Shown piece by piece: positions 1-64,000 of a stretch of DNA of 64,000 nt. A program made the translations under genes and the position numbers. Source of the DNA: Chloroflexota bacterium (GTDB lineage: Bacteria; Chloroflexota; Dehalococcoidia; Tepidiformales; Tepidiformaceae); assembly GCA_026710655.1 (NCBI GenBank), contig JAPOQN010000008.1, positions 62,001-126,000 on the forward strand, in the 5' to 3' direction. Every line of letters starts with the position of its first letter. Position 1 is the stretch's first letter. The notes under the pieces were generated by a model. The model was not told the DNA's origin and did no database searches. It was given only the letters and a program-made list of their open reading frames with translations.

Positions 1-1
1 T

Positions 2-1156
2 GCCAATGCAGTTCATTACCTTGTCACCAACGACGACGGCATACACCGGAAGGCACGGCGGCTGGGCGTATCGCAGGACCGTGTACTTACGATCGCCGAC
101 GCTCTTGCGCTCCTGGACACGCTCGTCAGCAGTCCTCAACGGCCTCCGCCGCAAGTGGCAGCGCGGGCGCTCCACTCTCTACGAAGTGATGACCCCATTT
201 TCGAGAGCCTGCGTAGCGACTACCTGGAATTTGACCAATGGTTGGAGAAGGTCAGCCGTGAGGGCCGCGAAGCATGGGTGATCGAATCACCTGGAGGTGA
301 ATGCGCCGGAATTTGTATCTGGAAGTCGGATGACGACGAGTACCGCTTCGGTGGCAAGGTGATGAAGCTCTCTACCTTCAAGGTCGCTGACGAATATAGG
401 GGCCGGCGGTACGGCGAACTGCTACTCAAGGCCGTGTTCACCGAACTTCACGCCAATCGTTACCAGCATGTCTGGCTCACTGTGTTCGAGCGCCACACGG
501 CTCTCATCACGATGCTTGAGGACTTCGGGTTCGAGCGCCATGGCGGCGAAACGTCTCTTGGCGAACTCGTGATGGTCAAGCACCTCGCACCGGCGACCAC
601 CGATAAGCCCGACCACTTCGCATACCACCGCCAGTTTGGACCACCCGCCGTTGATCTCACTCTCGACGCCAGTGTTTATGTGATCCCAATTCAACCCCGC
701 TACCACACGCGGCTCTTCCCGGACCATCCTGGTGAGCCAGCCCGGCTCCTGCCGGACGACGATCCGTTCGGTAACGCACTCCGGAAGGCCTACCTCAGCC
801 AAAGTGCGATCACGCCACCGTCTCGCGGCGATACGATCCTCTTCTACCGCTCCGACGATTGGCAGGCGGTCAGCGCCGCGGGCGTAGTCGAGGAGTCCAT
901 GCGTTCAGGGGATCCATCGGCAGTTGCAGCGTTCGCTGGCCAGCGGACCGTTTACAGCTACGCCGAGATCGACGAGATGACCCGCCCATCCGCCCTCGCC
1001 GTCCTATTCCGGCAGGATCGGCTGATCGAGCCTGGATGGCCGCTCGACGACCTGCGGAACGCAGGGGTATTGAATGCAGCGCCTCAATCCATTACGCAGG
1101 TCCGAAATAAGGAAGGCATCGCATGGCTGACCCGTCGCCTGGCCGCATCGTTCTGA
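2..1156 (+). CDS. PIN-GNAT-PUA-like fusion protein (5' end outside window)
   Basis: The frame is open from the first base, so the gene begins upstream; a GTG at 155 would remove a conserved-looking region. The first ~45 codons (HYLVTNDDGIHRKARRLG, then IADAL) look like the end of a PIN nuclease domain. A GNAT acyltransferase domain follows (roughly 270-590), with the acetyl-CoA loop R-G-R-R-Y-G near 400-420. The last ~170 codons contain a GDTILFYRSDDWQAV-type segment resembling EVE/ASCH (PUA-like) folds. The stop overlaps the ATG of the next gene (TGATG), which encodes another ASCH protein, so the two are co-translated. Proteins of this build are usually annotated as GNAT acetyltransferases; an RNA-related or toxin-like role is my inference. 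Base composition is less GC-rich than the genes that follow. Confidence 0.75.
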   Translation, partial: ANAVHYLVTNDDGIHRKARRLGVSQDRVLTIADALALLDTLVSSPQRPPPQVAARALHSLRSDDPIFESLRSDYLEFDQWLEKVSREGREAWVIESPGGECAGICIWKSDDDEYRFGGKVMKLSTFKVADEYRGRRYGELLLKAVFTELHANRYQHVWLTVFERHTALITMLEDFGFERHGGETSLGELVMVKHLAPATTDKPDHFAYHRQFGPPAVDLTLDASVYVIPIQPRYHTRLFPDHPGEPARLLPDDDPFGNALRKAYLSQSAITPPSRGDTILFYRSDDWQAVSAAGVVEESMRSGDPSAVAAFAGQRTVYSYAEIDEMTRPSALAVLFRQDRLIEPGWPLDDLRNAGVLNAAPQSITQVRNKEGIAWLTRRLAASF

Positions 1157-1548
1157 TGTCGGTTCACCCCGAATACGCCGAAGCCCTGCTCAACGGCACG
1201 AAGACTGTCGAGCTACGGAAGGCGCGGCTCGCCAACAGCACATCGCACATCGTCATCTACGCCACCGCGCCTGTGCAGCGCGTCGTGGGCTGGGTGAAGG
1301 CGGGGCACATTGAGGACGGTACGCCGCGCACCATCTGGCAGAAGCACAAGTCACGCGTTGGCATTCTGGAGCAGGCCTTCCGCCGCTACTACCGAGGGCA
1401 TCGGCGTGCCGTAGCGATTCATGTGGAATCGCCCCAGCGGCTTGCTATGCCTCTCGAGCTGTCGGCGGTCGAGGACGGCTTGACGCCTCCCCAGAGCTGG
1501 CGCTATCTATCGGACACTGCCGCCGAGAGCGTCGGCATCCGCGTTTAG
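1156..1548 (+). CDS. ASCH domain protein
   Basis: A 130-residue protein whose N-terminus (MSVHPEYAEALLNGTKTVEL then RK) matches the signature of ASCH/COG4933 proteins. These are PUA-like folds thought to bind RNA or modified nucleobases. The frame is open further upstream to an ATG at 1123, but starting at 1156 places Met just before the conserved motif and creates the TGATG overlap with the preceding gene. Its pairing with the PIN-GNAT-PUA protein suggests one operon. The actual ligand is unknown. A short GC hairpin (1562-1576) follows the stop without a T-tract. Confidence 0.75.
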   Translation: MSVHPEYAEALLNGTKTVELRKARLANSTSHIVIYATAPVQRVVGWVKAGHIEDGTPRTIWQKHKSRVGILEQAFRRYYRGHRRAVAIHVESPQRLAMPLELSAVEDGLTPPQSWRYLSDTAAESVGIRV

Positions 1549-1682
1549 AAGAGGTCCGCCCACCGCCGTAGGCGGTTGGCTGACCAAGGCGACTGTACTG
1601 CGAGCTCTTGAGCTAGAGGTCCAGCTCTTGGGTAACGCGGGTGGCACCGCGGGACTGGATTGCCGGGACTAGATAGCCGGGC

Positions 1683-2897
1683 CTAGATAATGGCCCCGGC
1701 CGACTTGGCGCTCTCAATCTCCGACCAGTCCAGCCCCAGTTCGAGCAGGAGCTCTTCGGTGTGCTGACCGACCTCGGCGAGCTCCCCACCCAGACGGGGA
1801 GCGGTCGCAAAGTCGACCGGAGCTGGCGGGATTCTCCGGGTCGTGTCGCCCGACTGTGCGTTCGCGAATCCCGCGCCCTCAAGTGACTCATCCTCGATCG
1901 CTTCCTCAAGTGTTCGAAGGGGAGCCCAGATCACGCCCCGGCGCTCAAGCTCCCTTCCGATATCAGCGCGGTTCTTCTCGGCGAAGGCCTCATCAAGGAT
2001 CGCCACCAGCTCTTCGCGGTGGATGGCTCGGCCGCGCGCGGTCGCGTACTCCTCGTTCTGCAACAGCCGCTCCAGACCCATGGCCTTGCAGAACGGTCCC
2101 CACGCCACATCGGACTGCAGGTTGACGAGTACAAGCCACTCGCCCCCCGCGCACTGGTAGGAGTTGTTGAGCGGATTCGTTGCGCTCCGGCGACTGGGCG
2201 GCGGAGCCGCCTGCCCCACCCATGCGAGGTTCGCATAGTCCCATCCCAGCTGATACGTCCCGTTGCCGACGAGGGACGTGTGCACCAGCTGGCCACGCCC
2301 TGTGCGAGTGCGGGCGAGAAGGGCCGCACAGATTCCCGCCGCAGCAGACATGGCCGTCGCATGGTCTCCAACAGCAGGCCGTGGCGCCACGGGTTCATCC
2401 AGGCCGCTGCTGACGGCCATGCCCATCCCCGAAGCAGCCCAGTAGGCGGCACCGTCGAAACCGGGGAGGTTGGCGGCCGGCCCCTCGTAGCCATAGCCCG
2501 AGACCACGCAGAACACCAGGCCTGGCGCGAACTCCGCAATTTCCGAATAGTCGAGGCCGAGTGCTGCCCGACCCGCTGGACGCAGGTTGGTGAGCACGAC
2601 ATCGCTCGCAAGCACCATCCGGCGCAGGAGCGGCAGGGCCTCCGGCGCCTTCAAATTCAGGGCGACACTCCTCTTCCCGGGGTTCGTGATTTCGAACGGT
2701 GGGCTCAGGTCCGGAATCCTTGCTGGATTGCCCATCCCGCGGAGTGCGTCTCCGTTAATGGGCTCGAGCTTCACGACCTCGGCCCCCCACTCCTTCAGAA
2801 TGCGACCGCAGGCAGGTGCCGCGATCCAGCTCGCTATCTCGAGCACCTTGACCCCCTCCAGCGGAAGTTCCGAAGCGTCCGAGTGCACCTCGACCAT
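1683..2897 (-). CDS. CaiB/BaiF (family III) CoA-transferase
   Basis: A 404-residue protein of normal family III length; these enzymes move CoA between carboxylic acids. The N-terminus has the usual LEGVKVLE...GAEVVKLEP nucleotide-binding pattern. The family's catalytic aspartate is visible in LPGFDG (about Asp148), inside the context GYGYEGP. An AAGGGG sequence precedes the ATG. It stands alone, separated by about 130 bases from the ASCH gene and by the tRNA-Gln region on the other side, so its substrate cannot be inferred from neighbours. A second, double-length member of the family lies at 56437-58950. Confidence 0.9.
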   Translation of the reverse strand: MVEVHSDASELPLEGVKVLEIASWIAAPACGRILKEWGAEVVKLEPINGDALRGMGNPARIPDLSPPFEITNPGKRSVALNLKAPEALPLLRRMVLASDVVLTNLRPAGRAALGLDYSEIAEFAPGLVFCVVSGYGYEGPAANLPGFDGAAYWAASGMGMAVSSGLDEPVAPRPAVGDHATAMSAAAGICAALLARTRTGRGQLVHTSLVGNGTYQLGWDYANLAWVGQAAPPPSRRSATNPLNNSYQCAGGEWLVLVNLQSDVAWGPFCKAMGLERLLQNEEYATARGRAIHREELVAILDEAFAEKNRADIGRELERRGVIWAPLRTLEEAIEDESLEGAGFANAQSGDTTRRIPPAPVDFATAPRLGGELAEVGQHTEELLLELGLDWSEIESAKSAGAII

Positions 2898-3076
2898 GAC
2901 CAGCCCCTTTCAATGCCCGACATACCGGCGCGAACCGACAACCGTGACACGCGCCCGGTCGACCCATCCGCCTGTTCCGCGGTCGGGTCAGGTTACCAGC
3001 ACCTCCGCCGTGAGAGCGGTCAAGGCAAAGGGCACGTACCGGTGTTACTGGAGGGGAACCTTGCTTGTGACTGAAG

Positions 3077-3150
3077 TGGCTGGGGACGGAGGAGTCGAAC
3101 CCCCACATACAGATCCAGAATCTGCTGTCCTACCATTAGACGAGTCCCCA
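3077..3150 (-). tRNA. tRNA-Gln (CTG)
   Basis: The reverse complement folds as a complete cloverleaf: acceptor TGGGGAC/GTCCCCA, D-arm GTC/GAC with loop TAATGGTAG, anticodon stem GCAGA/TCTGT with loop TTCTGGA (anticodon CTG), T-stem GGGGG/CCTCC with loop TTCGACT, discriminator G. The 3' CCA is encoded (3077-3079 on the plus strand is TGG). Confidence 0.95.
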
Positions 3151-3210
3151 ACGTCGCATACGAGCCTAGCACGGGTGGGGGAGGGCGCTCCAGAGGGGTC
3201 GGGGAGGGGG

Positions 3211-3630
3211 TCAGGAAGCGGAGGCGGGGGCTGCGTCCATGACTGTGAAGTTGGCGCGGGCGAGCTCCTCGCCGTCGACCAGCATCTGGACAACGTAGGG
3301 GCCGGCGGTGTCGAAACTCGGATCGAGGTTGGCGGCGAGCAGCAGGTGCTGGTCGTCGTCGAGGGGCGTGTCCTCGGGACGCGCCTTCTCGAATTCCCCC
3401 TCGATGTTGACAGACTCGCCGGCGGAGTCCTCGGGGCTCACGCGAATCGCATAGCGGTGGCGCTGGTTTGTCTCGAGGCCCCCGACAAGGAGGCTGGCGG
3501 CCACGCCGAGGTGGTGCTTGAAGGGGAAGCCCTCACCGGTCGTGAGGCAGTGCAGGCCGCGTCCGAGGATGAGGATCCGGTCGCCCTGGACCTGGGCGGC
3601 ATCGGCGAGCGTGAGGAATTCGCACTTCAT
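3211..3630 (-). CDS. DUF6941-like protein
   Basis: A 139-residue protein with no signal peptide or membrane segment. It begins MKCEFLTLADAAQVQGDR and contains HHLGVAASLLV and a C-terminal beta-rich stretch ending in LVDGEELARANFTV, resembling the small DUF6941 family of unknown function. A clear GGAGGTGA site precedes the ATG. It is a single gene between tRNA-Gln and a plus-strand hypothetical gene. The family assignment is from memory of the pattern; the function is unknown. Confidence 0.65.
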   Translation of the reverse strand: MKCEFLTLADAAQVQGDRILILGRGLHCLTTGEGFPFKHHLGVAASLLVGGLETNQRHRYAIRVSPEDSAGESVNIEGEFEKARPEDTPLDDDQHLLLAANLDPSFDTAGPYVVQMLVDGEELARANFTVMDAAPASAS

Positions 3631-3815
3631 ACCGAACTCACCTCCATGCCTGCTACCAGCGTACGACTCGCGTACGGGGACCGCACCGACAACGTTAAGA
3701 TTGCGTAATGTCAGGCACTACGGTCGGTGATGGCGCTCACAGGGCGCCCGTGGGGATGGCAACCCGCCGGCGAAACCTGTAACGATCGGCGGGCCGGGAC
3801 GGCGAGGAGGCTTCG

Positions 3816-4223
3816 ATGCGGGGACGGTTCGAGCGCATCGGCGGCCTGCGCACCGAGACGAGCGCCGACGGGCACGTGATCACGTACATGAGCATCTCGT
3901 ACGAGGGCGAAGGGCCGTTTCACGAGAGCACGCGGCCGATTGCGCTGGGAATCGAGGACGGCTCGCCGCAGCCGCTGGGGCCGCCGCACGAGCAGGTGGC
4001 GGAACGGCTGGTGCGGCAGGCGAACTACGGCCTGCAACTGCTGGTCGAGAGCGACGTGCCGAGGTACGCGCGCGAGTTCTTCTTCACGGCAATCAACAAG
4101 CCGCTGATCCCGCGCGAATTCGCGGTACCTCTGCGCGTGCAGGACACGCTTGAGGCGCTGCTGGCCCTGGACGAGATGTTCGCGCAGGGTCAGTCGCAGT
4201 CGCGCCCGCTGGACGAGCTGTAG
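3816..4223 (+). CDS. hypothetical protein
   Basis: A 135-residue soluble protein with a good ribosome-binding site (GAGGAGG ending 7 bases before the ATG). I do not recognise the family. The N-terminal third looks beta-rich (RTETSADGHVITYMSISYEG), the C-terminal half helical (VQDTLEALLALDEMFAQ). It ends 16 bases before the stop of the convergent SDR array and is not obviously tied to any neighbour. Confidence 0.6.
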   Translation: MRGRFERIGGLRTETSADGHVITYMSISYEGEGPFHESTRPIALGIEDGSPQPLGPPHEQVAERLVRQANYGLQLLVESDVPRYAREFFFTAINKPLIPREFAVPLRVQDTLEALLALDEMFAQGQSQSRPLDEL

Positions 4224-4239
4224 CGCCTACCGCCCTTCC

Positions 4240-5049
4240 CTAGACCGTGCTGGTGCCGCCGTCGACCCCGAGCGTCTTGCCAGTGACGTAGCTGGAGCGT
4301 TCGCTGGTGAAGAAGAGGACGAGTTCGGCGACCTCTTCGGGCTGGGCCGTCCGGCCCAGGGGCAGGGACCGCCAGCCCTCGGGGCCGCCGCGGGCGCGGT
4401 GCACGCGGGCCAGCATGGGTGTCTCGATGGGGCCGGGGGCGACGGCGTTGACGCGGATGCCGTGGGAGCCAAACTCGGCGGCGAAGCAGCGCGTCAGCAT
4501 GACCACGCCCGTCTTGGAGACACAGTAATCGGTCATGTTGGGCGAGGGGTTGTAAGCGGCCGTCGAGGCGAAATTGACGATCGTGCCGCCGTGGCCCTCC
4601 TTGACCATCTGGCGGGCAGCCTCGCGGGCGCAGAGCATGACGCCGGTCAGGTTTATGTCGATGACCTTCTGCCAGAACTCCGTAGGCCGGTTGAGGCTGG
4701 AGCCCGCCTCCACCGGGTGGAGGAAGGGGTCGGTGTCGTCGTCCCCTTCGAGGTAGTTGGCGTAGGAGATGCCGGCGGCCGTGACGATGGAATCGAGCTT
4801 GCCGAACCTCCCGGCAGTCTCGGCCACCACGTTGACGACGTCCCGTTCGCTGGAGACATCGGTGTGGACGAAAAGCGCGTTCCCACCGAGGTCCTCGATC
4901 TGGGCGGCGGTCTGCTCGCCGCCCTCGTCGTTGACGTCGGCGATGGCGACGGCGGCGCCCTCGCGGGCGAACATCAGCGATGTCGCCCGGCCCATGCCGG
5001 AGCCGCCTCCGGTGATGATCGCAGTTCTTCCCTCAAGTTCTCCTGCCAT
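4240..5049 (-). CDS. SDR oxidoreductase, copy 1 of 4 (distal)
   Basis: A 269-residue classical SDR. It has the NAD(P) loop TGGGSGMG (residues 13-20), an acidic residue after beta-2 (ADVND) favouring NAD, and the catalytic triad Ser162-Tyr175-Lys179 in the context YCVSK. The usual NNAG is TAAG. All four paralogues carry an extra segment of about 20 residues (near 100-122, containing DTDPFLHP) before the conserved WQKVID.NLTGV helix, which probably shapes the active site. This is the last gene of the array in the direction of transcription, 54 bases after copy 2. The substrate is unknown; these enzymes oxidise alcohols or reduce ketones. Confidence 0.92.
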   Translation of the reverse strand: MAGELEGRTAIITGGGSGMGRATSLMFAREGAAVAIADVNDEGGEQTAAQIEDLGGNALFVHTDVSSERDVVNVVAETAGRFGKLDSIVTAAGISYANYLEGDDDTDPFLHPVEAGSSLNRPTEFWQKVIDINLTGVMLCAREAARQMVKEGHGGTIVNFASTAAYNPSPNMTDYCVSKTGVVMLTRCFAAEFGSHGIRVNAVAPGPIETPMLARVHRARGGPEGWRSLPLGRTAQPEEVAELVLFFTSERSSYVTGKTLGVDGGTSTV

Positions 5050-5103
5050 GGTTCTGTCCTCCGGGATCCTGGTAGCGGGTCGTTTCGTTGGGCGAGACAG
5101 CCC

Positions 5104-5904
5104 CTAGACGGTGCTGATACCGCCATCCACGCCAAGCGTCTTACCGGTGACGTAGCTGGAGCGGTCGCTGGTGAAGAAGAGGACGGCCTCGGCGACCTCG
5201 TGAGGGTCGGCCGTGCGCTGGAGAGGCACGTTCCCCCACCCGGACACTCCAGCCCTCTGCACACGCGCCAGCATGGGCGTTTCGATGGGACCGGGGGCGA
5301 CGGCGTTGACGCGGATGCCCCTGGGGCCGAACTCGACGGCGAAGCAGCGTGTGAGCATGACGACGCCAGCCTTGGAGACGGAGTAGTCCGTCAAGATGGG
5401 CGAGGGGTTGTAGGCGTTGATCGAGGCGAAGTTGACGATCGTGCCGCCGTGGCCCTCGTTCACCATCTGGCGGGCGGCCTCGCGCGCACAGAGCATGACG
5501 CCCGTGAGGTTCACGTCGATGACCTTCTGCCACTGCTCCGTGGGCTTGTTCAGGTTGGAGCCCGCCTCCGGGTGGAGGAAGGGATCGGTGTCGTCGTCGC
5601 CCTCCACGTACTTGGCGTAGGAGATTCCGGCGGCCGTGACCATCGAGTCGAGCTTCCCGAACCTCTCCACCGTGCGGGCGACGGCGTTGACGACGTCGTC
5701 CTCGCTGGAGACATCGGTGTGGACGAAGAGGGACTCTCCGCCGAGGTCCTCGATCTGGGCGGCGGTCTGCTCCCCGCCCTCATCGTTGACGTCGGCGACG
5801 GCGACCGCCGCGCCCTCGCGTGCAAGCAACAGCGAAGTTGCCCGGCCCATGCCGGACCCGCCACCGGTAACGATGGAAACCTTGCCTTCGAGCTCTCCTG
5901 CCAT
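5104..5904 (-). CDS. SDR oxidoreductase, copy 2 of 4
   Basis: A 266-residue SDR with glycine loop TGGGSGMG, Ser161, Tyr174 and Lys178 (YSVSK in place of the YCVSK of copies 1 and 3), and the shared DTDPFLHP insertion. By eye it is closest to copy 3, with long identical stretches through the insertion and the NLTGVMLCAREAARQMVNEG helix. The C-terminal ends (SSYVTGKTLGVDGG) are nearly identical in all copies. The gap to copy 3 is 42 bases, consistent with one transcript. Position 90 is threonine as in copies 1 and 4. Confidence 0.92.
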   Translation of the reverse strand: MAGELEGKVSIVTGGGSGMGRATSLLLAREGAAVAVADVNDEGGEQTAAQIEDLGGESLFVHTDVSSEDDVVNAVARTVERFGKLDSMVTAAGISYAKYVEGDDDTDPFLHPEAGSNLNKPTEQWQKVIDVNLTGVMLCAREAARQMVNEGHGGTIVNFASINAYNPSPILTDYSVSKAGVVMLTRCFAVEFGPRGIRVNAVAPGPIETPMLARVQRAGVSGWGNVPLQRTADPHEVAEAVLFFTSDRSSYVTGKTLGVDGGISTV

Positions 5905-5946
5905 GACATCTCTCCTCTGGAGCCGTGTTGCGGGACGTGGGGGGCG

Positions 5947-6753
5947 CTAGATGGTATTGGTGCCGCCGTCCACGCCGAGCGTCTTGCCGGTGACATAGCT
6001 CGAGCGGTCGCTGGTGAAGAAGAGGACGGCCTCGGCGACCTCCTCGGGCCTGGCAGTGCGCTGGAGGGGGAGGTGGCCGCCCTGTCCCCTCCCACCGCTC
6101 GCGCGACTCACGCGCTCCAGCATGGGCGTCTCGATGGGGCCGGGGGCAACGGCGTTCACGCGAATACCGTGGGGGCCGAACTCGACGGCGAAACAGCGCG
6201 TGAGCATGACCACGCCGGCCTTTGAGACGCAGTAGTCCATGAGGGTGGGAGAGGGGTTGTAGGAGAGGATCGAGGCGAAGTTGACGATCGTGCCACCGTG
6301 GCCCTCGTTCACCATCTGCCGGGCCGCCTCGCGCGCGCAGAGCATGACGCCCGTGAGGTTCACGTCGATGACCTTCTGCCATTGCTCGGTGGGCTTGTTG
6401 AGGCTGACCCCCGCCTCCGGGTGGAGGAAGGGGTCGGTGTCGTCGTCGCCTTCGACGTAGTTGGCGTACGAGATGCCGGCAGCCGCAACCATCGAGTCGA
6501 GGCGACCGAACCTGGCGGCCGTCTCGGCCACCGCGTTCACGACCTCCTGTTCGCTGGAGACATCGGTGTGGACGAAGAGGGACTCTCCTCCCAGATCCTC
6601 GATCTGGGCGGCGGTCTGCTCGCCGCCCTCGTCGTTGACGTCGGCGATGGCAACGGCTGCGCCGTCGCCCGCGAACATGAGGGCCGTCGCCCGGCCCATG
6701 CCCGAGCCGGCGCCGGTCACGATGGCAACCCTGCCTTCGAGCTCTCCTGCCAC
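5947..6753 (-). CDS. SDR oxidoreductase, copy 3 of 4
   Basis: A 268-residue SDR with loop TGAGSGMG, Ser161, Tyr174 and Lys178, and the common insertion. It starts with GTG. It differs from its neighbours mainly in the variable loop between TPMLERV and LPLQRTA, the substrate-lid region of SDRs, which fits divergence in substrate preference after duplication. It has AAAG where the other copies have TAAG. It lies 35 bases downstream of copy 4. Confidence 0.92.
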   Translation of the reverse strand: MAGELEGRVAIVTGAGSGMGRATALMFAGDGAAVAIADVNDEGGEQTAAQIEDLGGESLFVHTDVSSEQEVVNAVAETAARFGRLDSMVAAAGISYANYVEGDDDTDPFLHPEAGVSLNKPTEQWQKVIDVNLTGVMLCAREAARQMVNEGHGGTIVNFASILSYNPSPTLMDYCVSKAGVVMLTRCFAVEFGPHGIRVNAVAPGPIETPMLERVSRASGGRGQGGHLPLQRTARPEEVAEAVLFFTSDRSSYVTGKTLGVDGGTNTI

Positions 6754-6788
6754 GATGTCTTCCTCCCGGGCGCTGTTGAGGCGCAGCC

Positions 6789-7595
6789 TTAAACGGTGTT
6801 AGTGCCGCCGTCGACGCCGAGCGTCTTGCCGGTGACGTAGCTCGAACGGTCACTGGTGAAGAAGAGGACCGCCTCGGCGACCTCCTCGGGCTGTGCCATG
6901 CGGCCCAGGGGCAGGGCGCCGCCCTGCTGCTGGAGCGCGCCCGTGCGCTGCAGCGAAGCCGTCATGGGCGTATCGATGGGGCCGGGGGCAACGGCGTTGA
7001 CGCGGATGCCGTGGGGGCCGAACTCCACGGCGAAGCAGCGGGTCAGCATGATCACGCCGACCTTCGCCACGCAGTAGTCCATGATGCCGGGCGAGGGGCC
7101 GTAGGCGGCGATCGAGGAGAAGTTGACGATCGTGCCACCGTGGCCCTCGGCGACCATCTGGCGGGCGGCCTCGCGGGCGCAGAGCATGACGCCGGTGAGG
7201 TTCACGTCGATGACCTTCTGCCAGCGCTCCGTGGGCTTGTTGAGGATGGTCGCGGTTTCCGGATGGAGGAAGGGGTCGGTCGCTTCGTCGCCCTCGACGT
7301 AGTCGGCGTAGGAGATGCCGGCGGCCGTGACCATCGAGTCGAGCCGCCCGAACTTTTCGACGGTCTGGGAGACGAGGTTGAGCACGTCCTGCTCGCTGGA
7401 GGTGTCGGTGTGGATGAAGGCCGCGTTTCCGCCGCTGTCTTCGATCTGGGCCGCGACCTGCTCGCCGCCTTCGTCGTTGACGTCGGCGATGGCGACGGCG
7501 GCGCCTTCGCGGGCGAACATGAGGGCCGACGACCGGCCCATGCCGGAGCCGCCGCCGGTGATGATGGAAACCTTGCCTTCGAGCTCTCCGGCCAT
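6789..7595 (-). CDS. SDR oxidoreductase, copy 4 of 4 (promoter-proximal)
   Basis: A 268-residue SDR with TGGGSGMG, Ser161, Tyr174 and Lys178 (YCVAK). It is the most divergent of the four in the insertion (DEATDPFLHPETATILNK) and in the lid region, which has a run of glutamines. A good site (GGAGTGAAG) precedes the ATG. It is first in the array and diverges from the CoA-transferase genes across an 89-base region with a nested inverted repeat, so both directions may share an operator. A link between SDR products and CoA transfer is inferred only from this arrangement. Confidence 0.92.
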   Translation of the reverse strand: MAGELEGKVSIITGGGSGMGRSSALMFAREGAAVAIADVNDEGGEQVAAQIEDSGGNAAFIHTDTSSEQDVLNLVSQTVEKFGRLDSMVTAAGISYADYVEGDEATDPFLHPETATILNKPTERWQKVIDVNLTGVMLCAREAARQMVAEGHGGTIVNFSSIAAYGPSPGIMDYCVAKVGVIMLTRCFAVEFGPHGIRVNAVAPGPIDTPMTASLQRTGALQQQGGALPLGRMAQPEEVAEAVLFFTSDRSSYVTGKTLGVDGGTNTV

Positions 7596-7608
7596 ACTTC
7601 ACTCCTTC

Positions 7609-7672
7609 GGTGCTTTGACGCAGTGGCGTTCGCGGGCGCAGCCTACGCCACTGGGGGGAGCTTCTCAGCACC
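7609..7672. promoter_or_regulatory. nested inverted repeat in divergent promoter region
   Basis: CAGTGGCGT (7621-7629) is perfectly inverted as ACGCCACTG (7645-7653). Outside it GGTGCT (7609-7614) pairs with AGCACC (7667-7672). The element fills the space between SDR copy 4 and the CoA-transferase alpha gene and is a candidate binding site for a dimeric regulator controlling both directions. No regulator gene adjoins it. Confidence 0.45.
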
Positions 7673-7684
7673 GGTGAGCGAACG

Positions 7685-8380
7685 ATGACCGCAACCATCT
7701 ACGAAAGCCCGGACGAAGCCCTGGAGGGAATCGAGGATGGCGCGCGCATCATGGTCGGGGGATTCGTCTCGGCGGCGTCGCCGACCAACCTGATCTTCGC
7801 GCTGAAGCGCCGGGGCACGCGGGAACTGACCGTGATGGCAACCAACATCGGCTTCGGCGACCGGCTCGACGAGCTGTGCGAAGACCGGCAGGTATCGAAG
7901 GCGATAGCAAGCTTCGCGGTGCGCGCCTCTACGGCCCGCGAGAGCAAGTTCGAGGCCCAGTACCGTCGCGGCGAGGTTGAGCTGGAGCTGGTCCCGCAGG
8001 GCACGCTCGCCGAACGTATCCGCGCGGGGGGCGCGGGCATCGGGGGGTTCCTGACGCGCACCGGGGTGGGGACGCAAGTAGCGGAGGGGAAGGAGGTCGT
8101 GAACTGGGAGGGGGAGGAGTGGCTGCTGGAGCGTCCCCTGCGGGCGGATGTCGCCCTCATCCGGGCCCATCGCGCGGACCGGCTGGGCAACCTGTACTAC
8201 CGCCTGGCGGGCAGGAACTTCAACGCCGTGATGGCGACGGCGGCAGACCTCGTCATTGTCGAGGCCGAGGAGATCGTGGAGACGGGCGAACTGCCGCCGG
8301 ACGCGATCCACACGCCGGCGGTTTACGTGGACCGCATCGTGCGCTGCGACGCCGTGGAGGTGCGCTGGGATGGCCGCTGA
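7685..8380 (+). CDS. CoA-transferase family I, alpha subunit
   Basis: A 231-residue protein of the alpha-subunit type (3-oxoacid/acetate CoA-transferase or glutaconate-type). It shows the glycine-rich IMVGGFVSAASPTNL segment near the N-terminus, GGAGIGGFLTRTGVGT in the middle and NFNAVMATAADLVIVEAEEI near the end. It overlaps the beta-subunit gene by 11 bases, so translation is coupled and the proteins should form a heteromer. The substrate cannot be told from sequence; the divergent SDR array hints at oxidation of a hydroxy- or keto-acid. Confidence 0.92.
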   Translation: MTATIYESPDEALEGIEDGARIMVGGFVSAASPTNLIFALKRRGTRELTVMATNIGFGDRLDELCEDRQVSKAIASFAVRASTARESKFEAQYRRGEVELELVPQGTLAERIRAGGAGIGGFLTRTGVGTQVAEGKEVVNWEGEEWLLERPLRADVALIRAHRADRLGNLYYRLAGRNFNAVMATAADLVIVEAEEIVETGELPPDAIHTPAVYVDRIVRCDAVEVRWDGR

Positions 8381-9041
8381 GGGGAAGGCGCGGCTCACGC
8401 GCGAGCTGGTCGCGATGCGGGTGGCGCGGGAGCTCGCGCCGGGGAGCACCGTGAACCTCGGCGTGGGGCTACCGACGCTCGTGGGGGCGTTCGTGCCGCC
8501 GGAGGCGAACATCCTGCTGCAGTCGGAGAACGGCATCCTCGGTTACGGCGGCTTCAGCGAGGAAGCCTTCGACCCGGAACTGGTCAACGCGGGCGGACAG
8601 CCGATCCGGCTGAACCCCGGCGCCAGCTTCTTCGACAGCGCGGCCTCTTTCGCGATGATCCGAGGCGGGCACATCGACGTGGCCGTGCTCGGGGGGTTAC
8701 AGGTCTCGGCGCGGGGCGACCTGGCGAACTGGTCCGTGCCGGAGCGGGGCGGGGGCAGCATCGGCGGGGCGATGGACCTGGCGGTGGGGGCGCGCTGCCT
8801 GATCGTGGCGATGGAGCACACGACGAAAGATGGAAGGCCGCGCATCCTGCGGGAGTGCACCTATCCCCTGACGGGCCGGGGCTGCGTGGACCTGATCGTG
8901 ACGGACCTGGCGGTGGTGGAGGTGGGGCCGGCGGGGCTGACGCTGCGGGAGGTCGCGCCGGGCTGGGCCCCGGGGGAGGTGGCAGCCGTCACGGACGCGC
9001 CCCTGGCGCTGGCGGAGGATCTCCGGGAGATGGAGCTGTAG
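8370..9041 (+). CDS. CoA-transferase family I, beta subunit
   Basis: A 223-residue beta subunit. The ATG at 8370 gives MAAEGKARLTRELVAMRVAR, the usual start of this family; the frame is open further upstream but only inside the alpha gene. The catalytic glutamate is visible as Glu53 in the family motif S-E-N-G (LLQSENGILGYG). The GGAMDLAVGARCLIVAMEH and LTGRGCVDLIVTD segments are characteristic. It completes a two-subunit enzyme with the preceding gene. Confidence 0.93.
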   Translation: MAAEGKARLTRELVAMRVARELAPGSTVNLGVGLPTLVGAFVPPEANILLQSENGILGYGGFSEEAFDPELVNAGGQPIRLNPGASFFDSAASFAMIRGGHIDVAVLGGLQVSARGDLANWSVPERGGGSIGGAMDLAVGARCLIVAMEHTTKDGRPRILRECTYPLTGRGCVDLIVTDLAVVEVGPAGLTLREVAPGWAPGEVAAVTDAPLALAEDLREMEL

Positions 9042-9122
9042 GAGCGCTGCGCCCCTGCTGATAGGGCCTTGCCGGGCTGGGTATAGTCTGCGCACACGCT
9101 GACTCAGGCCGGGAGAAGAACA

Positions 9123-10493
9123 ATGGCTGACGAGCGAACGGCGCTGCTGGCGCACCTGATGCGACGGGCGGGGGTGGGCGCTACCCAGGACGAACTGGGA
9201 ACGCTCGCCGAACGCCCCTACGAGGCGGTCGTGGAGGACCTGCTCCACCCGGAGCGCTTCCCCGAACCGGACGACGACGTTCTCCACCGCTACTACCCGC
9301 AGATGACCGCGCCGGACACGACCGGCGCCTCGGCGGGACGCTGGGTGTACCGCATGGTCAACACGGAGCGGCCGCTCGAGGAGAAGATGGCGCTGTTCTG
9401 GCACCACGTCTTCGCGACGGCGTGGTTCAAGGGCGAGCACATGCTCTCCATGGCGGACCAGATCCAGACGTTCCGGCAGTTCGGGCTGGGGAAGATGCGG
9501 GACCTGCTGGTCGCGCTCTCGCGCGATCCGGCAATGATCAACTGGCTCGACAACTGCGAGAACCACCGCGACGCGCCCAACGAGAACTACGGCCGCGAGC
9601 TGCTGGAGCTGTTCTCGATGGGCATCGGCGCGTACGACGAGACGGACGTGAAGATGGCGGGCCGTGCTTTCACCGGCTGGACGTTCGAGCAGCCCATCCC
9701 CCTCTATCCGCACGGGGCCTACCCGGCGCGCTTCGTGTACCGCCCCGAAGACCACGACGACAGCGAGAAGACGTTCCTCGGCGAGACGGGTCCGTTCAAC
9801 GGCGAGGACGTGATCGACATCATCGTGCGGCAGGAGGCGACGGCGCGGTTCATCGCGCGGCACCTGTACAACTTCTTCGTGGCGGACGAGCCTCAGGTAG
9901 CGGCCTGGAGCGTGCAGGAACCGAACGACCCCGAGGCCATCGAGACGCTGGCGACGGTCTTCCTGGAGCGGGAGGGGGACCTGCGCGCGGTGATGCGCAC
10001 GCTGCTGAACGCGGACTTCTTCAAGCAGGCGCGCTTCGCGAAAGTGAAGTCGCCGGCGGAGTTCGTGGCTGGGGTGCTCAAGCTCTCGGGGACGCTGCAG
10101 GATGCGACGCCGCTGATGGGCACGCTGCAGACGGCGATGGGGGCGATGGGCCAGAAGCTGCTGGACCCGCCCAGCGTGGAGGGCTGGCACACCGGCAAGG
10201 AGTGGATCGATGGGGGCACGCTCATGGAGCGGGTCAACTTCGCCGTCCAGCAGGTGGGCGACCCGCAGGCGCCGGGTACGCGGGCGCTAGCGGGACGGCT
10301 CGCGAACGGCGACGCGCCCGCCGCCGAGGTGCTGGTCGAAGGCTGCCTGGAGGCAGCCGGACCGCTCGATGCGAGCACGGAGACGCGCGAGACCCTGCTC
10401 GCGGGAGCGGCCACGGGCTCGGGCGCGCACGACGAGCGGGTCGCGCGCATGCTCACGCTCGTGGTGGCGGCGCCCGAGTATCAGTTCGCCTAG
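9123..10493 (+). CDS. DUF1800 domain protein
   Basis: A 456-residue protein with the hallmarks of DUF1800: LLAHLMRRAGVGAT at the start, EKMALFWHHVFAT, then NYGRELLELFSMG and GRAFTGWTF, and a C-terminal PSVEGWHTGKEWID. In many bacteria these genes sit directly before a DUF1501 gene, as here (9 bases apart). Their function is not established; export or envelope roles have been proposed. No signal peptide is visible. A TATAGT hexamer at 9083-9088 and a GGGAGAAG site precede the start. Confidence 0.9.
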   Translation: MADERTALLAHLMRRAGVGATQDELGTLAERPYEAVVEDLLHPERFPEPDDDVLHRYYPQMTAPDTTGASAGRWVYRMVNTERPLEEKMALFWHHVFATAWFKGEHMLSMADQIQTFRQFGLGKMRDLLVALSRDPAMINWLDNCENHRDAPNENYGRELLELFSMGIGAYDETDVKMAGRAFTGWTFEQPIPLYPHGAYPARFVYRPEDHDDSEKTFLGETGPFNGEDVIDIIVRQEATARFIARHLYNFFVADEPQVAAWSVQEPNDPEAIETLATVFLEREGDLRAVMRTLLNADFFKQARFAKVKSPAEFVAGVLKLSGTLQDATPLMGTLQTAMGAMGQKLLDPPSVEGWHTGKEWIDGGTLMERVNFAVQQVGDPQAPGTRALAGRLANGDAPAAEVLVEGCLEAAGPLDASTETRETLLAGAATGSGAHDERVARMLTLVVAAPEYQFA

Positions 10494-10502
10494 GAGGGCG
10501 TG

Positions 10503-11660
10503 ATGGCTAGCAACGGCAACAGCGATCCGGTCCTGGTCATAGTCCAGCTGACCGGCGGGCTCGACTTCATGAACACGCTCATCCCCTACACGGAGGGGAC
10601 GTATTACGACTCCCGCCCGCACGTGGGGATCCCGCAGGACCAGGTCCTGCCCCTCTCCGGGGAGAGCCCGCTGGGGTTCCACCCGGCGGCCTCGCGGCTG
10701 AAGGAGCTGTACGACGGCGGCGATCTGGCGATCGTGCAGGGTATCGGCTACCCGAATTCGAGCCGCTCGCACTTCCGCGGGATGGACATCTGGCACACCT
10801 GCGAGCCGGACGTGATCTCGACGGAGGGCTGGATCGCGAAGCTCGTGCGCGAGCTGGACCCGCGCAGCGAAAACCCGCTGACGGCGGTCAGCTTCGGGCG
10901 GGGGCTCCCGCGCGCCTGCGCCGCCCCGGGTGTGACCGTGACTTCGGTCGGCGACCTCGACAGCTACGGACTGATGACGAGCATCGAGCAGGAGCAGGAG
11001 CGCGAGGCCAACCTCGACCTTTTCCGGCGGATGTACACACCGGCGGTGGGCGCGGGCGTGGTGCGCGACTACCTCGGGCAGACCGGGCGCGACGTGCTCT
11101 CGGGGGCCGACGTGCTGGCGGAGGTGCCGGGCAAGTACACGTCGACGGTCGAGTGGGGAACGAACCCGATCGCCTCGGCCCTGCGGGACGCGGCGCGGGT
11201 ACACACAGCTGGACTCGGGACGCGCGTCTTCTACACGCAGCACGCGGGCTACGACTACCACTCGCACCAGCCGGGGAACCACGACCGGCTGCTGGGTGAG
11301 CTCAGCGGGGCGCTCTCGGACTTCCTGACCGACCTGCGTAACCACGACGCGGCCGACAACGTGTCCGTGCTCGTGTTCACCGAGTTCGGGCGGCGCATCC
11401 GCGATAACGGGTCAGGCACGGACCACGGTTCGGGCGGGGGCGCCTACATCCTCGGAGAGCGGGTACAGGGCGGCCTCTACGCGGAGTACCCGTCGGTGAA
11501 GCCGAAGGACTGGCTGAACGGCGAGGACCTGAAGCACACGATCGACTTCCGCGGCATCTACGGCACGATGCTCGAACAGTGGATGGGAGTCGAGGCATCG
11601 CCGATCGTGGGTGGCGACTTCGAGCAGGTCCAGCCGTTCGCCCCGAAGCCGGCGGCCTGA
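10503..11660 (+). CDS. DUF1501 protein (sulfatase-like fold)
   Basis: A 385-residue DUF1501 protein, distantly related to alkaline phosphatases/sulfatases. Visible motifs are LVIVQLTGGLDFMNTLIPY near the start, SRSHFRGMDIWHT, GYDYHSHQPGNHDRLL and VFTEFGRRIRDNGSGTDHGSGG near the end, the last being the metal-binding-type motif. Many homologues carry a Tat signal peptide, but this one starts almost directly at the first motif. ATG 10503 is preferred over GTG 10500 because it sits a better distance from AGGAGG. It forms a pair with the DUF1800 gene. Confidence 0.9.
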   Translation: MASNGNSDPVLVIVQLTGGLDFMNTLIPYTEGTYYDSRPHVGIPQDQVLPLSGESPLGFHPAASRLKELYDGGDLAIVQGIGYPNSSRSHFRGMDIWHTCEPDVISTEGWIAKLVRELDPRSENPLTAVSFGRGLPRACAAPGVTVTSVGDLDSYGLMTSIEQEQEREANLDLFRRMYTPAVGAGVVRDYLGQTGRDVLSGADVLAEVPGKYTSTVEWGTNPIASALRDAARVHTAGLGTRVFYTQHAGYDYHSHQPGNHDRLLGELSGALSDFLTDLRNHDAADNVSVLVFTEFGRRIRDNGSGTDHGSGGGAYILGERVQGGLYAEYPSVKPKDWLNGEDLKHTIDFRGIYGTMLEQWMGVEASPIVGGDFEQVQPFAPKPAA

Positions 11661-11670
11661 GGGTATCGCC

Positions 11671-12666
11671 GTGCCGAAGGCGCATGCACTGCTGCGAGCG
11701 GGCTTCCCCTACTTGAGGACGGTGGGGATGCGCCGCGTGACCTCCTACCCGACGGACCTCGCGCTGGGCGACGACGACGTGCTGTTCGTGGTCTGCCGCA
11801 CCGAGGCGGCGGCGCACGTCCGGCGGTTGAGCCAGGACGACGACGACCTCGGCGCAATCACCGCCGACTTCCTCTGGCCCCAGTGCATCGTGCGGGGACC
11901 GGACGGGAACTTTTATGTCTCGGATGAAGGCACGCACACGGTTACCGTGGTCACCTCCGAGGGGGAGGTGGTGCGAAAGTGGGGCGAGCACGGCTCCGAG
12001 CCGGGCCAGCTGAACCGTCCCTCGGGGCTCGCGTTCGACGGGGAGGGGCAGCTGGTGGTGGCGGATACGGCGAACCACCGCATCCAGCGCTTCACGCCGG
12101 AAGGGCGCCACCTCGACGGGTGGGGCAGCTACGGCAGCCAGCCCGGACAGTTCGACATGCCCTGGGGCCTCACCGTCGACGAGGAAGGCGACGTGTTCGT
12201 GGCCGACTGGCGCAACGACCGCGTCCAGAAGCTGTCCGCGGCGGGCGAGCCGCTGCTCGTCATCGGGGGCAGCGGCGACGGCGACGGGGAGTTCAACCGG
12301 CCCGCCGGCGTGGCGGTCGACGAGCACGGGGACATCTACGTGGCGGATCGAGGGAACAACCGCGTGCAGCTCTTCGCGCACACAGGCCGGTACGTGCAGA
12401 AGTTCCTGGGCGACGCGACGCTCTCGGCGATCGGCCGGCGCTACATCCTGACGAACCTGAAGACGCTGCGGCTGCGCGAGATGGCAAACCTGGAGGAGCA
12501 GCGCTTCCTGCGCGCTCCCTGCTCGGTGCGGGTCGATGGGCGCGGGCTCATGTACGTGCCCGACCTGGGATCGCACCGGGTGCAGGTCTACAAGAAGGAG
12601 GCGTACGTGCTCGAGCCGGACGAGATCATGCCGCCCCTCAGCGCACCGACGCTGTTTACGACCTGA
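11671..12666 (+). CDS. NHL-repeat beta-propeller protein
   Basis: A 331-residue protein consisting mostly of NHL repeats. Successive blades show the pattern G..PGQ...P.GL..D..G...VAD..N.R.Q.F: LNRPSGLAFDGEGQLVVADT, FDMPWGLTVDEEGDVFVADW, FNRPAGVAVDEHGDIYVADR, then a last blade ending in YVPDLGSHRVQVY. The start is taken as GTG 11671, 10 bases after the DUF1501 stop. Such propellers bind proteins, RNA or ligands. No signal peptide or partner domain is visible. Confidence 0.85.
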   Translation: MPKAHALLRAGFPYLRTVGMRRVTSYPTDLALGDDDVLFVVCRTEAAAHVRRLSQDDDDLGAITADFLWPQCIVRGPDGNFYVSDEGTHTVTVVTSEGEVVRKWGEHGSEPGQLNRPSGLAFDGEGQLVVADTANHRIQRFTPEGRHLDGWGSYGSQPGQFDMPWGLTVDEEGDVFVADWRNDRVQKLSAAGEPLLVIGGSGDGDGEFNRPAGVAVDEHGDIYVADRGNNRVQLFAHTGRYVQKFLGDATLSAIGRRYILTNLKTLRLREMANLEEQRFLRAPCSVRVDGRGLMYVPDLGSHRVQVYKKEAYVLEPDEIMPPLSAPTLFTT

Positions 12667-12671
12667 CGCGC

Positions 12672-12998
12672 ATGGCGGTCATGATCGGCTTCGCCGAACG
12701 CCGCCGCGAGCTGCTGGAGGCGGAGCTGCAGCGCATGGCGGGCGAGCTGCCCATGCTGGGCGTCGAGCGCTCGTACCTGACTGGCGACCTTGCGCGGGGA
12801 GAGGTGGAGGTGGGGAGCGCGCTGGAGCTGGTGCTGGTACGCGAGACGGACGAGCCGTTCCGGCGGCGGGCGGACTTCTTCGTGTCGCACCTGCAGCCGC
12901 GGGTGGCGACGCACTTCTGGGTGTACACACCGGAAGAGTTCGATGAGCTGGGGGAGCGCGACCCGGTGCTTCGCCGGGCGCTGGCGGACAATGCCTGA
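12672..12998 (+). CDS. degenerate MNT-type nucleotidyltransferase
   Basis: A 108-residue protein with the layout of minimal nucleotidyltransferases. The motif region reads TGDLARGEVEVGSALELVLV, where active enzymes have G-S-x-x-R-G followed by D-x-D. Here the serine is Asp39 and the two metal-binding aspartates are Ala50 and Glu52, so catalysis is doubtful. It overlaps by 8 bases the next gene, a HEPN protein, in the usual order of MNT/HEPN modules. It starts 6 bases after the NHL gene and may be transcribed with it. Confidence 0.65.
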   Translation: MAVMIGFAERRRELLEAELQRMAGELPMLGVERSYLTGDLARGEVEVGSALELVLVRETDEPFRRRADFFVSHLQPRVATHFWVYTPEEFDELGERDPVLRRALADNA

Positions 12999-13413
12999 GT
13001 CGCCCGGCAGCGGCGAGCGGGAGGCGGGGCGCTGGCTGGCGCAGGCGCGCCACGACCTGGCCGACGGGCGGCTGGTGGCGGAGGCGGGGCGGCACGCGCT
13101 CGCCTGCTTCCTCGCGCAGCAGTGCGCGGAGAAGGCGGTTACGGCGTTCCTGCTGGGGCAGGGGGCGGAGGCGGTCTGGGGCGGGGCGCTGGCCGACCTC
13201 TGCGAGGACGCGGTGGCGTTCGACCCGACGTTCGAGGCGGTCAGGTCGATGGCCATCCTGCTGGACAAGCACCACCTGGGGGCGCGCTACCCGACGACCA
13301 TCCCGGGGGGCGTCCCCGCGGAGGCGTACGACGCAACGGACTCGTCGCGGGCGCTGGAGATCGCAGGCGAGGTGCTGGGGTTCGTGGAGGGGCAGAGGGA
13401 TTCCACCGGGTAG
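12991..13413 (+). CDS. HEPN domain protein (COG2250-like)
   Basis: A 140-residue helical protein. It contains WLAQARHDLADGRLV and ALACFLAQQCAEKAVTAFLL, the two signature helices of HEPN proteins, and ends in ARYPTTIPGGVPAEAYDATD and a final helix, typical of the COG2250 subgroup. It overlaps the degenerate nucleotidyltransferase gene. In active MNT/HEPN toxin-antitoxin pairs the HEPN protein is an RNase and the MNT partner modifies it. Here a clear R-x4-6-H RNase motif is not evident, so a binding or inactive role is possible. Confidence 0.8.
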   Translation: MPESPGSGEREAGRWLAQARHDLADGRLVAEAGRHALACFLAQQCAEKAVTAFLLGQGAEAVWGGALADLCEDAVAFDPTFEAVRSMAILLDKHHLGARYPTTIPGGVPAEAYDATDSSRALEIAGEVLGFVEGQRDSTG

Positions 13414-13418
13414 CCCTA

Positions 13419-13455
13419 GGTATTACACTGGTGGTAAGACCTCTGTAGTAATACC
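13419..13455. promoter_or_regulatory. inverted repeat upstream of AbrB-type antitoxin
   Basis: GGTATTAC (13419-13426) is inverted perfectly as GTAATACC (13448-13455), ending 12 bases before the antitoxin ATG and just before its CAGGAG site. Swapped-hairpin antitoxins usually repress their own operon, so this AT-rich island in a GC-rich genome is a good operator candidate. Confidence 0.5.
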
Positions 13456-13467
13456 CAGGAGCGCCTC

Positions 13468-13692
13468 ATGGCGGGCATGACGATCACCAGCAAGGGACAG
13501 GTCACCATCCCCAAGGCGGTGCGGGACCGGCTCGGCCTGCGAGCAGGCGACAAGGTGGAGTTCGTTGAGAAGGACGGCAAGTTCGTCCTGGAGAAGGACG
13601 TCGAGGAAAGCCCCTTCGACAAGTGGGTGGGCTACCTCGGAAAGCGGGAGCAGACGCCCGATGAAATAGTCGAGGAGATGCGGGGCCGGTGA
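13468..13692 (+). CDS. AbrB/MazE-family antitoxin
   Basis: A 74-residue protein with the swapped-hairpin AbrB DNA-binding domain in residues 1-48 (TITSKGQVTIPKAVRDRLGL, then GDKVEFVEKDGKFVLEK). The C-terminal tail (PFDKWVGYLG...TPDEIVEEMRG) is the usual toxin-wrapping region. Its stop overlaps the GTG of the PIN toxin gene (GTGA). It is expected to neutralise the toxin and repress the operon through the inverted repeat just upstream. Confidence 0.9.
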   Translation: MAGMTITSKGQVTIPKAVRDRLGLRAGDKVEFVEKDGKFVLEKDVEESPFDKWVGYLGKREQTPDEIVEEMRGR

Positions 13693-14156
13693 TCTCAGCC
13701 CTCGACACCAACATCCTGCTCGACCTCGTTATCGAAAACGCTCCTCACCGGGAAGAGACATGGGTGTTGCTTGAGACGGCACGGCGAGAGGGAGCCATGG
13801 TCATCATGGACGCGGTCTATTCCGAACTCGCCGGGGAGTTCGCGGGTCACGAGGCTCTTGACCGGTTCCTGGACGACACGGCCATCCGGCTGGAGTCACC
13901 AGGCAGACCAGCCTTGCACCTTGCGGGGGACGCCTGGCGTAGCTACACCCGCCGCCGGCCACGGTCACTGGTGTGTGCACGGTGCGGCACTCAACAATCG
14001 GTCCGGTGCGAGTCCTGCGGTGAGCCCCTGCGAACCCGGCAGCACCTCGTCGCCGACTTCCTCATCGGGGCGCACGCCCTTGTTCACGCCGACAGACTGC
14101 TGACCCGCGATCGCGGGTTCTACTCGACCTACTTCCCCAACCTCGAACTCGCCTGA
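13689..14156 (+). CDS. PIN-domain toxin (VapC-like) with inserted zinc knuckle
   Basis: A 155-residue PIN ribonuclease. The acidic residues of the fold are visible: Asp6 (LDTNILLD), Glu46, Asp123 (ADFLIGAHA) and Asp141 (TRDRGFY). Between the second and third acidic positions there is C96-x2-C99-x7-C107-x2-C110, a zinc-ribbon-like insertion absent from standard VapC proteins, which are about 130 residues. The GTG start overlaps the antitoxin stop. The insertion could bind RNA or the antitoxin; that is inference. Confidence 0.88.
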   Translation: MISALDTNILLDLVIENAPHREETWVLLETARREGAMVIMDAVYSELAGEFAGHEALDRFLDDTAIRLESPGRPALHLAGDAWRSYTRRRPRSLVCARCGTQQSVRCESCGEPLRTRQHLVADFLIGAHALVHADRLLTRDRGFYSTYFPNLELA

Positions 14157-14162
14157 CGGCTC

Positions 14163-15389
14163 CTAGCGGAGCTGGCGGAAGAAGGCGCGGAGGTCGTCGG
14201 TGAAGAGCTCCGGGACCTCGGCAGGGGCGAAGTGGCCGCCGCGGGGTTGCTCGGTCCAGTGGATGACGTTGGCCGCGGCCTCGGCGGCGGCGCGGGGCAC
14301 GAACACCATCTCCTTGGGGAAGACGGGCATGCCGAGGGGCACCTTGCGGGCGGCCTCGGGGTCTGACACGGCCTGCGGCGGGGTGCGGAAGGTGTGCCAG
14401 TACCAGCGCGAGGTGGTGACGAAGCTCTCCGTGAACCAGTAGATGCTGACCGTATCGAGCAGGAACTGGCGCGAGAACGCCTCTTCGACGTTGCCGTCGT
14501 TGTCGCTCCAGTTGCGGCGGCGCTCGACGAGCCAGGAGGCTAGCCCGGCAGGCGAATCGTGGAGGGCGAAGGCGAGCGTCTGCGGGTCCGTGGTGTGGAC
14601 GGCGATGTGGGAGAGGGCGGTGGCCCAGCGCTCCTCCATGACGTCGTAGCGATGGCGCTCCTCGGGGGCGAAGTCGTCACGGCTGGTGCGCATGGCGGGG
14701 CCCATGAGCATGCCCACCAGCTGGCTCGTGCTGCCCGGCTCGGGGAGGTTGTCGGGGACGCCGGTCGAGGGGAGGGAGGGAAGGGTCAGGTAGACGCCGA
14801 GCACGCGCTCGGGGTAGCGGAAGCCCAGGGTGCCCGACATCATCGCGCCGAAGTCGCCGCCGGCAGCGGCGTAGCGCTCGTAGCCGAGCACGTCCGTCAT
14901 GAGCTGCGCCCAGAGGTCGACGCCCTTGCTGGTCTGCAGGCCGTCGACGCGGAGGGGCGTGGAGAAGCCGAACCCGGGCAGGGAGGGGACAACGACATCG
15001 AAAGCGTCGGCTGGGTCGCCGCCGAAGGCGGCGGGGTCGGTGAGGGGGCGGATGACCTGCTCGAAGTCCCAGAACGTCCAGGGCCAGCCGTGGGTGAGGA
15101 TGAGGGGCATGGGGTTGGGGCCCTTGCCGCGCTCGTGGATGAAGTGAACGGGGACGCCGTCGAAGTCGACCTGGTAGTTGTTGTAGGAGTTGATGCGAGC
15201 TTCCGTCTCGCGCCAGTCGTACTCGTGACGCCAGGAGTGGAGGAACGACTCGAGGTACTCGCGGTTCATGCCGAAACGCCAGTCCTCGTTGGCGAAGTCG
15301 GCGGGGAAGCGGGTGCGGTCGATGCGGCGGTGGAGGTCAGCGATGTCCTCGTCGGGAACAGCGACGGTGAAGGGTTCGGCCTGTGGCAT
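14163..15389 (-). CDS. epoxide hydrolase, EHN type (copy 1)
   Basis: A 408-residue alpha/beta hydrolase with the N-terminal EHN domain (residues ~5-110; FPADFANEDWRFG, FIHERGKGP). The oxyanion motif is HGWPW (100-104) and the nucleophile aspartate is Asp179 in GGDFG. These enzymes open epoxides through an aspartyl ester. The start is the second Met of the longer frame because GGAGG lies 7 bases upstream of it. A close paralogue is at 46893-48089. No epoxide-forming gene adjoins it; the P450 at 20.5 kb is a possible but unproved source. Confidence 0.92.
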   Translation of the reverse strand: MPQAEPFTVAVPDEDIADLHRRIDRTRFPADFANEDWRFGMNREYLESFLHSWRHEYDWRETEARINSYNNYQVDFDGVPVHFIHERGKGPNPMPLILTHGWPWTFWDFEQVIRPLTDPAAFGGDPADAFDVVVPSLPGFGFSTPLRVDGLQTSKGVDLWAQLMTDVLGYERYAAAGGDFGAMMSGTLGFRYPERVLGVYLTLPSLPSTGVPDNLPEPGSTSQLVGMLMGPAMRTSRDDFAPEERHRYDVMEERWATALSHIAVHTTDPQTLAFALHDSPAGLASWLVERRRNWSDNDGNVEEAFSRQFLLDTVSIYWFTESFVTTSRWYWHTFRTPPQAVSDPEAARKVPLGMPVFPKEMVFVPRAAAEAAANVIHWTEQPRGGHFAPAEVPELFTDDLRAFFRQLR

Positions 15390-15466
15390 GGGGCGCCTCC
15401 GAAGCACGTTTGTGGCGGCCCGAACCTTACAGGGACGGGGAGCCGGGTGGGGCGCCGGGACGGACG

Positions 15467-17041
15467 CTAGTCGCGGCGGTGCTCGAGCACCTCGCGCACG
15501 CCGCAGTCGGCGACCTCGTACACGCGGGTGGCCACGCGCTCGACGAGGGCGGGGTCGTGGCTCGCGCAGAGGAGCGTGCCGTCGTAGCGCTCAAGCGCCT
15601 CGATGAGCTTTCGGCGGGTGGTGCGGTCGAGGTGGTTGGTGGGCTCGTCGAGGAGGAGCACGTTGGAGGGCTGGAGGAGGAGCTTGGCAAGGGCGACGCG
15701 GCTGCGTTCGCCCCCGGAGAGCACGGCCACACGCTTGAAGACGGCATCGCCGCGGAAGAGGAACTGGCCGAGGGTGGAACGCAGCCGAACCTCGGGCGCG
15801 GCGGGCGCGGCGACCGCGACCTCCTCGAGAACCGTGCGGTTGGGGTCGAGCGCTTCGTCCTGGTGCTGATCGTAATAGGCGGCGACGGCGCGCCCGGCCC
15901 ACTCGACGGCGCCCTCGCTGGGCGGGAGGTCGCCGGACGCGATCTTCAGCAGGGTGCTCTTGCCGCTGCCATTGGGCCCGACGAGGACGACCCTCTGTGA
16001 GCGTTCGACATGGAGGTCGACATCGAGCAGCACGAGGTTGTCGCCGTAGGCGTGCGAGACGCCGCTGCAGACGAGCACATCGCGCTCGGTGCGGCCGGTC
16101 GCTTCGAGTTCGAAGGAGACGGCAGCCTCCTTGCGAGTGCGCGAGACGCGCTCGATCTTCGCGATCTGGCGCTCGCGGCTCTGGACGGCGGTCGCCTTCG
16201 TGGCCTTCGCCCGGAACCGCTCGATGAAGCGCTGCTGACGCGCGAGTTCGCGCTCCTGGCGGCCGGCGGCGCGGTCCTGGGCCTTGAGCTGCTCCGCTTT
16301 CTGGCGCTGGTAGTCGCTGTAGTTGCCCGTGTACGACTGCACGGCGCCATCGCGCAGGTCGAGGACGCGACCGACGACCTGGTCGAGGAAGTCGCCGTCG
16401 TGGGTGACGATCAGGAGCGCGCCGGAGTATTCGCTCAGTTCACCCGCGAGCCAGTCCCGCGAGTCGCTGTCGAGGTGGTTGGTGGGCTCGTCGAGGAGCA
16501 GGTTTTCGGGGCGGCGCACGAGCGCCTGGGCGAGGGCCACGCGCATCTGCCAGCCGCCGCTGAAGTCGCCGCAGGGGCGCGCACGATCCTCCGTGCTGAA
16601 GCCGAGGCCATCGAGCACGCGCCCAATGCGGGCCTCGATGCGGTAGCCATCGACGGCCTCGAAGTCGTCGAAGAGCCGCGCCTGGCGCTCGATCAGCGAG
16701 TCGAGGGCGCCGTCGCTGGCCTGCTCGATGCTGTGCGCGACCTCTTCGAGCTCAAGCTCGATGGCCAGCGCATCGGGAAAAGCGCCCCACATCTCGGCGA
16801 CCAGCGTCTCCCGGGAGTCGAGTCCGGTCTCCTGGCGGAGGTAGCCGACGCGGCCACCCCGCCTCCCGGCATCGCCCGCATCCGGCTCCAGCTCGCCCGC
16901 GAGGAGCTTGAGCACGGTCGACTTGCCCGCCCCGTTCGGCCCGACGAGACCAACCCGCTCGCCGTCGCTGACGACGAACGAGAGGTCGCGGATTACATCA
17001 CGCGCCCCGAAGGACTTGGCAACGCCCTCGGCGAAGAACAT
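15467..17041 (-). CDS. ABC-F family ATPase
   Basis: A 524-residue protein with two ABC domains and no membrane segments. The first has Walker A GPNGAGKST (34-42), signature SGGW (161) and Walker B LLLDEPTNHLD (181-191). The linker (about 240-310) is rich in Lys, Gln and Arg. The second has Walker A GPNGSGKST (355-363), signature LSGGE (441) and Walker B from 462. ABC-F proteins act on the ribosome as translation factors or antibiotic-protection proteins rather than as transporters. It follows the Gfo/Idh/MocA gene on the same strand after 99 bases. Confidence 0.95.
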   Translation of the reverse strand: MFFAEGVAKSFGARDVIRDLSFVVSDGERVGLVGPNGAGKSTVLKLLAGELEPDAGDAGRRGGRVGYLRQETGLDSRETLVAEMWGAFPDALAIELELEEVAHSIEQASDGALDSLIERQARLFDDFEAVDGYRIEARIGRVLDGLGFSTEDRARPCGDFSGGWQMRVALAQALVRRPENLLLDEPTNHLDSDSRDWLAGELSEYSGALLIVTHDGDFLDQVVGRVLDLRDGAVQSYTGNYSDYQRQKAEQLKAQDRAAGRQERELARQQRFIERFRAKATKATAVQSRERQIAKIERVSRTRKEAAVSFELEATGRTERDVLVCSGVSHAYGDNLVLLDVDLHVERSQRVVLVGPNGSGKSTLLKIASGDLPPSEGAVEWAGRAVAAYYDQHQDEALDPNRTVLEEVAVAAPAAPEVRLRSTLGQFLFRGDAVFKRVAVLSGGERSRVALAKLLLQPSNVLLLDEPTNHLDRTTRRKLIEALERYDGTLLCASHDPALVERVATRVYEVADCGVREVLEHRRD

Positions 17042-17140
17042 GAAGGATGAGCCTCGGTGGTCGCGAGCGGAGCCTTCCCGCCCTGCGCGTTCCGAGCGTA
17101 GCGCAGGCAGGCCATCCAGCCGAGTTTCCGTTCGCGGGGC

Positions 17141-18190
17141 CTAGACCTCGGAAAGCGGAACGGCGCGGCCTTCGGTGCGGCTGCGGTGGGTAGCCTCGAT
17201 GAGGCGCATGTAGTGAACGCCGTCGGGGAAGCTGGTGAGGGTGACGGGGGCGCCGCGGCGGATGGAGTCGACGAAGTCCTGCTCGACGCGCCACTCGCCG
17301 GCGGTGCCGGGGTCGGGGTCGAGGGGGGCGGGGTCCTGGCCGAGGGGGGCGAAGGTCATGGTGTCGGGGCGCCAGTGGAGCGTTCCCGCCGAGCCGTAGA
17401 CGGAGATGCCGTTCGCTTCGGGGGGCGCGGCGTGGAGCTGCGTGCCGAAGCGGCAGGTGACGCGCCCGCCGCCTTCGAGCTCGAAGAAGACGCCGAGGCT
17501 GTCGGGAACCTCGATGGCGGCGCGCTCACCCGTCTCGGCGTTCGTGCGCTCGCGGACATAGGTGGCGCCGTGAGCGAGAACGGAGCGCGTCGGGCCGAAC
17601 CAGCGCCCGATGATCTCGGTGTAGATGCCGTATGACATGACATTCATGCCGGAGAGGTCCGTGCGCTCGCGCCAGTGCAGGGGGGCGGCGGGGTCAAGCG
17701 AGCCGCCGTTGAGGACGGTGACGTGCACCTCGCGCACGTCGCCGATGGAGCCGTCTTCGAGGAGACGGCGGACGGTCTTCCAGCTCTTGAAGTCGAAGGG
17801 GGCGGGCACGAGCTGGGCGACGAGGTCGGGGCGGGCCTCGGATGCGGCGAGCATCTCGCGGGCCTGGGAGGCGTTCATGGCCATGCGCGCCTCGCAGAGG
17901 ACGTGCTTGCCTGCTTCGAGGGCGGCGATGGTGAGGTCGCGGTGCATGTAGGGCCAGGTGCCGATGCAGACCGCATCGACATCGGGTGCGGCGAGGAGGG
18001 TGGCAACGTCGGGCTCGACGCGGGGGATGCCGTACTCCTCGGCGATGGCGCGCCCACTGGCCTCGCTGCGGTTGCAGACGGAGACGAGCTCGACCTCGCC
18101 GGTCTCGTTGAAGCCGGGGATGTGGCGCAGCTTCATGTTGCCGCCGGCGCCGATGAGGCCGACTCGCAGGGGGGCTTCGTTGGAGGTCAT
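17141..18190 (-). CDS. Gfo/Idh/MocA-family protein with altered catalytic motif
   Basis: A 349-residue protein with an N-terminal Rossmann domain (VGLIGAGGNMKLRHIPGF) and the alpha/beta C-terminal domain of the family. An AAGGAG site precedes ATG 18190. The family motif E-K-P, which supplies the catalytic lysine, reads HVLCEARMAMN here (Glu100-Ala101-Arg102), and the last glycine of the nucleotide loop is Met19. Either the reaction differs or the protein is not a standard dehydrogenase. It is preceded by an enoyl-CoA hydratase gene on the same strand. Confidence 0.85.
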   Translation of the reverse strand: MTSNEAPLRVGLIGAGGNMKLRHIPGFNETGEVELVSVCNRSEASGRAIAEEYGIPRVEPDVATLLAAPDVDAVCIGTWPYMHRDLTIAALEAGKHVLCEARMAMNASQAREMLAASEARPDLVAQLVPAPFDFKSWKTVRRLLEDGSIGDVREVHVTVLNGGSLDPAAPLHWRERTDLSGMNVMSYGIYTEIIGRWFGPTRSVLAHGATYVRERTNAETGERAAIEVPDSLGVFFELEGGGRVTCRFGTQLHAAPPEANGISVYGSAGTLHWRPDTMTFAPLGQDPAPLDPDPGTAGEWRVEQDFVDSIRRGAPVTLTSFPDGVHYMRLIEATHRSRTEGRAVPLSEV

Positions 18191-18205
18191 GGAGTGCTCC
18201 TTCTG

Positions 18206-18249
18206 GAAAGTGTATGGATCAATTCGTTTTGCCCGGAACGAACACTTTC
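18206..18249. promoter_or_regulatory. nested inverted repeat between enoyl-CoA hydratase and Gfo/Idh/MocA genes
   Basis: GAAAGTGT (18206-18213) pairs with ACACTTTC (18242-18249), and inside it TTCGTT (18223-18228) pairs with AACGAA (18237-18242). It is AT-rich compared with the surroundings. It could be an operator for the Gfo/Idh/MocA gene that starts 15 bases further on (minus strand) or an mRNA hairpin between the two genes. Confidence 0.4.
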
Positions 18250-18266
18250 GCCCCGCAGCCCGATCG

Positions 18267-19046
18267 CTAGCGGCCCTGCCAGCGGGCCGGACGTTTCTCG
18301 GAGAAGGCGCGGGGCCCTTCCTTCGCATCCTCGGAGTTGAGGACGGCGCGGCTGACCCACTCGCCGGTGCGGTACGACTCGTCGATCATGAGCTGCCGCC
18401 ATTGCTGGGCCATGAACTTGCTGCCCTCCACGGAAAGAGGGGCGTTCTCGGCAATCATGCCGGCCATCGCCTCGGCGCGGGGCATGAGGTCGTCGGGATC
18501 GAGCACCTCGCGCACGAGCCCCATGCGGAGGGCGTCGTCGGGCTCCACGCGGTCGCCGGTGAGGAGGATGTACATGGCGTCGCTGAAGGGGATAAGGCGG
18601 GCGAGGTGGTGGATGGCGTAGCCGGCGAGGATGCCGCGCTTCACCTCGAAGAGCCCGAACCAGGCCTCGGTGGAGCAGATGCGGATGTCGCAGTCGAGGG
18701 CGCGTTCGAGGCCGCCGGCGATGCAGAGCCCGTTGATGGCGGCGATGAAGGGCTTGGGCGAGCGGGAGAAGGGGAGTGTGGTGGCGGGGTCGAAGGTGCG
18801 GGTGGGAGCCTCGCGCTCGCCGCGGTCGACGTTGCGCTGGTTCATCTCCTTCAGGTCGGCCCCGGCGCTAAAGGCGCGGCCAGTACCGGTGAGGATGCCG
18901 CAGCGCATGTCGGGGTCGGCGTTGAAGTCGCGGAGTGCGGCGGCGAGGTCATCCATCATCGTGCCGCCAAGGGCGTTGAGGCGCTCGGGGCGGTTCATGG
19001 TGAAGACGGCGAAGCGGTCACGCTTCTCGTAGAGGAGGTCGGGCAT
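18267..19046 (-). CDS. enoyl-CoA hydratase/isomerase family protein
   Basis: A 259-residue crotonase-fold protein. It contains FTMNRPERLNALGGTMMDDL near the start, GRAFSAGADLKEMNQ (oxyanion-hole region) and FIAAINGLCIAGGLERALDCDI with a glutamate in the second active-site position. ATG 19046 has GGAGG 7 bases upstream and removes a non-conserved extension. The fold hydrates or isomerises acyl-CoA esters; the substrate is not evident. It diverges from a nitroreductase gene. Confidence 0.9.
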   Translation of the reverse strand: MPDLLYEKRDRFAVFTMNRPERLNALGGTMMDDLAAALRDFNADPDMRCGILTGTGRAFSAGADLKEMNQRNVDRGEREAPTRTFDPATTLPFSRSPKPFIAAINGLCIAGGLERALDCDIRICSTEAWFGLFEVKRGILAGYAIHHLARLIPFSDAMYILLTGDRVEPDDALRMGLVREVLDPDDLMPRAEAMAGMIAENAPLSVEGSKFMAQQWRQLMIDESYRTGEWVSRAVLNSEDAKEGPRAFSEKRPARWQGR

Positions 19047-19114
19047 GGGTAGCCTCCAGTGCTGGGTCGCGTAGTCTCGCACGGACGCAGGCACCTTGTG
19101 ACAGGGAGGGCGCT

Positions 19115-19738
19115 ATGTCTGAGGAAATGGGCATCTTCGAAGTTATGTACAACTGCCGCGCGATGCGGCGGATCAAGCCGGACCCGGTTCCCGAGGAGCT
19201 GCTGCTGAAGCTGGCGGACGCGGGCAACCATGCGCCCACCGGCTCGAACGTGCAGAACGTGCGCTGGGTGATCGTGCGCGACCCCGAGACGAAGCGGCTG
19301 CTGGCGGAGGAGAACCGCAAGCACCTCACGGCCTTCATGGCGGCGGACACCGTGGAGGAGTTGCCCCACCATTCGAAGGCGAAGCGCGACCGGATGCGGG
19401 AGGCGGTGGTCTGGCAGATCGAGCACATGCACGAGATCCCGGCGCTGGTGATCGGCTGCCTGGAGTTCTCGGAGGCGCAGGCGGACCCGACGCGCGCGGG
19501 CGGCGGGGGCTACGTCTGGCCGGCGGTGCAGAACGTCTTGCTGGCGGCGCGCGCCCTGGGGTTGGGGGCGACCCCGACGACGCTGGGTCTGCGCGACCGA
19601 GACCGGGTGAAGGAGATCCTGGGGCTGCCGGACACGGTCGAGGCGTACTGCATGATGCCGGTCGGTTACCCGATGGGGAATTTCGGGCCGGTCACGCGGC
19701 TGCCTGTGGAGGAAACGGTCCACTGGGACCAGTGGTAG
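19115..19738 (+). CDS. nitroreductase-family FMN oxidoreductase
   Basis: A 207-residue protein of the nitroreductase superfamily. The N-terminal CRAMRRIKPDPVPEELLLKL and NHAPTGSNVQNVRWVIV segments (FMN phosphate-binding arginines and SG.N motif) and the C-terminal LLAARALGLGATPTTLGL and GYPMGNFGPVTR are typical. GGGAGG lies shortly before the ATG. It diverges from the enoyl-CoA hydratase gene and is followed by a TetR gene. The electron acceptor is unknown. Confidence 0.9.
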   Translation: MSEEMGIFEVMYNCRAMRRIKPDPVPEELLLKLADAGNHAPTGSNVQNVRWVIVRDPETKRLLAEENRKHLTAFMAADTVEELPHHSKAKRDRMREAVVWQIEHMHEIPALVIGCLEFSEAQADPTRAGGGGYVWPAVQNVLLAARALGLGATPTTLGLRDRDRVKEILGLPDTVEAYCMMPVGYPMGNFGPVTRLPVEETVHWDQW

Positions 19739-19789
19739 GGACGTAGGCTCCCTTACAAAGGCTGCTGTGGCGTGGCGGCAGGTGACTGG

Positions 19790-19795
19790 TAGACT
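19790..19795 (+). promoter_or_regulatory. TAGACT -10 element, leaderless start of TetR gene
   Basis: TAGACT ends 8 bases before the TetR ATG and there is no purine-rich ribosome site between, so transcription probably begins at or next to the start codon. Confidence 0.5.
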
Positions 19796-19803
19796 CCGGC
19801 AAC

Positions 19804-20484
19804 ATGCCCCTTGGGGATGAGAAGCGACTGGAACGGCGGAGGCGGCTGCTTGCCGCGGGGCGGGAGTTGCTTGGCCGTGTCGGGTACGACAACGTCACGA
19901 TGAAGGGGCTGGCCGACGCCGCCGGCGTGACGGCCCCAACGCTCTACAACACGTTCGGTGGCAAGGATGAGCTGCTTTACGAGGCGGTCCTTGAGCACTA
20001 TGAGATGCTCCTGGAGGAGGCTGGGCCCGCCGTTGGCGTGCGCGGGCTCGACCGCGTAATCACGATCCTGACGTCGACGGCGGAGACGATGACCGATGAG
20101 CCGCATTACACGAGGACGCTCATGGAGTCGTTCAAGTCAAGGCCGGGGGCGCGACCACTGGGAAGGGCGCTGCGGCTCGAGGGATTGCAGGCGTTGATCG
20201 AGGCGGTCGAAGAGATGCGCAGCGACGGGGAGCTTCAGCCCTGGGTCGACCCGGTACTCCTGGCGACACTTGTGAGCAGCGTCCGGCGAGGCGTCACCAT
20301 CGACTGGATGGCCGGCCGCCTCTCCCTGGAAGACCTGACGGATATGACCGTCGTCTCAGCCTGCTTCATGCTCGCGGGCGCCACCACCGGAGAGGCGGCG
20401 GAGCGCTGCCAGCGGATGGCGCTGGAGCACCAGGAGCGGCTCTCCTCGGAAGCCATGGCCACGGTCGGTTCCGAGACCAGCTAA
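19804..20484 (+). CDS. TetR-family transcriptional regulator
   Basis: A 226-residue repressor-type protein. The N-terminal helix-turn-helix covers roughly residues 13-60 (RRRLLAAGRELLGRVGYDNV, then MKGLADAAGVTAPTLYNTFGGKDELL). The C-terminal ligand domain is variable, as is usual. It is followed on the same strand by the P450 and flavin-enzyme genes (59-base gap), so it may control that cluster. No matching palindrome was found by eye in the intergenic region. Confidence 0.92.
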   Translation: MPLGDEKRLERRRRLLAAGRELLGRVGYDNVTMKGLADAAGVTAPTLYNTFGGKDELLYEAVLEHYEMLLEEAGPAVGVRGLDRVITILTSTAETMTDEPHYTRTLMESFKSRPGARPLGRALRLEGLQALIEAVEEMRSDGELQPWVDPVLLATLVSSVRRGVTIDWMAGRLSLEDLTDMTVVSACFMLAGATTGEAAERCQRMALEHQERLSSEAMATVGSETS

Positions 20485-20543
20485 CGACCCACAGAACCGA
20501 CAGCGAGCCCGTGAGGTAGAGTTTTTCGTCACGGAGGAACGCA

Positions 20544-21782
20544 GTGCCGTCTGACTTCGACTTCTTTGACCCCGAGTTCCAGGCGAACGTGCACCCGCAT
20601 TTCGCGCGCATGCGCGAGGAGTGCCCGATGGCCCACGCGGAGGAGCCGTTCGACTGGTACGCGGTGACTCGCGAGAAGGACGTCCGCGCGCTGCTGCACG
20701 ATTGGAAGAACTGGACGAGCGAGCTGGGTCCGGGGTTGTCGCGGACGGGCGGGGGCGTGCTCGTGAGCGTCGACCCGCCGGAGCACACGTTCGACCGGCG
20801 GCTGGTGAACCGCGCCTTCACACCGGCGAGCCTGCTGGCGATGGAGCCGCAGATCACGGAGCTGATCGACGAGATCATCGACGGCTTCGTGGAGCGGGGC
20901 GAGGGCGACTTCATGGAAATGCTGGCGGTGCCGGTGCCGCTGATCGTGATCGCGTGGCTGCTCGGTCTGGACCCGGACCTCGTACAGCAGATGCGCCCGC
21001 GGGCGGACGCCGTCATCTCGGCGGATGCGCTTCAGCAGGAGGAGATGGCGCGCCAGCTTGCCGCACAGGCGGGGGAGGCTGATCGCTCCGGCAACACCAC
21101 CCGGGGCCCGGCGGAGGTGCAGTACTTCCTCGAAAAGATCGCGGAGCGGCGGGCCATGTACGCCGCCGGCGAGGAGATGCCGCAGGACACCCTGACCGCA
21201 CTGGTCACGGCAGAGCTAAACGGACGCACGCTGCGGGACGACGAGATAGTCGGGTTCATGGGCTTCCTCTTCATCGCCGGGAGTGCGACGACGACGCAAC
21301 TCATCGGCAACATGGTCTACCGGCTCCTCCAGAATCCGGACCAGATGGAGCTGGCGAAGAACTACCCCGACCTTTACGACACCTGCGTCGAGGAGAGCCT
21401 GCGGTATGACTCGCCCGTGAACGGCCTCTTCCGCACCGCGGTGAAGGACCAGGAGTTCCTGGGCGTTGAGGTGCCGAAAGACACGAAGGTGCTCTGCATG
21501 TTCGGGTCGGCCAACCTCGACCCGGAAATGTGGGAGGACCCGGAGAAGTTCGACGTGACGCGCGACTACGAAGATCTGAAGCTGCACTACGCCTTCGGCC
21601 AGGGCATCCACTACTGCATGGGGGCGCCGCTGGCGCGGGTCGAGGCGAAGGTCGCGCTGAAGCTAGTGCTGGAGCGGATGCCGAACCTGCGGCTCACGGG
21701 TGAGCCGACCGAAATCAGTGCGCCGGTGATGCACGGCGTTGAGACCCTGCCGGTGGCGTGGGATGCTCCGGCCGGGAACTGA
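20544..21782 (+). CDS. cytochrome P450
   Basis: A 412-residue soluble bacterial P450. The heme loop is FGQGIHYCMG with Cys358, and the K-helix ExxR is Glu284-Ser-Leu-Arg287. The I-helix reads AGSATTT (245-251): the acidic residue that normally precedes the conserved threonine is alanine (Ala248), so proton delivery for O2 activation may differ. It starts with GTG after GGAGG. It is followed by a ferredoxin gene, its likely electron donor. The substrate is unknown; the downstream flavin reductase and split-barrel protein suggest a degradation or modification pathway. Confidence 0.95.
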   Translation: MPSDFDFFDPEFQANVHPHFARMREECPMAHAEEPFDWYAVTREKDVRALLHDWKNWTSELGPGLSRTGGGVLVSVDPPEHTFDRRLVNRAFTPASLLAMEPQITELIDEIIDGFVERGEGDFMEMLAVPVPLIVIAWLLGLDPDLVQQMRPRADAVISADALQQEEMARQLAAQAGEADRSGNTTRGPAEVQYFLEKIAERRAMYAAGEEMPQDTLTALVTAELNGRTLRDDEIVGFMGFLFIAGSATTTQLIGNMVYRLLQNPDQMELAKNYPDLYDTCVEESLRYDSPVNGLFRTAVKDQEFLGVEVPKDTKVLCMFGSANLDPEMWEDPEKFDVTRDYEDLKLHYAFGQGIHYCMGAPLARVEAKVALKLVLERMPNLRLTGEPTEISAPVMHGVETLPVAWDAPAGN

Positions 21783-21811
21783 CCGGCGGGGCCGGTAGAA
21801 CGGAGCAGGGG

Positions 21812-22018
21812 ATGCAGAAACTGGTAATCGAGCGGCGGCTGTGCCTGAAGTCGGGGCAGTGCTCCTACCTGCAGCCGGAGGTCTTCGAACGGGACGAGGA
21901 GAACTGGCCCGTTGTCGCGGTCGAGCACCCCGAAGGGGAGCAAGTGGAGTTGGCCCAGGACGCCATCGAGATGTGCCCGGCGCAGGCGATCAGCCTGGTC
22001 GAAAGCGACGAGGCCTAG
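21812..22018 (+). CDS. ferredoxin of P450 type
   Basis: A 68-residue ferredoxin. The cluster cysteines are C-x5-C near the N-terminus (CLKSGQC) and a C-P near the end (EMCPAQAISL); the missing cysteine in the first motif is typical of [3Fe-4S] ferredoxins that serve P450s. It begins 29 bases after the P450 stop, with ATG 21812 preceded by GGAGCAGGGG. The role as donor to the adjacent P450 is inferred from the pairing. Confidence 0.92.
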   Translation: MQKLVIERRLCLKSGQCSYLQPEVFERDEENWPVVAVEHPEGEQVELAQDAIEMCPAQAISLVESDEA

Positions 22019-22020
22019 CG

Positions 22021-22458
22021 ATGGCGCTCGTGCTGCCGGAAGCAGTCAAGCGCGACGTGAACAGCGCCTTCGGGGAAGGACACCCGATCGTGGTCGCCGG
22101 CGTGACCGTGGACGGGGAGCCGACAGTGAGCTACCGGGGGACGGCGCAGACGCTGGGCGACTCCGCGCTCGCGTTCTGGACGCGGGACGCGGCGGGGAGC
22201 ACGCTCGTGTCGTCGCTGGAGGCGCATCCCATGGTGGTGTGCGTCTACACGAACATGCCGGAGCGGCGCTTCTACCAGTTCGGCGGCAAGGCACGGTTGA
22301 ACGAAGACCCGGAGGTCGACCGCACGGTCTACGACAACTCGCACGAACTGGAGCAGCAGCGCGACCCCGAGCGCAAGGGCAAGGCGATCGTGGTCGAGCT
22401 GGACTGGGTGCAGGGGCGAGGGTTCGACGGGCCGTTCCGCCTGGAATCGAACGAGTAG
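22021..22458 (+). CDS. pyridoxamine-phosphate-oxidase-like split-barrel flavoprotein
   Basis: A 145-residue split-barrel protein with HPIVVAGVTVDGEPTVSYRG, LAFWTRDAAGSTLVSSLEAHP and ERRFYQFGGKARL. This pattern is common to small FMN/F420-binding proteins of the PNPOx-like group. It begins 2 bases after the ferredoxin stop, so it belongs to the P450 operon. Whether it reduces a substrate or binds a cofactor cannot be told. Confidence 0.82.
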   Translation: MALVLPEAVKRDVNSAFGEGHPIVVAGVTVDGEPTVSYRGTAQTLGDSALAFWTRDAAGSTLVSSLEAHPMVVCVYTNMPERRFYQFGGKARLNEDPEVDRTVYDNSHELEQQRDPERKGKAIVVELDWVQGRGFDGPFRLESNE

Positions 22459-22474
22459 CCAGGAGGGGCAGGCC

Positions 22475-24469
22475 ATGCCGTATCCCCACGTCTTCAGCCC
22501 GATCACGATCAACGGGCTCGAAATCAAGAACCGGATCATCCGCTCGGCGCACGGCACGGGTCTGAGTGCGGGCGGCCTGCATGTGCTGGTCGACTACCAC
22601 GAGGCGCGGGCGAAGGGCGGGGTGGGGCTGACCATCCTCGAGGTGGCATCGGTGCACCCGACCTGCGCGGCCTCGCTGCTGGCCTTCCGGCCCGAGGTGG
22701 TGGCGGACTACGAGCAGCTGGCGGAGGCCTCGCACCGGCACGGAATGAAGCTGTTCCAGCAGCTCTGGCACGCGGGCAACAACGCGATGACGCTCACGGG
22801 CGGCCCGCCCTGGGCGCCCTCGCGGGTGATGGGGGCGCTCTCGACAGTCCTCCCACTGCCGATGACGAAGGGGATGATCGACGAGGTAGTCGAGTCCTAC
22901 GCGCGAGCGGCGCGGCACTGCAAGCAGGGCGGGCTCGACGGCGTCGAGATCCACGGGGCGCACGGCTACCTGCTCACGCAGTTCATGTCGCCCGTGACGA
23001 ACCTGCGCGAGGACGACTACGGAGGTTCGTTCGAGAACCGCATGCGCTTCCCGCGCGAGGTGATCGTGGCGATCCGCTCGGAGGTGGGGGACGACTACCC
23101 GCTGGGCATCCGCCTGACCGCCTCGGAGGGCGTGACGGACGGCATCGGGCCGCAGGAGAACCTCGAGATCGCGCTGGCCCTGGAAGAAGACGGCGTGCTC
23201 GATTTCTACGACGTCTCGGTGGGGAGCTACTACAGCTTCGACCAGTTCATCGGGGGGATGCACGAGCCGCACGGGTACGAGCTGGAGCGCAGCACGGTCG
23301 CGACGAAGGCGCTCTCGAAGCCGACGATCGTGACGGGACGGGTGATGACCATCCAGGAGGCGGAGGACATCATCGCCTCGGGCCAGGCGGACATGGTCTC
23401 GATGGTGCGGGCGACGCTCGCGGACCCCGACATCGTGCGCAAGGCGGAGGAGGGCCGGGAGGCGGATACGCGGCCCTGCATCGGCTGCAACCAGGGCTGC
23501 ATCGGCGGGCGTACGGGGCCGCTCATGCGCTTCGGCTGCACGGTCAACGTGGGGGCGGGCCAGGAAGGCAAGTTCGGCGACGACCACATCGAGCCGGCGG
23601 AGGAAACGAAGCGGGTGTTCGTGGTCGGCGGCGGGCCGTCCGGGATGGAGGCGGCGCGAGTGGCGGCCCTGCGCGGCCACCAGGTGACCCTGTTCGAGGC
23701 GACGGACCGGCTGGGCGGCCAGATCCAGGTCGCGCGCCAGCTGCCCCACCGCGAGGAGATCGGCGGCATCGTCGACTGGCTCGAGAGGCAGCTTCGGAAC
23801 CTGGAGGTCGACATCCGCCTGAACACGAACGTCGACGCCGGGCAGTGGGACCGCTGGCACCGCTCGTTCGAGTGGCTCGAGAACGAGCGCCCGGACACGG
23901 TGATCGTGGCGACCGGCTCGACGCCGCGGGTGGACGGCTTCCAGCAGCTCCGTCCGACGGAGCCGCCCTCTGGGCTGCACCTGCCGCACGTCTGGTCGTA
24001 CTACGACGTGGCGGAGGGGAACGCGGAGCCGGGGACGGCGGCGGTCGTGCTCGACGACGTGGGGCACTACCCGGCCATCGGCGTGGCCGAAAAGCTGCTC
24101 GATGCCGGTGTGAGCGTCACCTTCGTGACGCGGCACTACTCGCTGGGGTCGGCCGTTGCGGGGGCGCTGATGCAGGAGCCGGCGCTGCGACGGCTGACCG
24201 GCCACGCGAGCGGCTTCCGCATCATTCCGCGAGCGCACCTGGCGGAGGTCACGGAGACGGACGTGCTGGTCCGCAACCTGGACGCGGACGTCGAGGAGCG
24301 GGTGCCAGCGGACATGGTCGTGCTTATGTCGGGCAACGTACCCAACACGGAGTTCGCCGAGCTGGTGGATGGCTACGAGGGCGACGTCCGTGTGGTCGGC
24401 GACGCGCTCGCGCCGCGCTGGCTGGAGATGGCCATCCACTCGGGGCACTACGCCGCGCTCGAGGTGTAG
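22475..24469 (+). CDS. old-yellow-enzyme/FAD reductase (2,4-dienoyl-CoA reductase-like)
   Basis: A 664-residue three-part enzyme. Residues 1-330 form the FMN TIM barrel (FSPITINGLEIKNRII, DGVEIHGAHGYLLTQF, YGGSFENRMRFP). Then comes an Fe-S site with CIGCNQGC and a further Cys after RFG (about 334-350). Residues from about 380 onward form the FAD/NAD domain (VFVVGGGPSGMEAARVAALRG). The arrangement matches trimethylamine dehydrogenase/FadH-type reductases. AGGAGGGG precedes the ATG. It closes the operon with P450, ferredoxin and split-barrel genes and probably reduces an unsaturated product of that pathway. Confidence 0.93.
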   Translation: MPYPHVFSPITINGLEIKNRIIRSAHGTGLSAGGLHVLVDYHEARAKGGVGLTILEVASVHPTCAASLLAFRPEVVADYEQLAEASHRHGMKLFQQLWHAGNNAMTLTGGPPWAPSRVMGALSTVLPLPMTKGMIDEVVESYARAARHCKQGGLDGVEIHGAHGYLLTQFMSPVTNLREDDYGGSFENRMRFPREVIVAIRSEVGDDYPLGIRLTASEGVTDGIGPQENLEIALALEEDGVLDFYDVSVGSYYSFDQFIGGMHEPHGYELERSTVATKALSKPTIVTGRVMTIQEAEDIIASGQADMVSMVRATLADPDIVRKAEEGREADTRPCIGCNQGCIGGRTGPLMRFGCTVNVGAGQEGKFGDDHIEPAEETKRVFVVGGGPSGMEAARVAALRGHQVTLFEATDRLGGQIQVARQLPHREEIGGIVDWLERQLRNLEVDIRLNTNVDAGQWDRWHRSFEWLENERPDTVIVATGSTPRVDGFQQLRPTEPPSGLHLPHVWSYYDVAEGNAEPGTAAVVLDDVGHYPAIGVAEKLLDAGVSVTFVTRHYSLGSAVAGALMQEPALRRLTGHASGFRIIPRAHLAEVTETDVLVRNLDADVEERVPADMVVLMSGNVPNTEFAELVDGYEGDVRVVGDALAPRWLEMAIHSGHYAALEV

Positions 24470-24573
24470 AACTGGCGGCAAACGGGGGGCCTGCTAGGGT
24501 TGTCGGCGGCGGCGGAGCGCTGGGGCACGCCCTGCGCGACGACCCCCAAGTGTCATGACCGGAGCGTGAGTTC

Positions 24574-26964
24574 GTGAGCGGTTTCGGGCGGCTGATTGCC
24601 GGGCTCCTGGGTCTCGCCGTTGTCGGCGGCGCGATTGTGATGGCGCTGCGGGCGCTGAGTGGCGGGGACCGCGAAGCGCGTCCGGCACGGCGGACACCTC
24701 GACCGGCGCCCGTGCAGCGCACCACGGCCATCGTCGAGGCAGCGGAAGCGCCAACCATGCCGGAGGCGGCCCGAGAGCCGGAGAAGGGCTCCTGGCTGTT
24801 CGACCGCTGGCCGCGATTTGCGTGCCAGCACCCCTGGGTCGTGATCGCAGGGGCGGTCGTCTTCGTCGTCGTCTGCGGCGTGCTCTGGGGCACGATGCGG
24901 GGCGAATTCGGCACGGGCAGCTTCACGCTCCCAGGTACGGAGTCGCAGGATCTGAGCGACCTGCTCACCGAACGGTTCCCGGGGGCCGCGGGGGACACAA
25001 CCGAGATCGTCATCCGCGCGCCGGCGGGGGTGGCAAGTCCGGCAGTGCGGGAGGAGATCGAGGAGCTGATCGCGGAGGCGGCGGAGCTGCCTCAGGTACT
25101 GGCCGTGGCCTCCCCGTACGAGGAACAGGGACGCATCTCACCCGATGGGACGATCGCACGAATCACGGCGCAGTACGAAGTGGGCGCCAATGAAGTCGAA
25201 GAGCACAGCATTGAGGAGCTCTTCAGCTGGCGCGAGCGGGTAACACGCGAGGACCTGCAGGTGGAGCTGGGCGGCATCGTGGCAACAGCGGGCGAACGCG
25301 AACCCCCGGGAAGCTCGGAGCTCGTGGGGCTGGCGGCGGCGGCAGTCATCCTGCTCATCGCCTTCGGGACCGTGACGGCAGCGGGCCTGCCGATCTTTAC
25401 CGCGCTGCTGGCGCTTATCCCGGCCTTCTTCCTGATCGGGGTTGGCGCCTCGTTCGTGAATTTCGCCAGCTTCACGCCGCAGTTCGCGGCGATGATCGGT
25501 ATCGGGGGCGGGATCGACTACGCCCTCCTGGTCGTGACGCGTTTCCGCGAGGCGCTGACGACGGAGGAGACGGTCACCGAAGCGGTCGTGAAGTCAGCAG
25601 GGACGGCAGGGCACTCGGTGCTGTTCGCGGGGTGCAGCGTGGTCATCGCCCTTATGGGGCTGTGGGCGATGGGGATCCCGCTGCTCTCGCTGACCGCGAT
25701 GGGTCCCGCGCTGGCGGTCGCGCTGGCGGCGCTGGTCGCGTTATTCGTGTTGCCGGCGATTCTCGGGCTGGTGGGGCACCGGGTGAACCGGCTGAAGGTC
25801 CCGGGGATACGCGTCGCCGCCGTCCAGAACCAGAGCGGCATGGGCTACTGGCTGGCCCGCACGATCCAGCGGGCGCCGTGGCTGTGGCTCATCGTGGCGA
25901 CGGCCGGCCTGCTGGTCCTGGCGTATCCAGCGCTCGACGTGCGGCTGGGGGCGAGCGACGCGGGGAGCAACCCCACCTCGCTCAGCTCGCGGCGCTCCTA
26001 CGACCTGCTGGCGGAGGGGTTCGGCCCGGGCTACAACGGCCGGATGATCATCGGCGCCGCCATCGAGAACGAGGAACAGGCGCGGGCCTTCGCAGCGCTC
26101 CCGGAGGCGGTGGCCGCGGAACCAAACGTCGTCAACGTCTCCCCGGCGGCGTTCAACGAGGACCGGACAGCAGCATTGATCGTGCTGGTCCCGTCAAGCG
26201 CGCCGCAGGCGGAGGAGACCGACACCCTTGTGCACCATCTCCGGGACTCCCTGCCGGACCTCATGGCGCACACAGACGCCGAGGTGCTGGTTGGGGGCAC
26301 GACAGCAATCTTCATCGACATCGGGGAACGCGTGCGAGAGCGGATGCCGATATTCCTGGCGGCGGTGATCGGCGCGAGCTTCCTCCTGCTGATGGTGGTG
26401 TTCCGATCGCTGCTTGTGCCGATAAAGGCGGCGCTGATGAACGTGCTGGCAGCGGGCGCGGCCTTCGGCATCCTCGTCGCCATCTTCCAGTGGGGGTGGG
26501 GTGCGGACCTGATTGGGCTGGAGGGCACGGGACCGATCGAGTCCTTCCTGCCGATGATGATGTTCGCGGTTCTGTTCGGGCTCTCGATGGACTACGAAGT
26601 GTTCCTCGTGAGCCGCGTACGAGAGGAATACCTCGCGACGGGCGACAACGCCGAAGCGGTGGCGCGGGGCCTCGCCGCCACGAGCCGCGTCATCTCGGCA
26701 GCGGCGGCGATCATGGTGGCGGTGTTCCTCAGCTTCGCGCTGAGCGACTCGCGGGTGGTGAAGGAGTTCGGCATCGGGCTGGCAATAGCGATCTTCCTCG
26801 ATGCGACGGTCATCCGGCTGATCCTGGTGCCGGCCGCCATGCAGCTCATGAGCGACGCGAACTGGTGGCTGCCGGGCTGGCTCAACCGCTCCCTCCCCGG
26901 CCTCGGACTGAGCGACGCAAGCACGCGCGAAGCGCTTCCCGAGGCGGCGGCCGGCGGGGAGTAG
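24574..26964 (+). CDS. MMPL/RND-family transporter with extra N-terminal segment
   Basis: A 796-residue membrane protein of the MMPL (actinobacterial RND) type. It has two repeats, each with one transmembrane helix, a large outer domain and about five further helices. Conserved pieces are MIGIGGGIDYALLVVTRFRE in the first half and MFAVLFGLSMDYEVFLVSRVRE in the second, containing the proton-relay acidic residues. Unusually, residues 1-75 carry an additional hydrophobic helix followed by an Arg/Pro/Ala-rich linker before the normal start near WLFDRWPRF. It probably exports lipids or other hydrophobic compounds. It precedes the selenoprotein gene by 34 bases but has its own translation signals. 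Confidence 0.9.
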   Translation: MSGFGRLIAGLLGLAVVGGAIVMALRALSGGDREARPARRTPRPAPVQRTTAIVEAAEAPTMPEAAREPEKGSWLFDRWPRFACQHPWVVIAGAVVFVVVCGVLWGTMRGEFGTGSFTLPGTESQDLSDLLTERFPGAAGDTTEIVIRAPAGVASPAVREEIEELIAEAAELPQVLAVASPYEEQGRISPDGTIARITAQYEVGANEVEEHSIEELFSWRERVTREDLQVELGGIVATAGEREPPGSSELVGLAAAAVILLIAFGTVTAAGLPIFTALLALIPAFFLIGVGASFVNFASFTPQFAAMIGIGGGIDYALLVVTRFREALTTEETVTEAVVKSAGTAGHSVLFAGCSVVIALMGLWAMGIPLLSLTAMGPALAVALAALVALFVLPAILGLVGHRVNRLKVPGIRVAAVQNQSGMGYWLARTIQRAPWLWLIVATAGLLVLAYPALDVRLGASDAGSNPTSLSSRRSYDLLAEGFGPGYNGRMIIGAAIENEEQARAFAALPEAVAAEPNVVNVSPAAFNEDRTAALIVLVPSSAPQAEETDTLVHHLRDSLPDLMAHTDAEVLVGGTTAIFIDIGERVRERMPIFLAAVIGASFLLLMVVFRSLLVPIKAALMNVLAAGAAFGILVAIFQWGWGADLIGLEGTGPIESFLPMMMFAVLFGLSMDYEVFLVSRVREEYLATGDNAEAVARGLAATSRVISAAAAIMVAVFLSFALSDSRVVKEFGIGLAIAIFLDATVIRLILVPAAMQLMSDANWWLPGWLNRSLPGLGLSDASTREALPEAAAGGE

Positions 26965-26986
26965 CACCCGCCTCCGCGAGGCTCCG

Positions 26987-26992
26987 TATACT
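26987..26992 (+). promoter_or_regulatory. TATACT -10 element, leaderless start of selenoprotein gene
   Basis: TATACT, the best -10 match near this gene, ends 6 bases before the ATG at 26999, and no ribosome-binding sequence is present. The mRNA should begin at the start codon. Confidence 0.55.
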
Positions 26993-26998
26993 CGCGGC

Positions 26999-27640
26999 AT
27001 GAGCGAAACAGCAGCCCGCACCGTCCTCACCGTCGTCTCAGACTTCGTCTGACCGTGGTGCTACCTCGGCCTCGGTGAGGTCGACCGGCTGAGGCAGGAG
27101 TACGAAGGGGTCGAGGTGCAGTTCGCGCCATACCTGCTCGACGCGACCGTTCCGCCCGAGGGCCGCCCCCAGCCACCGCCTTCCGGGCGGCGGAGCGAGG
27201 CGCGCACGTACATGGAGGAGCGGGCGGAGTCGGCGGGCATCCAGTTCACGCAGGGGAGGACGCATCGATCGAGCTCGCTGCTGTCGCTCCAGGCAGCGGA
27301 ATACGTGGCGGACCACGGTCTGCCGGCGGATGCATTCCACCGCGCGGTCTTCGAGGCGTACTTCGAGGATCTCGAGGACATCGGAAGCGTGGACACGCTC
27401 GTACGCATCGCAGAGGGAGCGGGGATTCCCGGGGAGGGGCTGCGGCAGGCGCTGGAGGACGGGGTCTACCGGGAGCGGGTGGAGGAAGCGGTCGAGGGGG
27501 CGCGCATGGCAGGCGTGCGCTCGGTGCCGACCTTCATCTTCGACGAGACCTACGCGATCGTGGGGGCGCAGGAGTACGAGACGTTCCAGGCGGTCATGAA
27601 GGAGCTCGGCCGCGAACCGCGGGCCGAGGGCGAGGGCTGA
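26999..27640 (+). CDS. DsbA/FrnE-family thiol oxidoreductase, predicted selenoprotein (Sec18)
   Basis: Read from ATG 26999 the frame gives MSETAARTVLTVVSDFV, then TGA (27050-27052), then PWCYLGLGEVDRL, and continues open to 27640 (213 residues). DsbA-family proteins of the FrnE type have S-D-x-x-C-P-W-C-[YF]-x-G here, so TGA replaces exactly the first active-site cysteine, giving U-P-W-C. The rest is a complete DsbA protein: a helical insertion in the middle and the cis-proline motif SVPTFIFDE near residue 180. The sequence after the TGA forms a SECIS-like hairpin. The stop overlaps the next ATG (TGATG). It probably acts in the cytoplasm, as no signal peptide is seen. The alternatives are a sequencing error (TGC to TGA) or a pseudogene, but no other lesion is visible. 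selA, selB and selC are not in this window. Confidence 0.82.
27069..27095 (+). other. putative bacterial SECIS hairpin
   Basis: GCCTCGGT (27069-27076) pairs with ACCG (27084-27087) and AGGC (27092-27095), leaving a 4-base bulge (27088-27091). The apical loop is GAGGTCG. The loop starts 24 bases after the TGA, and bacterial SECIS loops usually start about 16-37 bases after it. The loop contains GGU, as in the E. coli fdhF element. It lies inside the coding sequence, as bacterial SECIS elements do. Confidence 0.6.
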
Positions 27641-28146
27641 TGAACGACGAAACGCCACGCGTGCTGCAGACGGCGGGCGGGAGCGAGCGGCCCGATTGGC
27701 CGGCAGTCGAGAGCGCGGTTCGGCAGCTGGCCGTGAACTACGCGCTGGGCACGGACGCCATCGGCCGGGATGAGCCGGAGACGGGTCGGGCGCTGTACCA
27801 CCAGACGTTCACCCCCGACGCCGACATCTCCATCGCGGGCAACGCGGATACGCAGCGGACGGGTCCAGAGGAGTGGGTCGAGTTCGTGGAGGGCACGTTC
27901 CGGGGACTGGGGCACATCGCGACACAGCACCTGATCGGGAGCGTCAACATCGTCCCCGCCGAGGACGGCCAGAGCGCGGAGATGTCGACGTACATGCACG
28001 CCACGCACCTGCAGCCGAACGGCGACGCGTACCTGGTGATGCTGACGTACATCGACCACGCGGTGCGGACGGAGGAGGGCTGGCGCATCGCGAAGCGCAC
28101 CCTCTACCCGATGGCGAGCTGGGTGCAGCAGGCGCCCCAGGCCTAG
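27640..28146 (+). CDS. SnoaL-like (NTF2 fold) protein
   Basis: A 168-residue cone-fold protein of the SnoaL/ketosteroid-isomerase-like group. The first helix (DWPAVESAVRQLAVNYALGTD), ALYHQTFTPDADISIAG and the C-terminal GDAYLVMLTYIDHAVRTEEGWRI are typical. The ATG overlaps the stop of the selenoprotein gene, so they are co-translated. Members act as small hydrolases, isomerases, dehydratases or binding proteins; the role here is unknown. A second member lies at 60223-60612. Confidence 0.8.
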   Translation: MNDETPRVLQTAGGSERPDWPAVESAVRQLAVNYALGTDAIGRDEPETGRALYHQTFTPDADISIAGNADTQRTGPEEWVEFVEGTFRGLGHIATQHLIGSVNIVPAEDGQSAEMSTYMHATHLQPNGDAYLVMLTYIDHAVRTEEGWRIAKRTLYPMASWVQQAPQA

Positions 28147-28228
28147 CAGGCTGGCGCGCATACCAATCGAGACTCCTTCCGGGTAGGCTCCGGCTGCCCC
28201 GTGGCGGGACGCGGGGGAAGGAGGGGAT

Positions 28229-28612
28229 ATGCCTTCGGAATTGTTCGAGAAGGGCCTGGCGATCCGGCGGGAGGTACTCGGGGACGAGTACGTGGACCGT
28301 TCGCTGGCGCAGGCCGACGAGTTCACCATGCCGCTGCAGGAGCTGGTGACGGAGCACGCATGGGGCGCGATCTGGGGTCGCGACGGACTGTCGCGCAGGG
28401 ATCGCAGCCTGCTGAACCTGGGGATGCTGACGGCGCTCAACCGACCGCACGAGCTGCGGCTGCACGTTCGCGGGGCGCTGAACAACGGGCTTTCGCGCGA
28501 GGAGATTCGCGAGGTGCTGCTGCAGGCGGCGGTCTATTGCGGCGCGCCGGCGGCGCTCGACGGCTTCCGCGTCGCACGGGAGGTGTTCGCGGAGGTCGAC
28601 GGCGATGCCTGA
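28229..28612 (+). CDS. carboxymuconolactone decarboxylase family protein
   Basis: A 127-residue protein close in length to 4-carboxymuconolactone decarboxylase (PcaC). It contains WGRDGLSRRDRSLLNLGMLT, HVRGALNNGLSREEIREVLL and a C-terminal YCGAPAALDGFRVA. It lacks the C-x2-C pair of the AhpD branch, so it is not a peroxiredoxin partner. A strong AAGGAGGGG site precedes the ATG. It overlaps the next gene by 8 bases, pointing to a shared pathway with that dehydrogenase. Confidence 0.9.
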   Translation: MPSELFEKGLAIRREVLGDEYVDRSLAQADEFTMPLQELVTEHAWGAIWGRDGLSRRDRSLLNLGMLTALNRPHELRLHVRGALNNGLSREEIREVLLQAAVYCGAPAALDGFRVAREVFAEVDGDA

Positions 28613-29531
28613 GTCGGAGGCGATCACCCGCATCGGATTCGTGGGGCTGGGGAACATGGGGTGGCCGATGGCGCACCTGCTCGACCCGCACTATTCCCTC
28701 ACGGTCCTGGATGCCCGCCCAGAGGTGGCGGAGGCTTTTGCAGCGGAGCACCGGGCCAGGGCGACGACCAGCCTCGAGGCGCTGGCGGAGGCGAGCGAGG
28801 CCGTCATCACCATGCTGCCGAACGGCGACATTGTGCGCGAAGTCGCCATCGGCGGGGCGGACGGGGGCGACCTCGTTGCGGGGATGGCGTCCGGCAGCGT
28901 GCTCATCGACATGAGCAGCTCCGCGCCGCTGGGCACGCGCCAGCTCGCGGAGGACCTTCGCGCCTCCGGGGTGGCGGTTGTGGACGCGCCCGTCTCGGGT
29001 GGGGTTGCGGGGGCGCGAAACGGGTCGCTCGCAATCATGGTGGGAGGAGAGCCGGACGAGATCGCCCGCTGCCACCCGGTGTTCGAACACCTGGGCCGGG
29101 TCGTCTACGAAATGGGCGGGTCGGGGACGGGCCACGCCATGAAGGCGCTCAATAACTACTGTTCGGCCGCCGCGCTGTCGTCGGCCTGCGAAGCGTTGAT
29201 CGTGGGGGACCGCATGGGGCTGGAGCCCGCGAAGATGGTTGACGTGCTCAACGCCTCGTCGGGCCGGAGCGCGGCAACGCAGGGAAAGATCGCGGAGGAG
29301 ATCCTGACCCGGGATTTCAGCGCCGGGTTCACCATTGCGTTGATGGCGAAGGATGTGGGCATCGCCGGAGGGCTGGCGGAAGGGCTGGGACTGGAGGCGC
29401 CGATCCTGGCCCGCACCCGCGACCTCTGGAAGGACGCCGCCGAGCTGCTGGGAGCAACGGCCGGGGTCACGGAGATCGTGAAGCTCTGGGAGGAGTGGAA
29501 CGGGGGCGAGCTGGGGTCGGGGTCTGGCTAA
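28605..29531 (+). CDS. 3-hydroxyisobutyrate-dehydrogenase-family oxidoreductase
   Basis: A 308-residue beta-hydroxyacid dehydrogenase. The nucleotide loop is GLGNMG (14-19), the substrate-binding motif DAPVSGGVAGA follows near 127, and the catalytic lysine is Lys180 in GHAMKALNN. The C-terminal all-helical domain is complete. NAD versus NADP use is undecided. Possible substrates are 3-hydroxyisobutyrate, tartronate semialdehyde or other short hydroxy acids. It is co-translated with the preceding decarboxylase-family gene. Confidence 0.92.
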   Translation: MPESEAITRIGFVGLGNMGWPMAHLLDPHYSLTVLDARPEVAEAFAAEHRARATTSLEALAEASEAVITMLPNGDIVREVAIGGADGGDLVAGMASGSVLIDMSSSAPLGTRQLAEDLRASGVAVVDAPVSGGVAGARNGSLAIMVGGEPDEIARCHPVFEHLGRVVYEMGGSGTGHAMKALNNYCSAAALSSACEALIVGDRMGLEPAKMVDVLNASSGRSAATQGKIAEEILTRDFSAGFTIALMAKDVGIAGGLAEGLGLEAPILARTRDLWKDAAELLGATAGVTEIVKLWEEWNGGELGSGSG

Positions 29532-29546
29532 CGCGCCGGACCGCTC

Positions 29547-29981
29547 TCAGGCGTCGCTGAGGTAGGCCTCGTCGAGCCAGCCGCGCACGGTCTCGTCGAT
29601 TTGCTCGGGGCCGGCCACGTTGACCACGTGGTAGAAGCTCCTTCCGGTATCGATGACCTTGCGGGCGATGCGGGGGTCATCGAGCTTGCGCGGCAGCATC
29701 ATCGAGAGGGCCACCCAGCGGCGCATGGGGCGGAGCTGGACGAAGGTCCTCTTTCGCTTGAAGAAGATGCCAACCGCCAGCGGTTCGATATGGATGTCGT
29801 CGTACTGCGCGAGGTGGTCGCGCACGGCCTCGAAGACGGGGCGTTCGTGGGGCGGCCCGGTCGCGAAATACTCGTCGATGGTGAGGGCGGGGGCGCAGTC
29901 ATGCTGCTGGCGCGTTCGTCCAAACTCGCGGCCGCAATCGGGACAGCGCCAGCGCGAGACGGATGGTTGATTCGTCGGCAT
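29547..29981 (-). CDS. DUF5655 protein with N-terminal zinc finger
   Basis: A 144-residue protein. The start has a zinc-binding pattern C-P-D-C ... H-D-C (residues 13-29). The remainder, from TIDEYFATGPPHERPVFEAV through FFKRKRTFVQLRPMRRWVAL to YHVVNV near the C-terminus, matches DUF5655, a small domain of unknown function sometimes attached to transport or DNA-related proteins. It converges on the dehydrogenase gene (15-base gap) and follows the LLM gene on the same strand by 24 bases. Confidence 0.8.
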   Translation of the reverse strand: MPTNQPSVSRWRCPDCGREFGRTRQQHDCAPALTIDEYFATGPPHERPVFEAVRDHLAQYDDIHIEPLAVGIFFKRKRTFVQLRPMRRWVALSMMLPRKLDDPRIARKVIDTGRSFYHVVNVAGPEQIDETVRGWLDEAYLSDA

Positions 29982-30005
29982 CTGGTCCCGGCTGGATCCC
30001 CCGCG

Positions 30006-31205
30006 CTACCGCTTCGTGATTGGCGCCCCAAGGATGGTGTCGGGCACCTGGCCGCCGCCGGCGCGGATTGCATCGGCGATGGCTTCCGCCTCGCCCTGGT
30101 TGTTGGCCGCGCGCTCGTTCACGGCGCGGGCGTGGGAACGCGCCGGCCGGTCGTACGCCCCCTGGAAGTGCGGCATCACGTAGCGAGCGAGCAGCTCGTA
30201 GTGGTTACGCATGCGGTCGGGCGGGGCGAACTCGTTGCCCATGAGGAGGAAGCCCCCGAAGCCGCCACCGCTCGACTCCCAGATGCGCTTGAGGCCGGCG
30301 GTCACTTCCTCGGGCGAACCAAAGATTGCGGCGCCGTTCTCGACGCACCACTCTGCGTAGTCCTCGGGGCGGCCGTCGTAGGAGGGCGCCGGACGGCCCA
30401 GGGTGCCGGAGAAGTACTCGAAGTCGAACTCGTAGAGGCCATCGTTCATGTCGCGGCAGGCCTGCTCCCGGCTCTCGGCCACGTAGATGCGGGTCATGAC
30501 GCGGTAGTCGCGGCGGTCGAGTGTGTGGCCATGCTCGGTAGCGGCGTCGGTAGCGGTGTCCCAGATGCTCTTGAGCCCCGGGCCGAGGGCCTTGAACGAG
30601 GCGCCAGAGAGGATGCCCACGCCGTGTTTTCCGGCGACGCGAGCGCCGCCGGGAGAAGAGGTGGCGGTGACGAAGACGGGGATGCCCTCCTCGCGGTAAG
30701 GCTGAAGCTGGCAGGCGGCGTTCTTGAGCTTGAACCAGCCGGGGCTCTCGTGGGTGACCTCCTCGCCGCGGAGGAGGCGGAGGATGACCCCGAGTCCCTC
30801 ATCGAGGCGGGGGCGGAGCTGGGTGGGGTGGAGGCCAAGCTGGGGCGTGTCCGGAGCGGTCGCGCCGGGGCCGACACCGAGCATGACGCGCCCGCGCGTG
30901 AGGTGGTCCAGGAGGAGGATGCGCTCGGCGATCATGTAGGGGTGGTGATAGCCCAGGGAGAGGACGCCGGTGCCGAGCTTGATCGACTGGGTCTCCTGGG
31001 CGACGTGGGCGATGAAGACCTCGGGGCTGGAGATGGGCTCCCAACCGCCGGAGTGGTGTTCGCCGATGAAGACCTCGTCGTAGCCAAGCTCATCGAGCCA
31101 CTGGATGGTGCGGACATCGCGGCGGATGCTGAGGCTCATGCTGTCGCGCACGGGGTGGTACGGGGCCATGAAGAGCCCGAACTTGAGTCGCCAGGGAAGC
31201 TGCAT
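30006..31205 (-). CDS. LLM-class flavin-dependent oxidoreductase
   Basis: A 399-residue luciferase-like monooxygenase. It shows LKFGLFMAPYHPVRD at the start, GYDEVFIGEHHSGGWEPISSP, LGTGVLSLGYHHPYMIAERI, and RVMLGVGPGA. The EHHSGGW pattern resembles FMN-dependent enzymes such as limonene monooxygenases and alkanal monooxygenases. ATG 31205 is chosen because the family start aligns there; the frame runs further upstream without conservation. It diverges from the amidinotransferase gene. The substrate is unknown. Confidence 0.9.
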   Translation of the reverse strand: MQLPWRLKFGLFMAPYHPVRDSMSLSIRRDVRTIQWLDELGYDEVFIGEHHSGGWEPISSPEVFIAHVAQETQSIKLGTGVLSLGYHHPYMIAERILLLDHLTRGRVMLGVGPGATAPDTPQLGLHPTQLRPRLDEGLGVILRLLRGEEVTHESPGWFKLKNAACQLQPYREEGIPVFVTATSSPGGARVAGKHGVGILSGASFKALGPGLKSIWDTATDAATEHGHTLDRRDYRVMTRIYVAESREQACRDMNDGLYEFDFEYFSGTLGRPAPSYDGRPEDYAEWCVENGAAIFGSPEEVTAGLKRIWESSGGGFGGFLLMGNEFAPPDRMRNHYELLARYVMPHFQGAYDRPARSHARAVNERAANNQGEAEAIADAIRAGGGQVPDTILGAPITKR

Positions 31206-31260
31206 CTGTTTCTCCGTCGGCGGCGGATGATACGCGGGTAACGAGCACGGCACGCTCGCC

Positions 31261-31266
31261 TAGACT
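31261..31266 (+). promoter_or_regulatory. TAGACT -10 element, leaderless start of amidinotransferase gene
   Basis: TAGACT ends 7 bases before the GTG at 31274, with no ribosome site between them. An inverted repeat CGAGC/GCTCG lies just upstream. Confidence 0.5.
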
Positions 31267-31273
31267 TGGCGGC

Positions 31274-32101
31274 GTGACGCGCAGGGTCTTGATGTGCGAA
31301 CCAGCGCACTACCGCATCGACTACGAGATCAACCCGTGGATGCGCCGCGCCAACGCGGTGCAGACGGAGCGCGCGAACGAACAGTGGCGAGGGCTGTACG
31401 AGACGCTCGCGGCCCTCGGCGTCGAAGTGGATCTGGTGGAGCAGGGAGCGGACACGCCCGACATGACGTTCACGGCGAACGCGGGGATCGTCGTGGGGGA
31501 GCGCTTCATCCCCGCGAATTTTCGCTTCCCCGAGCGGCAGCTGGAGGAAGCGCGCTTTATTCGCTGGTTCGAGGCGCACGGCTACCGCATCGAAACCGTC
31601 CACGAGCCGCACTACTGGGAGGGCGAAGGGGACGTGCTGCCGGGGGAAGGCGTCGGGTTCGCGGGGTACCGCTTCCGCACCGAATTCCGGGCGCTCGACC
31701 ACGTGGACGAACTGCTCGGGCGCGAGACAGTGCGGCTGGAGCTTACCGACCCTCGCTTCTACCACCTCGATACGTGCCTCGCCCCGCTGGGCGGGGGGCA
31801 CGCGCTCTTCTATCCCCCTGCCTTCACGGAGGCGGCGCGGGCAGCGCTGGCGGAGAACTTCTCGGCGCTGATCGCGGTGAGCGAGCATGACGCCGCGCGC
31901 TTCGCCTGCAACGCCGTGCTCGCCGGGCAGACCGTCGTGCTGAACACTGGGTGCGCGGAGACGGTGCGCGTTCTCCGGGAGCATGGATTCGTGGTAGTGG
32001 AGACGCCGATGGACGAGTTCATGAAGGCCGGCGGGAGCGCGAAGTGCCTGGTCCTGATGCTGGACGCGTTCACGGAGTTCGAAGGACAGGGACGACCTTG
32101 A
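31274..32101 (+). CDS. amidinotransferase-family hydrolase (DDAH/arginine deiminase-like)
   Basis: A 275-residue pentein-fold enzyme. Guanidino-substrate residues are visible: FTANAG (66-71), the acidic EGEGD (116-120), the catalytic His164 in YHLDTCLAPL and the nucleophile Cys258 in GGSAKCLVL. The size fits dimethylarginine dimethylaminohydrolase or related citrulline-forming enzymes rather than arginine deiminase, which is about 400 residues. It is followed by a DUF488 gene with TTGA overlap and then by convergent putA, so a role in arginine-proline catabolism is possible. Exact specificity is not decidable. Confidence 0.88.
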   Translation: MTRRVLMCEPAHYRIDYEINPWMRRANAVQTERANEQWRGLYETLAALGVEVDLVEQGADTPDMTFTANAGIVVGERFIPANFRFPERQLEEARFIRWFEAHGYRIETVHEPHYWEGEGDVLPGEGVGFAGYRFRTEFRALDHVDELLGRETVRLELTDPRFYHLDTCLAPLGGGHALFYPPAFTEAARAALAENFSALIAVSEHDAARFACNAVLAGQTVVLNTGCAETVRVLREHGFVVVETPMDEFMKAGGSAKCLVLMLDAFTEFEGQGRP

Positions 32102-32541
32102 GCGCTATCTACACGGTCGGCTTCACGCGGAAGACGGCGGAGGAGTTCTTCACCCTCCTGCGAGGGGCAGGGGTGGAGACGCTTGTCGATATCCGCCTGC
32201 ATAACCGCTCGCAACTCGCCGGATTCGCAAGGCGGGACGACCTTGCCTGGTTCGCACGCGAACTCGCAGGCATCGAATACGTGCATGTGCCGGAACTCGC
32301 GCCGTCGCAGGAACTGTTCGACGCGTTCAAGAAGCGAGGCGGGTCGTGGGAGGCGTTCGAGCGCGGCTTCCGGCAACTCATGGACGAGCGCCAGGGCTAC
32401 GGGTCGTTTGACCGCGAGTTGCTGGGGCGGAGTCCCTGCTTCCTCTGCACCGAGGCGGCCCCGGAGCACTGCCACCGGAGGCTCGTAGGGGAGGGGCTCG
32501 CAGGGACGGAGCCGGGGCTGCGGGTCGTGCAGCTGGAGTGA
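32098..32541 (+). CDS. DUF488 family protein
   Basis: A 147-residue protein starting with TTG in a TTGA overlap with the previous stop, giving the typical AIYTVGFTRKTAEEFFTLLR start. GVETLVDIRLHNRSQLAGFAR and the C-terminal LLCxE-type motif, here FLCTEAAPEHCHRRLVGEGL, are the DUF488 signatures. The cysteine/histidine motif suggests a metal or nucleotide site, but the function is unknown. It ends 2 bases before the convergent putA stop. Confidence 0.88.
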   Translation: MSAIYTVGFTRKTAEEFFTLLRGAGVETLVDIRLHNRSQLAGFARRDDLAWFARELAGIEYVHVPELAPSQELFDAFKKRGGSWEAFERGFRQLMDERQGYGSFDRELLGRSPCFLCTEAAPEHCHRRLVGEGLAGTEPGLRVVQLE

Positions 32542-32543
32542 CG

Positions 32544-35486
32544 CTAGCCTTCGGCGCCGGACTCCCACTCGGGGGCGAAGCCGCGGCGGACGGTGTTCTC
32601 GGTGACGACGCGGGTGAGGGCGAACTGGCGGACGTAGTCGGGGCCACCGGCCTTGTCGCCTGTTCCGGACATGCCGAAGCCGGCGAACGGTTGGCGTCCC
32701 ACCATGGCGCCGGTGGTGCCGCGATTGATGTAGAGGTTGCCGACGCGGAAGGCCTCGCGGGCGCGGGCGATGTTGCGGGGGTCGCGGGAGAAGAGGCCGC
32801 CGGTGAGGGCGAAGGGTGAGTCGAGGGCGAGGGTGAGCGCTTCGTCAAACCCACCGGCGTGGAAGAGGGTGAGGACAGGACCGAAGACCTCCTCGCAAGC
32901 GAGGGGGGACGCTGGAGACAACGCCTCGAAGACGTGGGGGGCGACGTAGTGGCCCTCGCCCGTGGGGGCTCGCCCGCGGACGAGGAGCCTGCCCTCCGCC
33001 ATGCCGGTCTGGATGTAGCCCTCGATTCGTGAGCGCGCCTCGGCGGAGATGACGGGCGGGACGACCGTGTAGGGGTCGTCGGGCGGGCCCACGGGCAGGC
33101 TCTCGACGGCAGCAGCGAGGCGCGCGCGGAACTCATCGTGGGCCGAGCCGACGACGATGACGCGGCTGGCGGCGCTGCACTTCTGGCCGGCGTAGCCAAA
33201 GGCGGACGAAACGACGCCCTCGACGGCGAGGTCGAGGTCGGCGTCCTCGTCGACGATGACGGCGTTCTTGCCCCCGAGCTCGGCGAGTAGCTTCTTGAAG
33301 CCGCGCTGACCGGGGTGCACCTCCGCGGCGGCGAGGGCGACGGCGCGCCCGGCGGCGTTTCCCCCGGTAAAGGCGATCATGTCGACGTCCGGGTGTTCGA
33401 CGAGCGCCTGCCCGGCCTCGGGGCCGCATCCGGGGAGGGCGTGCAACGCCCCGGCGGGGACACCCGCCTCGTTGAGGATGCGCGCGAGCGCGCCGGCGAT
33501 GATGGGCGACTGTTGGGCGGGCTTCATGACGACGGCGTTGCCGGCAGCGAGGGCGGCGGCGGTCATGCCGGTGAGGATCGCAAGGGGGAAGTTCCAGGGC
33601 GCGATGACACCGACCACGCCGCGCCCCTCGTACGTGTAGCGGTTGCTCTCGCCGGGGAAGGTCGTGAGGTCGAGTCCGCGGGCGAGGCGCTCGGCCTCGG
33701 CGGCGTAGTAGCGCAGGAAATCGATCGCCTCGACCACGTCGCCATCGGCCTCGCGCCAGGGCTTGCCGCTCTCGAAGATCATCGTGGCGGCGAGGTCGAA
33801 GCGGCGCTGGTCCATGAGCGCGGCGGCCCGGCGCAGGACACGGGCCCGACTCCGGGCGGGCGTGTCGCGCCAGCCGGGGAAGGCATCGCGCGCGACCGCG
33901 ACGGCGCGCTCGACGTGGCCGGCATCCGCCATGGCGGCGCGCCCCATGACGGCAGAGGGCGCTGAAGGTGGGCGAACTTCGATCCATGTGTCCGGCTCGA
34001 CTGGTTCGCCCGCGATGAGGAGGGGATGGTCGCCCCCGAAGGACCGGCGAGCGCGCTCGATCGCAGCCTCCATCTCCTCGCGCGCGGCGGGGCGGTGAAA
34101 CTCCAGCGGGGGATGGTTGCGGAAGCCGCGGCGGCGCGGCGGCGGCTCCTCCGGAACGGGGCGGGGCGGGCGAAGGGCCTCTTCGGGGCTACGGTACTCG
34201 TGCTTGTTCACGAGCCACGACTCGTTCGACGTGTTCTCGAGGAGGCGGCGCACGAGGTAGGCCATTCCGGGGATGATCTCGCCGGCGGGAACGTAGACGC
34301 GGGTGCGGTAGCCCTGCTCGCGGACGGCACGGCGCAGCCCCTCGGCCATGCCGTAGAGCATCTGGAACTCGACGGCCTCGCGGGGGACGGCGGCTTCGTC
34401 GCAGACGACCATCGCGGCGGAGAGGCTGCGCGGGTTGTGGCTCGCGAAGGCGGGGCGGAGGTGGGGCCAGGCCGCGACGAGCCGTTCGCTGCAGCGCTCG
34501 TAGCTCTCGTCGGTGGCGGCCTTCTCCTCGAAGACGGGCACCGGGTGGCTGGCCTGGCGAGCGAGGATCACCTCTTCGTCCCAGTAGGCGCCCTTTACGA
34601 GCCGCACGGTGATAGGCGCACCCCGGCCACGAGCGATGCGTTCGAGCCGGTCGAGGTCATCGGTGGCGTCGCGGAGGTAGGCCTGCACCACGATGCCAAG
34701 GTCGGGCCACTTCGCGAAGGGTTCCTCGCGCACGACTCGTTCGAGCGCTTCGTGGGTGAGGTCGCGGTAGCGGTACTGCTCCATGTCGATATTGACGAAG
34801 GCGCCGGCGGCGCGGGCCCGTTCGAGCACGGGCAGGAGGCGTTCGCGCAGCGAGTCGTAGGTGGAGGAAGGCGCGGCCGGTTCGAAGTGGGGTGTGAGGG
34901 CGGAGAGCTTGATGGAGACGTTGGGCTTGCGGATGTCGAGCGGCGCTTCCCAGGAGTGGCCCTCGGCGAGGACATCGAGCAGCTCCAGGTAGCGATCGCG
35001 GTAGCCGTCCGCTTCGGCTTCGGAGAGGGTGGCCTCGCCCAGCAGGTCGACCGTGTAGGCCGTACCGCCCTCGACCAGCCCGCGGAGGCGGGGCAGGGCC
35101 TCGGCGGGCGTGGCGCCGCCGATGAAACGCTCGGCCATGGCGAAAACGCTTTCGCGGACAACGCGCGAGAGAACGGGGCGGAAGGGGCCACGGCGGCCGA
35201 TCTCGGAGCCGAGACGCACCGCCGCGGGCGCGCCCTCGCGGAAGTACTGGCGCACATGGCTGGCGACGGCCTCGCTGGAGCGCAGCGCGGGGAGCACGTC
35301 GACGAAGCGGAGGAGCTTGACGCGGAACTCGGGGTCCTGGGTGGCCCAGTCCATGAGCCGCTCCTGCCACCACGCGGGACTGAGGGCGATGAGGTGCTCC
35401 GGTTCCACCACTTCGAGAAGCGCGCGCCCGCGCGTGGCGATAGCGGCTTCGCGGTCGGGGGCGTCGGGCAGGGGTTGGGCGGTCAC
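32544..35486 (-). CDS. putA: bifunctional proline dehydrogenase / glutamate-semialdehyde dehydrogenase
   Basis: A 980-residue PutA that oxidises proline to glutamate in two steps. The FAD-dependent proline dehydrogenase domain spans about 80-430 (KLSALTPHFEP, VRLVKGAYWDEE with Lys298, EFQMLYGMAEGLR, YLVRRLLENTSNESW). The aldehyde dehydrogenase domain spans about 470-975 (APWNFPLA, ELGGK with Glu737, nucleophile Cys770 in GQKCSA). It lacks the N-terminal ribbon-helix-helix DNA-binding domain and long C-terminal extension of enteric PutA, so it should be purely catalytic. It starts with GTG; a TAAGCT hexamer 6 bases upstream suggests a leaderless transcript. Confidence 0.96.
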   Translation of the reverse strand: MTAQPLPDAPDREAAIATRGRALLEVVEPEHLIALSPAWWQERLMDWATQDPEFRVKLLRFVDVLPALRSSEAVASHVRQYFREGAPAAVRLGSEIGRRGPFRPVLSRVVRESVFAMAERFIGGATPAEALPRLRGLVEGGTAYTVDLLGEATLSEAEADGYRDRYLELLDVLAEGHSWEAPLDIRKPNVSIKLSALTPHFEPAAPSSTYDSLRERLLPVLERARAAGAFVNIDMEQYRYRDLTHEALERVVREEPFAKWPDLGIVVQAYLRDATDDLDRLERIARGRGAPITVRLVKGAYWDEEVILARQASHPVPVFEEKAATDESYERCSERLVAAWPHLRPAFASHNPRSLSAAMVVCDEAAVPREAVEFQMLYGMAEGLRRAVREQGYRTRVYVPAGEIIPGMAYLVRRLLENTSNESWLVNKHEYRSPEEALRPPRPVPEEPPPRRRGFRNHPPLEFHRPAAREEMEAAIERARRSFGGDHPLLIAGEPVEPDTWIEVRPPSAPSAVMGRAAMADAGHVERAVAVARDAFPGWRDTPARSRARVLRRAAALMDQRRFDLAATMIFESGKPWREADGDVVEAIDFLRYYAAEAERLARGLDLTTFPGESNRYTYEGRGVVGVIAPWNFPLAILTGMTAAALAAGNAVVMKPAQQSPIIAGALARILNEAGVPAGALHALPGCGPEAGQALVEHPDVDMIAFTGGNAAGRAVALAAAEVHPGQRGFKKLLAELGGKNAVIVDEDADLDLAVEGVVSSAFGYAGQKCSAASRVIVVGSAHDEFRARLAAAVESLPVGPPDDPYTVVPPVISAEARSRIEGYIQTGMAEGRLLVRGRAPTGEGHYVAPHVFEALSPASPLACEEVFGPVLTLFHAGGFDEALTLALDSPFALTGGLFSRDPRNIARAREAFRVGNLYINRGTTGAMVGRQPFAGFGMSGTGDKAGGPDYVRQFALTRVVTENTVRRGFAPEWESGAEG

Positions 35487-35492
35487 GATTCC

Positions 35493-35498
35493 AGCTTA
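35493..35498 (-). promoter_or_regulatory. TAAGCT -10 element of putA
   Basis: On the minus strand TAAGCT ends 6 bases before the putA GTG, and no ribosome-binding sequence is present. Confidence 0.45.
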
Positions 35499-35557
35499 GC
35501 GCCGGGCGGGATCGGCGAGTGCTGCAAAGACAAAGCGAACGTGCGTGCTAGGAGTGC

Positions 35558-35563
35558 TATGCT
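35558..35563 (+). promoter_or_regulatory. TATGCT -10 element of HEPN cassette
   Basis: TATGCT lies 30 bases before the ATG at 35594, leaving a short leader with a good AAGGAG site. This is the only strong -10 match in the intergenic region. Confidence 0.4.
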
Positions 35564-35593
35564 CATGCGATACTGCCCCGTGCAAGGAGAATC

Positions 35594-36202
35594 ATGACAA
35601 CGGACGCGGGCAACCAGTACAGAGATTTGGTGGAGCAGGCGCTCGAGGCTGCTGGCGCGGTGGACGATCAGGAGCTGAAGCGGATCGCTTTTGAGCATGT
35701 GCTTGACCACCTGCTGGGGAATGGGCAGGCCAACGAGGAAGGCCCCGTTCAGGGTAGCCCCCCAACGGTTCCTACCGCCCCACCCGCGCCAGAGCCAGTC
35801 GACTCCTCGCTGGCGACCGAGCAGCAACGCATTGACGCAGTCGCTCGCTACTTTGACATCCAGCCGGAACAAGTGCTGGAGATATTCGACCTTAGCAGCG
35901 AAGAGCCAGTGCTTTCTCTGAACTCCAAGAAACTGCCTACGCAAAGATCGAGGGCCACCCAGGACATAGCGCTGCTGATCGGCGGCGTCCGCACAGCGGT
36001 CGGCCTAGAAACAAGCACGAGTCATATTCGAGAAGCCACCGAGACCTACGACAAGTACGACAGCCCTAACTTCATGACCACGCTCGGGAAAATGAACGAG
36101 ATTGCGCTGCTGGGTAAGCCCCGATCCTCGAATCGCCTTGTACGTATGAGAGTCATCGGAGCAGAAGCGGTGCGACCGCTGGCCCAGAAGCTCGTTGCCT
36201 GA
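35594..36202 (+). CDS. hypothetical protein, partner of Ymh-like HEPN gene
   Basis: A 202-residue soluble protein that I do not recognise. Residues 1-40 are helical (YRDLVEQALEAAGAVDDQEL), followed by a Pro/Gly/Gln-rich linker (about 45-72). A C-terminal mostly helical domain contains RSRATQDIALLIGGVRTAVG and DKYDSPNFMTTLGKM. The stop overlaps the ATG of the next gene by one base (TGATG), a typical co-translated pair. It is visibly less GC-rich than putA and panE around it, which suggests horizontal acquisition. It may be an antitoxin, sensor or effector partner; this is inference. Confidence 0.65.
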   Translation: MTTDAGNQYRDLVEQALEAAGAVDDQELKRIAFEHVLDHLLGNGQANEEGPVQGSPPTVPTAPPAPEPVDSSLATEQQRIDAVARYFDIQPEQVLEIFDLSSEEPVLSLNSKKLPTQRSRATQDIALLIGGVRTAVGLETSTSHIREATETYDKYDSPNFMTTLGKMNEIALLGKPRSSNRLVRMRVIGAEAVRPLAQKLVA

Positions 36203-36666
36203 TGGGGGAAGGTCCGAGCCTTGGCCTCCGCCACCTCCACCACGAGACTGAGCTGGCCCACCGACTGTTCGAGGGGGACCACCATCAGGAAGCTGTGCGA
36301 AAGGCGGCCGAGCGGTACGTCAATCGAGTTGCTGAACTGGCTGACCACCCGGACGCGCAAGACCGTCAGGGAAAGGGACTAATCGAGCGTGTGTTTTCGG
36401 AGACAAGTCCTATCCTCACGCTCAACTCCCACGAGACTCTCGACGAGTGGACTCTCCTCGACAGGGACGCACACAACGGCTACCGCTTCCTGGGTGTGGG
36501 ACTCGCCCTTGCAATTCGAAACGCGACGACCCACGCAGACGAGTACCCCCTAACGGAAACGGAGGCTCTGGAGTGGCTGGCTTTCATTAGCGCCATGCAC
36601 CGGCGTCTGGACGGAGCACAGCAATTCGTGCCGACGCCAGAAACAGAGCCGGATGAAGACAAGTAG
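36202..36666 (+). CDS. HEPN protein of the TIGR02391/Ymh type
   Basis: A 154-residue protein resembling the Ymh (TIGR02391) family: ELAHRLFEGDHHQEAVRKAAERYV, then LNSHETLDEWTLLDRDAHNGYRFLGVG, and AIRNATTHADEY followed by a leucine-rich last helix. The R-x4-H pattern Arg106-Asn-Ala-Thr-Thr-His111 is the HEPN ribonuclease motif. Proteins of this family occur in defence and plasmid contexts. Together with the preceding gene it forms a two-gene cassette inserted between putA and panE. The RNase function is predicted from the motif only. Confidence 0.75.
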   Translation: MGEGPSLGLRHLHHETELAHRLFEGDHHQEAVRKAAERYVNRVAELADHPDAQDRQGKGLIERVFSETSPILTLNSHETLDEWTLLDRDAHNGYRFLGVGLALAIRNATTHADEYPLTETEALEWLAFISAMHRRLDGAQQFVPTPETEPDEDK

Positions 36667-36668
36667 TT

Positions 36669-37604
36669 TCACGCCCGGGCGGGATCGAGGCGGGCGAGGA
36701 GGGCGGCGAGCTGGTCGAGCCGGGGGGTGGGGACGCCGAGGGCGCGGGCGCGGCGGGCGGGCTCGGCGAAGATGGCGTCGACCTCGATGGCGCGGCCTTC
36801 GAGGAAGTCGATGAGGGTGCTGGGGCGGTACGGGCCCATCACGTCGGTGAGGGCGAACATGCGCGCGATGACGGCCTCGCCGTCGATGCGCTCGGGGCGG
36901 GCGCGGGCGGCGAGGTCGGCGTTGCCGGCAGCGACGACCTCTTCCATGAGGGCGCGCGCCTCATCGCGATGGGCAGGATCCGTCACGATGGCCTCGGTGG
37001 TGACGCCGCCGGCGGCAACGGTGAGGCCGTTGAAGGGGACGTTCCAACAGAGCTTCTCCCAGCGGGCGCGGATGAGGGAGGGAGCGCTGGAGATCTCGAC
37101 TGTGGCGCCATCCCAGAGGGCGAGTGCGTGGTCGAGCTCGGAGGGGTCGTCGCGCAGGTGAGTGATGGCGACCTGCCCGTACTCATAGTGGTGGATGACT
37201 CCGGGCTCGCCACGGTTGATGCAGGTGAAGCCAAGCCCCCCGAAGATTCGGTCGCTACCGAGCGAGTGGGCGAGGCGTTCCTCGACACCCAGGCCGTTCA
37301 TGATGGCGAGCACCCGAGTCTCCGGGCCGAGGCAGGGTCGGATGAGGGCGGGGGCGTCGTCGAAGGAGGTGGTCTTGAGGCCGCAAAGCACCCAGTCGAC
37401 AGTGCCAATGTCAGCGGGGTCGCGGGCGATGGTGGGGCGCTGGATGGCGAAGTCGCCGTGGTGTGACTCGATGCGGAGGCCGCGCTCGGCCACCGCCTCG
37501 TAGTCGCGGCGGAGGAGGAAGCGAACGTCGTGGCCGGCCTGCGCGAGCCGCGCGCCGTAGTAGGAGCCGACGGCGCCGGCGCCGATGACGGCTACCGTGG
37601 CCAC
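36669..37604 (-). CDS. ketopantoate reductase family protein (PanE/ApbA)
   Basis: A 311-residue protein with the Rossmann start VAVIGAGAVGSYYGARLAQAG, then VLCGLKTTSFDDA, AIMNGLGVEE and WEKLCWNVPFNGLTVAAGG containing the conserved lysine and asparagine of the family. The GTG at 37604 is taken as start; it follows the stop of the LLM gene by one base (TGACGTG), so it is the last gene of the five-gene operon. Members reduce 2-ketopantoate or related keto acids with NADPH. The operon context makes a non-pantothenate substrate plausible. Confidence 0.88.
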   Translation of the reverse strand: MATVAVIGAGAVGSYYGARLAQAGHDVRFLLRRDYEAVAERGLRIESHHGDFAIQRPTIARDPADIGTVDWVLCGLKTTSFDDAPALIRPCLGPETRVLAIMNGLGVEERLAHSLGSDRIFGGLGFTCINRGEPGVIHHYEYGQVAITHLRDDPSELDHALALWDGATVEISSAPSLIRARWEKLCWNVPFNGLTVAAGGVTTEAIVTDPAHRDEARALMEEVVAAGNADLAARARPERIDGEAVIARMFALTDVMGPYRPSTLIDFLEGRAIEVDAIFAEPARRARALGVPTPRLDQLAALLARLDPARA

Positions 37605-37605
37605 G

Positions 37606-38664
37606 TCACGCAGGTTCGAGGGCGGCGAGTCCGCGCGGGACGCGGGGCGTCTCGACCTGCTGGACCTCGCGCAGGATGTGCTGGAAACGCTCGCGCTGGG
37701 CGGCGGTCTCAACCGGCATCGCGAAGTTGATGCGGCTGGCGTACTCGCGGTGCTCGCGCACGAACTCGGGCAGGTTGTCGTAGGTGGAGGTCTGGGCGAA
37801 CTCGCGCAGGACGTCCTCGGGGATGATGGCCTTCATCTCCTCCCACTTGCCCTGGAGGGACATCGAGTGGAGCTCCATGCCGAGGTCCTCCCAGCCATGC
37901 ACGCGCCAGACATCGTGGTAGCTGCGGGTGGAGCCATAGAACGAGATGGGCTGGCGAAGGGCGTCGAGCTTCTGCTCGATCTCGGCCTCGTCCTCGCCGT
38001 AGACGGCGAAGCCGCCGCCGGTGACCTCGATGTCCTGCCAGGTGCGGCCGCCACGCTCGAGTCCCTTCGCGACGTTGGGGAGGAAGACCTCGCGCATGTA
38101 CCTGTCGGTGGTGAAGCCGTGGGGGAGGACGCCATCGGCGACCTCGCCGGCGACGCGGGTCATCCCCTCGCCGACGGCCGCGAGCATGACCTTCGGGCGG
38201 GGGAAGCCGCTGGGGCCGGGGTGGAAGAGGGGGTTCATGAGCGTGAACTGGTAGGTCTCGCCGACGTAGTCGGGTTTATCACCCGAATCGAAGGAGTCCC
38301 AGATGGCGTGGAGGGTGCGGATGTAGTCGCGCATGCGGGGAGCGGGAGCGCTCCAGGGCATGCCGAAACGGCGCTGGATGTGGCCCTTCACCTGGCTCCC
38401 GAGGCTGAGCGAGAAGCGGCCGCCCGAGGCCTGCTGCAGATCCCAGGCGCCCATCGCCAGCACCATGGGGGCGCGTCCGAAAGCGATCGCGAGTGTCCCG
38501 ATCTCGATGCGCTCGGTCGCCATGACGGCGGCGGCCGCGAGAATCATGGGGTCGTGGGCCATCTCGCCGGTGCCGGCGAAGTCGTAGCCGAGCTCTTCGC
38601 AGCGTTTTGCCTCGGGACCAACGCCCGCGAGCCAGCCCGCGGGGTAACTGCTTCCAACCTTCAT
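37606..38664 (-). CDS. LLM-class F420-dependent oxidoreductase (TIGR03617-like)
   Basis: A 352-residue luciferase-like protein: MKVGSSYPAGWL, GYDFAGTGEMAHDPMI, IEIGTLAIAFGRAPMVLAM, GGRFSLSLGSQVKGHIQRRF and a C-terminal substrate-channel region. It resembles the TIGR03617 subgroup assigned to coenzyme F420. ATG 38664 is chosen because AAGGAG lies 6 bases upstream; the TTG two codons earlier would abut the site. It sits in an operon with a kinase-like gene and a ketopantoate-reductase-like gene. Confidence 0.88.
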   Translation of the reverse strand: MKVGSSYPAGWLAGVGPEAKRCEELGYDFAGTGEMAHDPMILAAAAVMATERIEIGTLAIAFGRAPMVLAMGAWDLQQASGGRFSLSLGSQVKGHIQRRFGMPWSAPAPRMRDYIRTLHAIWDSFDSGDKPDYVGETYQFTLMNPLFHPGPSGFPRPKVMLAAVGEGMTRVAGEVADGVLPHGFTTDRYMREVFLPNVAKGLERGGRTWQDIEVTGGGFAVYGEDEAEIEQKLDALRQPISFYGSTRSYHDVWRVHGWEDLGMELHSMSLQGKWEEMKAIIPEDVLREFAQTSTYDNLPEFVREHREYASRINFAMPVETAAQRERFQHILREVQQVETPRVPRGLAALEPA

Positions 38665-38706
38665 CGCCAACTCCTTACAGGGAGGCGATCCTACCGCGCG
38701 TGGCGG

Positions 38707-39204
38707 TCAGTAGGGCGGGCCGGTGAAGGCGGGCACGTAGAGGGGGCGCTCGCGTTCGGCCTGGCGGGCCAGGTACTCGCGCACGGCGGCGATCGTGGCG
38801 GCGCGGGCGAGGTCGTCGAGGCCGTCCGCGTGGAGGGCGTGGATGAGCCGCTCGACGAGGGCGGAGAGGGCCTCGTTCTCCTCCGTGAGGGAGGCGACGG
38901 TGGGGTAGGCCGCGGGGCCGCGCCAGGCGCGGTCGAGGGCGGTACGCACCTCGGGCGCGAGCGCCGCCCAGGCGGCGCCGTTCTCGCCGAGGCGATCGAG
39001 GGCGCCTGCGAGCACCGCGCGCAGGTCGGCGTTGTCCTCGGCAAGCAGGGGGCCTTCGACTTCGACGCGCTCGGCGAGGTGCTGGAGGAGCCCGCGGATG
39101 CTGCGCAGGGAGCTTGCCGCCCACGGTTCCGTGGCGTGGGGGGCGACGCGCTTGTCGAGCGTCCAGGCGATGCCTTCGATGATTTCCCGTGCGCTCGGCC
39201 TCAT
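38707..39204 (-). CDS. hypothetical helical protein in LLM operon
   Basis: A 165-residue protein, almost entirely helical and rich in Ala, Leu, Arg and Glu (SIRGLLQHLAERVEVEGPLL, ALSALVERLIHALHADGLDD). Its ATG overlaps the stop of the phosphotransferase-like gene (ATGA), so it is probably a partner of that protein. No catalytic motif, signal peptide or membrane helix is seen, and I do not recognise the family. Confidence 0.7.
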   Translation of the reverse strand: MRPSAREIIEGIAWTLDKRVAPHATEPWAASSLRSIRGLLQHLAERVEVEGPLLAEDNADLRAVLAGALDRLGENGAAWAALAPEVRTALDRAWRGPAAYPTVASLTEENEALSALVERLIHALHADGLDDLARAATIAAVREYLARQAERERPLYVPAFTGPPY

Positions 39205-40274
39205 GCCAGTCCCTGCTCCTCGCGGTGGTCGTCGGTGGGGCGGGAGCGAGCGTTGATCGCCTCGGTGGCCTCGTCGAGGGTCATGCCAACCATGGGAGCG
39301 AGGGAGTGCTCCATCATCTTCACCGAGCCCATCCCCATAAAGGGGAGCACGGGCCGCTGGTCGCGCCCCTCGCAGAACGCCCCCAGGGGCGAATTGAGGC
39401 AGACCATCGCCTTGAAGGTCATGAACAGCTTGTAGAAGGCGAGCGTGCGGCGGGAGAGCCGGAAGCCGGCGGCCTGCTCGTAGTGGCGCAGTGTCTCCTC
39501 CTCGTCGTGGAGGCCGAGCATGCCCTGGGAGAAAGCCCAGTCCTGGGCGGGGTCGCCGAGGCCAGCGAGCTCCCAGTCGCTCATGGCGACGATGCGGCCA
39601 TCGCGGAAGATCTCCTCGTTCAGGCCGTTGTTCCCCTTGAACAGGCTGATTCGCGGGGAGGGGTCGGGGGGCATAATGGACTCGAGCCAGTAGACGATCT
39701 CGGTGACGCCGGGGAAGGGCTCGGAGCGCCTCTCGAACCAGTGCTGCTTCCAGATCTCGAAGTCGTGCGCGACGGCGACGGCGGGGGACTCAGGCACGGG
39801 CAGGAACTCGTCGAACCCGTAGGCCTTCCAGTCGAGGGTGTGCACAAGCGCAAGCTTCTCCGCGTGCTCGAAGGCGGTTGCGCGACGCAGGGCGTCGCCC
39901 TCGGGGCCGGGCTTGTAGAGGCCAGGGATGGCGGGGCTGCCCTCGACGAGCACGCGGACGAAATGGGGACGGCCTTCGGCAAAGTCGATGCCCTCGTCGT
40001 ACCAGAGGGGTTCGGCAACCGGGACGGGGGAGCCCCAGAGCCGCTGGAAGACCTGCCACTCGACCTTGAGGGCGACGGGCACGATGCCGCCGGCGGGCGG
40101 GTCGATGCGAACGGCGAGGTCGCGCTGCCGGCGGGCGGCGCCCTCGCCGACGACCGCGGACACCATCCAGGTCTCGCGGGACATGCCGGGGAAGGTCTGC
40201 CGGAACGACGCAATCTCGACGGGCGCGTCCAGGCGCTCGGCGAGGTAGGCGGCGACGGCATCCCGGGCGACCAC
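39201..40274 (-). CDS. APH-like phosphotransferase lacking catalytic Asp
   Basis: A 357-residue protein of the aminoglycoside-phosphotransferase-like kinase fold. ALKVEWQVFQRLWG corresponds to the N-lobe and MSDWELAGLGDPAQDWAF, with the metal-binding Asp233, to the kinase DFG equivalent. The catalytic loop, normally H-G-D-x4-N, is K213-G-N215-N-G-L-N here, so the base Asp and the His are absent. Close relatives in ACAD10/11-type clusters phosphorylate hydroxy-acyl groups. This one may be a binding protein or use another mechanism. It lies 2 bases after the preceding operon gene. Confidence 0.82.
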   Translation of the reverse strand: MVARDAVAAYLAERLDAPVEIASFRQTFPGMSRETWMVSAVVGEGAARRQRDLAVRIDPPAGGIVPVALKVEWQVFQRLWGSPVPVAEPLWYDEGIDFAEGRPHFVRVLVEGSPAIPGLYKPGPEGDALRRATAFEHAEKLALVHTLDWKAYGFDEFLPVPESPAVAVAHDFEIWKQHWFERRSEPFPGVTEIVYWLESIMPPDPSPRISLFKGNNGLNEEIFRDGRIVAMSDWELAGLGDPAQDWAFSQGMLGLHDEEETLRHYEQAAGFRLSRRTLAFYKLFMTFKAMVCLNSPLGAFCEGRDQRPVLPFMGMGSVKMMEHSLAPMVGMTLDEATEAINARSRPTDDHREEQGLA

Positions 40275-40276
40275 CG

Positions 40277-41383
40277 CTAGCCGAGCCCGTAGCGGGAGAC
40301 GCGCCCCCAGTTGATCACGGGCAGGTGGCCGTAGCCTGGGTGGCCGTTGACGGTCAGGCGAACGGGCTGCTCGCGGTGGACCGGGCGGATGCGGCGGCCA
40401 TCGGGCAGGCCCACCTCCTCGGGCTCGGAGACATCGTAGATGTCGTGTTCGACGAGGAGTTCCTCGCCGCGCCAGGCGCCCAGCCCGAGCTCGTCGTCGT
40501 AGCCGGAGTCGTAGCCGGTGCCCTTGTAGGCCCAGGGGCGGCCCACGGCCTCGGCGCGGATGTCGAACTCCTGGCCGTCCTCGGTGGTGACGAGTAGGCG
40601 GGCGGTGTCGAAGACGCGGTTGCCGGGGATGAAGGAGATGTCGTGTTCGACACTGGCGACGCGCAGGTCGGGCTTGCCCGAGTCCTCGGGCCAGCCAATG
40701 TGACCGTCGAGGCTCAGCAGGTTGCCGTCGGCGTCCTCGGCCATCTGGAACTGGCCGCCCATGTCGTCGGTGGTGAAGGCGAGCCAGATGAAGAGGGAGC
40801 CGTCGCCGCGAGGCCGCTGGCCGTTCTGGGGCTCGAAGCCGCCTACGCCGGGACGCACGCCCCAGGAGTGGTCGCGGAAGCCGAACCAGTCGCGCACCTC
40901 CGTGCGCTCGCCGTTCAGGACAAACTCGCCGCTGACCCGCAGGAGCTGGTCGAAGCGGGCGTAGTCCTGCACGGGGCGCCCGTTGACGCGGGCGAAGTGG
41001 TGGTCCTCCTCGGTTGGGGGCAGGGCCGCTTCACAGAGGAGGTCGAAGGAGTGGCTGTAGTCACCCGGTTCAAGCACCAGCCGCATCTTCTTCCAGGGCT
41101 CGACGATTTCGATGCTGAGGGGACCGCAGTGCATCTCGCCGATGTGGGGTCGAAGGGCGCGGGAGAGGCGCAGGTTGTACTGCCTGTCGCCCTGGTGAAC
41201 GCAGGCGAAGCCCTCCTGCACGTTCATGTTCTTGTAGGCGGCGAGACCCATGACGAGCTGCAGTTCGCCGTCGTGGTGGACGCCGTAGACGGTGCGGTCG
41301 AAGAAGCGGTGGTCGCTGGTGAGGGCGTGGTCGAAGGTGGTCGGGCCCTGGTGGGCGAGGGTCTCGTCGAGCTTGGTCAGCAT
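40277..41383 (-). CDS. DUF7064/7065-like protein (possible AttH/CrtC lipocalin fold)
   Basis: A 368-residue soluble protein, first gene of the operon. Pieces such as SDHRFFDRTVYGVHHDGELQ, FRDHSWGVRPGVGGFEP and FIWLAFTTDDMGGQFQM resemble proteins annotated as DUF7064/7065, related to the AttH and hydroxyneurosporene hydratase (CrtC) double-lipocalin folds. The conserved DHSWG could form the active site. GGGGAG precedes the ATG. Function is unknown; co-occurrence with LLM and kinase-like genes suggests action on a lipid or terpenoid substrate. Confidence 0.7.
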   Translation of the reverse strand: MLTKLDETLAHQGPTTFDHALTSDHRFFDRTVYGVHHDGELQLVMGLAAYKNMNVQEGFACVHQGDRQYNLRLSRALRPHIGEMHCGPLSIEIVEPWKKMRLVLEPGDYSHSFDLLCEAALPPTEEDHHFARVNGRPVQDYARFDQLLRVSGEFVLNGERTEVRDWFGFRDHSWGVRPGVGGFEPQNGQRPRGDGSLFIWLAFTTDDMGGQFQMAEDADGNLLSLDGHIGWPEDSGKPDLRVASVEHDISFIPGNRVFDTARLLVTTEDGQEFDIRAEAVGRPWAYKGTGYDSGYDDELGLGAWRGEELLVEHDIYDVSEPEEVGLPDGRRIRPVHREQPVRLTVNGHPGYGHLPVINWGRVSRYGLG

Positions 41384-41509
41384 TGGGGCTCCCCGGCGGC
41401 GCGCGCGTGCCGTGCGCAGGGCGGTCAGGGTACAGAAGCGGCGAGGGGGCGTTCAAATGACCATCGGGGACCAGGTCGAGCGGCGGGTGAGGGGGTTGCT
41501 GGCAGGCTT

Positions 41510-41920
41510 CTAGCCGGCGAAGGGGTTGATGACCTTGAGGCCGTCATAGTCCTGGCTGGAGCTCATGTCTTCGGACAAGACGGCATCACAGCCCATGGCG
41601 CGCGCCGCAGCGAGGATCGCCCCATCCCAATACGACAGTCCGAATCGCTGGCTGACTTCCACGCCCGCCCGGAACACCTGGGGAGTGATCGCCTGGACCG
41701 GGAACGCGTTGATTGACTCAAGGAATCCCAATGCCTGCACGGGTGTGATGGGAGCTGGCCGGTTGGGCCGCGTGGCCTGGTGATAGAACTCCTGCAGGAC
41801 CTGCACTGAGATCGCCAGGTCCCCCTCTTTCAACAATAGGAGGGCGCGCTCACGCTTGCGGGCGTCCTCCGTCAAGGCGCTGACGGCGTAGAGGAGCACG
41901 TTGGTGTCAACGAAGCGCAT
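41510..41920 (-). CDS. PIN-domain toxin (VapC-like)
   Basis: A 136-residue PIN ribonuclease starting MRFVDTNVLLYAVS. The acidic residues are Asp5, Glu44 (QVLQEFYHQ), Asp99 (YWDGAILAAA) and Asp118 (LSEDM). The longer frame adds a non-conserved extension, so ATG 41920 is preferred. It overlaps the ribbon-helix-helix antitoxin gene by 14 bases. Expected to cleave RNA when not bound by its antitoxin. Confidence 0.9.
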   Translation of the reverse strand: MRFVDTNVLLYAVSALTEDARKRERALLLLKEGDLAISVQVLQEFYHQATRPNRPAPITPVQALGFLESINAFPVQAITPQVFRAGVEVSQRFGLSYWDGAILAAARAMGCDAVLSEDMSSSQDYDGLKVINPFAG

Positions 41921-42191
41921 CGCGGTCGTAGAGAGACTCTCGGGGCAGGTTGTCGGCCATACGCAACCCACCGCCGTTGGCGGTGATGTCGGCGACTACT
42001 TCATCGAGCATCCGGGCACGGCGCTCACGCTCAGTCTCCCGGCGGGGCGCACCGGGTCCACCAGGCTGGCCGCGGGCGAGATCGCTGAGGAAGTCACGCA
42101 CGAGCGCCGACACCGAGGTATCCAACTCCGCGGCACGAATCCGAGCAAGGCGATGGGTCTCTTCATCAACGGAGACGGTGATGTTTCGCAC
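41907..42191 (-). CDS. ribbon-helix-helix antitoxin
   Basis: A 94-residue protein, GTG start. The ribbon-helix-helix DNA-binding domain is at the start (NITVSVDEETHRLARIRAAE then SVSALVRDFLSDLA). The middle is Gly/Pro/Arg-rich, and the C-terminus (GGGLRMADNLPRESLYDRDA) is the usual toxin-binding tail. It is translated with the PIN gene. The 5' region contains TGTGCTACACA, a possible operator half-site pair, near 42210-42222. Confidence 0.85.
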   Translation of the reverse strand: MRNITVSVDEETHRLARIRAAELDTSVSALVRDFLSDLARGQPGGPGAPRRETERERRARMLDEVVADITANGGGLRMADNLPRESLYDRDALR

Positions 42192-42283
42192 GGCGCAATC
42201 TCACGTTACCTGTGCTACACAGTCTATCGTTTGCACTCTAGCCACCGCAAGAGTCGTTGCATCGAGAGAGGTCCAGTAACGAA

Positions 42284-42309
42284 GGAACGCACCCGGGTGG
42301 GTGCGTTCC
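42284..42309. other. strong hairpin in divergent region upstream of prpE
   Basis: An 11-base-pair perfect stem, GGAACGCACCC (42284-42294) with GGGTGCGTTCC (42299-42309), and a GGGT loop. Because the flanking genes diverge it is unlikely to be a terminator for either. It may be a regulatory hairpin, a small RNA end or an extruded operator. Confidence 0.45.
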
Positions 42310-42368
42310 GAAGAGCCGCTGGGGTGGAGGGTACCCCGGCAACGCGGACGATAGGCAGGCTTCGTTAA

Positions 42369-42382
42369 GCGTTCGCGAACGC
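42369..42382. promoter_or_regulatory. perfect 14-base palindrome at prpE -35 region
   Basis: GCGTTCGCGAACGC is a perfect palindrome ending 16 bases before TAGACT (42399-42404), so it overlaps the expected -35 position of the prpE promoter. It is well placed for a repressor or activator of the acyl-CoA synthetase gene. Confidence 0.5.
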
Positions 42383-42398
42383 CCGGGGGCGGGCGACG

Positions 42399-42404
42399 TA
42401 GACT
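42399..42404 (+). promoter_or_regulatory. TAGACT -10 element of prpE
   Basis: TAGACT 32 bases before the ATG, followed by a leader containing a GAGG site, directly downstream of the palindrome. Confidence 0.4.
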
Positions 42405-42436
42405 AGCCGCCGCGAGTCCAGCACCGAGGTTTCCGC

Positions 42437-44332
42437 ATGTCCGCCTACGACGACATTCATGCCCGCTCCCTGTCCGACCCCGAAGCGTTCTGGGCCGAGG
42501 CGGCCGAGGGGATCCACTGGGAACGTCGCTGGGACCGCGTGCTGGACGACTCGCGGGCGCCCTTCTACCGCTGGTTCCCCGGGGCGGTCACGAACACCTG
42601 CTACAACGCTCTCGACCGGCACGTGGAGGGCGGGCGCGCGGACCAGCTGGCGCTCATCTACGACAGTCCCATCACGGGGGCCATCGAGCGGTTCACGTAT
42701 CGGGAGCTGCGGGACCGCGTAGCGCGGGTGGCGGGCGTGCTGGCGGAGGCGGGCGTGGAGAAGGGCGACCGGATTCTCGTCTACATGCCGATGGTTCCCG
42801 AGGCGGTCATCGCGATGCTGGCCTGCGCGCGGCTGGGGGCCGTGCACTCCGTCGTGTTCGGGGGGTTCGCGGCGAGCGAGCTGGCCGTACGCATCGACGA
42901 CGCCACGCCGAAGGTCGTGCTCTCGGCCTCGTGCGGCATCGAGCCGGGGCGGATCGTGGCCTACAAGCCCCTGCTCGACGAGGCGATCGAGATCGCCACG
43001 CACAAGCCGGCGCACTGCGTGATCCTGCAGCGCCCGCAGCTGGAGGCGGACCTGGTGGAGGGGCGCGACCTCGACTGGGCGGATGCGGAGGCATCGGCGG
43101 AGCCGCACCCCTGCGTCTGGGTGGAGGCGACGGACCCGCTCTACATCCTCTACACCTCGGGGACGACCGGACAGCCGAAGGGGATCGTGCGCGACAACGG
43201 CGGCCACCTGGTGGCGCTCAACTGGAGCATGCGCAACGTCTACGGGGTCGAACCGGGCGAGGTGTACTGGGCCGCTTCGGACGTGGGCTGGGTGGTGGGC
43301 CACTCCTACATCGTGTACGCGCCGCTGATCCACGGGAACACGACCGTGCTGTTCGAGGGCAAGCCGGTGGGGACGCCCGACGCGGCGGTCTACTGGCGGG
43401 TTATCGCCGAGCACGACGTGAAGGTGCTGTTCACGGCGCCGACGGCCTTCCGCGCGATCAAGCGCGAGGATCCGGCGGGCGAGCTCATCCAGCCCGAACA
43501 GATCGCGGGGCTGCGGGCGCTCTTCCTGGCGGGGGAGCGCGCCGATCCGGACACGGTTCAATGGGCGGAGGAGCAACTCGGTGTGCCCGTCATCGACCAC
43601 TGGTGGCAGACGGAAACGGGCTGGCCGATGTGCGCCAACCCGGCGGGTATCGAGCTGATGCCCGTGAAGCACGGGTCGCCGACGAAGGCGGTTCCCGGAT
43701 GGGACATCCGTGTGCTGGACGACGCGCTGAACGAGGTCGCCGCCGGCGACATCGGTGCGCTCGTCGCGAAACTCCCCCTGCCGCCCGGCAGCCTGCCGAC
43801 GCTCTGGCAGGCGGAGGAGCGCTACCGCGAGGCGTACCTCGAGGAGTTTCCCGGCTACTACAAGACGGGGGATGCCGGGTACATCGACGAGGACGGGTAC
43901 GTGTACGTGATGACGCGCACCGACGACGTCATCAACGTGGCCGGGCACCGGCTCTCGACCGGGCAGATGGAGGAGGTGCTGGCCGCCCACCCGGACGTGG
44001 CCGAGTGCGCGGTGGTAGGCGTTGCCGACGACCTGAAGGGGCAGACGCCACTGGGTCTGCTGGTGCTGAACGCGGGCGTGGAGCGCGACAACGCGGTGAT
44101 CGAAGGGGAGGCGGTGCGGCTCGTGCGGGAGCAGATCGGCCCGGTCGCCTCGTTCAAGACGGCGATCGTGGTTGGGCGCCTGCCGAAGACGCGCTCGGGC
44201 AAGATCCTGCGGGGCACGGTGCAGAAGATCGCGGACTGCGAGGAGTACAGCACCCCTCCGACGATCGACGACCCCGCGATCCTGCCGGAGATCGCCGAGG
44301 CTCTCCGCTCCGCTGGATACGCCGGCGGCTGA
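42437..44332 (+). CDS. prpE: propionyl-CoA synthetase-type acyl-CoA ligase
   Basis: A 631-residue AMP-forming ligase of the acetyl/propionyl-CoA synthetase group. The AMP/phosphate loop YTSGTTGQPKG is near residue 236, the DHWWQTETGWP motif near 388 and the adenylation hinge GDAGYIDEDGYVYVMTRTDD near 477. The catalytic Lys is in LPKTRSGKILRG near 592, the site usually acetylated for control. Overall pattern fits PrpE better than acetoacetyl-CoA synthetase, but acetate or other short acids remain possible. It is alone on its strand before an MMPL gene. Confidence 0.9.
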   Translation: MSAYDDIHARSLSDPEAFWAEAAEGIHWERRWDRVLDDSRAPFYRWFPGAVTNTCYNALDRHVEGGRADQLALIYDSPITGAIERFTYRELRDRVARVAGVLAEAGVEKGDRILVYMPMVPEAVIAMLACARLGAVHSVVFGGFAASELAVRIDDATPKVVLSASCGIEPGRIVAYKPLLDEAIEIATHKPAHCVILQRPQLEADLVEGRDLDWADAEASAEPHPCVWVEATDPLYILYTSGTTGQPKGIVRDNGGHLVALNWSMRNVYGVEPGEVYWAASDVGWVVGHSYIVYAPLIHGNTTVLFEGKPVGTPDAAVYWRVIAEHDVKVLFTAPTAFRAIKREDPAGELIQPEQIAGLRALFLAGERADPDTVQWAEEQLGVPVIDHWWQTETGWPMCANPAGIELMPVKHGSPTKAVPGWDIRVLDDALNEVAAGDIGALVAKLPLPPGSLPTLWQAEERYREAYLEEFPGYYKTGDAGYIDEDGYVYVMTRTDDVINVAGHRLSTGQMEEVLAAHPDVAECAVVGVADDLKGQTPLGLLVLNAGVERDNAVIEGEAVRLVREQIGPVASFKTAIVVGRLPKTRSGKILRGTVQKIADCEEYSTPPTIDDPAILPEIAEALRSAGYAGG

Positions 44333-44437
44333 CCTCTTTCCCGAATGTTTCTTAACCCTTAACCGACTTCGCTTGACCCGACCTCCGGCGTGCCAAAGGG
44401 TGGGGGTGGAAGGCGCCCCGGTCGGGGAGGGTGGTCA

Positions 44438-46666
44438 ATGGCTCGCGGCAGTTCGAAGTACCTCGAGGACTCGATCACCGCGCGAGTCGCACGGCTCAGC
44501 GCCCGCTATCGCTGGTACGTCATCGGGGCCTGGCTTGCGCTTGTCGTTGTGGCAGGCAGCCTCGCCTTCGACATCGGGGACGTGCTCACGACCGACGAGT
44601 CGGTCGCCTCCAGCGCCGAATCGGAGCGCGCAACAACGCTGCTCGAAGAGCGCCTCCGGGGTCCAGAAGCCCCGCAGGAGTTCGTGGTGATTCGGGCGAG
44701 CGTTGGCACCGTCGACGATGCCGCCTTCGAGGCGCTCACGGGCGAGTTGCTGGGGCGCATCCGGACGCTTGAGGGCACCGTCGCGGGGGCAACGAGCTAC
44801 TACGAGACCGGGCTCGAAGGCCTCGTCTCCACAAACCGCCGGACGACGCTGATCCCGGTCACACTTACCGGGGAGAGCGGGGAGGCGGAGGAGACCGCGG
44901 GACCGCTGGTCTCGCTGGTGGAGGACTTTGAGGCGCCGGCTGGCTTTGAGGTGCTGGTCTCGGGACAGGGCAGCATCGGGCGCACGTTCACGGAAACCTC
45001 GGAGCGCGACCTGCAGCGCGGCGAGGGAATCGGCGTTCCGATCGCATTGCTCATCCTGATCGCCGTCTTCGGCGCGGCCGTTGCGGCCGGCATTCCCCTG
45101 GTCATCGCGATCATCGCGATCGTGACGGCACTCGGGGTCGCGTTCGTGGTGGGACAGGGCTTCCAGCTCTCCTTCTTCGTGGTGAACATGATCACGGCCA
45201 TCGGCCTAGCTGTCGGAATCGACTACTCGCTCTTCATCGTGCAGCGCTTTCGCGAGGAACGGCTGCGCGGCTTCACCATCGACGAGGCGGTCGTGCGCGC
45301 CGGTGCGACGGCCAACCGGGCCGTGCTCTTCTCGGGTGGGGCCGTCGTCATCGGCTTGATGGGGCTGCTGCTCGTCCCCAGCAACATCTACCAGAGCCTT
45401 GGGCTGGGGGCGATCTCCGTGGCGGTGGTGGCGGTGCTGGCCGCGCTTACGCTTCTGCCGGCGCTCCTGAGCGTACTCGGCGACCGCATCAACGCACTGC
45501 GGATCCCCTTCCTGCCACGCATGAGCCTGCACGAGGGCGGCGGCGCGAGCGCATGGTCCTTCATCGCGCGGATGGTGATGCGCCAGCCGGTCATCAGCCT
45601 GGTGGTGTCGGCGGGGCTGCTGATCGCGGCCACGGTGCCAGCCTTCACGCTGCAGTCGGGCATGGCGGGGGTTTCGACGCTGCCGGCTGCGAACGAGCAG
45701 CGGCGGGCCTTCGAGATCCTGCAGGAGGACTTCAGCGCGGGGCTGGGTTCGCCCGTCGAGGTCGTCGTGGACGCGCCCGACGTCTCCTCGCCGGGAATCA
45801 CGGTGGCGATCACGAACCTGACGGCGCTCCTCAAGGCCGACACCGCGTTCGGAGGCGCCATCGTGAGCGCCAACGAGGCGGGCGACCTTGCTCTCGTCTC
45901 CGCCTTGCTGACATTGGATCCCGCTAGCCCGGAGGCGCACGACGCCGTGCGCCGCGTGCGCAACTACTACATCCCCGCGGCCTTCGCCGCGACGGAGGCA
46001 AACGTCCTCGTGACCGGACCCACGGCCGGGGAGGTGGACCTAGTCGACGTGATCGCGCTCTACACGCCGATCGTGTTCTCGGTCGTCCTGGGGCTGAGCT
46101 TCATCCTGCTGCTGCTCGTGTTCCGCTCCATCGTGGTGCCGCTGAAGGCGATCATCATGAACCTGCTCTCGGTGGGGGCGGCCTACGGGCTGCTCGTGCT
46201 CGTGTTCCAGCATGGCATCGGGAACGAATGGCTGGGCTTCCAGCGGACGGGCACGATCGAGGCCTGGCTGCCGCTCTTCCTGTTCGCGGTCATGTTCGGC
46301 CTCTCGATGGACTACCACGTGTTCCTGCTGAGCCGCATCCGCGAGCGCTACGGCCTGACGGGCAGCAACCGCGAGTCGGTGGCGTTCGGGGTGCGCTCCA
46401 CGGGCAGCATCATCACTGGGGCGGCTTTGATCATGGTGGCGGTTTTCGCCGGCGTGGCGCTGGGCGACCTCGTACCGCTGCAGCAGGCGGGATTCGGGCT
46501 GGGCGTGGCCGTCATCATCGACGCGACCATCATCCGCTCGGTGATCGTGCCGGCGAGCATGGCCGTGCTGGGGTCGGCGAACTGGTACCTGCCGCGCTGG
46601 CTCGAGTGGCTCCCGGAGATCCGCATCGAAGGCGACCTCAACCGGGACAGCGAAACGGTTAAGTAG
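44438..46666 (+). CDS. MMPL/RND-family transporter
   Basis: A 742-residue membrane protein with two repeats of 1+5 transmembrane helices and large outer domains. Signature pieces are MITAIGLAVGIDYSLFIVQRFREE in the first half (written here only to show GIDYS) and MFGLSMDYHVFLLSRIRERYG in the second, with proton-relay Asp residues. The start at ATG 44438 follows GGGGAGGG. Unlike the copy at 24574 it has no extra N-terminal helix. It probably exports lipids, siderophores or drugs. The 3' side carries a block of hairpin repeats starting 3 bases after the stop. Confidence 0.93.
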   Translation: MARGSSKYLEDSITARVARLSARYRWYVIGAWLALVVVAGSLAFDIGDVLTTDESVASSAESERATTLLEERLRGPEAPQEFVVIRASVGTVDDAAFEALTGELLGRIRTLEGTVAGATSYYETGLEGLVSTNRRTTLIPVTLTGESGEAEETAGPLVSLVEDFEAPAGFEVLVSGQGSIGRTFTETSERDLQRGEGIGVPIALLILIAVFGAAVAAGIPLVIAIIAIVTALGVAFVVGQGFQLSFFVVNMITAIGLAVGIDYSLFIVQRFREERLRGFTIDEAVVRAGATANRAVLFSGGAVVIGLMGLLLVPSNIYQSLGLGAISVAVVAVLAALTLLPALLSVLGDRINALRIPFLPRMSLHEGGGASAWSFIARMVMRQPVISLVVSAGLLIAATVPAFTLQSGMAGVSTLPAANEQRRAFEILQEDFSAGLGSPVEVVVDAPDVSSPGITVAITNLTALLKADTAFGGAIVSANEAGDLALVSALLTLDPASPEAHDAVRRVRNYYIPAAFAATEANVLVTGPTAGEVDLVDVIALYTPIVFSVVLGLSFILLLLVFRSIVVPLKAIIMNLLSVGAAYGLLVLVFQHGIGNEWLGFQRTGTIEAWLPLFLFAVMFGLSMDYHVFLLSRIRERYGLTGSNRESVAFGVRSTGSIITGAALIMVAVFAGVALGDLVPLQQAGFGLGVAVIIDATIIRSVIVPASMAVLGSANWYLPRWLEWLPEIRIEGDLNRDSETVK

Positions 46667-46668
46667 AA

Positions 46669-46785
46669 GAGCGCCGCGCTTCGCTTCGCTGCGCGCGGCT
46701 GAGTGGAGCGCTCTCTTCGCTCGCTGAGGAGAGCGCCGGGCTCCGCCCGGCTGAGGGGTACGCGCGGCTGTCGCCGCGCTGAGTG
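46669..46785. repeat. block A of hairpin repeats (four units)
   Basis: Four consecutive imperfect units of 25-37 bases (46669-46705, 46706-46730, 46731-46757, 46758-46785). Each is a small stem-loop of the form GAGCGCCGSGC-loop-GCSCGGCTGAGKG; the fourth begins GTACGC. Three related units occur in block B after the epoxide hydrolase gene. They resemble REP-type intergenic palindromes and could end transcription or stabilise mRNA. Confidence 0.7.
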
Positions 46786-46819
46786 GGAGCACGGGGTAGG
46801 CACGAGTGGGGCGGGAACC

Positions 46820-46854
46820 ACCACCGACCACCGACCACCGACCACCGACCACCG
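46820..46854 (+). repeat. tandem heptamer ACCACCG x5
   Basis: Five exact copies of ACCACCG in a row, immediately before TAGTCT (46858-46863), the likely -10 element of the epoxide hydrolase gene. Copy-number change here would move or alter the promoter. Confidence 0.85.
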
Positions 46855-46892
46855 GTGTAGTCTGCGACGACCCAAACGCGGGGAGGGGTGCG

Positions 46893-48089
46893 ATGGCTGC
46901 GGAGCCGTACACGGTTCACCTTTCGGATGAGTTGCTGGAGGACCTGCGGCGGCGGCTGGTGAACGCGCGGTTTCCGCAGGACTTCGCCAATGACGACTGG
47001 GGCTACGGGGTCAACGGGGCGTACCTGCGGGAACTGGTCGACTACTGGATCGGGGAGTACGACTGGCGCGCGGTCGAGCGCGAGATCAACGGGTTCGCGA
47101 ACTACCGCACGGAGATCCAGGGCGTTCCCATCCACTTCATCCACGAACGGGGGAAGGGGCCGGACCCGAAACCACTGATCCTGTCGCATGGGTGGCCGTG
47201 GTGTTTCTGGGACTTCCACGAGCTGATCGGGCCGCTGACGGACCCGGCCGCGCACGGCGGCGACGAGCGGGATGCGTTCGACGTGGTGCTGCCGTCGCTG
47301 CCGGGATTCGGGTTCTCGGCGCCGCACGAGGTGCCGGGCATCAATTTCTGGCGGACGGCGGACCTGTGGGCGGAGCTGATGGGCGACGTGCTCGGCTACG
47401 ACCGCTTTCTCGCGCACGGCGGCGACTGGGGGAACCTCGTTAGCGCGCAGCTCGGACACAAGTACGCGGACCGGGTAGGGGCGATCCACATCACGGGGGC
47501 GATCCCGCTGACGGTGCTGGCGGACCCGGGTGGGACCTCCCTGCTCGGGCAGCGCACAACAACTGCGGAACAAGCGGCGCGCAATCCCGACCTGGTGGAG
47601 CCGGGCGTGCTCCGACCGCGTCCGGGGAGCGCGCACGTGGCCGTGCAGCTGAACGAGCCGCAGACGATCTCGTACGCGCTGCACGACTCGCCCGTGGGGC
47701 TCTGCGCCTGGATCCTCGACCGGCGCTACTGGTGGAGCGATAACGACCGGGGCGAGCGGGCAGTCGAGCAGGCCTTCTCGAAGAACCACCTGCTGACGCT
47801 GATGATGCTGTACTGGGCGACGGGCGCGTTCGTGACCTCGGCGCGCTACTACGCGGAGGTGGCGAAGAACCCGTGGCGTCCCTCGCACGACCGGAATCCG
47901 GTGGTGGAGGCGCCCACGGGCATCACTTTCCTGGCGCAGGACATGACCTCGCAGGGTCGGGGTTGGACGGAGGAGTACTACAACCTCGTCTGGACGCGGG
48001 CGCGGGACGGGGGCGGCCACTTCGCGGCGCCGGAGCGACCGGCGGAGATCGTGGAGGACATCCGCGAGGCGCTGCGCCCGTATCGGTAG
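46893..48089 (+). CDS. epoxide hydrolase, EHN type (copy 2)
   Basis: A 398-residue EHN-type epoxide hydrolase, clearly paralogous to the gene at 14163-15389: FPQDFANDDWGYG and FIHERGKGPDPKPLIL, oxyanion motif HGWPW (from 99), nucleophile Asp178 in GGDWG. GGGGAGGGG precedes ATG 46893. It is set between two blocks of related hairpin repeats, with a heptamer repeat just upstream, an arrangement that looks like a transposed or duplicated gene unit. The substrate is unknown. Confidence 0.93.
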   Translation: MAAEPYTVHLSDELLEDLRRRLVNARFPQDFANDDWGYGVNGAYLRELVDYWIGEYDWRAVEREINGFANYRTEIQGVPIHFIHERGKGPDPKPLILSHGWPWCFWDFHELIGPLTDPAAHGGDERDAFDVVLPSLPGFGFSAPHEVPGINFWRTADLWAELMGDVLGYDRFLAHGGDWGNLVSAQLGHKYADRVGAIHITGAIPLTVLADPGGTSLLGQRTTTAEQAARNPDLVEPGVLRPRPGSAHVAVQLNEPQTISYALHDSPVGLCAWILDRRYWWSDNDRGERAVEQAFSKNHLLTLMMLYWATGAFVTSARYYAEVAKNPWRPSHDRNPVVEAPTGITFLAQDMTSQGRGWTEEYYNLVWTRARDGGGHFAAPERPAEIVEDIREALRPYR

Positions 48090-48091
48090 GA

Positions 48092-48183
48092 GAGCGCCGC
48101 CCTGCGGGCGGCTGCGGGGAGCGCCGGGCTAACGCCCGGCTGAGGAGAGCGCCGCACTCCGCTGCGCTGCGCACGGCTGAGTG
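48092..48183. repeat. block B of hairpin repeats (three units)
   Basis: Three units of the same GAGCGCC...GGCTGAGG stem-loop family (48092-48118, 48119-48146, 48147-48183) starting 3 bases after the epoxide hydrolase stop. The middle unit (GAGCGCCGGGC-taac-GCCCGGCTGAGGA) is a near copy of the third unit of block A. The remaining bases up to tRNA-Thr hold nothing I recognise. Confidence 0.7.
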
Positions 48184-48275
48184 CGGCGTCGGGCGGGTGC
48201 ATACACCAGGGGCAGCAAGGGCATCCGGGGGAGAGGGGACCAAGGGCCAGCGGCCAGGAGCCAACAGCCAGGCAA

Positions 48276-48351
<76 letters not shown>

Positions 48352-48402
48352 GTGCCTGCGCTTCAATACTAGCTCGCTTCGCCCGGTCGCTCGACTGCGC
48401 CG

Positions 48403-49023
48403 CTACGCCTCGCGCCCGGCTCCCGCCACCGGCTCGGCCGGCGTTGCGGCGGCGACCGCGGCTTCGAGGGCGGCGACGCGCTGTTCGAGCGTGGTGATGC
48501 GGGCGTCGAAGCGGGTGCGGGTCTGGAGCTCCTCGAAGCGGGCAACCTGTTCGAGGAAGCGCTCCCAGCGTCCGGGCTCGGCACGGATGAGGGCAGGGCA
48601 GTTCTTCCCAGACCAGTGGTTGTGCTGGACGACGCCCTCGTAACCGTGGCCGTCGAGACGGAGGCTGGCGGTGAGCCAGGCGGCGTTGAGGTCGGCGGCG
48701 GCTTCGTCGATGCCCTCGTGCATGCATATCTCGAGGCCGATGGAGGTAGTGTTGCCGGGACCGCCGGCCCCGTCGCCGGCGTGCCAGCCCTGCTCGCCCC
48801 AGTCGAGCGACTGCCAGACTTCGTGGTCGTCGATGGTGGCGTGCCAGGAGTAGGGCGCCTCGCGGGCCATCCAGCGGGCGTGGGCGTGCGCGTCGGCGGT
48901 GGGCCGGGGGTTGCCGGTCTGGTGGATGGTGATGAAGGCAGCGAGCCCGCCGGCGAAGGGTCGGTTGGGGCGGTTCTCGGTTCGGGTCAGCAGGAGCTGG
49001 TGAAGGGGCGGTGGGGTGAACAT
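48403..49023 (-). CDS. N-acetylmuramoyl-L-alanine amidase (amidase_2 type)
   Basis: A 206-residue zinc amidase that cuts peptidoglycan. Metal ligands appear as the histidine in ITIHQTGN and in VQHNHWSGKNCPALI, where the Lys/Cys-Pro pair is typical. SWHATIDD and TSIGLEICM complete the fold. The C-terminus is a short coiled coil (DARITTLEQRVAALEAAVAA). No signal peptide is visible, so it may be released by lysis or another route, as for prophage or gene-transfer-agent lysins, although no phage genes surround it. ATG 49023 is preferred over the longer reading. Confidence 0.88.
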   Translation of the reverse strand: MFTPPPLHQLLLTRTENRPNRPFAGGLAAFITIHQTGNPRPTADAHAHARWMAREAPYSWHATIDDHEVWQSLDWGEQGWHAGDGAGGPGNTTSIGLEICMHEGIDEAAADLNAAWLTASLRLDGHGYEGVVQHNHWSGKNCPALIRAEPGRWERFLEQVARFEELQTRTRFDARITTLEQRVAALEAAVAAATPAEPVAGAGREA

Positions 49024-49094
49024 GTGGGGTAGGGTGGGGGAGGGCAGCGGACGAGGAATGGGGCCCTGGCACAACGAGGGTTCAGGCTGAGGGG

Positions 49095-51023
49095 TCAGGG
49101 GCTCTCCCGGCCCAGGGCGACGCCAATTCGTCTCCAGAAGACCGCGGCGAGAACGCCGATGACGCCCACGCCGGCCAGGATGAGGCTGTTGCGCGCGACA
49201 GTGCCGGTGGCTTCGTCGACGACGGATTCGAGGACGTCGAGTAGCTTGTCGGTGAGGACCTCGGACGTGGTGGGGAATTGCGAGTCGGGATCGGCAGCGA
49301 CTTCCTTGCGGACCTCATCGAACACCGCTTCCGTAGCCGACTGGGTGACGGGCCCGAAGAGGACAGCGAGCACCGCGGCGGACACGAGCAGCGTCCCGGC
49401 CGCCCACGCGAGCCGCCCGCGCCAGCTCCTGCCGCCGAGGAACGCGACGGCCAGCAGGAGGACGGCGGCGACGAGGGCCGGGATCCAGGAACTGGTCCAC
49501 GCGGAGCCGACAGCATCGCGGGCCTCGCCCAGCCCTTCCTCCAGGCCATCGGGGGACTCCGCCGACGCCTTCAGGACGTAGCCGTCGGAGAGCGCCAGCC
49601 GCACGTCCTGGATCAGGTCGAAGGCGTCGTCGTCGAGGTCGGCGCGCAGGTCCGCCTCGGTGTAGGTCCAGCCCTCGACGAAAAGGTCACGGATGTCGTC
49701 GAGCGCGACCAGGGCGTCGGACCCGCCGTCGCGTTCGAGGGCCTCGCGAAGGTCCTGTTCGGTGTAGGTCACCGTGTCGGGCACGCGCGCCAGCACCGAC
49801 TCGTCGATGGCTGTTGAGATTGCGGGGACGGCTATGGCGACGATGTCGGCAGCGGGGACGTCCCAGGGGATGCAGGACGGCAACTCCTGCCGGAGAGCGG
49901 CGCGGGCGGTCGTGTTCTCCGCAGCCGTGGCGCAGTCCGGCAGGGCCCGAAGGGCATCGCGCAGCGAGGCGGACGCCGTTGCCGTCAGGGAATGCCAGGC
50001 GGCCGGTTTGACCGGCGTAAGGTCGAACGTCGTCGCGAACGCATCGGACTGGCCGGTGACGTAGGCAGCCAGGTCGTCGGCGAGCATCGCAGCCTGCGCG
50101 TCGAGCCACTCGCCGGCGATGGCATCGCTCACGGCGTTGAGAACCTCGGTGTGGGTGAGGACGATGCCGTAGGGCAACATGGAGACCTCGGCGACGCTCT
50201 CCCTCGTCGCCGGCTCGATGACATTGGCGTAGGCAACGTCGAAGGCGGCGGCCTCGGCGATGATGGCCGCGATTTCGGCGGCGGCCTCCTCCGCCCCGGC
50301 CTCATCAACGCCGATGCGGATTGCGAGTGCGTCGTTGCGACCTACGGCGTAGTCGACGGCTGCGACGCCCGCGCCTTCTAGCTCCCGGGCCATCCACTCG
50401 GGTGTGGCCACCCGCGTGAACACATCTACCAGCCTGCCGCCCTCCTCGCCGCTGTCCCCGCGGAGGATTCCGACCCACCCGGAGCTCTCACCGTCAGCGG
50501 GCAGCCCCTCGTCCACCCACTGGGCGAAGACGGAGGTCAGCTCACGTTCGAGGAGGCGCTCGTAGGCGCCGGAGTCTCGGAACAGGACGGTCAGCTCGCG
50601 CACGAGCGCGTCGAGGTGCGCGGCCGCATCGACGCGGATCGTGACCTCGTCCTCCCTTCCCGTGACGTACGCCACCGCGTCTTCAAGGGCAGGCGCGACT
50701 AGCGTCTCGAGATCCTCGGGAGGGAGGGCGCGGCGGATGGCATCGGCCACCTGCTGCGGCGTCAGTCCCGAAGCGGCCAGCGGGTTTTGGGCGAAGTCCT
50801 CGCCAAACTCGCCGGGATCGAGGCGCCAGGCGTCCTCGAGCAGGGCCAGTGCGAGGTCATCGACGACGAACGTGTAGGCGTCGGCCTGCTCCAGCTGGTC
50901 GGAGACGAAGTCAGGGCTTGAGAGCGTCGTGTCAACGGGCGCCACCAGGAGCGTGCCGCCAAGTACGAGCAAGAACACCAGGCCGAGGAGCACGGCGCCG
51001 GCACGGCGCATCCAGATGGTCAC
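49095..51023 (-). CDS. large membrane-anchored protein of unknown function
   Basis: A 642-residue protein. Residues 5-29 form a membrane helix (AGAVLLGLVFLLVLGGTLLV). A long acidic alanine-rich helical domain of about 480 residues, probably outside, follows. Three hydrophobic segments close the C-terminus (IPALVAAVLLLAVAFLGG, LAWAAGTLLVSAAVLAVLFG, NSLILAGVGVIGVLAAVFW). Two cysteines (in LPDCATAAEN and LPSCIPWD) may form a disulfide. I do not recognise the family. It starts with GTG and is followed by the amidase after 71 bases. Confidence 0.75.
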   Translation of the reverse strand: MTIWMRRAGAVLLGLVFLLVLGGTLLVAPVDTTLSSPDFVSDQLEQADAYTFVVDDLALALLEDAWRLDPGEFGEDFAQNPLAASGLTPQQVADAIRRALPPEDLETLVAPALEDAVAYVTGREDEVTIRVDAAAHLDALVRELTVLFRDSGAYERLLERELTSVFAQWVDEGLPADGESSGWVGILRGDSGEEGGRLVDVFTRVATPEWMARELEGAGVAAVDYAVGRNDALAIRIGVDEAGAEEAAAEIAAIIAEAAAFDVAYANVIEPATRESVAEVSMLPYGIVLTHTEVLNAVSDAIAGEWLDAQAAMLADDLAAYVTGQSDAFATTFDLTPVKPAAWHSLTATASASLRDALRALPDCATAAENTTARAALRQELPSCIPWDVPAADIVAIAVPAISTAIDESVLARVPDTVTYTEQDLREALERDGGSDALVALDDIRDLFVEGWTYTEADLRADLDDDAFDLIQDVRLALSDGYVLKASAESPDGLEEGLGEARDAVGSAWTSSWIPALVAAVLLLAVAFLGGRSWRGRLAWAAGTLLVSAAVLAVLFGPVTQSATEAVFDEVRKEVAADPDSQFPTTSEVLTDKLLDVLESVVDEATGTVARNSLILAGVGVIGVLAAVFWRRIGVALGRESP

Positions 51024-51117
51024 GGGTCCATGGTGGGGACGGGATGGTTAGTGCGCCAGCCAGGCAGTGGCTAGGGGGCCATAATGGGACACCGGCGGGA
51101 ACTCGTGGAGGGCTGGC

Positions 51118-51471
51118 ATGGCAACTTCCGTTCTGGAGATTGAGTCGCCCTCCGCTGCGTCGATACGAGTGACGAGAGAGTGCCTGACCGCGGAACTCGT
51201 TGATGGCAGGACAATCTCGGTACCGCTCACGTGGTTCCCCCGTCTTGTGCATGCCACGCCAGACGAACGGAACAACTGGGACCTCTCGGGCGACGGTGCT
51301 CACATCCACTGGACAGACCTCGACGAGGACATCAGCGTCGAGGGACTCATTGCGGGGTGGCCATCCCGTGAGACCGAGGAGTCCCTCAACCGCTGGCTCG
51401 AAGCGAAGAACGCTGGTCGCCCCCTTGAACTCCACGAGTTGGCTCCCCCTGGAACCCAGGAGAAGGCGTAG
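51118..51471 (+). CDS. DUF2442 protein
   Basis: A 117-residue protein with the DUF2442 pattern: LTAELVDGRTISVPLTWFPR, ERNNWDLSGDGAHIHW and DLDEDISVEGLIAG. These small proteins bind nucleotides or act in toxin-antitoxin-like modules next to DUF4160 genes; no such partner is present here. GGAGGG precedes the ATG. It converges on the ROK kinase gene with an 8-base gap. Confidence 0.88.
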   Translation: MATSVLEIESPSAASIRVTRECLTAELVDGRTISVPLTWFPRLVHATPDERNNWDLSGDGAHIHWTDLDEDISVEGLIAGWPSRETEESLNRWLEAKNAGRPLELHELAPPGTQEKA

Positions 51472-51479
51472 CTCACCGC

Positions 51480-52421
51480 TCATCCCGCCAGCGCGACGGC
51501 GGCGGCTCCGAGCAGGCCCGCGTCCTCGCCGAGGGTGCTGGTGCGAACGGGGGTGCTGGCGGCGGGGCCGTAGGCGAGGGAGGCCATGGCGGCGCGGAGG
51601 GGGTCGAGGAGGAGGTCGCCCATGCCGAGGAGGCCGCCGGAAAGGGTGACGGCGTCGGGGTTGAGGACGTTGACGATGCTGCCCAGCCCGATCCCGATGG
51701 TGTGCCCGCCGTTGCGTATCTCGGCGATGGCGGCGGCTTCGCCGCGACGGGCCGCCTCGGCGAGGTCGCCGGCGGTAGCGGGGCGGTCGGCGGCGATCCC
51801 CGCGAGGATCGGGGCCGCGCCGGACTCGATGAGGCGCTGGGCACGGCGTCCGAAGGCGACGCCGCCGGCGATCGCCTCGAGGCAGCCGCGTGCGCCGCAG
51901 CCGCAGGGCGGTCCGGCGGGGTCGAGGACGACGTGGCCGATCTCGCCAGCGAGGCCCTGCGCCCCCCGGTAGAGGCGGCCATCGACGACGAGGCCGCCGC
52001 CGATGCCGGTCCCGAGGGTGGCGTGGAGGAGGTGGCGCGTCCCCTTGCCGGCGCCGAAGTGGTGCTCGCCCAGGGCGGCGGCGGAGGCGTCGTTCTCGAT
52101 GGAGACGGGGATGCCGAGGCGCTCGGCGAGCGGGGCGGTGAGGGGGAGGTTGCGGAAGGCGGGGATGTTTGGCGAGACCATGACCCTGCCGCCTTCGGCG
52201 TCGATGAGGCCGGCGACGGCGAGGGAGGCGGCTACGGGGGGTTGGGCGCCGCGGTCGCGGACGTGAGTCAGCAGTTCCGCGATGCGCTCCAGGACCTGTT
52301 CGGGGGAGGCGTCGGGGGTGCTGGCGACTTCGTGGCGGACGAGCACGTCGCCCGTTTCGCTGACGAGGGCGGCGCGCAGGTTCGTCCCGCCGAAGTCGCC
52401 GGCGATCACGGTCCGGGGCAT
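51480..52421 (-). CDS. ROK-family sugar kinase
   Basis: A 313-residue kinase of the ROK group. The phosphate-binding DFGGTN (9-14), the catalytic-type ENDASAAALGE and the zinc motif GHVVLDPAGPPCGCGARGCLE are all present. There is no N-terminal helix-turn-helix, so it is an enzyme such as glucokinase rather than a repressor. ATG 52421 is supported by TACAGT 7 bases upstream (leaderless). It diverges from a split-barrel oxidoreductase gene. Confidence 0.92.
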   Translation of the reverse strand: MPRTVIAGDFGGTNLRAALVSETGDVLVRHEVASTPDASPEQVLERIAELLTHVRDRGAQPPVAASLAVAGLIDAEGGRVMVSPNIPAFRNLPLTAPLAERLGIPVSIENDASAAALGEHHFGAGKGTRHLLHATLGTGIGGGLVVDGRLYRGAQGLAGEIGHVVLDPAGPPCGCGARGCLEAIAGGVAFGRRAQRLIESGAAPILAGIAADRPATAGDLAEAARRGEAAAIAEIRNGGHTIGIGLGSIVNVLNPDAVTLSGGLLGMGDLLLDPLRAAMASLAYGPAASTPVRTSTLGEDAGLLGAAAVALAG

Positions 52422-52428
52422 GGATCGC

Positions 52429-52434
52429 ACTGTA
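52429..52434 (-). promoter_or_regulatory. TACAGT -10 element, leaderless start of ROK gene
   Basis: On the minus strand TACAGT ends 7 bases before the ATG; no ribosome-binding site is present. Confidence 0.5.
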
Positions 52435-52488
52435 CGCGAGGGGCGGCTTTCGCTGGACAGGCCCGGCGCTCGCCCGCACCCTTCGCGC

Positions 52489-52926
52489 ATGGAGGCGTGG
52501 CAGGCGCGGCTGCTGGAGGACGAGCGCTCGGGCGTGCTCGGGACGATCGCGCGCAGCGGCCTGCCGCAGCTCGTGCCGGTCTGCTACGCGCTGGTCGAAG
52601 GGGACATCGCCATCGCCATCGACGAGAAGCCGAAGCAGGGCGGGAGGCTCGCGCGTATCCGCAACATCGAGCGCGACCCGCGGGCCACGCTGCTCGTCGA
52701 CCACTACGAGGAGCGCTGGGAGCGGCTGGCCTGGCTGCGCCTGGAGGGCGAGGCGTCCGTGCTCGACGGGGGCGGGGAGTGGCCGGCGGCGCTCGAGGCG
52801 CTGCGGCGTCGCTACCCGCGCTACCGTGCCATGGCGCTCGAAGGGCTGCCCCTCATCCGGCTTCGCCCCACGCGAGTCGTGGGGTGGCGCTGGCAGGACG
52901 GGCGGGCCTCGGAGCAGCAAACCTGA
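52489..52926 (+). CDS. F420-dependent split-barrel oxidoreductase (TIGR03668-like)
   Basis: A 145-residue PNPOx-like protein. GVLGTIARSGLPQLVPVCYA, RLARIRNIERDPRATLLVDH and WERLAWLRLEGEA match the TIGR03668 subgroup of F420-dependent enzymes. ATG 52489 fits the family start. It ends 13 bases before the next gene, another probable F420 enzyme, so the two form an operon. Confidence 0.87.
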   Translation: MEAWQARLLEDERSGVLGTIARSGLPQLVPVCYALVEGDIAIAIDEKPKQGGRLARIRNIERDPRATLLVDHYEERWERLAWLRLEGEASVLDGGGEWPAALEALRRRYPRYRAMALEGLPLIRLRPTRVVGWRWQDGRASEQQT

Positions 52927-52939
52927 GAAGGAGACGGTC

Positions 52940-53899
52940 ATGCGAATTGGACTGATGGTCGAGGGACAGAACGACCTCACGTGGGAGCGCTGGCTGCACA
53001 TCGCGAACCTCACGGAGCGGCTGGGGTTCGCCTCGCTGTTCCGCTCGGACCACTACTTCACAGGGAACCGGCAGTTGCAGTCGCTGGAGGCGTGGCTGTC
53101 GTTCGCCGCGATCGCGCGGGAGCCGCACTCGTACCGCTTCGGGGCGCTGGTCACGCCGATCACGTTCCGGCGGCCCGTAAACGACGCGCGCATGGCGGCG
53201 CAGGTCGACCTGCTCAGCGGGGGGCGTTTCGTGATGGGCCTGGGGGCGGGGTGGAACGAGGCCGAGCATCGCGCCTACGGCATCCCCTTCCCGCCGCTCA
53301 AGGAGCGCTTCGACCGGCTCGACGAGGCGGTGCGGCTGATGCGCGCGCTGTGGACGGAGCAGCCGGCCTCGTTCGACGGGCGCTTCTACCAGTTGGAGGA
53401 GGCGGGGTACCAGTCGCAGCCGGCGCCGGGGCGGCCGCCGCTGCTCATCGGGGGGGCGGGCGAACGGCGAACGCTGCGCATCGCGGCCGAGCACGCGGAC
53501 GAGTGGAACTGCGTGACGGTGACGGAGCCGGAGGGGTACGCGCACAAGCTGGAGGTGCTCGAACGGCACTGCGAGGCCGTCGATCGCGACCCGGCGACGA
53601 TCTACCGCTCGATGATGGTGTTCCCGGTCGTGGGGCCGAACGAGCGCACGCTGAAGGCCATCACGGCGAAGACGATGGCGCACTTCAGCCTGGACCCGGA
53701 GGCCTCGCCGCGGGTCATGATCGGACGGATGGAGGGGAAGGGCATTTTGAGCGGGACCACCGACGAGGTGGTCGACAAGCTGGGGAAGCTGGCCGAGCTG
53801 GGTCTGCAGGAGATGGTCCTGCAGCACATGGACTTCGACTCGGACGAGGGGCCGGAGTACTTCGCCTCCGAGATCGCGCCACAGGTGGCGGACCTGTAG
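52940..53899 (+). CDS. LLM-class F420-dependent oxidoreductase
   Basis: A 319-residue luciferase-like oxidoreductase: MRIGLMVEGQNDLTWERWL, GFASLFRSDHYF, RFGALVTPITFRRPV, GGRFVMGLGAGWNEAEHRAYG and PLLIGGAGERRTLRIAAEHAD. The GAGWNEAEH pattern is typical of F420-dependent members. AAGGAG lies 8 bases before ATG 52940. It is co-transcribed with the preceding F420 split-barrel gene and converges on tlpA. The substrate is unknown. Confidence 0.9.
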   Translation: MRIGLMVEGQNDLTWERWLHIANLTERLGFASLFRSDHYFTGNRQLQSLEAWLSFAAIAREPHSYRFGALVTPITFRRPVNDARMAAQVDLLSGGRFVMGLGAGWNEAEHRAYGIPFPPLKERFDRLDEAVRLMRALWTEQPASFDGRFYQLEEAGYQSQPAPGRPPLLIGGAGERRTLRIAAEHADEWNCVTVTEPEGYAHKLEVLERHCEAVDRDPATIYRSMMVFPVVGPNERTLKAITAKTMAHFSLDPEASPRVMIGRMEGKGILSGTTDEVVDKLGKLAELGLQEMVLQHMDFDSDEGPEYFASEIAPQVADL

Positions 53900-53912
53900 C
53901 GGGCTGCCCGGG

Positions 53913-54554
53913 CTATTCCGGCGTGTAGGTGACGCCGATCCGGGCGAGCTCCTCGACGAGGACTTCCTCCACGATGAGGCCGGCGCCGGATGACTGCACG
54001 ATGCCATCGGCGTCGATGAAGAACGTGGTGGGCATGCCGGGCAGCCGGTAGTGGGCGGCGATCTCGCCGTCTTCGTCGAGGAGAGCCGGGTACTTGGCCA
54101 CGAAGACATCGAGCAGGCCCACGGCCTGATCGGCGTCCTCGGCAAGGTTCACGCCGATGAAGACGACCTCGCCATCCAGCGCATCGTAGGCCTTCTGGAA
54201 GTCCGGAATCTCGCGGCGGCAGGGACCGCACCAACTCGCGTACCAGTTCAGCACGACGGGCGTGCCGCGGAAGTCGGACAGACGCACGACGCGCTCGGGG
54301 TCGCGGGCGTTGCGCAGGGCGAAGTCGGGTGCGGGCTGGCCGACCTCGGGGCGGTGGTCGTCGATGAGGCCAATCTCGAGGCCGACGGTCCCGAACTCTT
54401 CCGGGGCAGCCGGATCAAAGGCGACAGGGCCTTCGTCGCCACCGCGGAAGGCAAAGAGCCAGACCACCAGCACGACGACCGCGACCACGACGACACCGAG
54501 CACGGCGTACCCGCCGTACCGCTGGATCGCACCGCTGGTCTCGTTTTCCGTCAT
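53913..54554 (-). CDS. TlpA-family thioredoxin-like protein, membrane anchored
   Basis: A 213-residue protein. Residues 14-36 form a membrane helix and residues from about 70 onward the thioredoxin fold, placed outside the cytoplasm. The active site is WCGPC with Cys109 and Cys112, and the cis-proline follows in PGMPTTFFIDADG. The tail carries a substrate-binding EEVLVEEL helix. Such proteins reduce disulfides, often for cytochrome c maturation, but no such genes are near. Unlike the DsbA gene at 26999 both cysteines are normal codons. Confidence 0.92.
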   Translation of the reverse strand: MTENETSGAIQRYGGYAVLGVVVVAVVVLVVWLFAFRGGDEGPVAFDPAAPEEFGTVGLEIGLIDDHRPEVGQPAPDFALRNARDPERVVRLSDFRGTPVVLNWYASWCGPCRREIPDFQKAYDALDGEVVFIGVNLAEDADQAVGLLDVFVAKYPALLDEDGEIAAHYRLPGMPTTFFIDADGIVQSSGAGLIVEEVLVEELARIGVTYTPE

Positions 54555-54636
54555 CGGTTCCTCGCTGGGCTTCTATCGTGCCATCGCGACCGGCATGGCG
54601 CGAAGGGGAGGGGCAAGGCGGGGTAAGTCCGGGGCC

Positions 54637-55617
54637 TCAGCCGGCGTTGCCCTCCCGGGGAGGCTCGGGCTCCTGCTTCTCGTCGTCGTGGACCACCAGA
54701 CCGCGGATCGCGCGCCAGGCGGCCTCGCGCGGTGTGCGGCGGGGGAGGCCGTCAGGCCGGTCGAACTCGCCCTGCTGCACGCGCGGGTAGGTCGCCGACA
54801 TCTCCGCGCCGAGCAGGAACGTGTTCGCGCCGAGGAAGACGAGGAAAAGGAACGCGATGACGGCGCCGAGCGAGCCAAAGACGAGGTCGTAGCGGCTGAA
54901 GTGCTCGAGGTAGATGCCGAAGGCGAGCTTGACGGCCTCGAACACGACGGCAGCGAGGAGCGCTCCAGGCCAGACATGCCTGAGCCGGACATGGGTCGCG
55001 GGGACGAGCCAGTAGAGGAGGGCGAAGGCCACGAAGGAGAGGGCCGAGAGCGCGATGAAGGCGGCCACGCTCCAGCCGATCCCCAGCCCCTCCGCAAGGG
55101 CGCCCAGCACCTGCGTGTCCTCGATGGCCTCGCGGGCGACACGGATGGTGGTCGTGGCCCCGAGCGAGGCCAGGAAGATCACGCCGACGAGGGCCATCAT
55201 GCCGAAGTCGACGATCTTCTGGCGGAGGAAGGGGCGCCTGCCGGAGAGGTCGAAGGCGATGTCGAGGGAGCGGCGGATGACAGCGAACATGGCGCTGGCG
55301 GCCCAAGCAAGGCCGACGAGACCGAGGACGCCGAGGACGCCGCTCGATGCGCCGGTCAGTTCGCGGACGGCGTTCTCGACATCCTGGGCGCCCCCGGCAT
55401 CGACGGGCAGGAGGCCGGTCAGTTCGTCGATGAGGCGGCGCTCCATGTCGCTGTCCTGAAACACGAGCCCGAACACACCGATGGTGAAGATGACGAGGGG
55501 GAAGAGGGAGAAGAGGACATAGTAGGAGATGGCGGCGGCCATCTGCGGGCCGTTGTCGTCGGAGAACCCGAGGACGGAGTGCTTGGCCAACAGCCACAGG
55601 CGCCGGGGAGAGAGCAT
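54637..55617 (-). CDS. YihY/BrkB-family membrane protein
   Basis: A 326-residue protein with six membrane helices: DDNGPQMAAAISYYVLFSLFP at the first, then WAASAMFAVIRRSLDIAF, LLYWLVPATHVRLRHVWPGAL and FGSLGAVIAFLFLVFLGAN. These match the YihY/BrkB group of unclear function. The start ATG 55617 is supported by TACAGT 8 bases upstream with TTGGCC 18 bases before it; the frame is open further but not conserved. Confidence 0.9.
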   Translation of the reverse strand: MLSPRRLWLLAKHSVLGFSDDNGPQMAAAISYYVLFSLFPLVIFTIGVFGLVFQDSDMERRLIDELTGLLPVDAGGAQDVENAVRELTGASSGVLGVLGLVGLAWAASAMFAVIRRSLDIAFDLSGRRPFLRQKIVDFGMMALVGVIFLASLGATTTIRVAREAIEDTQVLGALAEGLGIGWSVAAFIALSALSFVAFALLYWLVPATHVRLRHVWPGALLAAVVFEAVKLAFGIYLEHFSRYDLVFGSLGAVIAFLFLVFLGANTFLLGAEMSATYPRVQQGEFDRPDGLPRRTPREAAWRAIRGLVVHDDEKQEPEPPREGNAG

Positions 55618-55625
55618 CGACTTCC

Positions 55626-55655
55626 ACTGTAGGCGGGGGCGCGAACGCGGGCCAA
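55626..55655 (-). promoter_or_regulatory. promoter of YihY gene (TTGGCC-18-TACAGT), leaderless
   Basis: Minus strand: -35 TTGGCC (55650-55655), 18-base spacer, -10 TACAGT (55626-55631), then 8 bases to the ATG with no ribosome-binding site. Confidence 0.5.
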
Positions 55656-55667
55656 CGGGGCGGAGTG

Positions 55668-56297
55668 CTACCAGCTTGGTGGTTTCCTGAAGGTACCAAC
55701 CTGGTCGACGAGGGTTTGGGAGAATTGACTCTTCCGCAGATGGCTCTTCCAAAGACGCTTGACCCGGGTTGCCGAACCGGACAAGGCAGCCGGGCTCGAG
55801 TTCCTGGGATCTGGATTGACGACCGTAACGCGCAGGTTCAGGTCATCGCGCACATAGCGCATGGCGGCGGCGATGTCCGCGTCGTTGGAGACAACTACTG
55901 CCTGCTCGTACCTCCCCTTGAACCCATCGACCAAGAGCCGGGTGGCGAGATTGACATCCGAACCCTTTTCTTCGGAGTCCCTGACCCACACATGGGTTGG
56001 CAATCCCGGTACTGGCTCAACGAGCGGGCGGCGCTTGTTCCTGGACCTGAAGGCTCCGAAGAAGTGCTGGACACCGGGCAGCGTCCTCAAGGCCCGCAGA
56101 TAGACCTGTTGCCGCTGCGGCTGGGTGGGATCGTGCGGACGCGCCTCAAGAAGAGCGGTGAAGTAATAGATGCTGTTGACGGTGTCTTCGGGGAAGAGAT
56201 TCTCAGCCAGCTGCTGAAGATCCAGCCACTTGAACGGCGTGCCTCGCAAGGCCCGGTAATAGAGGTTGAATCCGTCGATGTAGAGGTTGGTGATCAA
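55668..56297 (-). CDS. NYN-domain nuclease-like protein
   Basis: A 209-residue protein when started at TTG 56297, which follows GGAAGGG and places the conserved YIDGFNLYYRAL at the N-terminus as in the family. A longer frame to ATG 56387 lacks a ribosome site, and TTGACA lies just before that ATG, so it may be promoter instead. The NYN (PIN-like) acidic residues are Asp8 (YIDGFN), KGSDVNLATRL and VVVSNDADIAAAM. Expected to be an RNase. It is less GC-rich than its neighbours and stands alone. Confidence 0.85.
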   Translation of the reverse strand: MITNLYIDGFNLYYRALRGTPFKWLDLQQLAENLFPEDTVNSIYYFTALLEARPHDPTQPQRQQVYLRALRTLPGVQHFFGAFRSRNKRRPLVEPVPGLPTHVWVRDSEEKGSDVNLATRLLVDGFKGRYEQAVVVSNDADIAAAMRYVRDDLNLRVTVVNPDPRNSSPAALSGSATRVKRLWKSHLRKSQFSQTLVDQVGTFRKPPSW

Positions 56298-56436
56298 TCG
56301 CCCTTCCCCAACAAAGACAGAGACCGCCACAAGGACGGTCTCGACCCAATCGCCGAGGCGACAGGGGTTGTAGTTGTAGGTTGCCATGAGTGAAGGCTGT
56401 TGTCAACGGGCAGGGAGCAAATTGCCAGTGGACGCG

Positions 56437-58950
56437 TCAGCCCCGGTTGCCGGGGAGGAGGGCGGGGGCGTAGCGCGTGCCGGCCTGGCCCCTGGCAATG
56501 ACGGCGTCGAGTTCGGGGCGGGTGTACCCGAGGAGGTCGAGGTAGGCCCAGTCGTTGTGCTCGCCGAGGGCGGGGGCGGGGAGGCGGATGGCGTTGGGGG
56601 TGCTCTTGAGCTTGAAGTTCATGCCGGGATAGCGATGCGTCCCCACGCCCGGCTGGTAGACCTCCTCGAAGAAGCCGCGAGCGTTGAGGTGCGGGTCGGC
56701 CTGGGCGTCGAGCGCGTCGAGGAGAGGGGCGGCGCAGACATCGCGGGCCTGGAGGGCGTGGAAGAGTTCGTGCTTGTCGCGGGTGTGTGTGAGGGCGGCG
56801 ATGGCCTCGTCGAGGGCGTCGCGGTTGTGGCGGCGAGCTTCGGCGGTGACGAAGCGGGGGTCGGTCGGGAGCGATTCGTCGCCGAGAACGCGGCAGAGGG
56901 CGGCGAACTCTTCGTCGGTGGCGACGTCGATGGCGATCCACTGGTCGTCGCCGCGAGCCGGGTAGGCATCGTGGGGGGCGTTCCAGGGGTGGGTGTTACC
57001 GAGGGCGCTGGCGACGCGGCCGTTCATGTCGTAGTCGAGCAGGAACTGGCCAAGGATGGGGAGGAAGGACTCGGCGAGGGCCATCTCGATCTGTTGGCCT
57101 TCGCCGGTGCGTTGGCGGTGGCGGAGGGCCATGACGACCGCAAGGGCGCCGTGCACTCCAGCGATGGCGTCGGAGGCGAGCGCCTCGCCGGTGAGCTCGG
57201 GTTCGGCATCGGGGTAGCCGCGGAGGAGCGTGTGACCGACTGTGGCCTCGGCGTGCATGCCGAAGCCGCGAAAGTCGCTGTAGGGCCCGCTGAGCCCGAA
57301 GGCGGGCATGCGCAGCATGACCAGCTCGGGGTTGATCTCGCGGAAGGCCTCGTAGCTGACGCCGGCCTTCGCCATCGTCTCGGGCACGTTGTTCTCGATG
57401 AAGACATCGCAGCGCTCGACAAGCCGGCGGATGGTTTCGCGGCCTTCGGGCGCCATGATGTCGCAGGTCATGGAGCGTTTGTTGCGGGCGCCGACGTTGA
57501 AGCCGGGATTGCGGTTCCAGGGGTCGTCGCGGGGCTCGAAGTCGGGGTAAGTGCTGATGACCTGGCCCTGCTCGGCGACACGGCGCACCTGCTCGCCGGT
57601 GAGGGAAACCTCCGCCCCGCGGGTGGCGGGCTGGATGCGGTTCACCGGCTCGACCCGCACGACCTCCGCCCCCCAGTCGGCGAGCACCTGGCTGACGTGC
57701 GTACCCGCCCAGACAACCGTGACCTCGGCGACGCGAATGCCCTCAAGGGGGAGGCGGCCGCGGGGGAGGGGGCGGGCGGGCGGCGGCGCGGGGGGGCGTG
57801 GGGCGAACGGCTCGCCACCTTCGTGCTCGCCGAGAAGGGGAGCTCGGCGCGCGGGCTGGCGGGGGGTGGCGGACATGACGAAGGGGCGGGAGGGATAGTG
57901 GAGGCGCCCCGCCTCGGGGTGGTCGATGGGCTCCCAGACACCGCGTTCGAGGAAGTGCGGGTCCTCGAGCAGGTCCTTCGTGGTCTGGAGGGCGCCGCAG
58001 GGCAGGTGGTGCCCCTGCGCGAGGGGGATGATCTCGCGCTTCGTGCGCTCGGCGAGCCAGCCTCCGTAGGCGTCTTCGATTTCCTGGGCGAGGGCGGGAG
58101 GCATCAGGTTGAAGGGGGCGTTGATGTCGGGATGCTCAAGCAGATCCTCGCGGTCGATCAGGTGGAGGAGCGCATGGAGCCGCGGGCCCGCACCCATGAT
58201 GTTCACGTAGCCGTCCGCGCAGGGGCGCACCCCAGCGGCGACGCGCAGACCGGCGGCGGCACGGCCTCCGCCCACTCCCGCGTAGGAGGCGGCGAGGAGG
58301 GCTGAGCTACGGCGGTCGCGGGAGGTTGCCTGGCACTCGGCGACGGAGAGGTCGATCCAGTCGCCGCTGCCTCCTGCCTCGACGCGGAGCCGTACGAGGC
58401 TGGCGGCAAAGGCGGCGATGATGCCGGCGTGGTAGCCGGCGAAGTGGCCGGCGTGTTTCAAGGGCCCAAGGCCGGCGTTGCCGGTCATGTGCATGGGCCC
58501 GCCGAACCCCTGGAGGGTGATCTCGGAGGCGCGGTAGCGGCGGTAGGGGCCGGTCTGACCGAAGGGGGTGATGGAGAGGAGCACGAGGTCGTCGCGGGCG
58601 GCGGAGAGCGCCTCCCAGCCCCAACCCCAGGAGGCGGGGTCGCCGGGCGCGAAATCCTCCACGACGATGTCGGCCCCAGCGGCCAGCGCGCGGACCTGCT
58701 CAGCGTTGGCGGGGTCGGTTACATCGAGGACGCGGGAGCGCTTGTTGGTGTTCAGGTGGAGGAAGAGGCCGGAGCGCTCAGGGTGGGGTTCATCGCCGGG
58801 GAAGGGGCCGAAGGAGCGGAGGGGGCCGCCACCCGGGGGTTCGAGCTTGAGGATGTCGGCGCCGTAGTCGGCGAGCAACTTGGTGGCGTACGCGCCGGCG
58901 ACCTCGCGGGAGAGATCGAGGACGCGGACTCCAGCGAGCGGTCCAGCCAT
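56437..58950 (-). CDS. double-length CaiB/BaiF CoA-transferase
   Basis: An 837-residue protein made of two family III CoA-transferase domains in tandem. The first runs from LAGVRVLDLSREVAGAYATK to about 390. A Pro/Arg-rich linker (APPPARPLPRGRL) follows, and the second begins with LEGIRVAEVTVVWAGTHVSQ. In normal subunits a catalytic Asp follows the GPY motif (GFD). Here the first half has GPYRRYRASEIT and the second GPYSDFRGFGMH, so neither has Asp at that place. Either nearby Glu residues take over or only one site works. Start ATG 58950. It diverges from the VOC gene pair. Confidence 0.9.
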   Translation of the reverse strand: MAGPLAGVRVLDLSREVAGAYATKLLADYGADILKLEPPGGGPLRSFGPFPGDEPHPERSGLFLHLNTNKRSRVLDVTDPANAEQVRALAAGADIVVEDFAPGDPASWGWGWEALSAARDDLVLLSITPFGQTGPYRRYRASEITLQGFGGPMHMTGNAGLGPLKHAGHFAGYHAGIIAAFAASLVRLRVEAGGSGDWIDLSVAECQATSRDRRSSALLAASYAGVGGGRAAAGLRVAAGVRPCADGYVNIMGAGPRLHALLHLIDREDLLEHPDINAPFNLMPPALAQEIEDAYGGWLAERTKREIIPLAQGHHLPCGALQTTKDLLEDPHFLERGVWEPIDHPEAGRLHYPSRPFVMSATPRQPARRAPLLGEHEGGEPFAPRPPAPPPARPLPRGRLPLEGIRVAEVTVVWAGTHVSQVLADWGAEVVRVEPVNRIQPATRGAEVSLTGEQVRRVAEQGQVISTYPDFEPRDDPWNRNPGFNVGARNKRSMTCDIMAPEGRETIRRLVERCDVFIENNVPETMAKAGVSYEAFREINPELVMLRMPAFGLSGPYSDFRGFGMHAEATVGHTLLRGYPDAEPELTGEALASDAIAGVHGALAVVMALRHRQRTGEGQQIEMALAESFLPILGQFLLDYDMNGRVASALGNTHPWNAPHDAYPARGDDQWIAIDVATDEEFAALCRVLGDESLPTDPRFVTAEARRHNRDALDEAIAALTHTRDKHELFHALQARDVCAAPLLDALDAQADPHLNARGFFEEVYQPGVGTHRYPGMNFKLKSTPNAIRLPAPALGEHNDWAYLDLLGYTRPELDAVIARGQAGTRYAPALLPGNRG

Positions 58951-58977
58951 GCGTTGCCCCGGGCGCACGATACACGC

Positions 58978-59007
58978 TTGCGGGGGAGGCGAGCGGGGGC
59001 GTAGGTT
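58978..59007 (+). promoter_or_regulatory. promoter of VOC gene pair (TTGCGG-18-TAGGTT), leaderless
   Basis: -35 TTGCGG (58978-58983), 18-base spacer, -10 TAGGTT (59002-59007), then 7 bases to the ATG at 59015 with no ribosome-binding sequence. Confidence 0.55.
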
Positions 59008-59014
59008 GCCGCGC

Positions 59015-59479
59015 ATGAAGTACGAAGACATGTTCCACGTGGGCATCATCGTGCCGGACCTGGAGTCGGGCCTGAAGGAGATCGCGAACCGCTTCGGCGT
59101 GACGTTCCCGGACCCGCCACCCACCTCCGGAGCGGATGTGCTGGTGAAGACGGCGGGGGGGGAGACGCGAGCGGAGGTGATCGGGGTGTACTCGGCCGAG
59201 GGACCTCCCTACCTGGAAGTGATCCGGGCGGTACCGGGCACGCCGTGGGAGGCTGGCGAGGGGTCGCGCATCCACCACCTGGGCGCCTTCGTCGACGACC
59301 TCGACGACGAGGTGGCGCGGCTGATGGCGGAAGGCGTGGAGCTCGAGGCAACGCTCGATGTCGGGGGCGGCATGATGGCGGTCTCGTACATGAACGGCCC
59401 GCTGGGCATTCGCCAGGAACTGCTGCCGGGGCACCTGCGCGAGGGCATGCTCGCGAACCTGCGGGGCGAGGGCGGCTAA
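59015..59479 (+). CDS. VOC-family (glyoxalase fold) protein, copy 1
   Basis: A 154-residue single-unit VOC protein: FHVGIIVPDLESGLKEIANRFG at the start, GPPYLEVIRAVPGTPW, SRIHHLGAFVDDLDDEVARL and a last strand with RQELLP. Probable metal ligands are the histidines in FHVG and IHHLG and glutamates in LEVI and QELL. These enzymes act as isomerases, dioxygenases or lyases. A tandem paralogue follows after 2 bases. Confidence 0.87.
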   Translation: MKYEDMFHVGIIVPDLESGLKEIANRFGVTFPDPPPTSGADVLVKTAGGETRAEVIGVYSAEGPPYLEVIRAVPGTPWEAGEGSRIHHLGAFVDDLDDEVARLMAEGVELEATLDVGGGMMAVSYMNGPLGIRQELLPGHLREGMLANLRGEGG

Positions 59480-59481
59480 GG

Positions 59482-59943
59482 GTGATCAACTACGACGACG
59501 TGTTTCACGTCGGCATCATCGTGCCCGAGATCGAGTCGGGCATGGAGGAGATCGCGAAGCGCTTCGGGGCGAGCTGGCCGCGGCCTCCGGGGGCGGCGAA
59601 CGTGCGCGTTCGCACGAAGGCCGGTATCCAGGTGATGAAGTCGCGGTTCGCCTACACGGCCGAGGGACCGCCTTACATCGAGCTGATCCAGGCGGTGCCG
59701 GGGACGGTGTGGGAGGCGGGGGAAGGCTCGCGCATCCACCACCTGGGGGCTTTCGTGGACGACCTCGACGCAGAGATCGAACGGCTCACAGCGGAGGGCG
59801 CGGAGCTGGAGATGGCGAGCGTGGACGAAGACGGCGCGCGCATCCTGGGCGTGACCTACATCAACAGCGACCTCGGGGTGCGGCTGGAGCTGCTGCCCTC
59901 GTCGGGACGCGAACGGATCCTGTCAGTCACGAAGCCGGAATAG
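59482..59943 (+). CDS. VOC-family (glyoxalase fold) protein, copy 2
   Basis: A 153-residue protein, GTG start, clearly a duplicate of copy 1: FHVGIIVPEIESGMEEIAKRFG, EGPPYIELIQAVPGT and GEGSRIHHLGAFVDDLD are nearly shared. The region 35-60 and the last 20 residues differ most. As single VOC units often form dimers, the two may make a heterodimer. The substrate is unknown. Confidence 0.87.
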   Translation: MINYDDVFHVGIIVPEIESGMEEIAKRFGASWPRPPGAANVRVRTKAGIQVMKSRFAYTAEGPPYIELIQAVPGTVWEAGEGSRIHHLGAFVDDLDAEIERLTAEGAELEMASVDEDGARILGVTYINSDLGVRLELLPSSGRERILSVTKPE

Positions 59944-59985
59944 GGCGTCACCCGGCGTGGGAGGGTGGTAGGATCGCCCCCTCCT

Positions 59986-60132
59986 ATGCTAGAACTCTGG
60001 CTCCTCGTAGCGCTCTTCGTGGCCGGTGGCGTGGCATTGATCGTCACCCCTCTCCTTAGAGGCCGACCGCAGCAGTCCAGGCGCTACCGCCGCTGGCGTG
60101 AGTCAGGATCCGGGCCCCCCAGGGATCGCTGA
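59986..60132 (+). CDS. possible 48-residue small membrane protein
   Basis: An ATG frame gives one hydrophobic helix (LELWLLVALFVAGGVALIV) followed by a very basic tail (LRGRPQQSRRYRRWRES), the classic positive-inside pattern of small membrane proteins. It fills part of the 279-base gap between the VOC pair and the SnoaL-like gene. No clear ribosome site is seen; TAGGAT lies 10 bases before the ATG. The rest of the gap holds nothing recognised. Confidence 0.4.
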   Translation: MLELWLLVALFVAGGVALIVTPLLRGRPQQSRRYRRWRESGSGPPRDR

Positions 60133-60222
60133 AGCAGCACCTGGGGAGGGGTATCTTCACCTGCCCTTGAGAGCCCAGGCACGGCGCAACAGCGCGTCGG
60201 TCACGTCGTACGGGCCGGGCGT

Positions 60223-60612
60223 CTACCGGTGGCCGATCCAGGTGGTGATACGCCAGCCTTCCTCGACCTGCGCCACGACGTAGGAGGCGTCGAAATTGAC
60301 GTACTCCTCGCCGGCCTTGTTGTAACGCCCGCAGTTAACCGTGACGTAGGCGGCGGTGGGGCTGGTGAAGGTGACGTCAACGGTGTGGAGGACGCTGTGG
60401 TCGTAGTCCTCCGGGAGGCCGGCGTGGGCGGCGGCCCAGCGAGCGTCCGACTCCTCGACGGTCGAGATGAGGTTCACCCGGCCGCCGCCGATGCCGAGGG
60501 CGGGGACGTGGCAGTAGGGCCGCATCATGGTGGGGTCCTTCGCGTGAAACGAGAACCCGAAGTGGTCGCTGTATTCGCGCACCCAGGCGGCTAGTTCGGC
60601 TTCGGTGGTCAT
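60223..60612 (-). CDS. NTF2-like (SnoaL fold) protein
   Basis: A 129-residue cone-fold protein: LAAWVREYSDHFGFSFHAKD, PTMMRPYCHVPAL and VTFTSPTAAYVTVNCGRYNK with a final EGWRITTWIGHR strand. It resembles small ketosteroid-isomerase-like proteins of unknown reaction. It is downstream of glpX on the same strand with 31 bases between. Confidence 0.8.
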   Translation of the reverse strand: MTTEAELAAWVREYSDHFGFSFHAKDPTMMRPYCHVPALGIGGGRVNLISTVEESDARWAAAHAGLPEDYDHSVLHTVDVTFTSPTAAYVTVNCGRYNKAGEEYVNFDASYVVAQVEEGWRITTWIGHR

Positions 60613-60643
60613 GGCTGGCGCTCTCTCTCCTGCGATGGGTCCC

Positions 60644-61624
60644 TCAGATGGCGAGGAACTGCTCGACCTTGTGGGTGTGGTGCTCGGCCTCGATCGTGCG
60701 GATGGTGCGGGAGCGGCTGCGCATCACGAGGGAGTGGGTGCGGGCGCCTGAGCGCGTGACCTCGACGCCGCGAAGGAGGTAGCCGGTGGTGATTCCGGTG
60801 AGGGCGAAGAAGCAGTCGTCGCCGTTGACGAGGTCGTCGAGGGTGAGGACCTGGGTGAGGTCGAGGCCGCGCTCGGCGGCGAGGGCGCGGTCGGCGTCGT
60901 GGCGGGGCCAGAGACGGCACTGCATGTCGCCGTCGAGGGCCTTCATGGCGCAAGCGGCGGAAACGCCCTCGGGGGAGCCGCCGATGCCGAGGAGGATGTC
61001 GACACCGGTGCCGTCCATGCCGGCCATGACTGCGCCGGCAACGTCCCCGTCGGTGATGGAGATGATGCGGGCGCCGGCGGCGCGAATTTCGGAGACGATG
61101 TCGTCGTTGCGGGGGCGGTCGAGCAGGGTGACGGTGACCTCGGTGAGGGGAATACCGCGGGCCTCGGCGACCTGCTCGAGGTTCCAGCGCACCGGGGCGG
61201 AGAGGTCGATCTTCCCCTTCGCTTCCGGTCCAACGGCGATCTTCTCCATGTAGAAGATGTCGTGCGGGTTGTACATCGAGCCGCGGGGGGAGGCGGCAAT
61301 CACGCTGACGGCGTTGGCGCGGCCGAGGGAGAGGAGGGTGGTGCCGTCGATCGGGTCGACGGCGATATCGACCTGGGGGCCGGTGCCGGTGCCGACCTGC
61401 TCACCGTTGAAGAGCATCGGCGCTTCGTCCTTCTCGCCCTCACCGATGACGACGACACCGTCGATGTCGATGGTGTTGAGCATGGTGCGCATGGCGTCGA
61501 CGGCGCCGCCGTCGGCGCCGTTCTTGTCGCCCCGGCCGGTCCAGGGGACGGCGCCGAGGGCGGCCGCCTCGGTGGCGCGGGCAAGCTCCATGGAGATATT
61601 GCGATCGGGAGGGTCGAGGTTCAT
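60644..61624 (-). CDS. glpX: class II fructose-1,6-bisphosphatase
   Basis: A 326-residue GlpX enzyme that removes the 1-phosphate in gluconeogenesis. Metal- and substrate-binding motifs are GEGEKDE (61-67) and DPIDGTT (90-96). ITDGDVAGAVMAG and GIGGSPEGVSAACAMKAL complete the active site. The ATG overlaps the stop of the HD-domain gene (ATGA), so they are co-translated. Length and motifs are entirely normal. Confidence 0.96.
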   Translation of the reverse strand: MNLDPPDRNISMELARATEAAALGAVPWTGRGDKNGADGGAVDAMRTMLNTIDIDGVVVIGEGEKDEAPMLFNGEQVGTGTGPQVDIAVDPIDGTTLLSLGRANAVSVIAASPRGSMYNPHDIFYMEKIAVGPEAKGKIDLSAPVRWNLEQVAEARGIPLTEVTVTLLDRPRNDDIVSEIRAAGARIISITDGDVAGAVMAGMDGTGVDILLGIGGSPEGVSAACAMKALDGDMQCRLWPRHDADRALAAERGLDLTQVLTLDDLVNGDDCFFALTGITTGYLLRGVEVTRSGARTHSLVMRSRSRTIRTIEAEHHTHKVEQFLAI

Positions 61625-62178
61625 GTGTTTACGCCTACCTGTTCGGCAACGGGCTTGAGCGCATCGGCGACGAAGAGGATGTGCTCATCGAGTTCAACAC
61701 CAAAATCGGCGGCGCCGTTGCGGAGGTCGTCGCGGCTGACGCTGCGGGCGAAGGCCTTGTCCTTCATCTTCTTCTTGACGGACGAGGCCTTGAGCGTCGA
61801 GAGCGATTTGTCGGGGCGCACGAGCGTGCAGGCGATGACGAAGCCGGACATCTCGTCGGCGGCGTAGATGGCGCGGTCCATGTCCTGGGTGTAGTCGAGG
61901 CCGAGGAAGGGGGCGTGGCAGAGGATGGAATAGCGGATGTCCTCGGGCACGCCGCGCGCCTCGAGCAGTTTCGATCCTTCCTTCGGGTGAAGCTCCTCGG
62001 TGGGGTGAATCTCCCAGTCGAAGTCGTGGAGGAGGCCGACGATGCCCCACTTCTCCTCGTCCTGACCGAGCTTGCGGGCGTAGGCCTGCATGACCGCCTC
62101 GACGGCGACCCCATGCCTGCGGGTGCGCTCTTCCTGCGCGAATTCGGCGAGAATCTCCCAGGCGCGGTCGCGCTGCAT
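61621..62178 (-). CDS. HD-domain hydrolase
   Basis: A 185-residue HD-fold protein: RRHGVAVEAVMQAYARKLG with His22, GLLHDFDWE with His51-Asp52, SILCHAPFLGL with His88, and a late Asp in AADEMSG. The pattern fits small metal-dependent phosphohydrolases acting on nucleotides. ATG 62178 has GGAGG 7 bases upstream. It is the first gene of an operon with glpX; a link to sugar-phosphate metabolism is inferred only from that. Confidence 0.9.
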   Translation of the reverse strand: MQRDRAWEILAEFAQEERTRRHGVAVEAVMQAYARKLGQDEEKWGIVGLLHDFDWEIHPTEELHPKEGSKLLEARGVPEDIRYSILCHAPFLGLDYTQDMDRAIYAADEMSGFVIACTLVRPDKSLSTLKASSVKKKMKDKAFARSVSRDDLRNGAADFGVELDEHILFVADALKPVAEQVGVNT

Positions 62179-62236
62179 AGACGCCTCCGACGGCGGGGGC
62201 ATCCTACCATCCGAGGCGCGGGACGGAGACGTTCAG

Positions 62237-62288
62237 TATCCCAATGACTCCATTGCTTCCCATTGGGAATTCAAGGTATCATTGGGAT
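62237..62288. promoter_or_regulatory. palindromic operator-promoter of AbrB-PIN toxin-antitoxin pair
   Basis: The outer repeat is ATCCCAATGA (62238-62247) inverted as TCATTGGGAT (62279-62288). The inner one is the odd palindrome TTCCCATTGGGAA (62257-62269). A promoter TTGCTT-18-TATCAT (62253-62258, 62277-62282) lies across them, with the -10 ending 6 bases before GTG 62289. The inner palindrome sits mostly between -35 and -10, ideal for autorepression. Confidence 0.6.
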
Positions 62289-62558
62289 GTGCGAGAGATC
62301 ACCACGACCACCACGCAGCGAAACCAGGTGACGATTCCCGTTGAAGTGCGGCGGCTCCTGGGCCTAAGACCGAGGGACAAGGTGGCTTTCACAATCGAAG
62401 ACGATGGCACCGTGTCGCTCGCAGCGGCCTCCTTCAGTCTTGAGTCGGCATTTGGCTCCGTAAAGGCCTCTGCCCACCCAGAGGCCTTCGGGCAAATCGA
62501 GAGGGATGCGAAGGACGCCAAGGCCGAGGCGACCGTACGCGAGATGCGGGAAGCGTGA
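62289..62558 (+). CDS. AbrB/MazE-family antitoxin
   Basis: An 89-residue protein started at GTG 62289 (leaderless, 6 bases after TATCAT). The swapped-hairpin domain is TTTTTQRNQVTIPVEVRRLL followed by GLRPRDKVAFTIEDDGTVSL. The C-terminal part (SAFGSVKASAHPEAFGQIER and a charged helix) should bind the toxin. It overlaps the PIN gene by GTGA. A longer reading from ATG 62244 would run through the operator and is rejected. Confidence 0.87.
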   Translation: MREITTTTTQRNQVTIPVEVRRLLGLRPRDKVAFTIEDDGTVSLAAASFSLESAFGSVKASAHPEAFGQIERDAKDAKAEATVREMREA

Positions 62559-62968
62559 GGTTTCTCGACACGAACATCATCGTCAGGTACCTGACGAGGG
62601 ATGATGAGGCCAAGGCTCAATCCTGCTACCAACTGTTCCAGAGCCTGCAGCGGGGAGAGGAGGAGTTGGTCACGTGCGAGGCAATCGTCACCGAGGTTGT
62701 ATATGTGCTCGCCTCGCAACGTGCGCCGTACCGTCTCAGCCATGAGGAGATCCGGGCGCGACTCGTGCCAATCCTGACTCTCCGGGGCTTGAGGCTGCCG
62801 CAGAAAGGGGTCTACATCCGCGCGCTTGATATCTACGCCTCATCCCCCTTTCTCGACTTTGAAGACGCCCTGGTTGTGGCCCACATGGAGCGGCAGGGCA
62901 TCACGGAGATAGTGAGCTACGACAGGGATTTCGACCGGCTGGCGGGTGTCCAGCGGGCTGAACCATAG
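62555..62968 (+). CDS. PIN-domain toxin (VapC-like)
   Basis: A 137-residue PIN ribonuclease: RFLDTNIIVRYLTRDD with Asp5, Glu47 in VTEVVYVLAS, Asp104 in FEDALVVAHME and Asp123 in SYDRDFDRL. The GTG start overlaps the antitoxin stop. It is the third complete PIN toxin-antitoxin pair in the window, unlike the other two in sequence. Confidence 0.92.
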   Translation: MRFLDTNIIVRYLTRDDEAKAQSCYQLFQSLQRGEEELVTCEAIVTEVVYVLASQRAPYRLSHEEIRARLVPILTLRGLRLPQKGVYIRALDIYASSPFLDFEDALVVAHMERQGITEIVSYDRDFDRLAGVQRAEP

Positions 62969-62980
62969 GCTGGCCCGGAC

Positions 62981-63814
62981 CTAGATGGGATGGGCGGTGA
63001 GGAACTGGACGCCGCGGGCGAGCACCTCGCCGGTGAAGACGGCGCCCATGCAGATGTAGAGAAGGCCGGTGGCGCTCTGCATGGAGCGGATCTGGGCGGT
63101 GCGGAGAGCGAGCACGGCGAGGACGAAGGCGAAGAGGAGGCCAACGCCGATGCGGAACCAGAAGAGCGGGTTGGCCAGCAGCCCGCCCTCGACGGGGTTG
63201 GAGGGGGTGGGCGTGATGCGCTCGGGCACGGCTGCGTTGATGGCGAGGAGGACGACCTGCAGGACGATGGCGCCGATCAGGATCCAGGCAAGCTCGCGCA
63301 TGGGGCGTGCGGGCAGGGAGCCCTCAGTGAGGTACCAGTGGCCCCAGGTCATTGAGGTGGAGACGGCGCCCATCGCGAGGGTACCGGCGAGGAGCGCGAG
63401 CAGGACGCCCGGATATCCCCAGACGGGCGGCGCGAGCATTCCCGCGAGGAAGGCGACACAGATAACGCCGACGACCGATCCCCCGATGGCGACGATGCGC
63501 CCGATGGGGTCCCAGCCCATGAAGACCATGAAGGCGTAGAAGGCCGACGTTCCGGTCACGACCAGCAGGAGTGTCTTCATAGGCCCGAACCAGTCGGGGT
63601 CGATGAGGTACCCGTCGACGTCGGGGGCGAGATTGAGGGAGACGGCCAGCCAGTAGGCGAGGCCGGCGACGATGGCGGCCGCGCCGGTCATGGTCAGGAC
63701 GAAGCCGCGGGTGACGCCGCCGCGCAGGTCGGAGGCGAGCGTGACCCAGAGGCTGCCGATGGCGAGCTCGATGAGGATGATGAGCAGGGTGTAGGGGAGC
63801 GCCTCGGCGTTCAC
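62981..63814 (-). CDS. multi-spanning membrane protein of unknown function
   Basis: A 277-residue protein with about eight hydrophobic helices (LLIILIELAIGSLWVTLA at the start, TGAAAIVAGLAYWLAVSL, VLLALLAGTLAMGAV, LFWFRIGVGLLFAFVLAVLA near the end). SMTWGHWYLTEG between helices contains a His that could bind a cofactor. I do not recognise the family. GTG 63814 is preferred because TACACT lies 7 bases upstream and the helix pattern starts there. It converges on the PIN toxin gene and diverges from an SDR gene. Confidence 0.75.
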   Translation of the reverse strand: MNAEALPYTLLIILIELAIGSLWVTLASDLRGGVTRGFVLTMTGAAAIVAGLAYWLAVSLNLAPDVDGYLIDPDWFGPMKTLLLVVTGTSAFYAFMVFMGWDPIGRIVAIGGSVVGVICVAFLAGMLAPPVWGYPGVLLALLAGTLAMGAVSTSMTWGHWYLTEGSLPARPMRELAWILIGAIVLQVVLLAINAAVPERITPTPSNPVEGGLLANPLFWFRIGVGLLFAFVLAVLALRTAQIRSMQSATGLLYICMGAVFTGEVLARGVQFLTAHPI

Positions 63815-63821
63815 GGCAGCG

Positions 63822-63827
63822 AGTGTA
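63822..63827 (-). promoter_or_regulatory. TACACT -10 element, leaderless start of membrane protein gene
   Basis: Minus strand TACACT ends 7 bases before GTG 63814, with no ribosome-binding site between. Confidence 0.5.
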
Positions 63828-63899
63828 GCAGCGCCTCCGGTTGGGGCCTGCCGGGGCCACAAGCGGCGGCCTTCGCTATCCTGCCCGGCGGAGGCGAAC

Positions 63900-64000
63900 G
63901 TGAACGAACAGGTGGTGCTGATAACGGGTGCGTCGCGTGGATTCGGTGGCGAGGCGGCGAGGCGCATCGCGGCGCGGGGCAACCACGTTGTCGCGACGAT
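63900..64000 (+). CDS. SDR oxidoreductase (3' end outside window)
   Basis: The GTG at 63900, with GGAGG 6 bases upstream, starts NEQVVLITGASRGFGGEAAR and runs off the window. TGASRGFG is the classical SDR nucleotide-binding loop. It differs from the four SDRs at 4.2-7.6 kb, which have the longer MAGELEG start. The remainder is not visible. Confidence 0.85.
   Translation, partial: MNEQVVLITGASRGFGGEAARRIAARGNHVVAT

Follow-up and report, generated by a model that had tools for sequence, protein, structure and literature searches.

DsbA-like proteins with selenocysteine (Sec) in a UxxC motif (COG2761/PF01323) were first described in 2005 from the Sargasso Sea (PMC1088965). The family was listed again in 2006 (PMC1794560) and in 2008, as "DsbA 1" (PMC2398784), and the "DsbA-like protein form 1" of a 2026 study is the same DsbA-like selenoprotein family (PMC13188914). 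In the portions of these reports accessible to us, its hosts are marine metagenome reads, Deltaproteobacteria, Clostridia and Asgard archaea (PMC1088965, PMC1794560, PMC2398784, PMC13188914), and within this limited coverage of the literature we found nothing that ties the family to Chloroflexota. FrnE of Deinococcus radiodurans (drFrnE) is a predicted cytoplasmic thiol oxidoreductase, for which a C-terminal CX4C motif has been proposed to serve in regeneration; FrnE of Streptomyces roseofulvus and of D. maricopensis is without this motif (PMC8945050). Here we describe a frnE-like gene with an in-frame TGA codon, found in a window (the whole stretch of Chloroflexota DNA that was analysed) of 64 kb. 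All window features given below lie on the + strand.

A DSBA-family reading frame with one internal TGA

The frnE-like gene (26999..27640) runs from an ATG at 26999 to a TGA stop at 27638-27640, and its single internal stop is the TGA at 27050-27052. This TGA is codon 18, and read-through gives the sequence VVSDFV-U-PWCYLG within a product of 213 residues, the N-terminal part of which is MSETAARTVLTVVSDFV-U-PWCYLG. The sequence-only reading had described a continuous frame broken only at this codon, and the coordinates and the motif agree with it. It had also held that gene calling would miss the catalytic motif; the mechanical ORF list indeed contains only 27116-27640 (GTG start, 174 aa), which does not include the motif.

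The Pfam domain DSBA (PF01323) spans residues 10-199 of the read-through protein with 102.7 bits (E = 2.8e-29; curated cut-off 25.6 bits). When the entire genome was searched with the profile, this locus was the best DSBA match, and the alignment is continuous through the TGA. The protein encoded by the 17 codons 5' of the TGA is conserved in same-genus relatives, with changes mostly at third codon positions. The conservation and the domain match of the read-through frame are far beyond chance.

Residue 18 in relatives

Among 60 related genomes, a homologue was found in 42 and residue 18 could be read in 41. The codon is TGA in 32 of the 41 (two of these also carry a Cys copy), and the other nine have Cys only. 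These class-level relatives comprise 34 distinct sequences with TGA at residue 18. In a phylum-wide sample of ~300 genomes, 35 had a match with an E-value of 1e-25 or below; of 28 further loci read, single-contig genomes included, 27 have TGA and one has TGC. Class and phylum together, codon 18 is TGA in 61 homologues and TGC or TGT in all other readable ones. The expectation that aligned FrnE/DsbA homologues would show Cys or Sec at this residue was thus borne out wherever it could be read.

The state of codon 18 follows the Sec genes. All 32 TGA genomes have selA or a strong tRNA-Sec match, whereas eight of the nine Cys-only genomes have neither (Fisher p ~1e-7, uncorrected for kinship and with some genomes incomplete). 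In this count the Tepidiforma-type genomes, with tRNA-Sec matches of only 48-49 bits, were scored as absent. The ninth Cys-only genome (G024) has selA and a strong tRNA-Sec, and its homologue is only ~32% identical. Both states occur in a single genus, where G029 has TGA with selA and selC, and G023 has TGC and neither gene.

These comparisons bear on two alternatives. The split ORF and the existence of Cys homologues in the same family could be explained by a nonsense mutation to TGA in an ordinary Cys-type FrnE, i.e., a pseudogene. However, the identical TGA recurs across the phylum and in genomes whose versions are only 45-85% identical in protein, purifying selection acts on both sides of the TGA, and the hairpin described below covaries, leaving a pseudogene next to no likelihood. 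A sequencing or assembly error at 27050-27052 would be conceivable in a fragmented draft of 71 contigs, and reads with TGC or TGT there had been named as a way to overturn the Sec assignment. However, the TGA stands at the equivalent codon in six separately assembled same-genus genomes and in complete single-contig genomes of other families, making such an error extremely improbable. We retain the reading of the TGA as Sec18.

A second group of Sec-FrnE paralogues (AARRVA type; L047, L134-L137, L142) is ~35% identical, and G009 and G019 carry both paralogues. In one of these second copies (L137, G019:C73) the matched frame contains two TGA codons, the second of which may be an ordinary stop. 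Another locus (L172, G320) is a Cys-type copy that retains a SECIS-like hairpin, while the other sampled members of its genus mostly have TGA; judged from the sequences, it is possibly a recent Sec-to-Cys change.

A candidate SECIS hairpin downstream of the TGA

A predicted bacterial SECIS hairpin, UCGGCCUC-GGU-GAGGUCGA, lies at 27066..27084. Its stem has 8 bp, its apical loop GGU (27074-27076) starts 21 nt after the UGA, and its folding energy is -10.7 kcal/mol. The published bSECIS rules are a loop of 3-9 nt with a G in its first two positions, a stem of at least 4 bp, a distance of 16-37 nt from the UGA and an MFE <= -7.5 kcal/mol (PMC13188914); the window hairpin falls within these limits. 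So do 56 of the 61 TGA sequences, compared with 2 of 15 Cys sequences (Fisher 5e-9, uncorrected for kinship); five TGA homologues fail the energy rule. The element also encodes residues 23-29 (LGLGEVD), and the arrangement UCGGCCUC-GNN-GAGGUCGA directly follows the U-P-W-C-Y codons in all close relatives.

In 24 TGA sequences 97.4% of the cells are paired and the covariation exceeds that of all 500 shuffles, and slid registers are only 22-54% paired. Phylum-wide, the variants seen are C-G, U-A, A-U, U-G and G-U at pair 22-30, U-A, U-G, C-G and A-U at pair 23-29, and C-G and G-C at pair 24-28. The control alignment of Cys genes retains 71% pairing at the equivalent register, arising partly through the shared protein sequence. 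When stability was compared with synonymous-codon randomisation, the median z was -1.66 for TGA genes versus -0.23 for Cys genes (Mann-Whitney p 9e-5); however, p was below 0.05 in only 16 of 34 TGA sequences, and the window's own sequence gave a modest p of 0.037. Since folding energy discriminates poorly when taken by itself, the case for a SECIS element rests on the covariation, the register and the contrast with the Cys genes.

In the AARRVA-type group the hairpin lies one base further on, and no significant covariation was found among its seven sequences. In L143, a distant member, the loop reads GGUCU, the loop sequence of E. coli fdhF. With its covariation, the set of 61 hairpin sequences is a useful description of Chloroflexota SECIS elements.

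Sec machinery and further candidate selenoproteins

The source genome, a 3.14-Mb draft in 71 contigs that is 93% complete, was searched family by family. We found a tRNA-Sec gene (selC; 71 bits, cut-off 47), to which ARAGORN assigns the anticodon TCA, together with selA (517 bits), selB (300 bits) and selD (345 bits). The four genes that the sequence-only reading had proposed to look for are therefore all present, and a finding that would have spoken against Sec, a genome without the machinery, is excluded. The selD gene has an in-frame TGA of its own (LTDLTGCGG-U-ASKAG) and lies on the same contig, ~32 kb upstream of the frnE-like gene. It is located at G000:C8:56278-57213 (L131), ~4.8 kb before the window start.

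Four AhpC/TSA-type (peroxiredoxin-like) genes, whose read-through frames were inspected by eye, have TGA at the active-site position, in the contexts FTGG-U, EW-U-PFC and, in two paralogues, SW-U-GC. They lie on contigs C32, C5 and C45 (L161, L166, L167, L168), and two close paralogues are ~1 kb apart. These four are likely to be further selenoproteins. Because tRNA-Sec, selA, selB, selD and the TGA-bearing selD and AhpC/TSA genes occur together, the organism very probably makes selenoproteins. A crude scan of the 64-kb window for other frames joined through TGA gave ~40 matches, none of them convincing besides the frnE-like gene.

A read-through frame by itself does not separate Sec from Cys or Trp, and UGA might be read as another amino acid, through genome-wide reassignment or near-cognate insertion of Trp or Cys. 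However, ordinary genes of this genome, the frnE-like gene included, terminate with TGA, the Sec system is complete and its tRNA-Sec has a UCA anticodon, and the SECIS-type hairpin goes with the TGA version of the gene. Decoding as another amino acid is hardly credible. The claim that the TGA specifies Sec in a U-P-W-C motif is supported by the Sec genes, the conservation of residue 18 and the covarying hairpin.

Start codon, promoter and neighbouring genes

A -10-like box, TATACT (26987..26992), ends 6 nt before the ATG. Of the 23 relatives checked, which are of both Sec and Cys types, 20 have this TANNNT box, as TATACT or a close variant, at position -12 or -13 relative to the start codon, and beyond the genus the box keeps its position while the remaining upstream sequence is variable. 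Because a -10 box at this place puts the transcription start at or beside the ATG, its position suggests that the mRNA is leaderless, and it fixes the start codon at ATG 26999. Transcripts without leaders may be widespread in this Dehalococcoidia family. It is an even bet that a cytosolic seleno-FrnE is made from leaderless mRNA throughout the phylum, with SelB recoding at codon 18 operating on transcripts that have neither a 5' UTR nor a Shine-Dalgarno sequence. The alternative in which the cell makes nothing but the short ORF at 27116-27640 (174 aa), as the mechanical ORF finder returned it, with a non-coding leader upstream, deserves practically no weight, given that this product would be without beta-strand 1, the active site and helix 1, that the upstream codons are kept as VVSDFV in both Sec and Cys homologues, and that the -10 box keeps a fixed distance from ATG 26999.

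Upstream of the full-length frnE-like gene lies a gene for an MMPL-family transporter (24574..26964). Downstream, a gene for a SnoaL_4-domain protein (27640..28146), kept in six same-genus relatives, overlaps the frnE stop with its start (TGATG) and is probably co-transcribed with the frnE-like gene. It is followed by genes for a 4-carboxymuconolactone decarboxylase-like protein (PcaC; 28229..28612; TIGR02425, 161 bits against a cut-off of 155.7) and a 3-hydroxyisobutyrate dehydrogenase-like protein (28605..29531). Six genomes of the genus share this gene order, which was not found at the more distant loci tested. Because it is limited to the genus, the neighbours reveal little about function. 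A blastn search against plasmids gave no match.

Predicted fold and proposed mechanism

An AlphaFold2 model built on an alignment of 30 sequences has a pLDDT of 95.2 and a pTM of 0.90. In the model, residue 18 directly precedes helix 19-34, as expected for the nucleophile of a Trx fold. Among experimentally determined structures, the closest are FrnE of D. radiodurans (TM 0.82) and S. coelicolor SCO1869. Residue 18, W20, C21 and P177 are among the invariant positions of the alignment. The TGC at 27059..27061 encodes Cys21, the predicted resolving residue of U-P-W-C, and the Pro177 codon (27527..27529) stands at the cis-Pro position of the Trx fold (SVPTF), where the fold suggests that the proline would be in the cis state. 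A search of the 213 residues for Cys besides Sec18 and Cys21 found none, and there is no C-terminal CX4C. By inspection only, the N-terminus does not resemble a signal peptide; a protein that would be cytoplasmic on this basis, a CPWC-type motif and the drFrnE fold together place it in the FrnE subfamily. Identity with 2-hydroxychromene-2-carboxylate isomerase or GST kappa, in which a catalytic Ser replaces the CxxC pair, was rejected, as both motif positions are Cys or Sec throughout the alignment; proteins of this kind also score lower in the fold and sequence searches.

On the reading frame, the DSBA match, the homologues and the predicted structure, the gene almost certainly encodes a cytosolic FrnE-type thiol-disulfide oxidoreductase with Sec as the nucleophilic active-site residue. 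We infer from the sequence data that Sec is in fact inserted at residue 18. The UGA at codon 18 would be decoded by SelB and Sec-tRNA(Sec), and the hairpin starting 13 nt after the UGA (loop at 21 nt) would direct the insertion. In the resulting Trx fold, Sec18 would sit at the N-terminus of helix 1 with Cys21 as the resolving residue, and electrons would be exchanged with disulfides or oxidised thiols via a selenenylsulfide. Because the protein has no other Cys and no C-terminal CX4C, an external reductant, e.g., thioredoxin or a low-molecular-weight thiol, would be required for recycling. By analogy with the Deinococcus literature, the most likely role is that of a cytosolic reductase under oxidative stress; the reductase rather than oxidase direction, the substrate and the partner are all putative.

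Significance and comparison with known systems

The full-length frame corrects an annotation that loses the catalytic motif, and judging from the homologues a seleno-oxidoreductase is probably mis-annotated in many genomes of Chloroflexota. Sec and Cys counterparts, which in one case come from a single genus, are a natural series for examining the benefit of Sec in a cytosolic disulfide enzyme, and also for asking how Sec use gets lost.

In both sequence (E 4.8e-17) and fold, the best match is FrnE of D. radiodurans (DR_0659; PDB 5CO3, 5CNW and others), whose CPWC occupies the equivalent place. The protein described here differs from drFrnE in having Sec instead of the first Cys and in lacking the C-terminal CX4C, as the FrnE proteins of S. 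roseofulvus and D. maricopensis also do. The Cys-type FrnE of Tepidiforma and of other Sec-less relatives in the same family is ~45-51% identical and has the same architecture. However, it has TGC or TGT at residue 18, the SECIS hairpin is mostly missing, and the genomes are without selA and have at best a weak tRNA-Sec match.

The likeness to the DsbA-like selenoproteins is close: the Pfam family is the same, with a DSBA match above the cut-off, Sec is the first residue of a UxxC-type motif (UPWC), Cys homologues are widespread and a SECIS element lies downstream. Unlike in the published records, as far as their accessible text goes, the gene is common in Chloroflexota, the kinship being judged by family and motif only. 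By domain and motif, the gene belongs to a selenoprotein family that is already known; within the same coverage of those records, what may be new is how widely it occurs in Chloroflexota.
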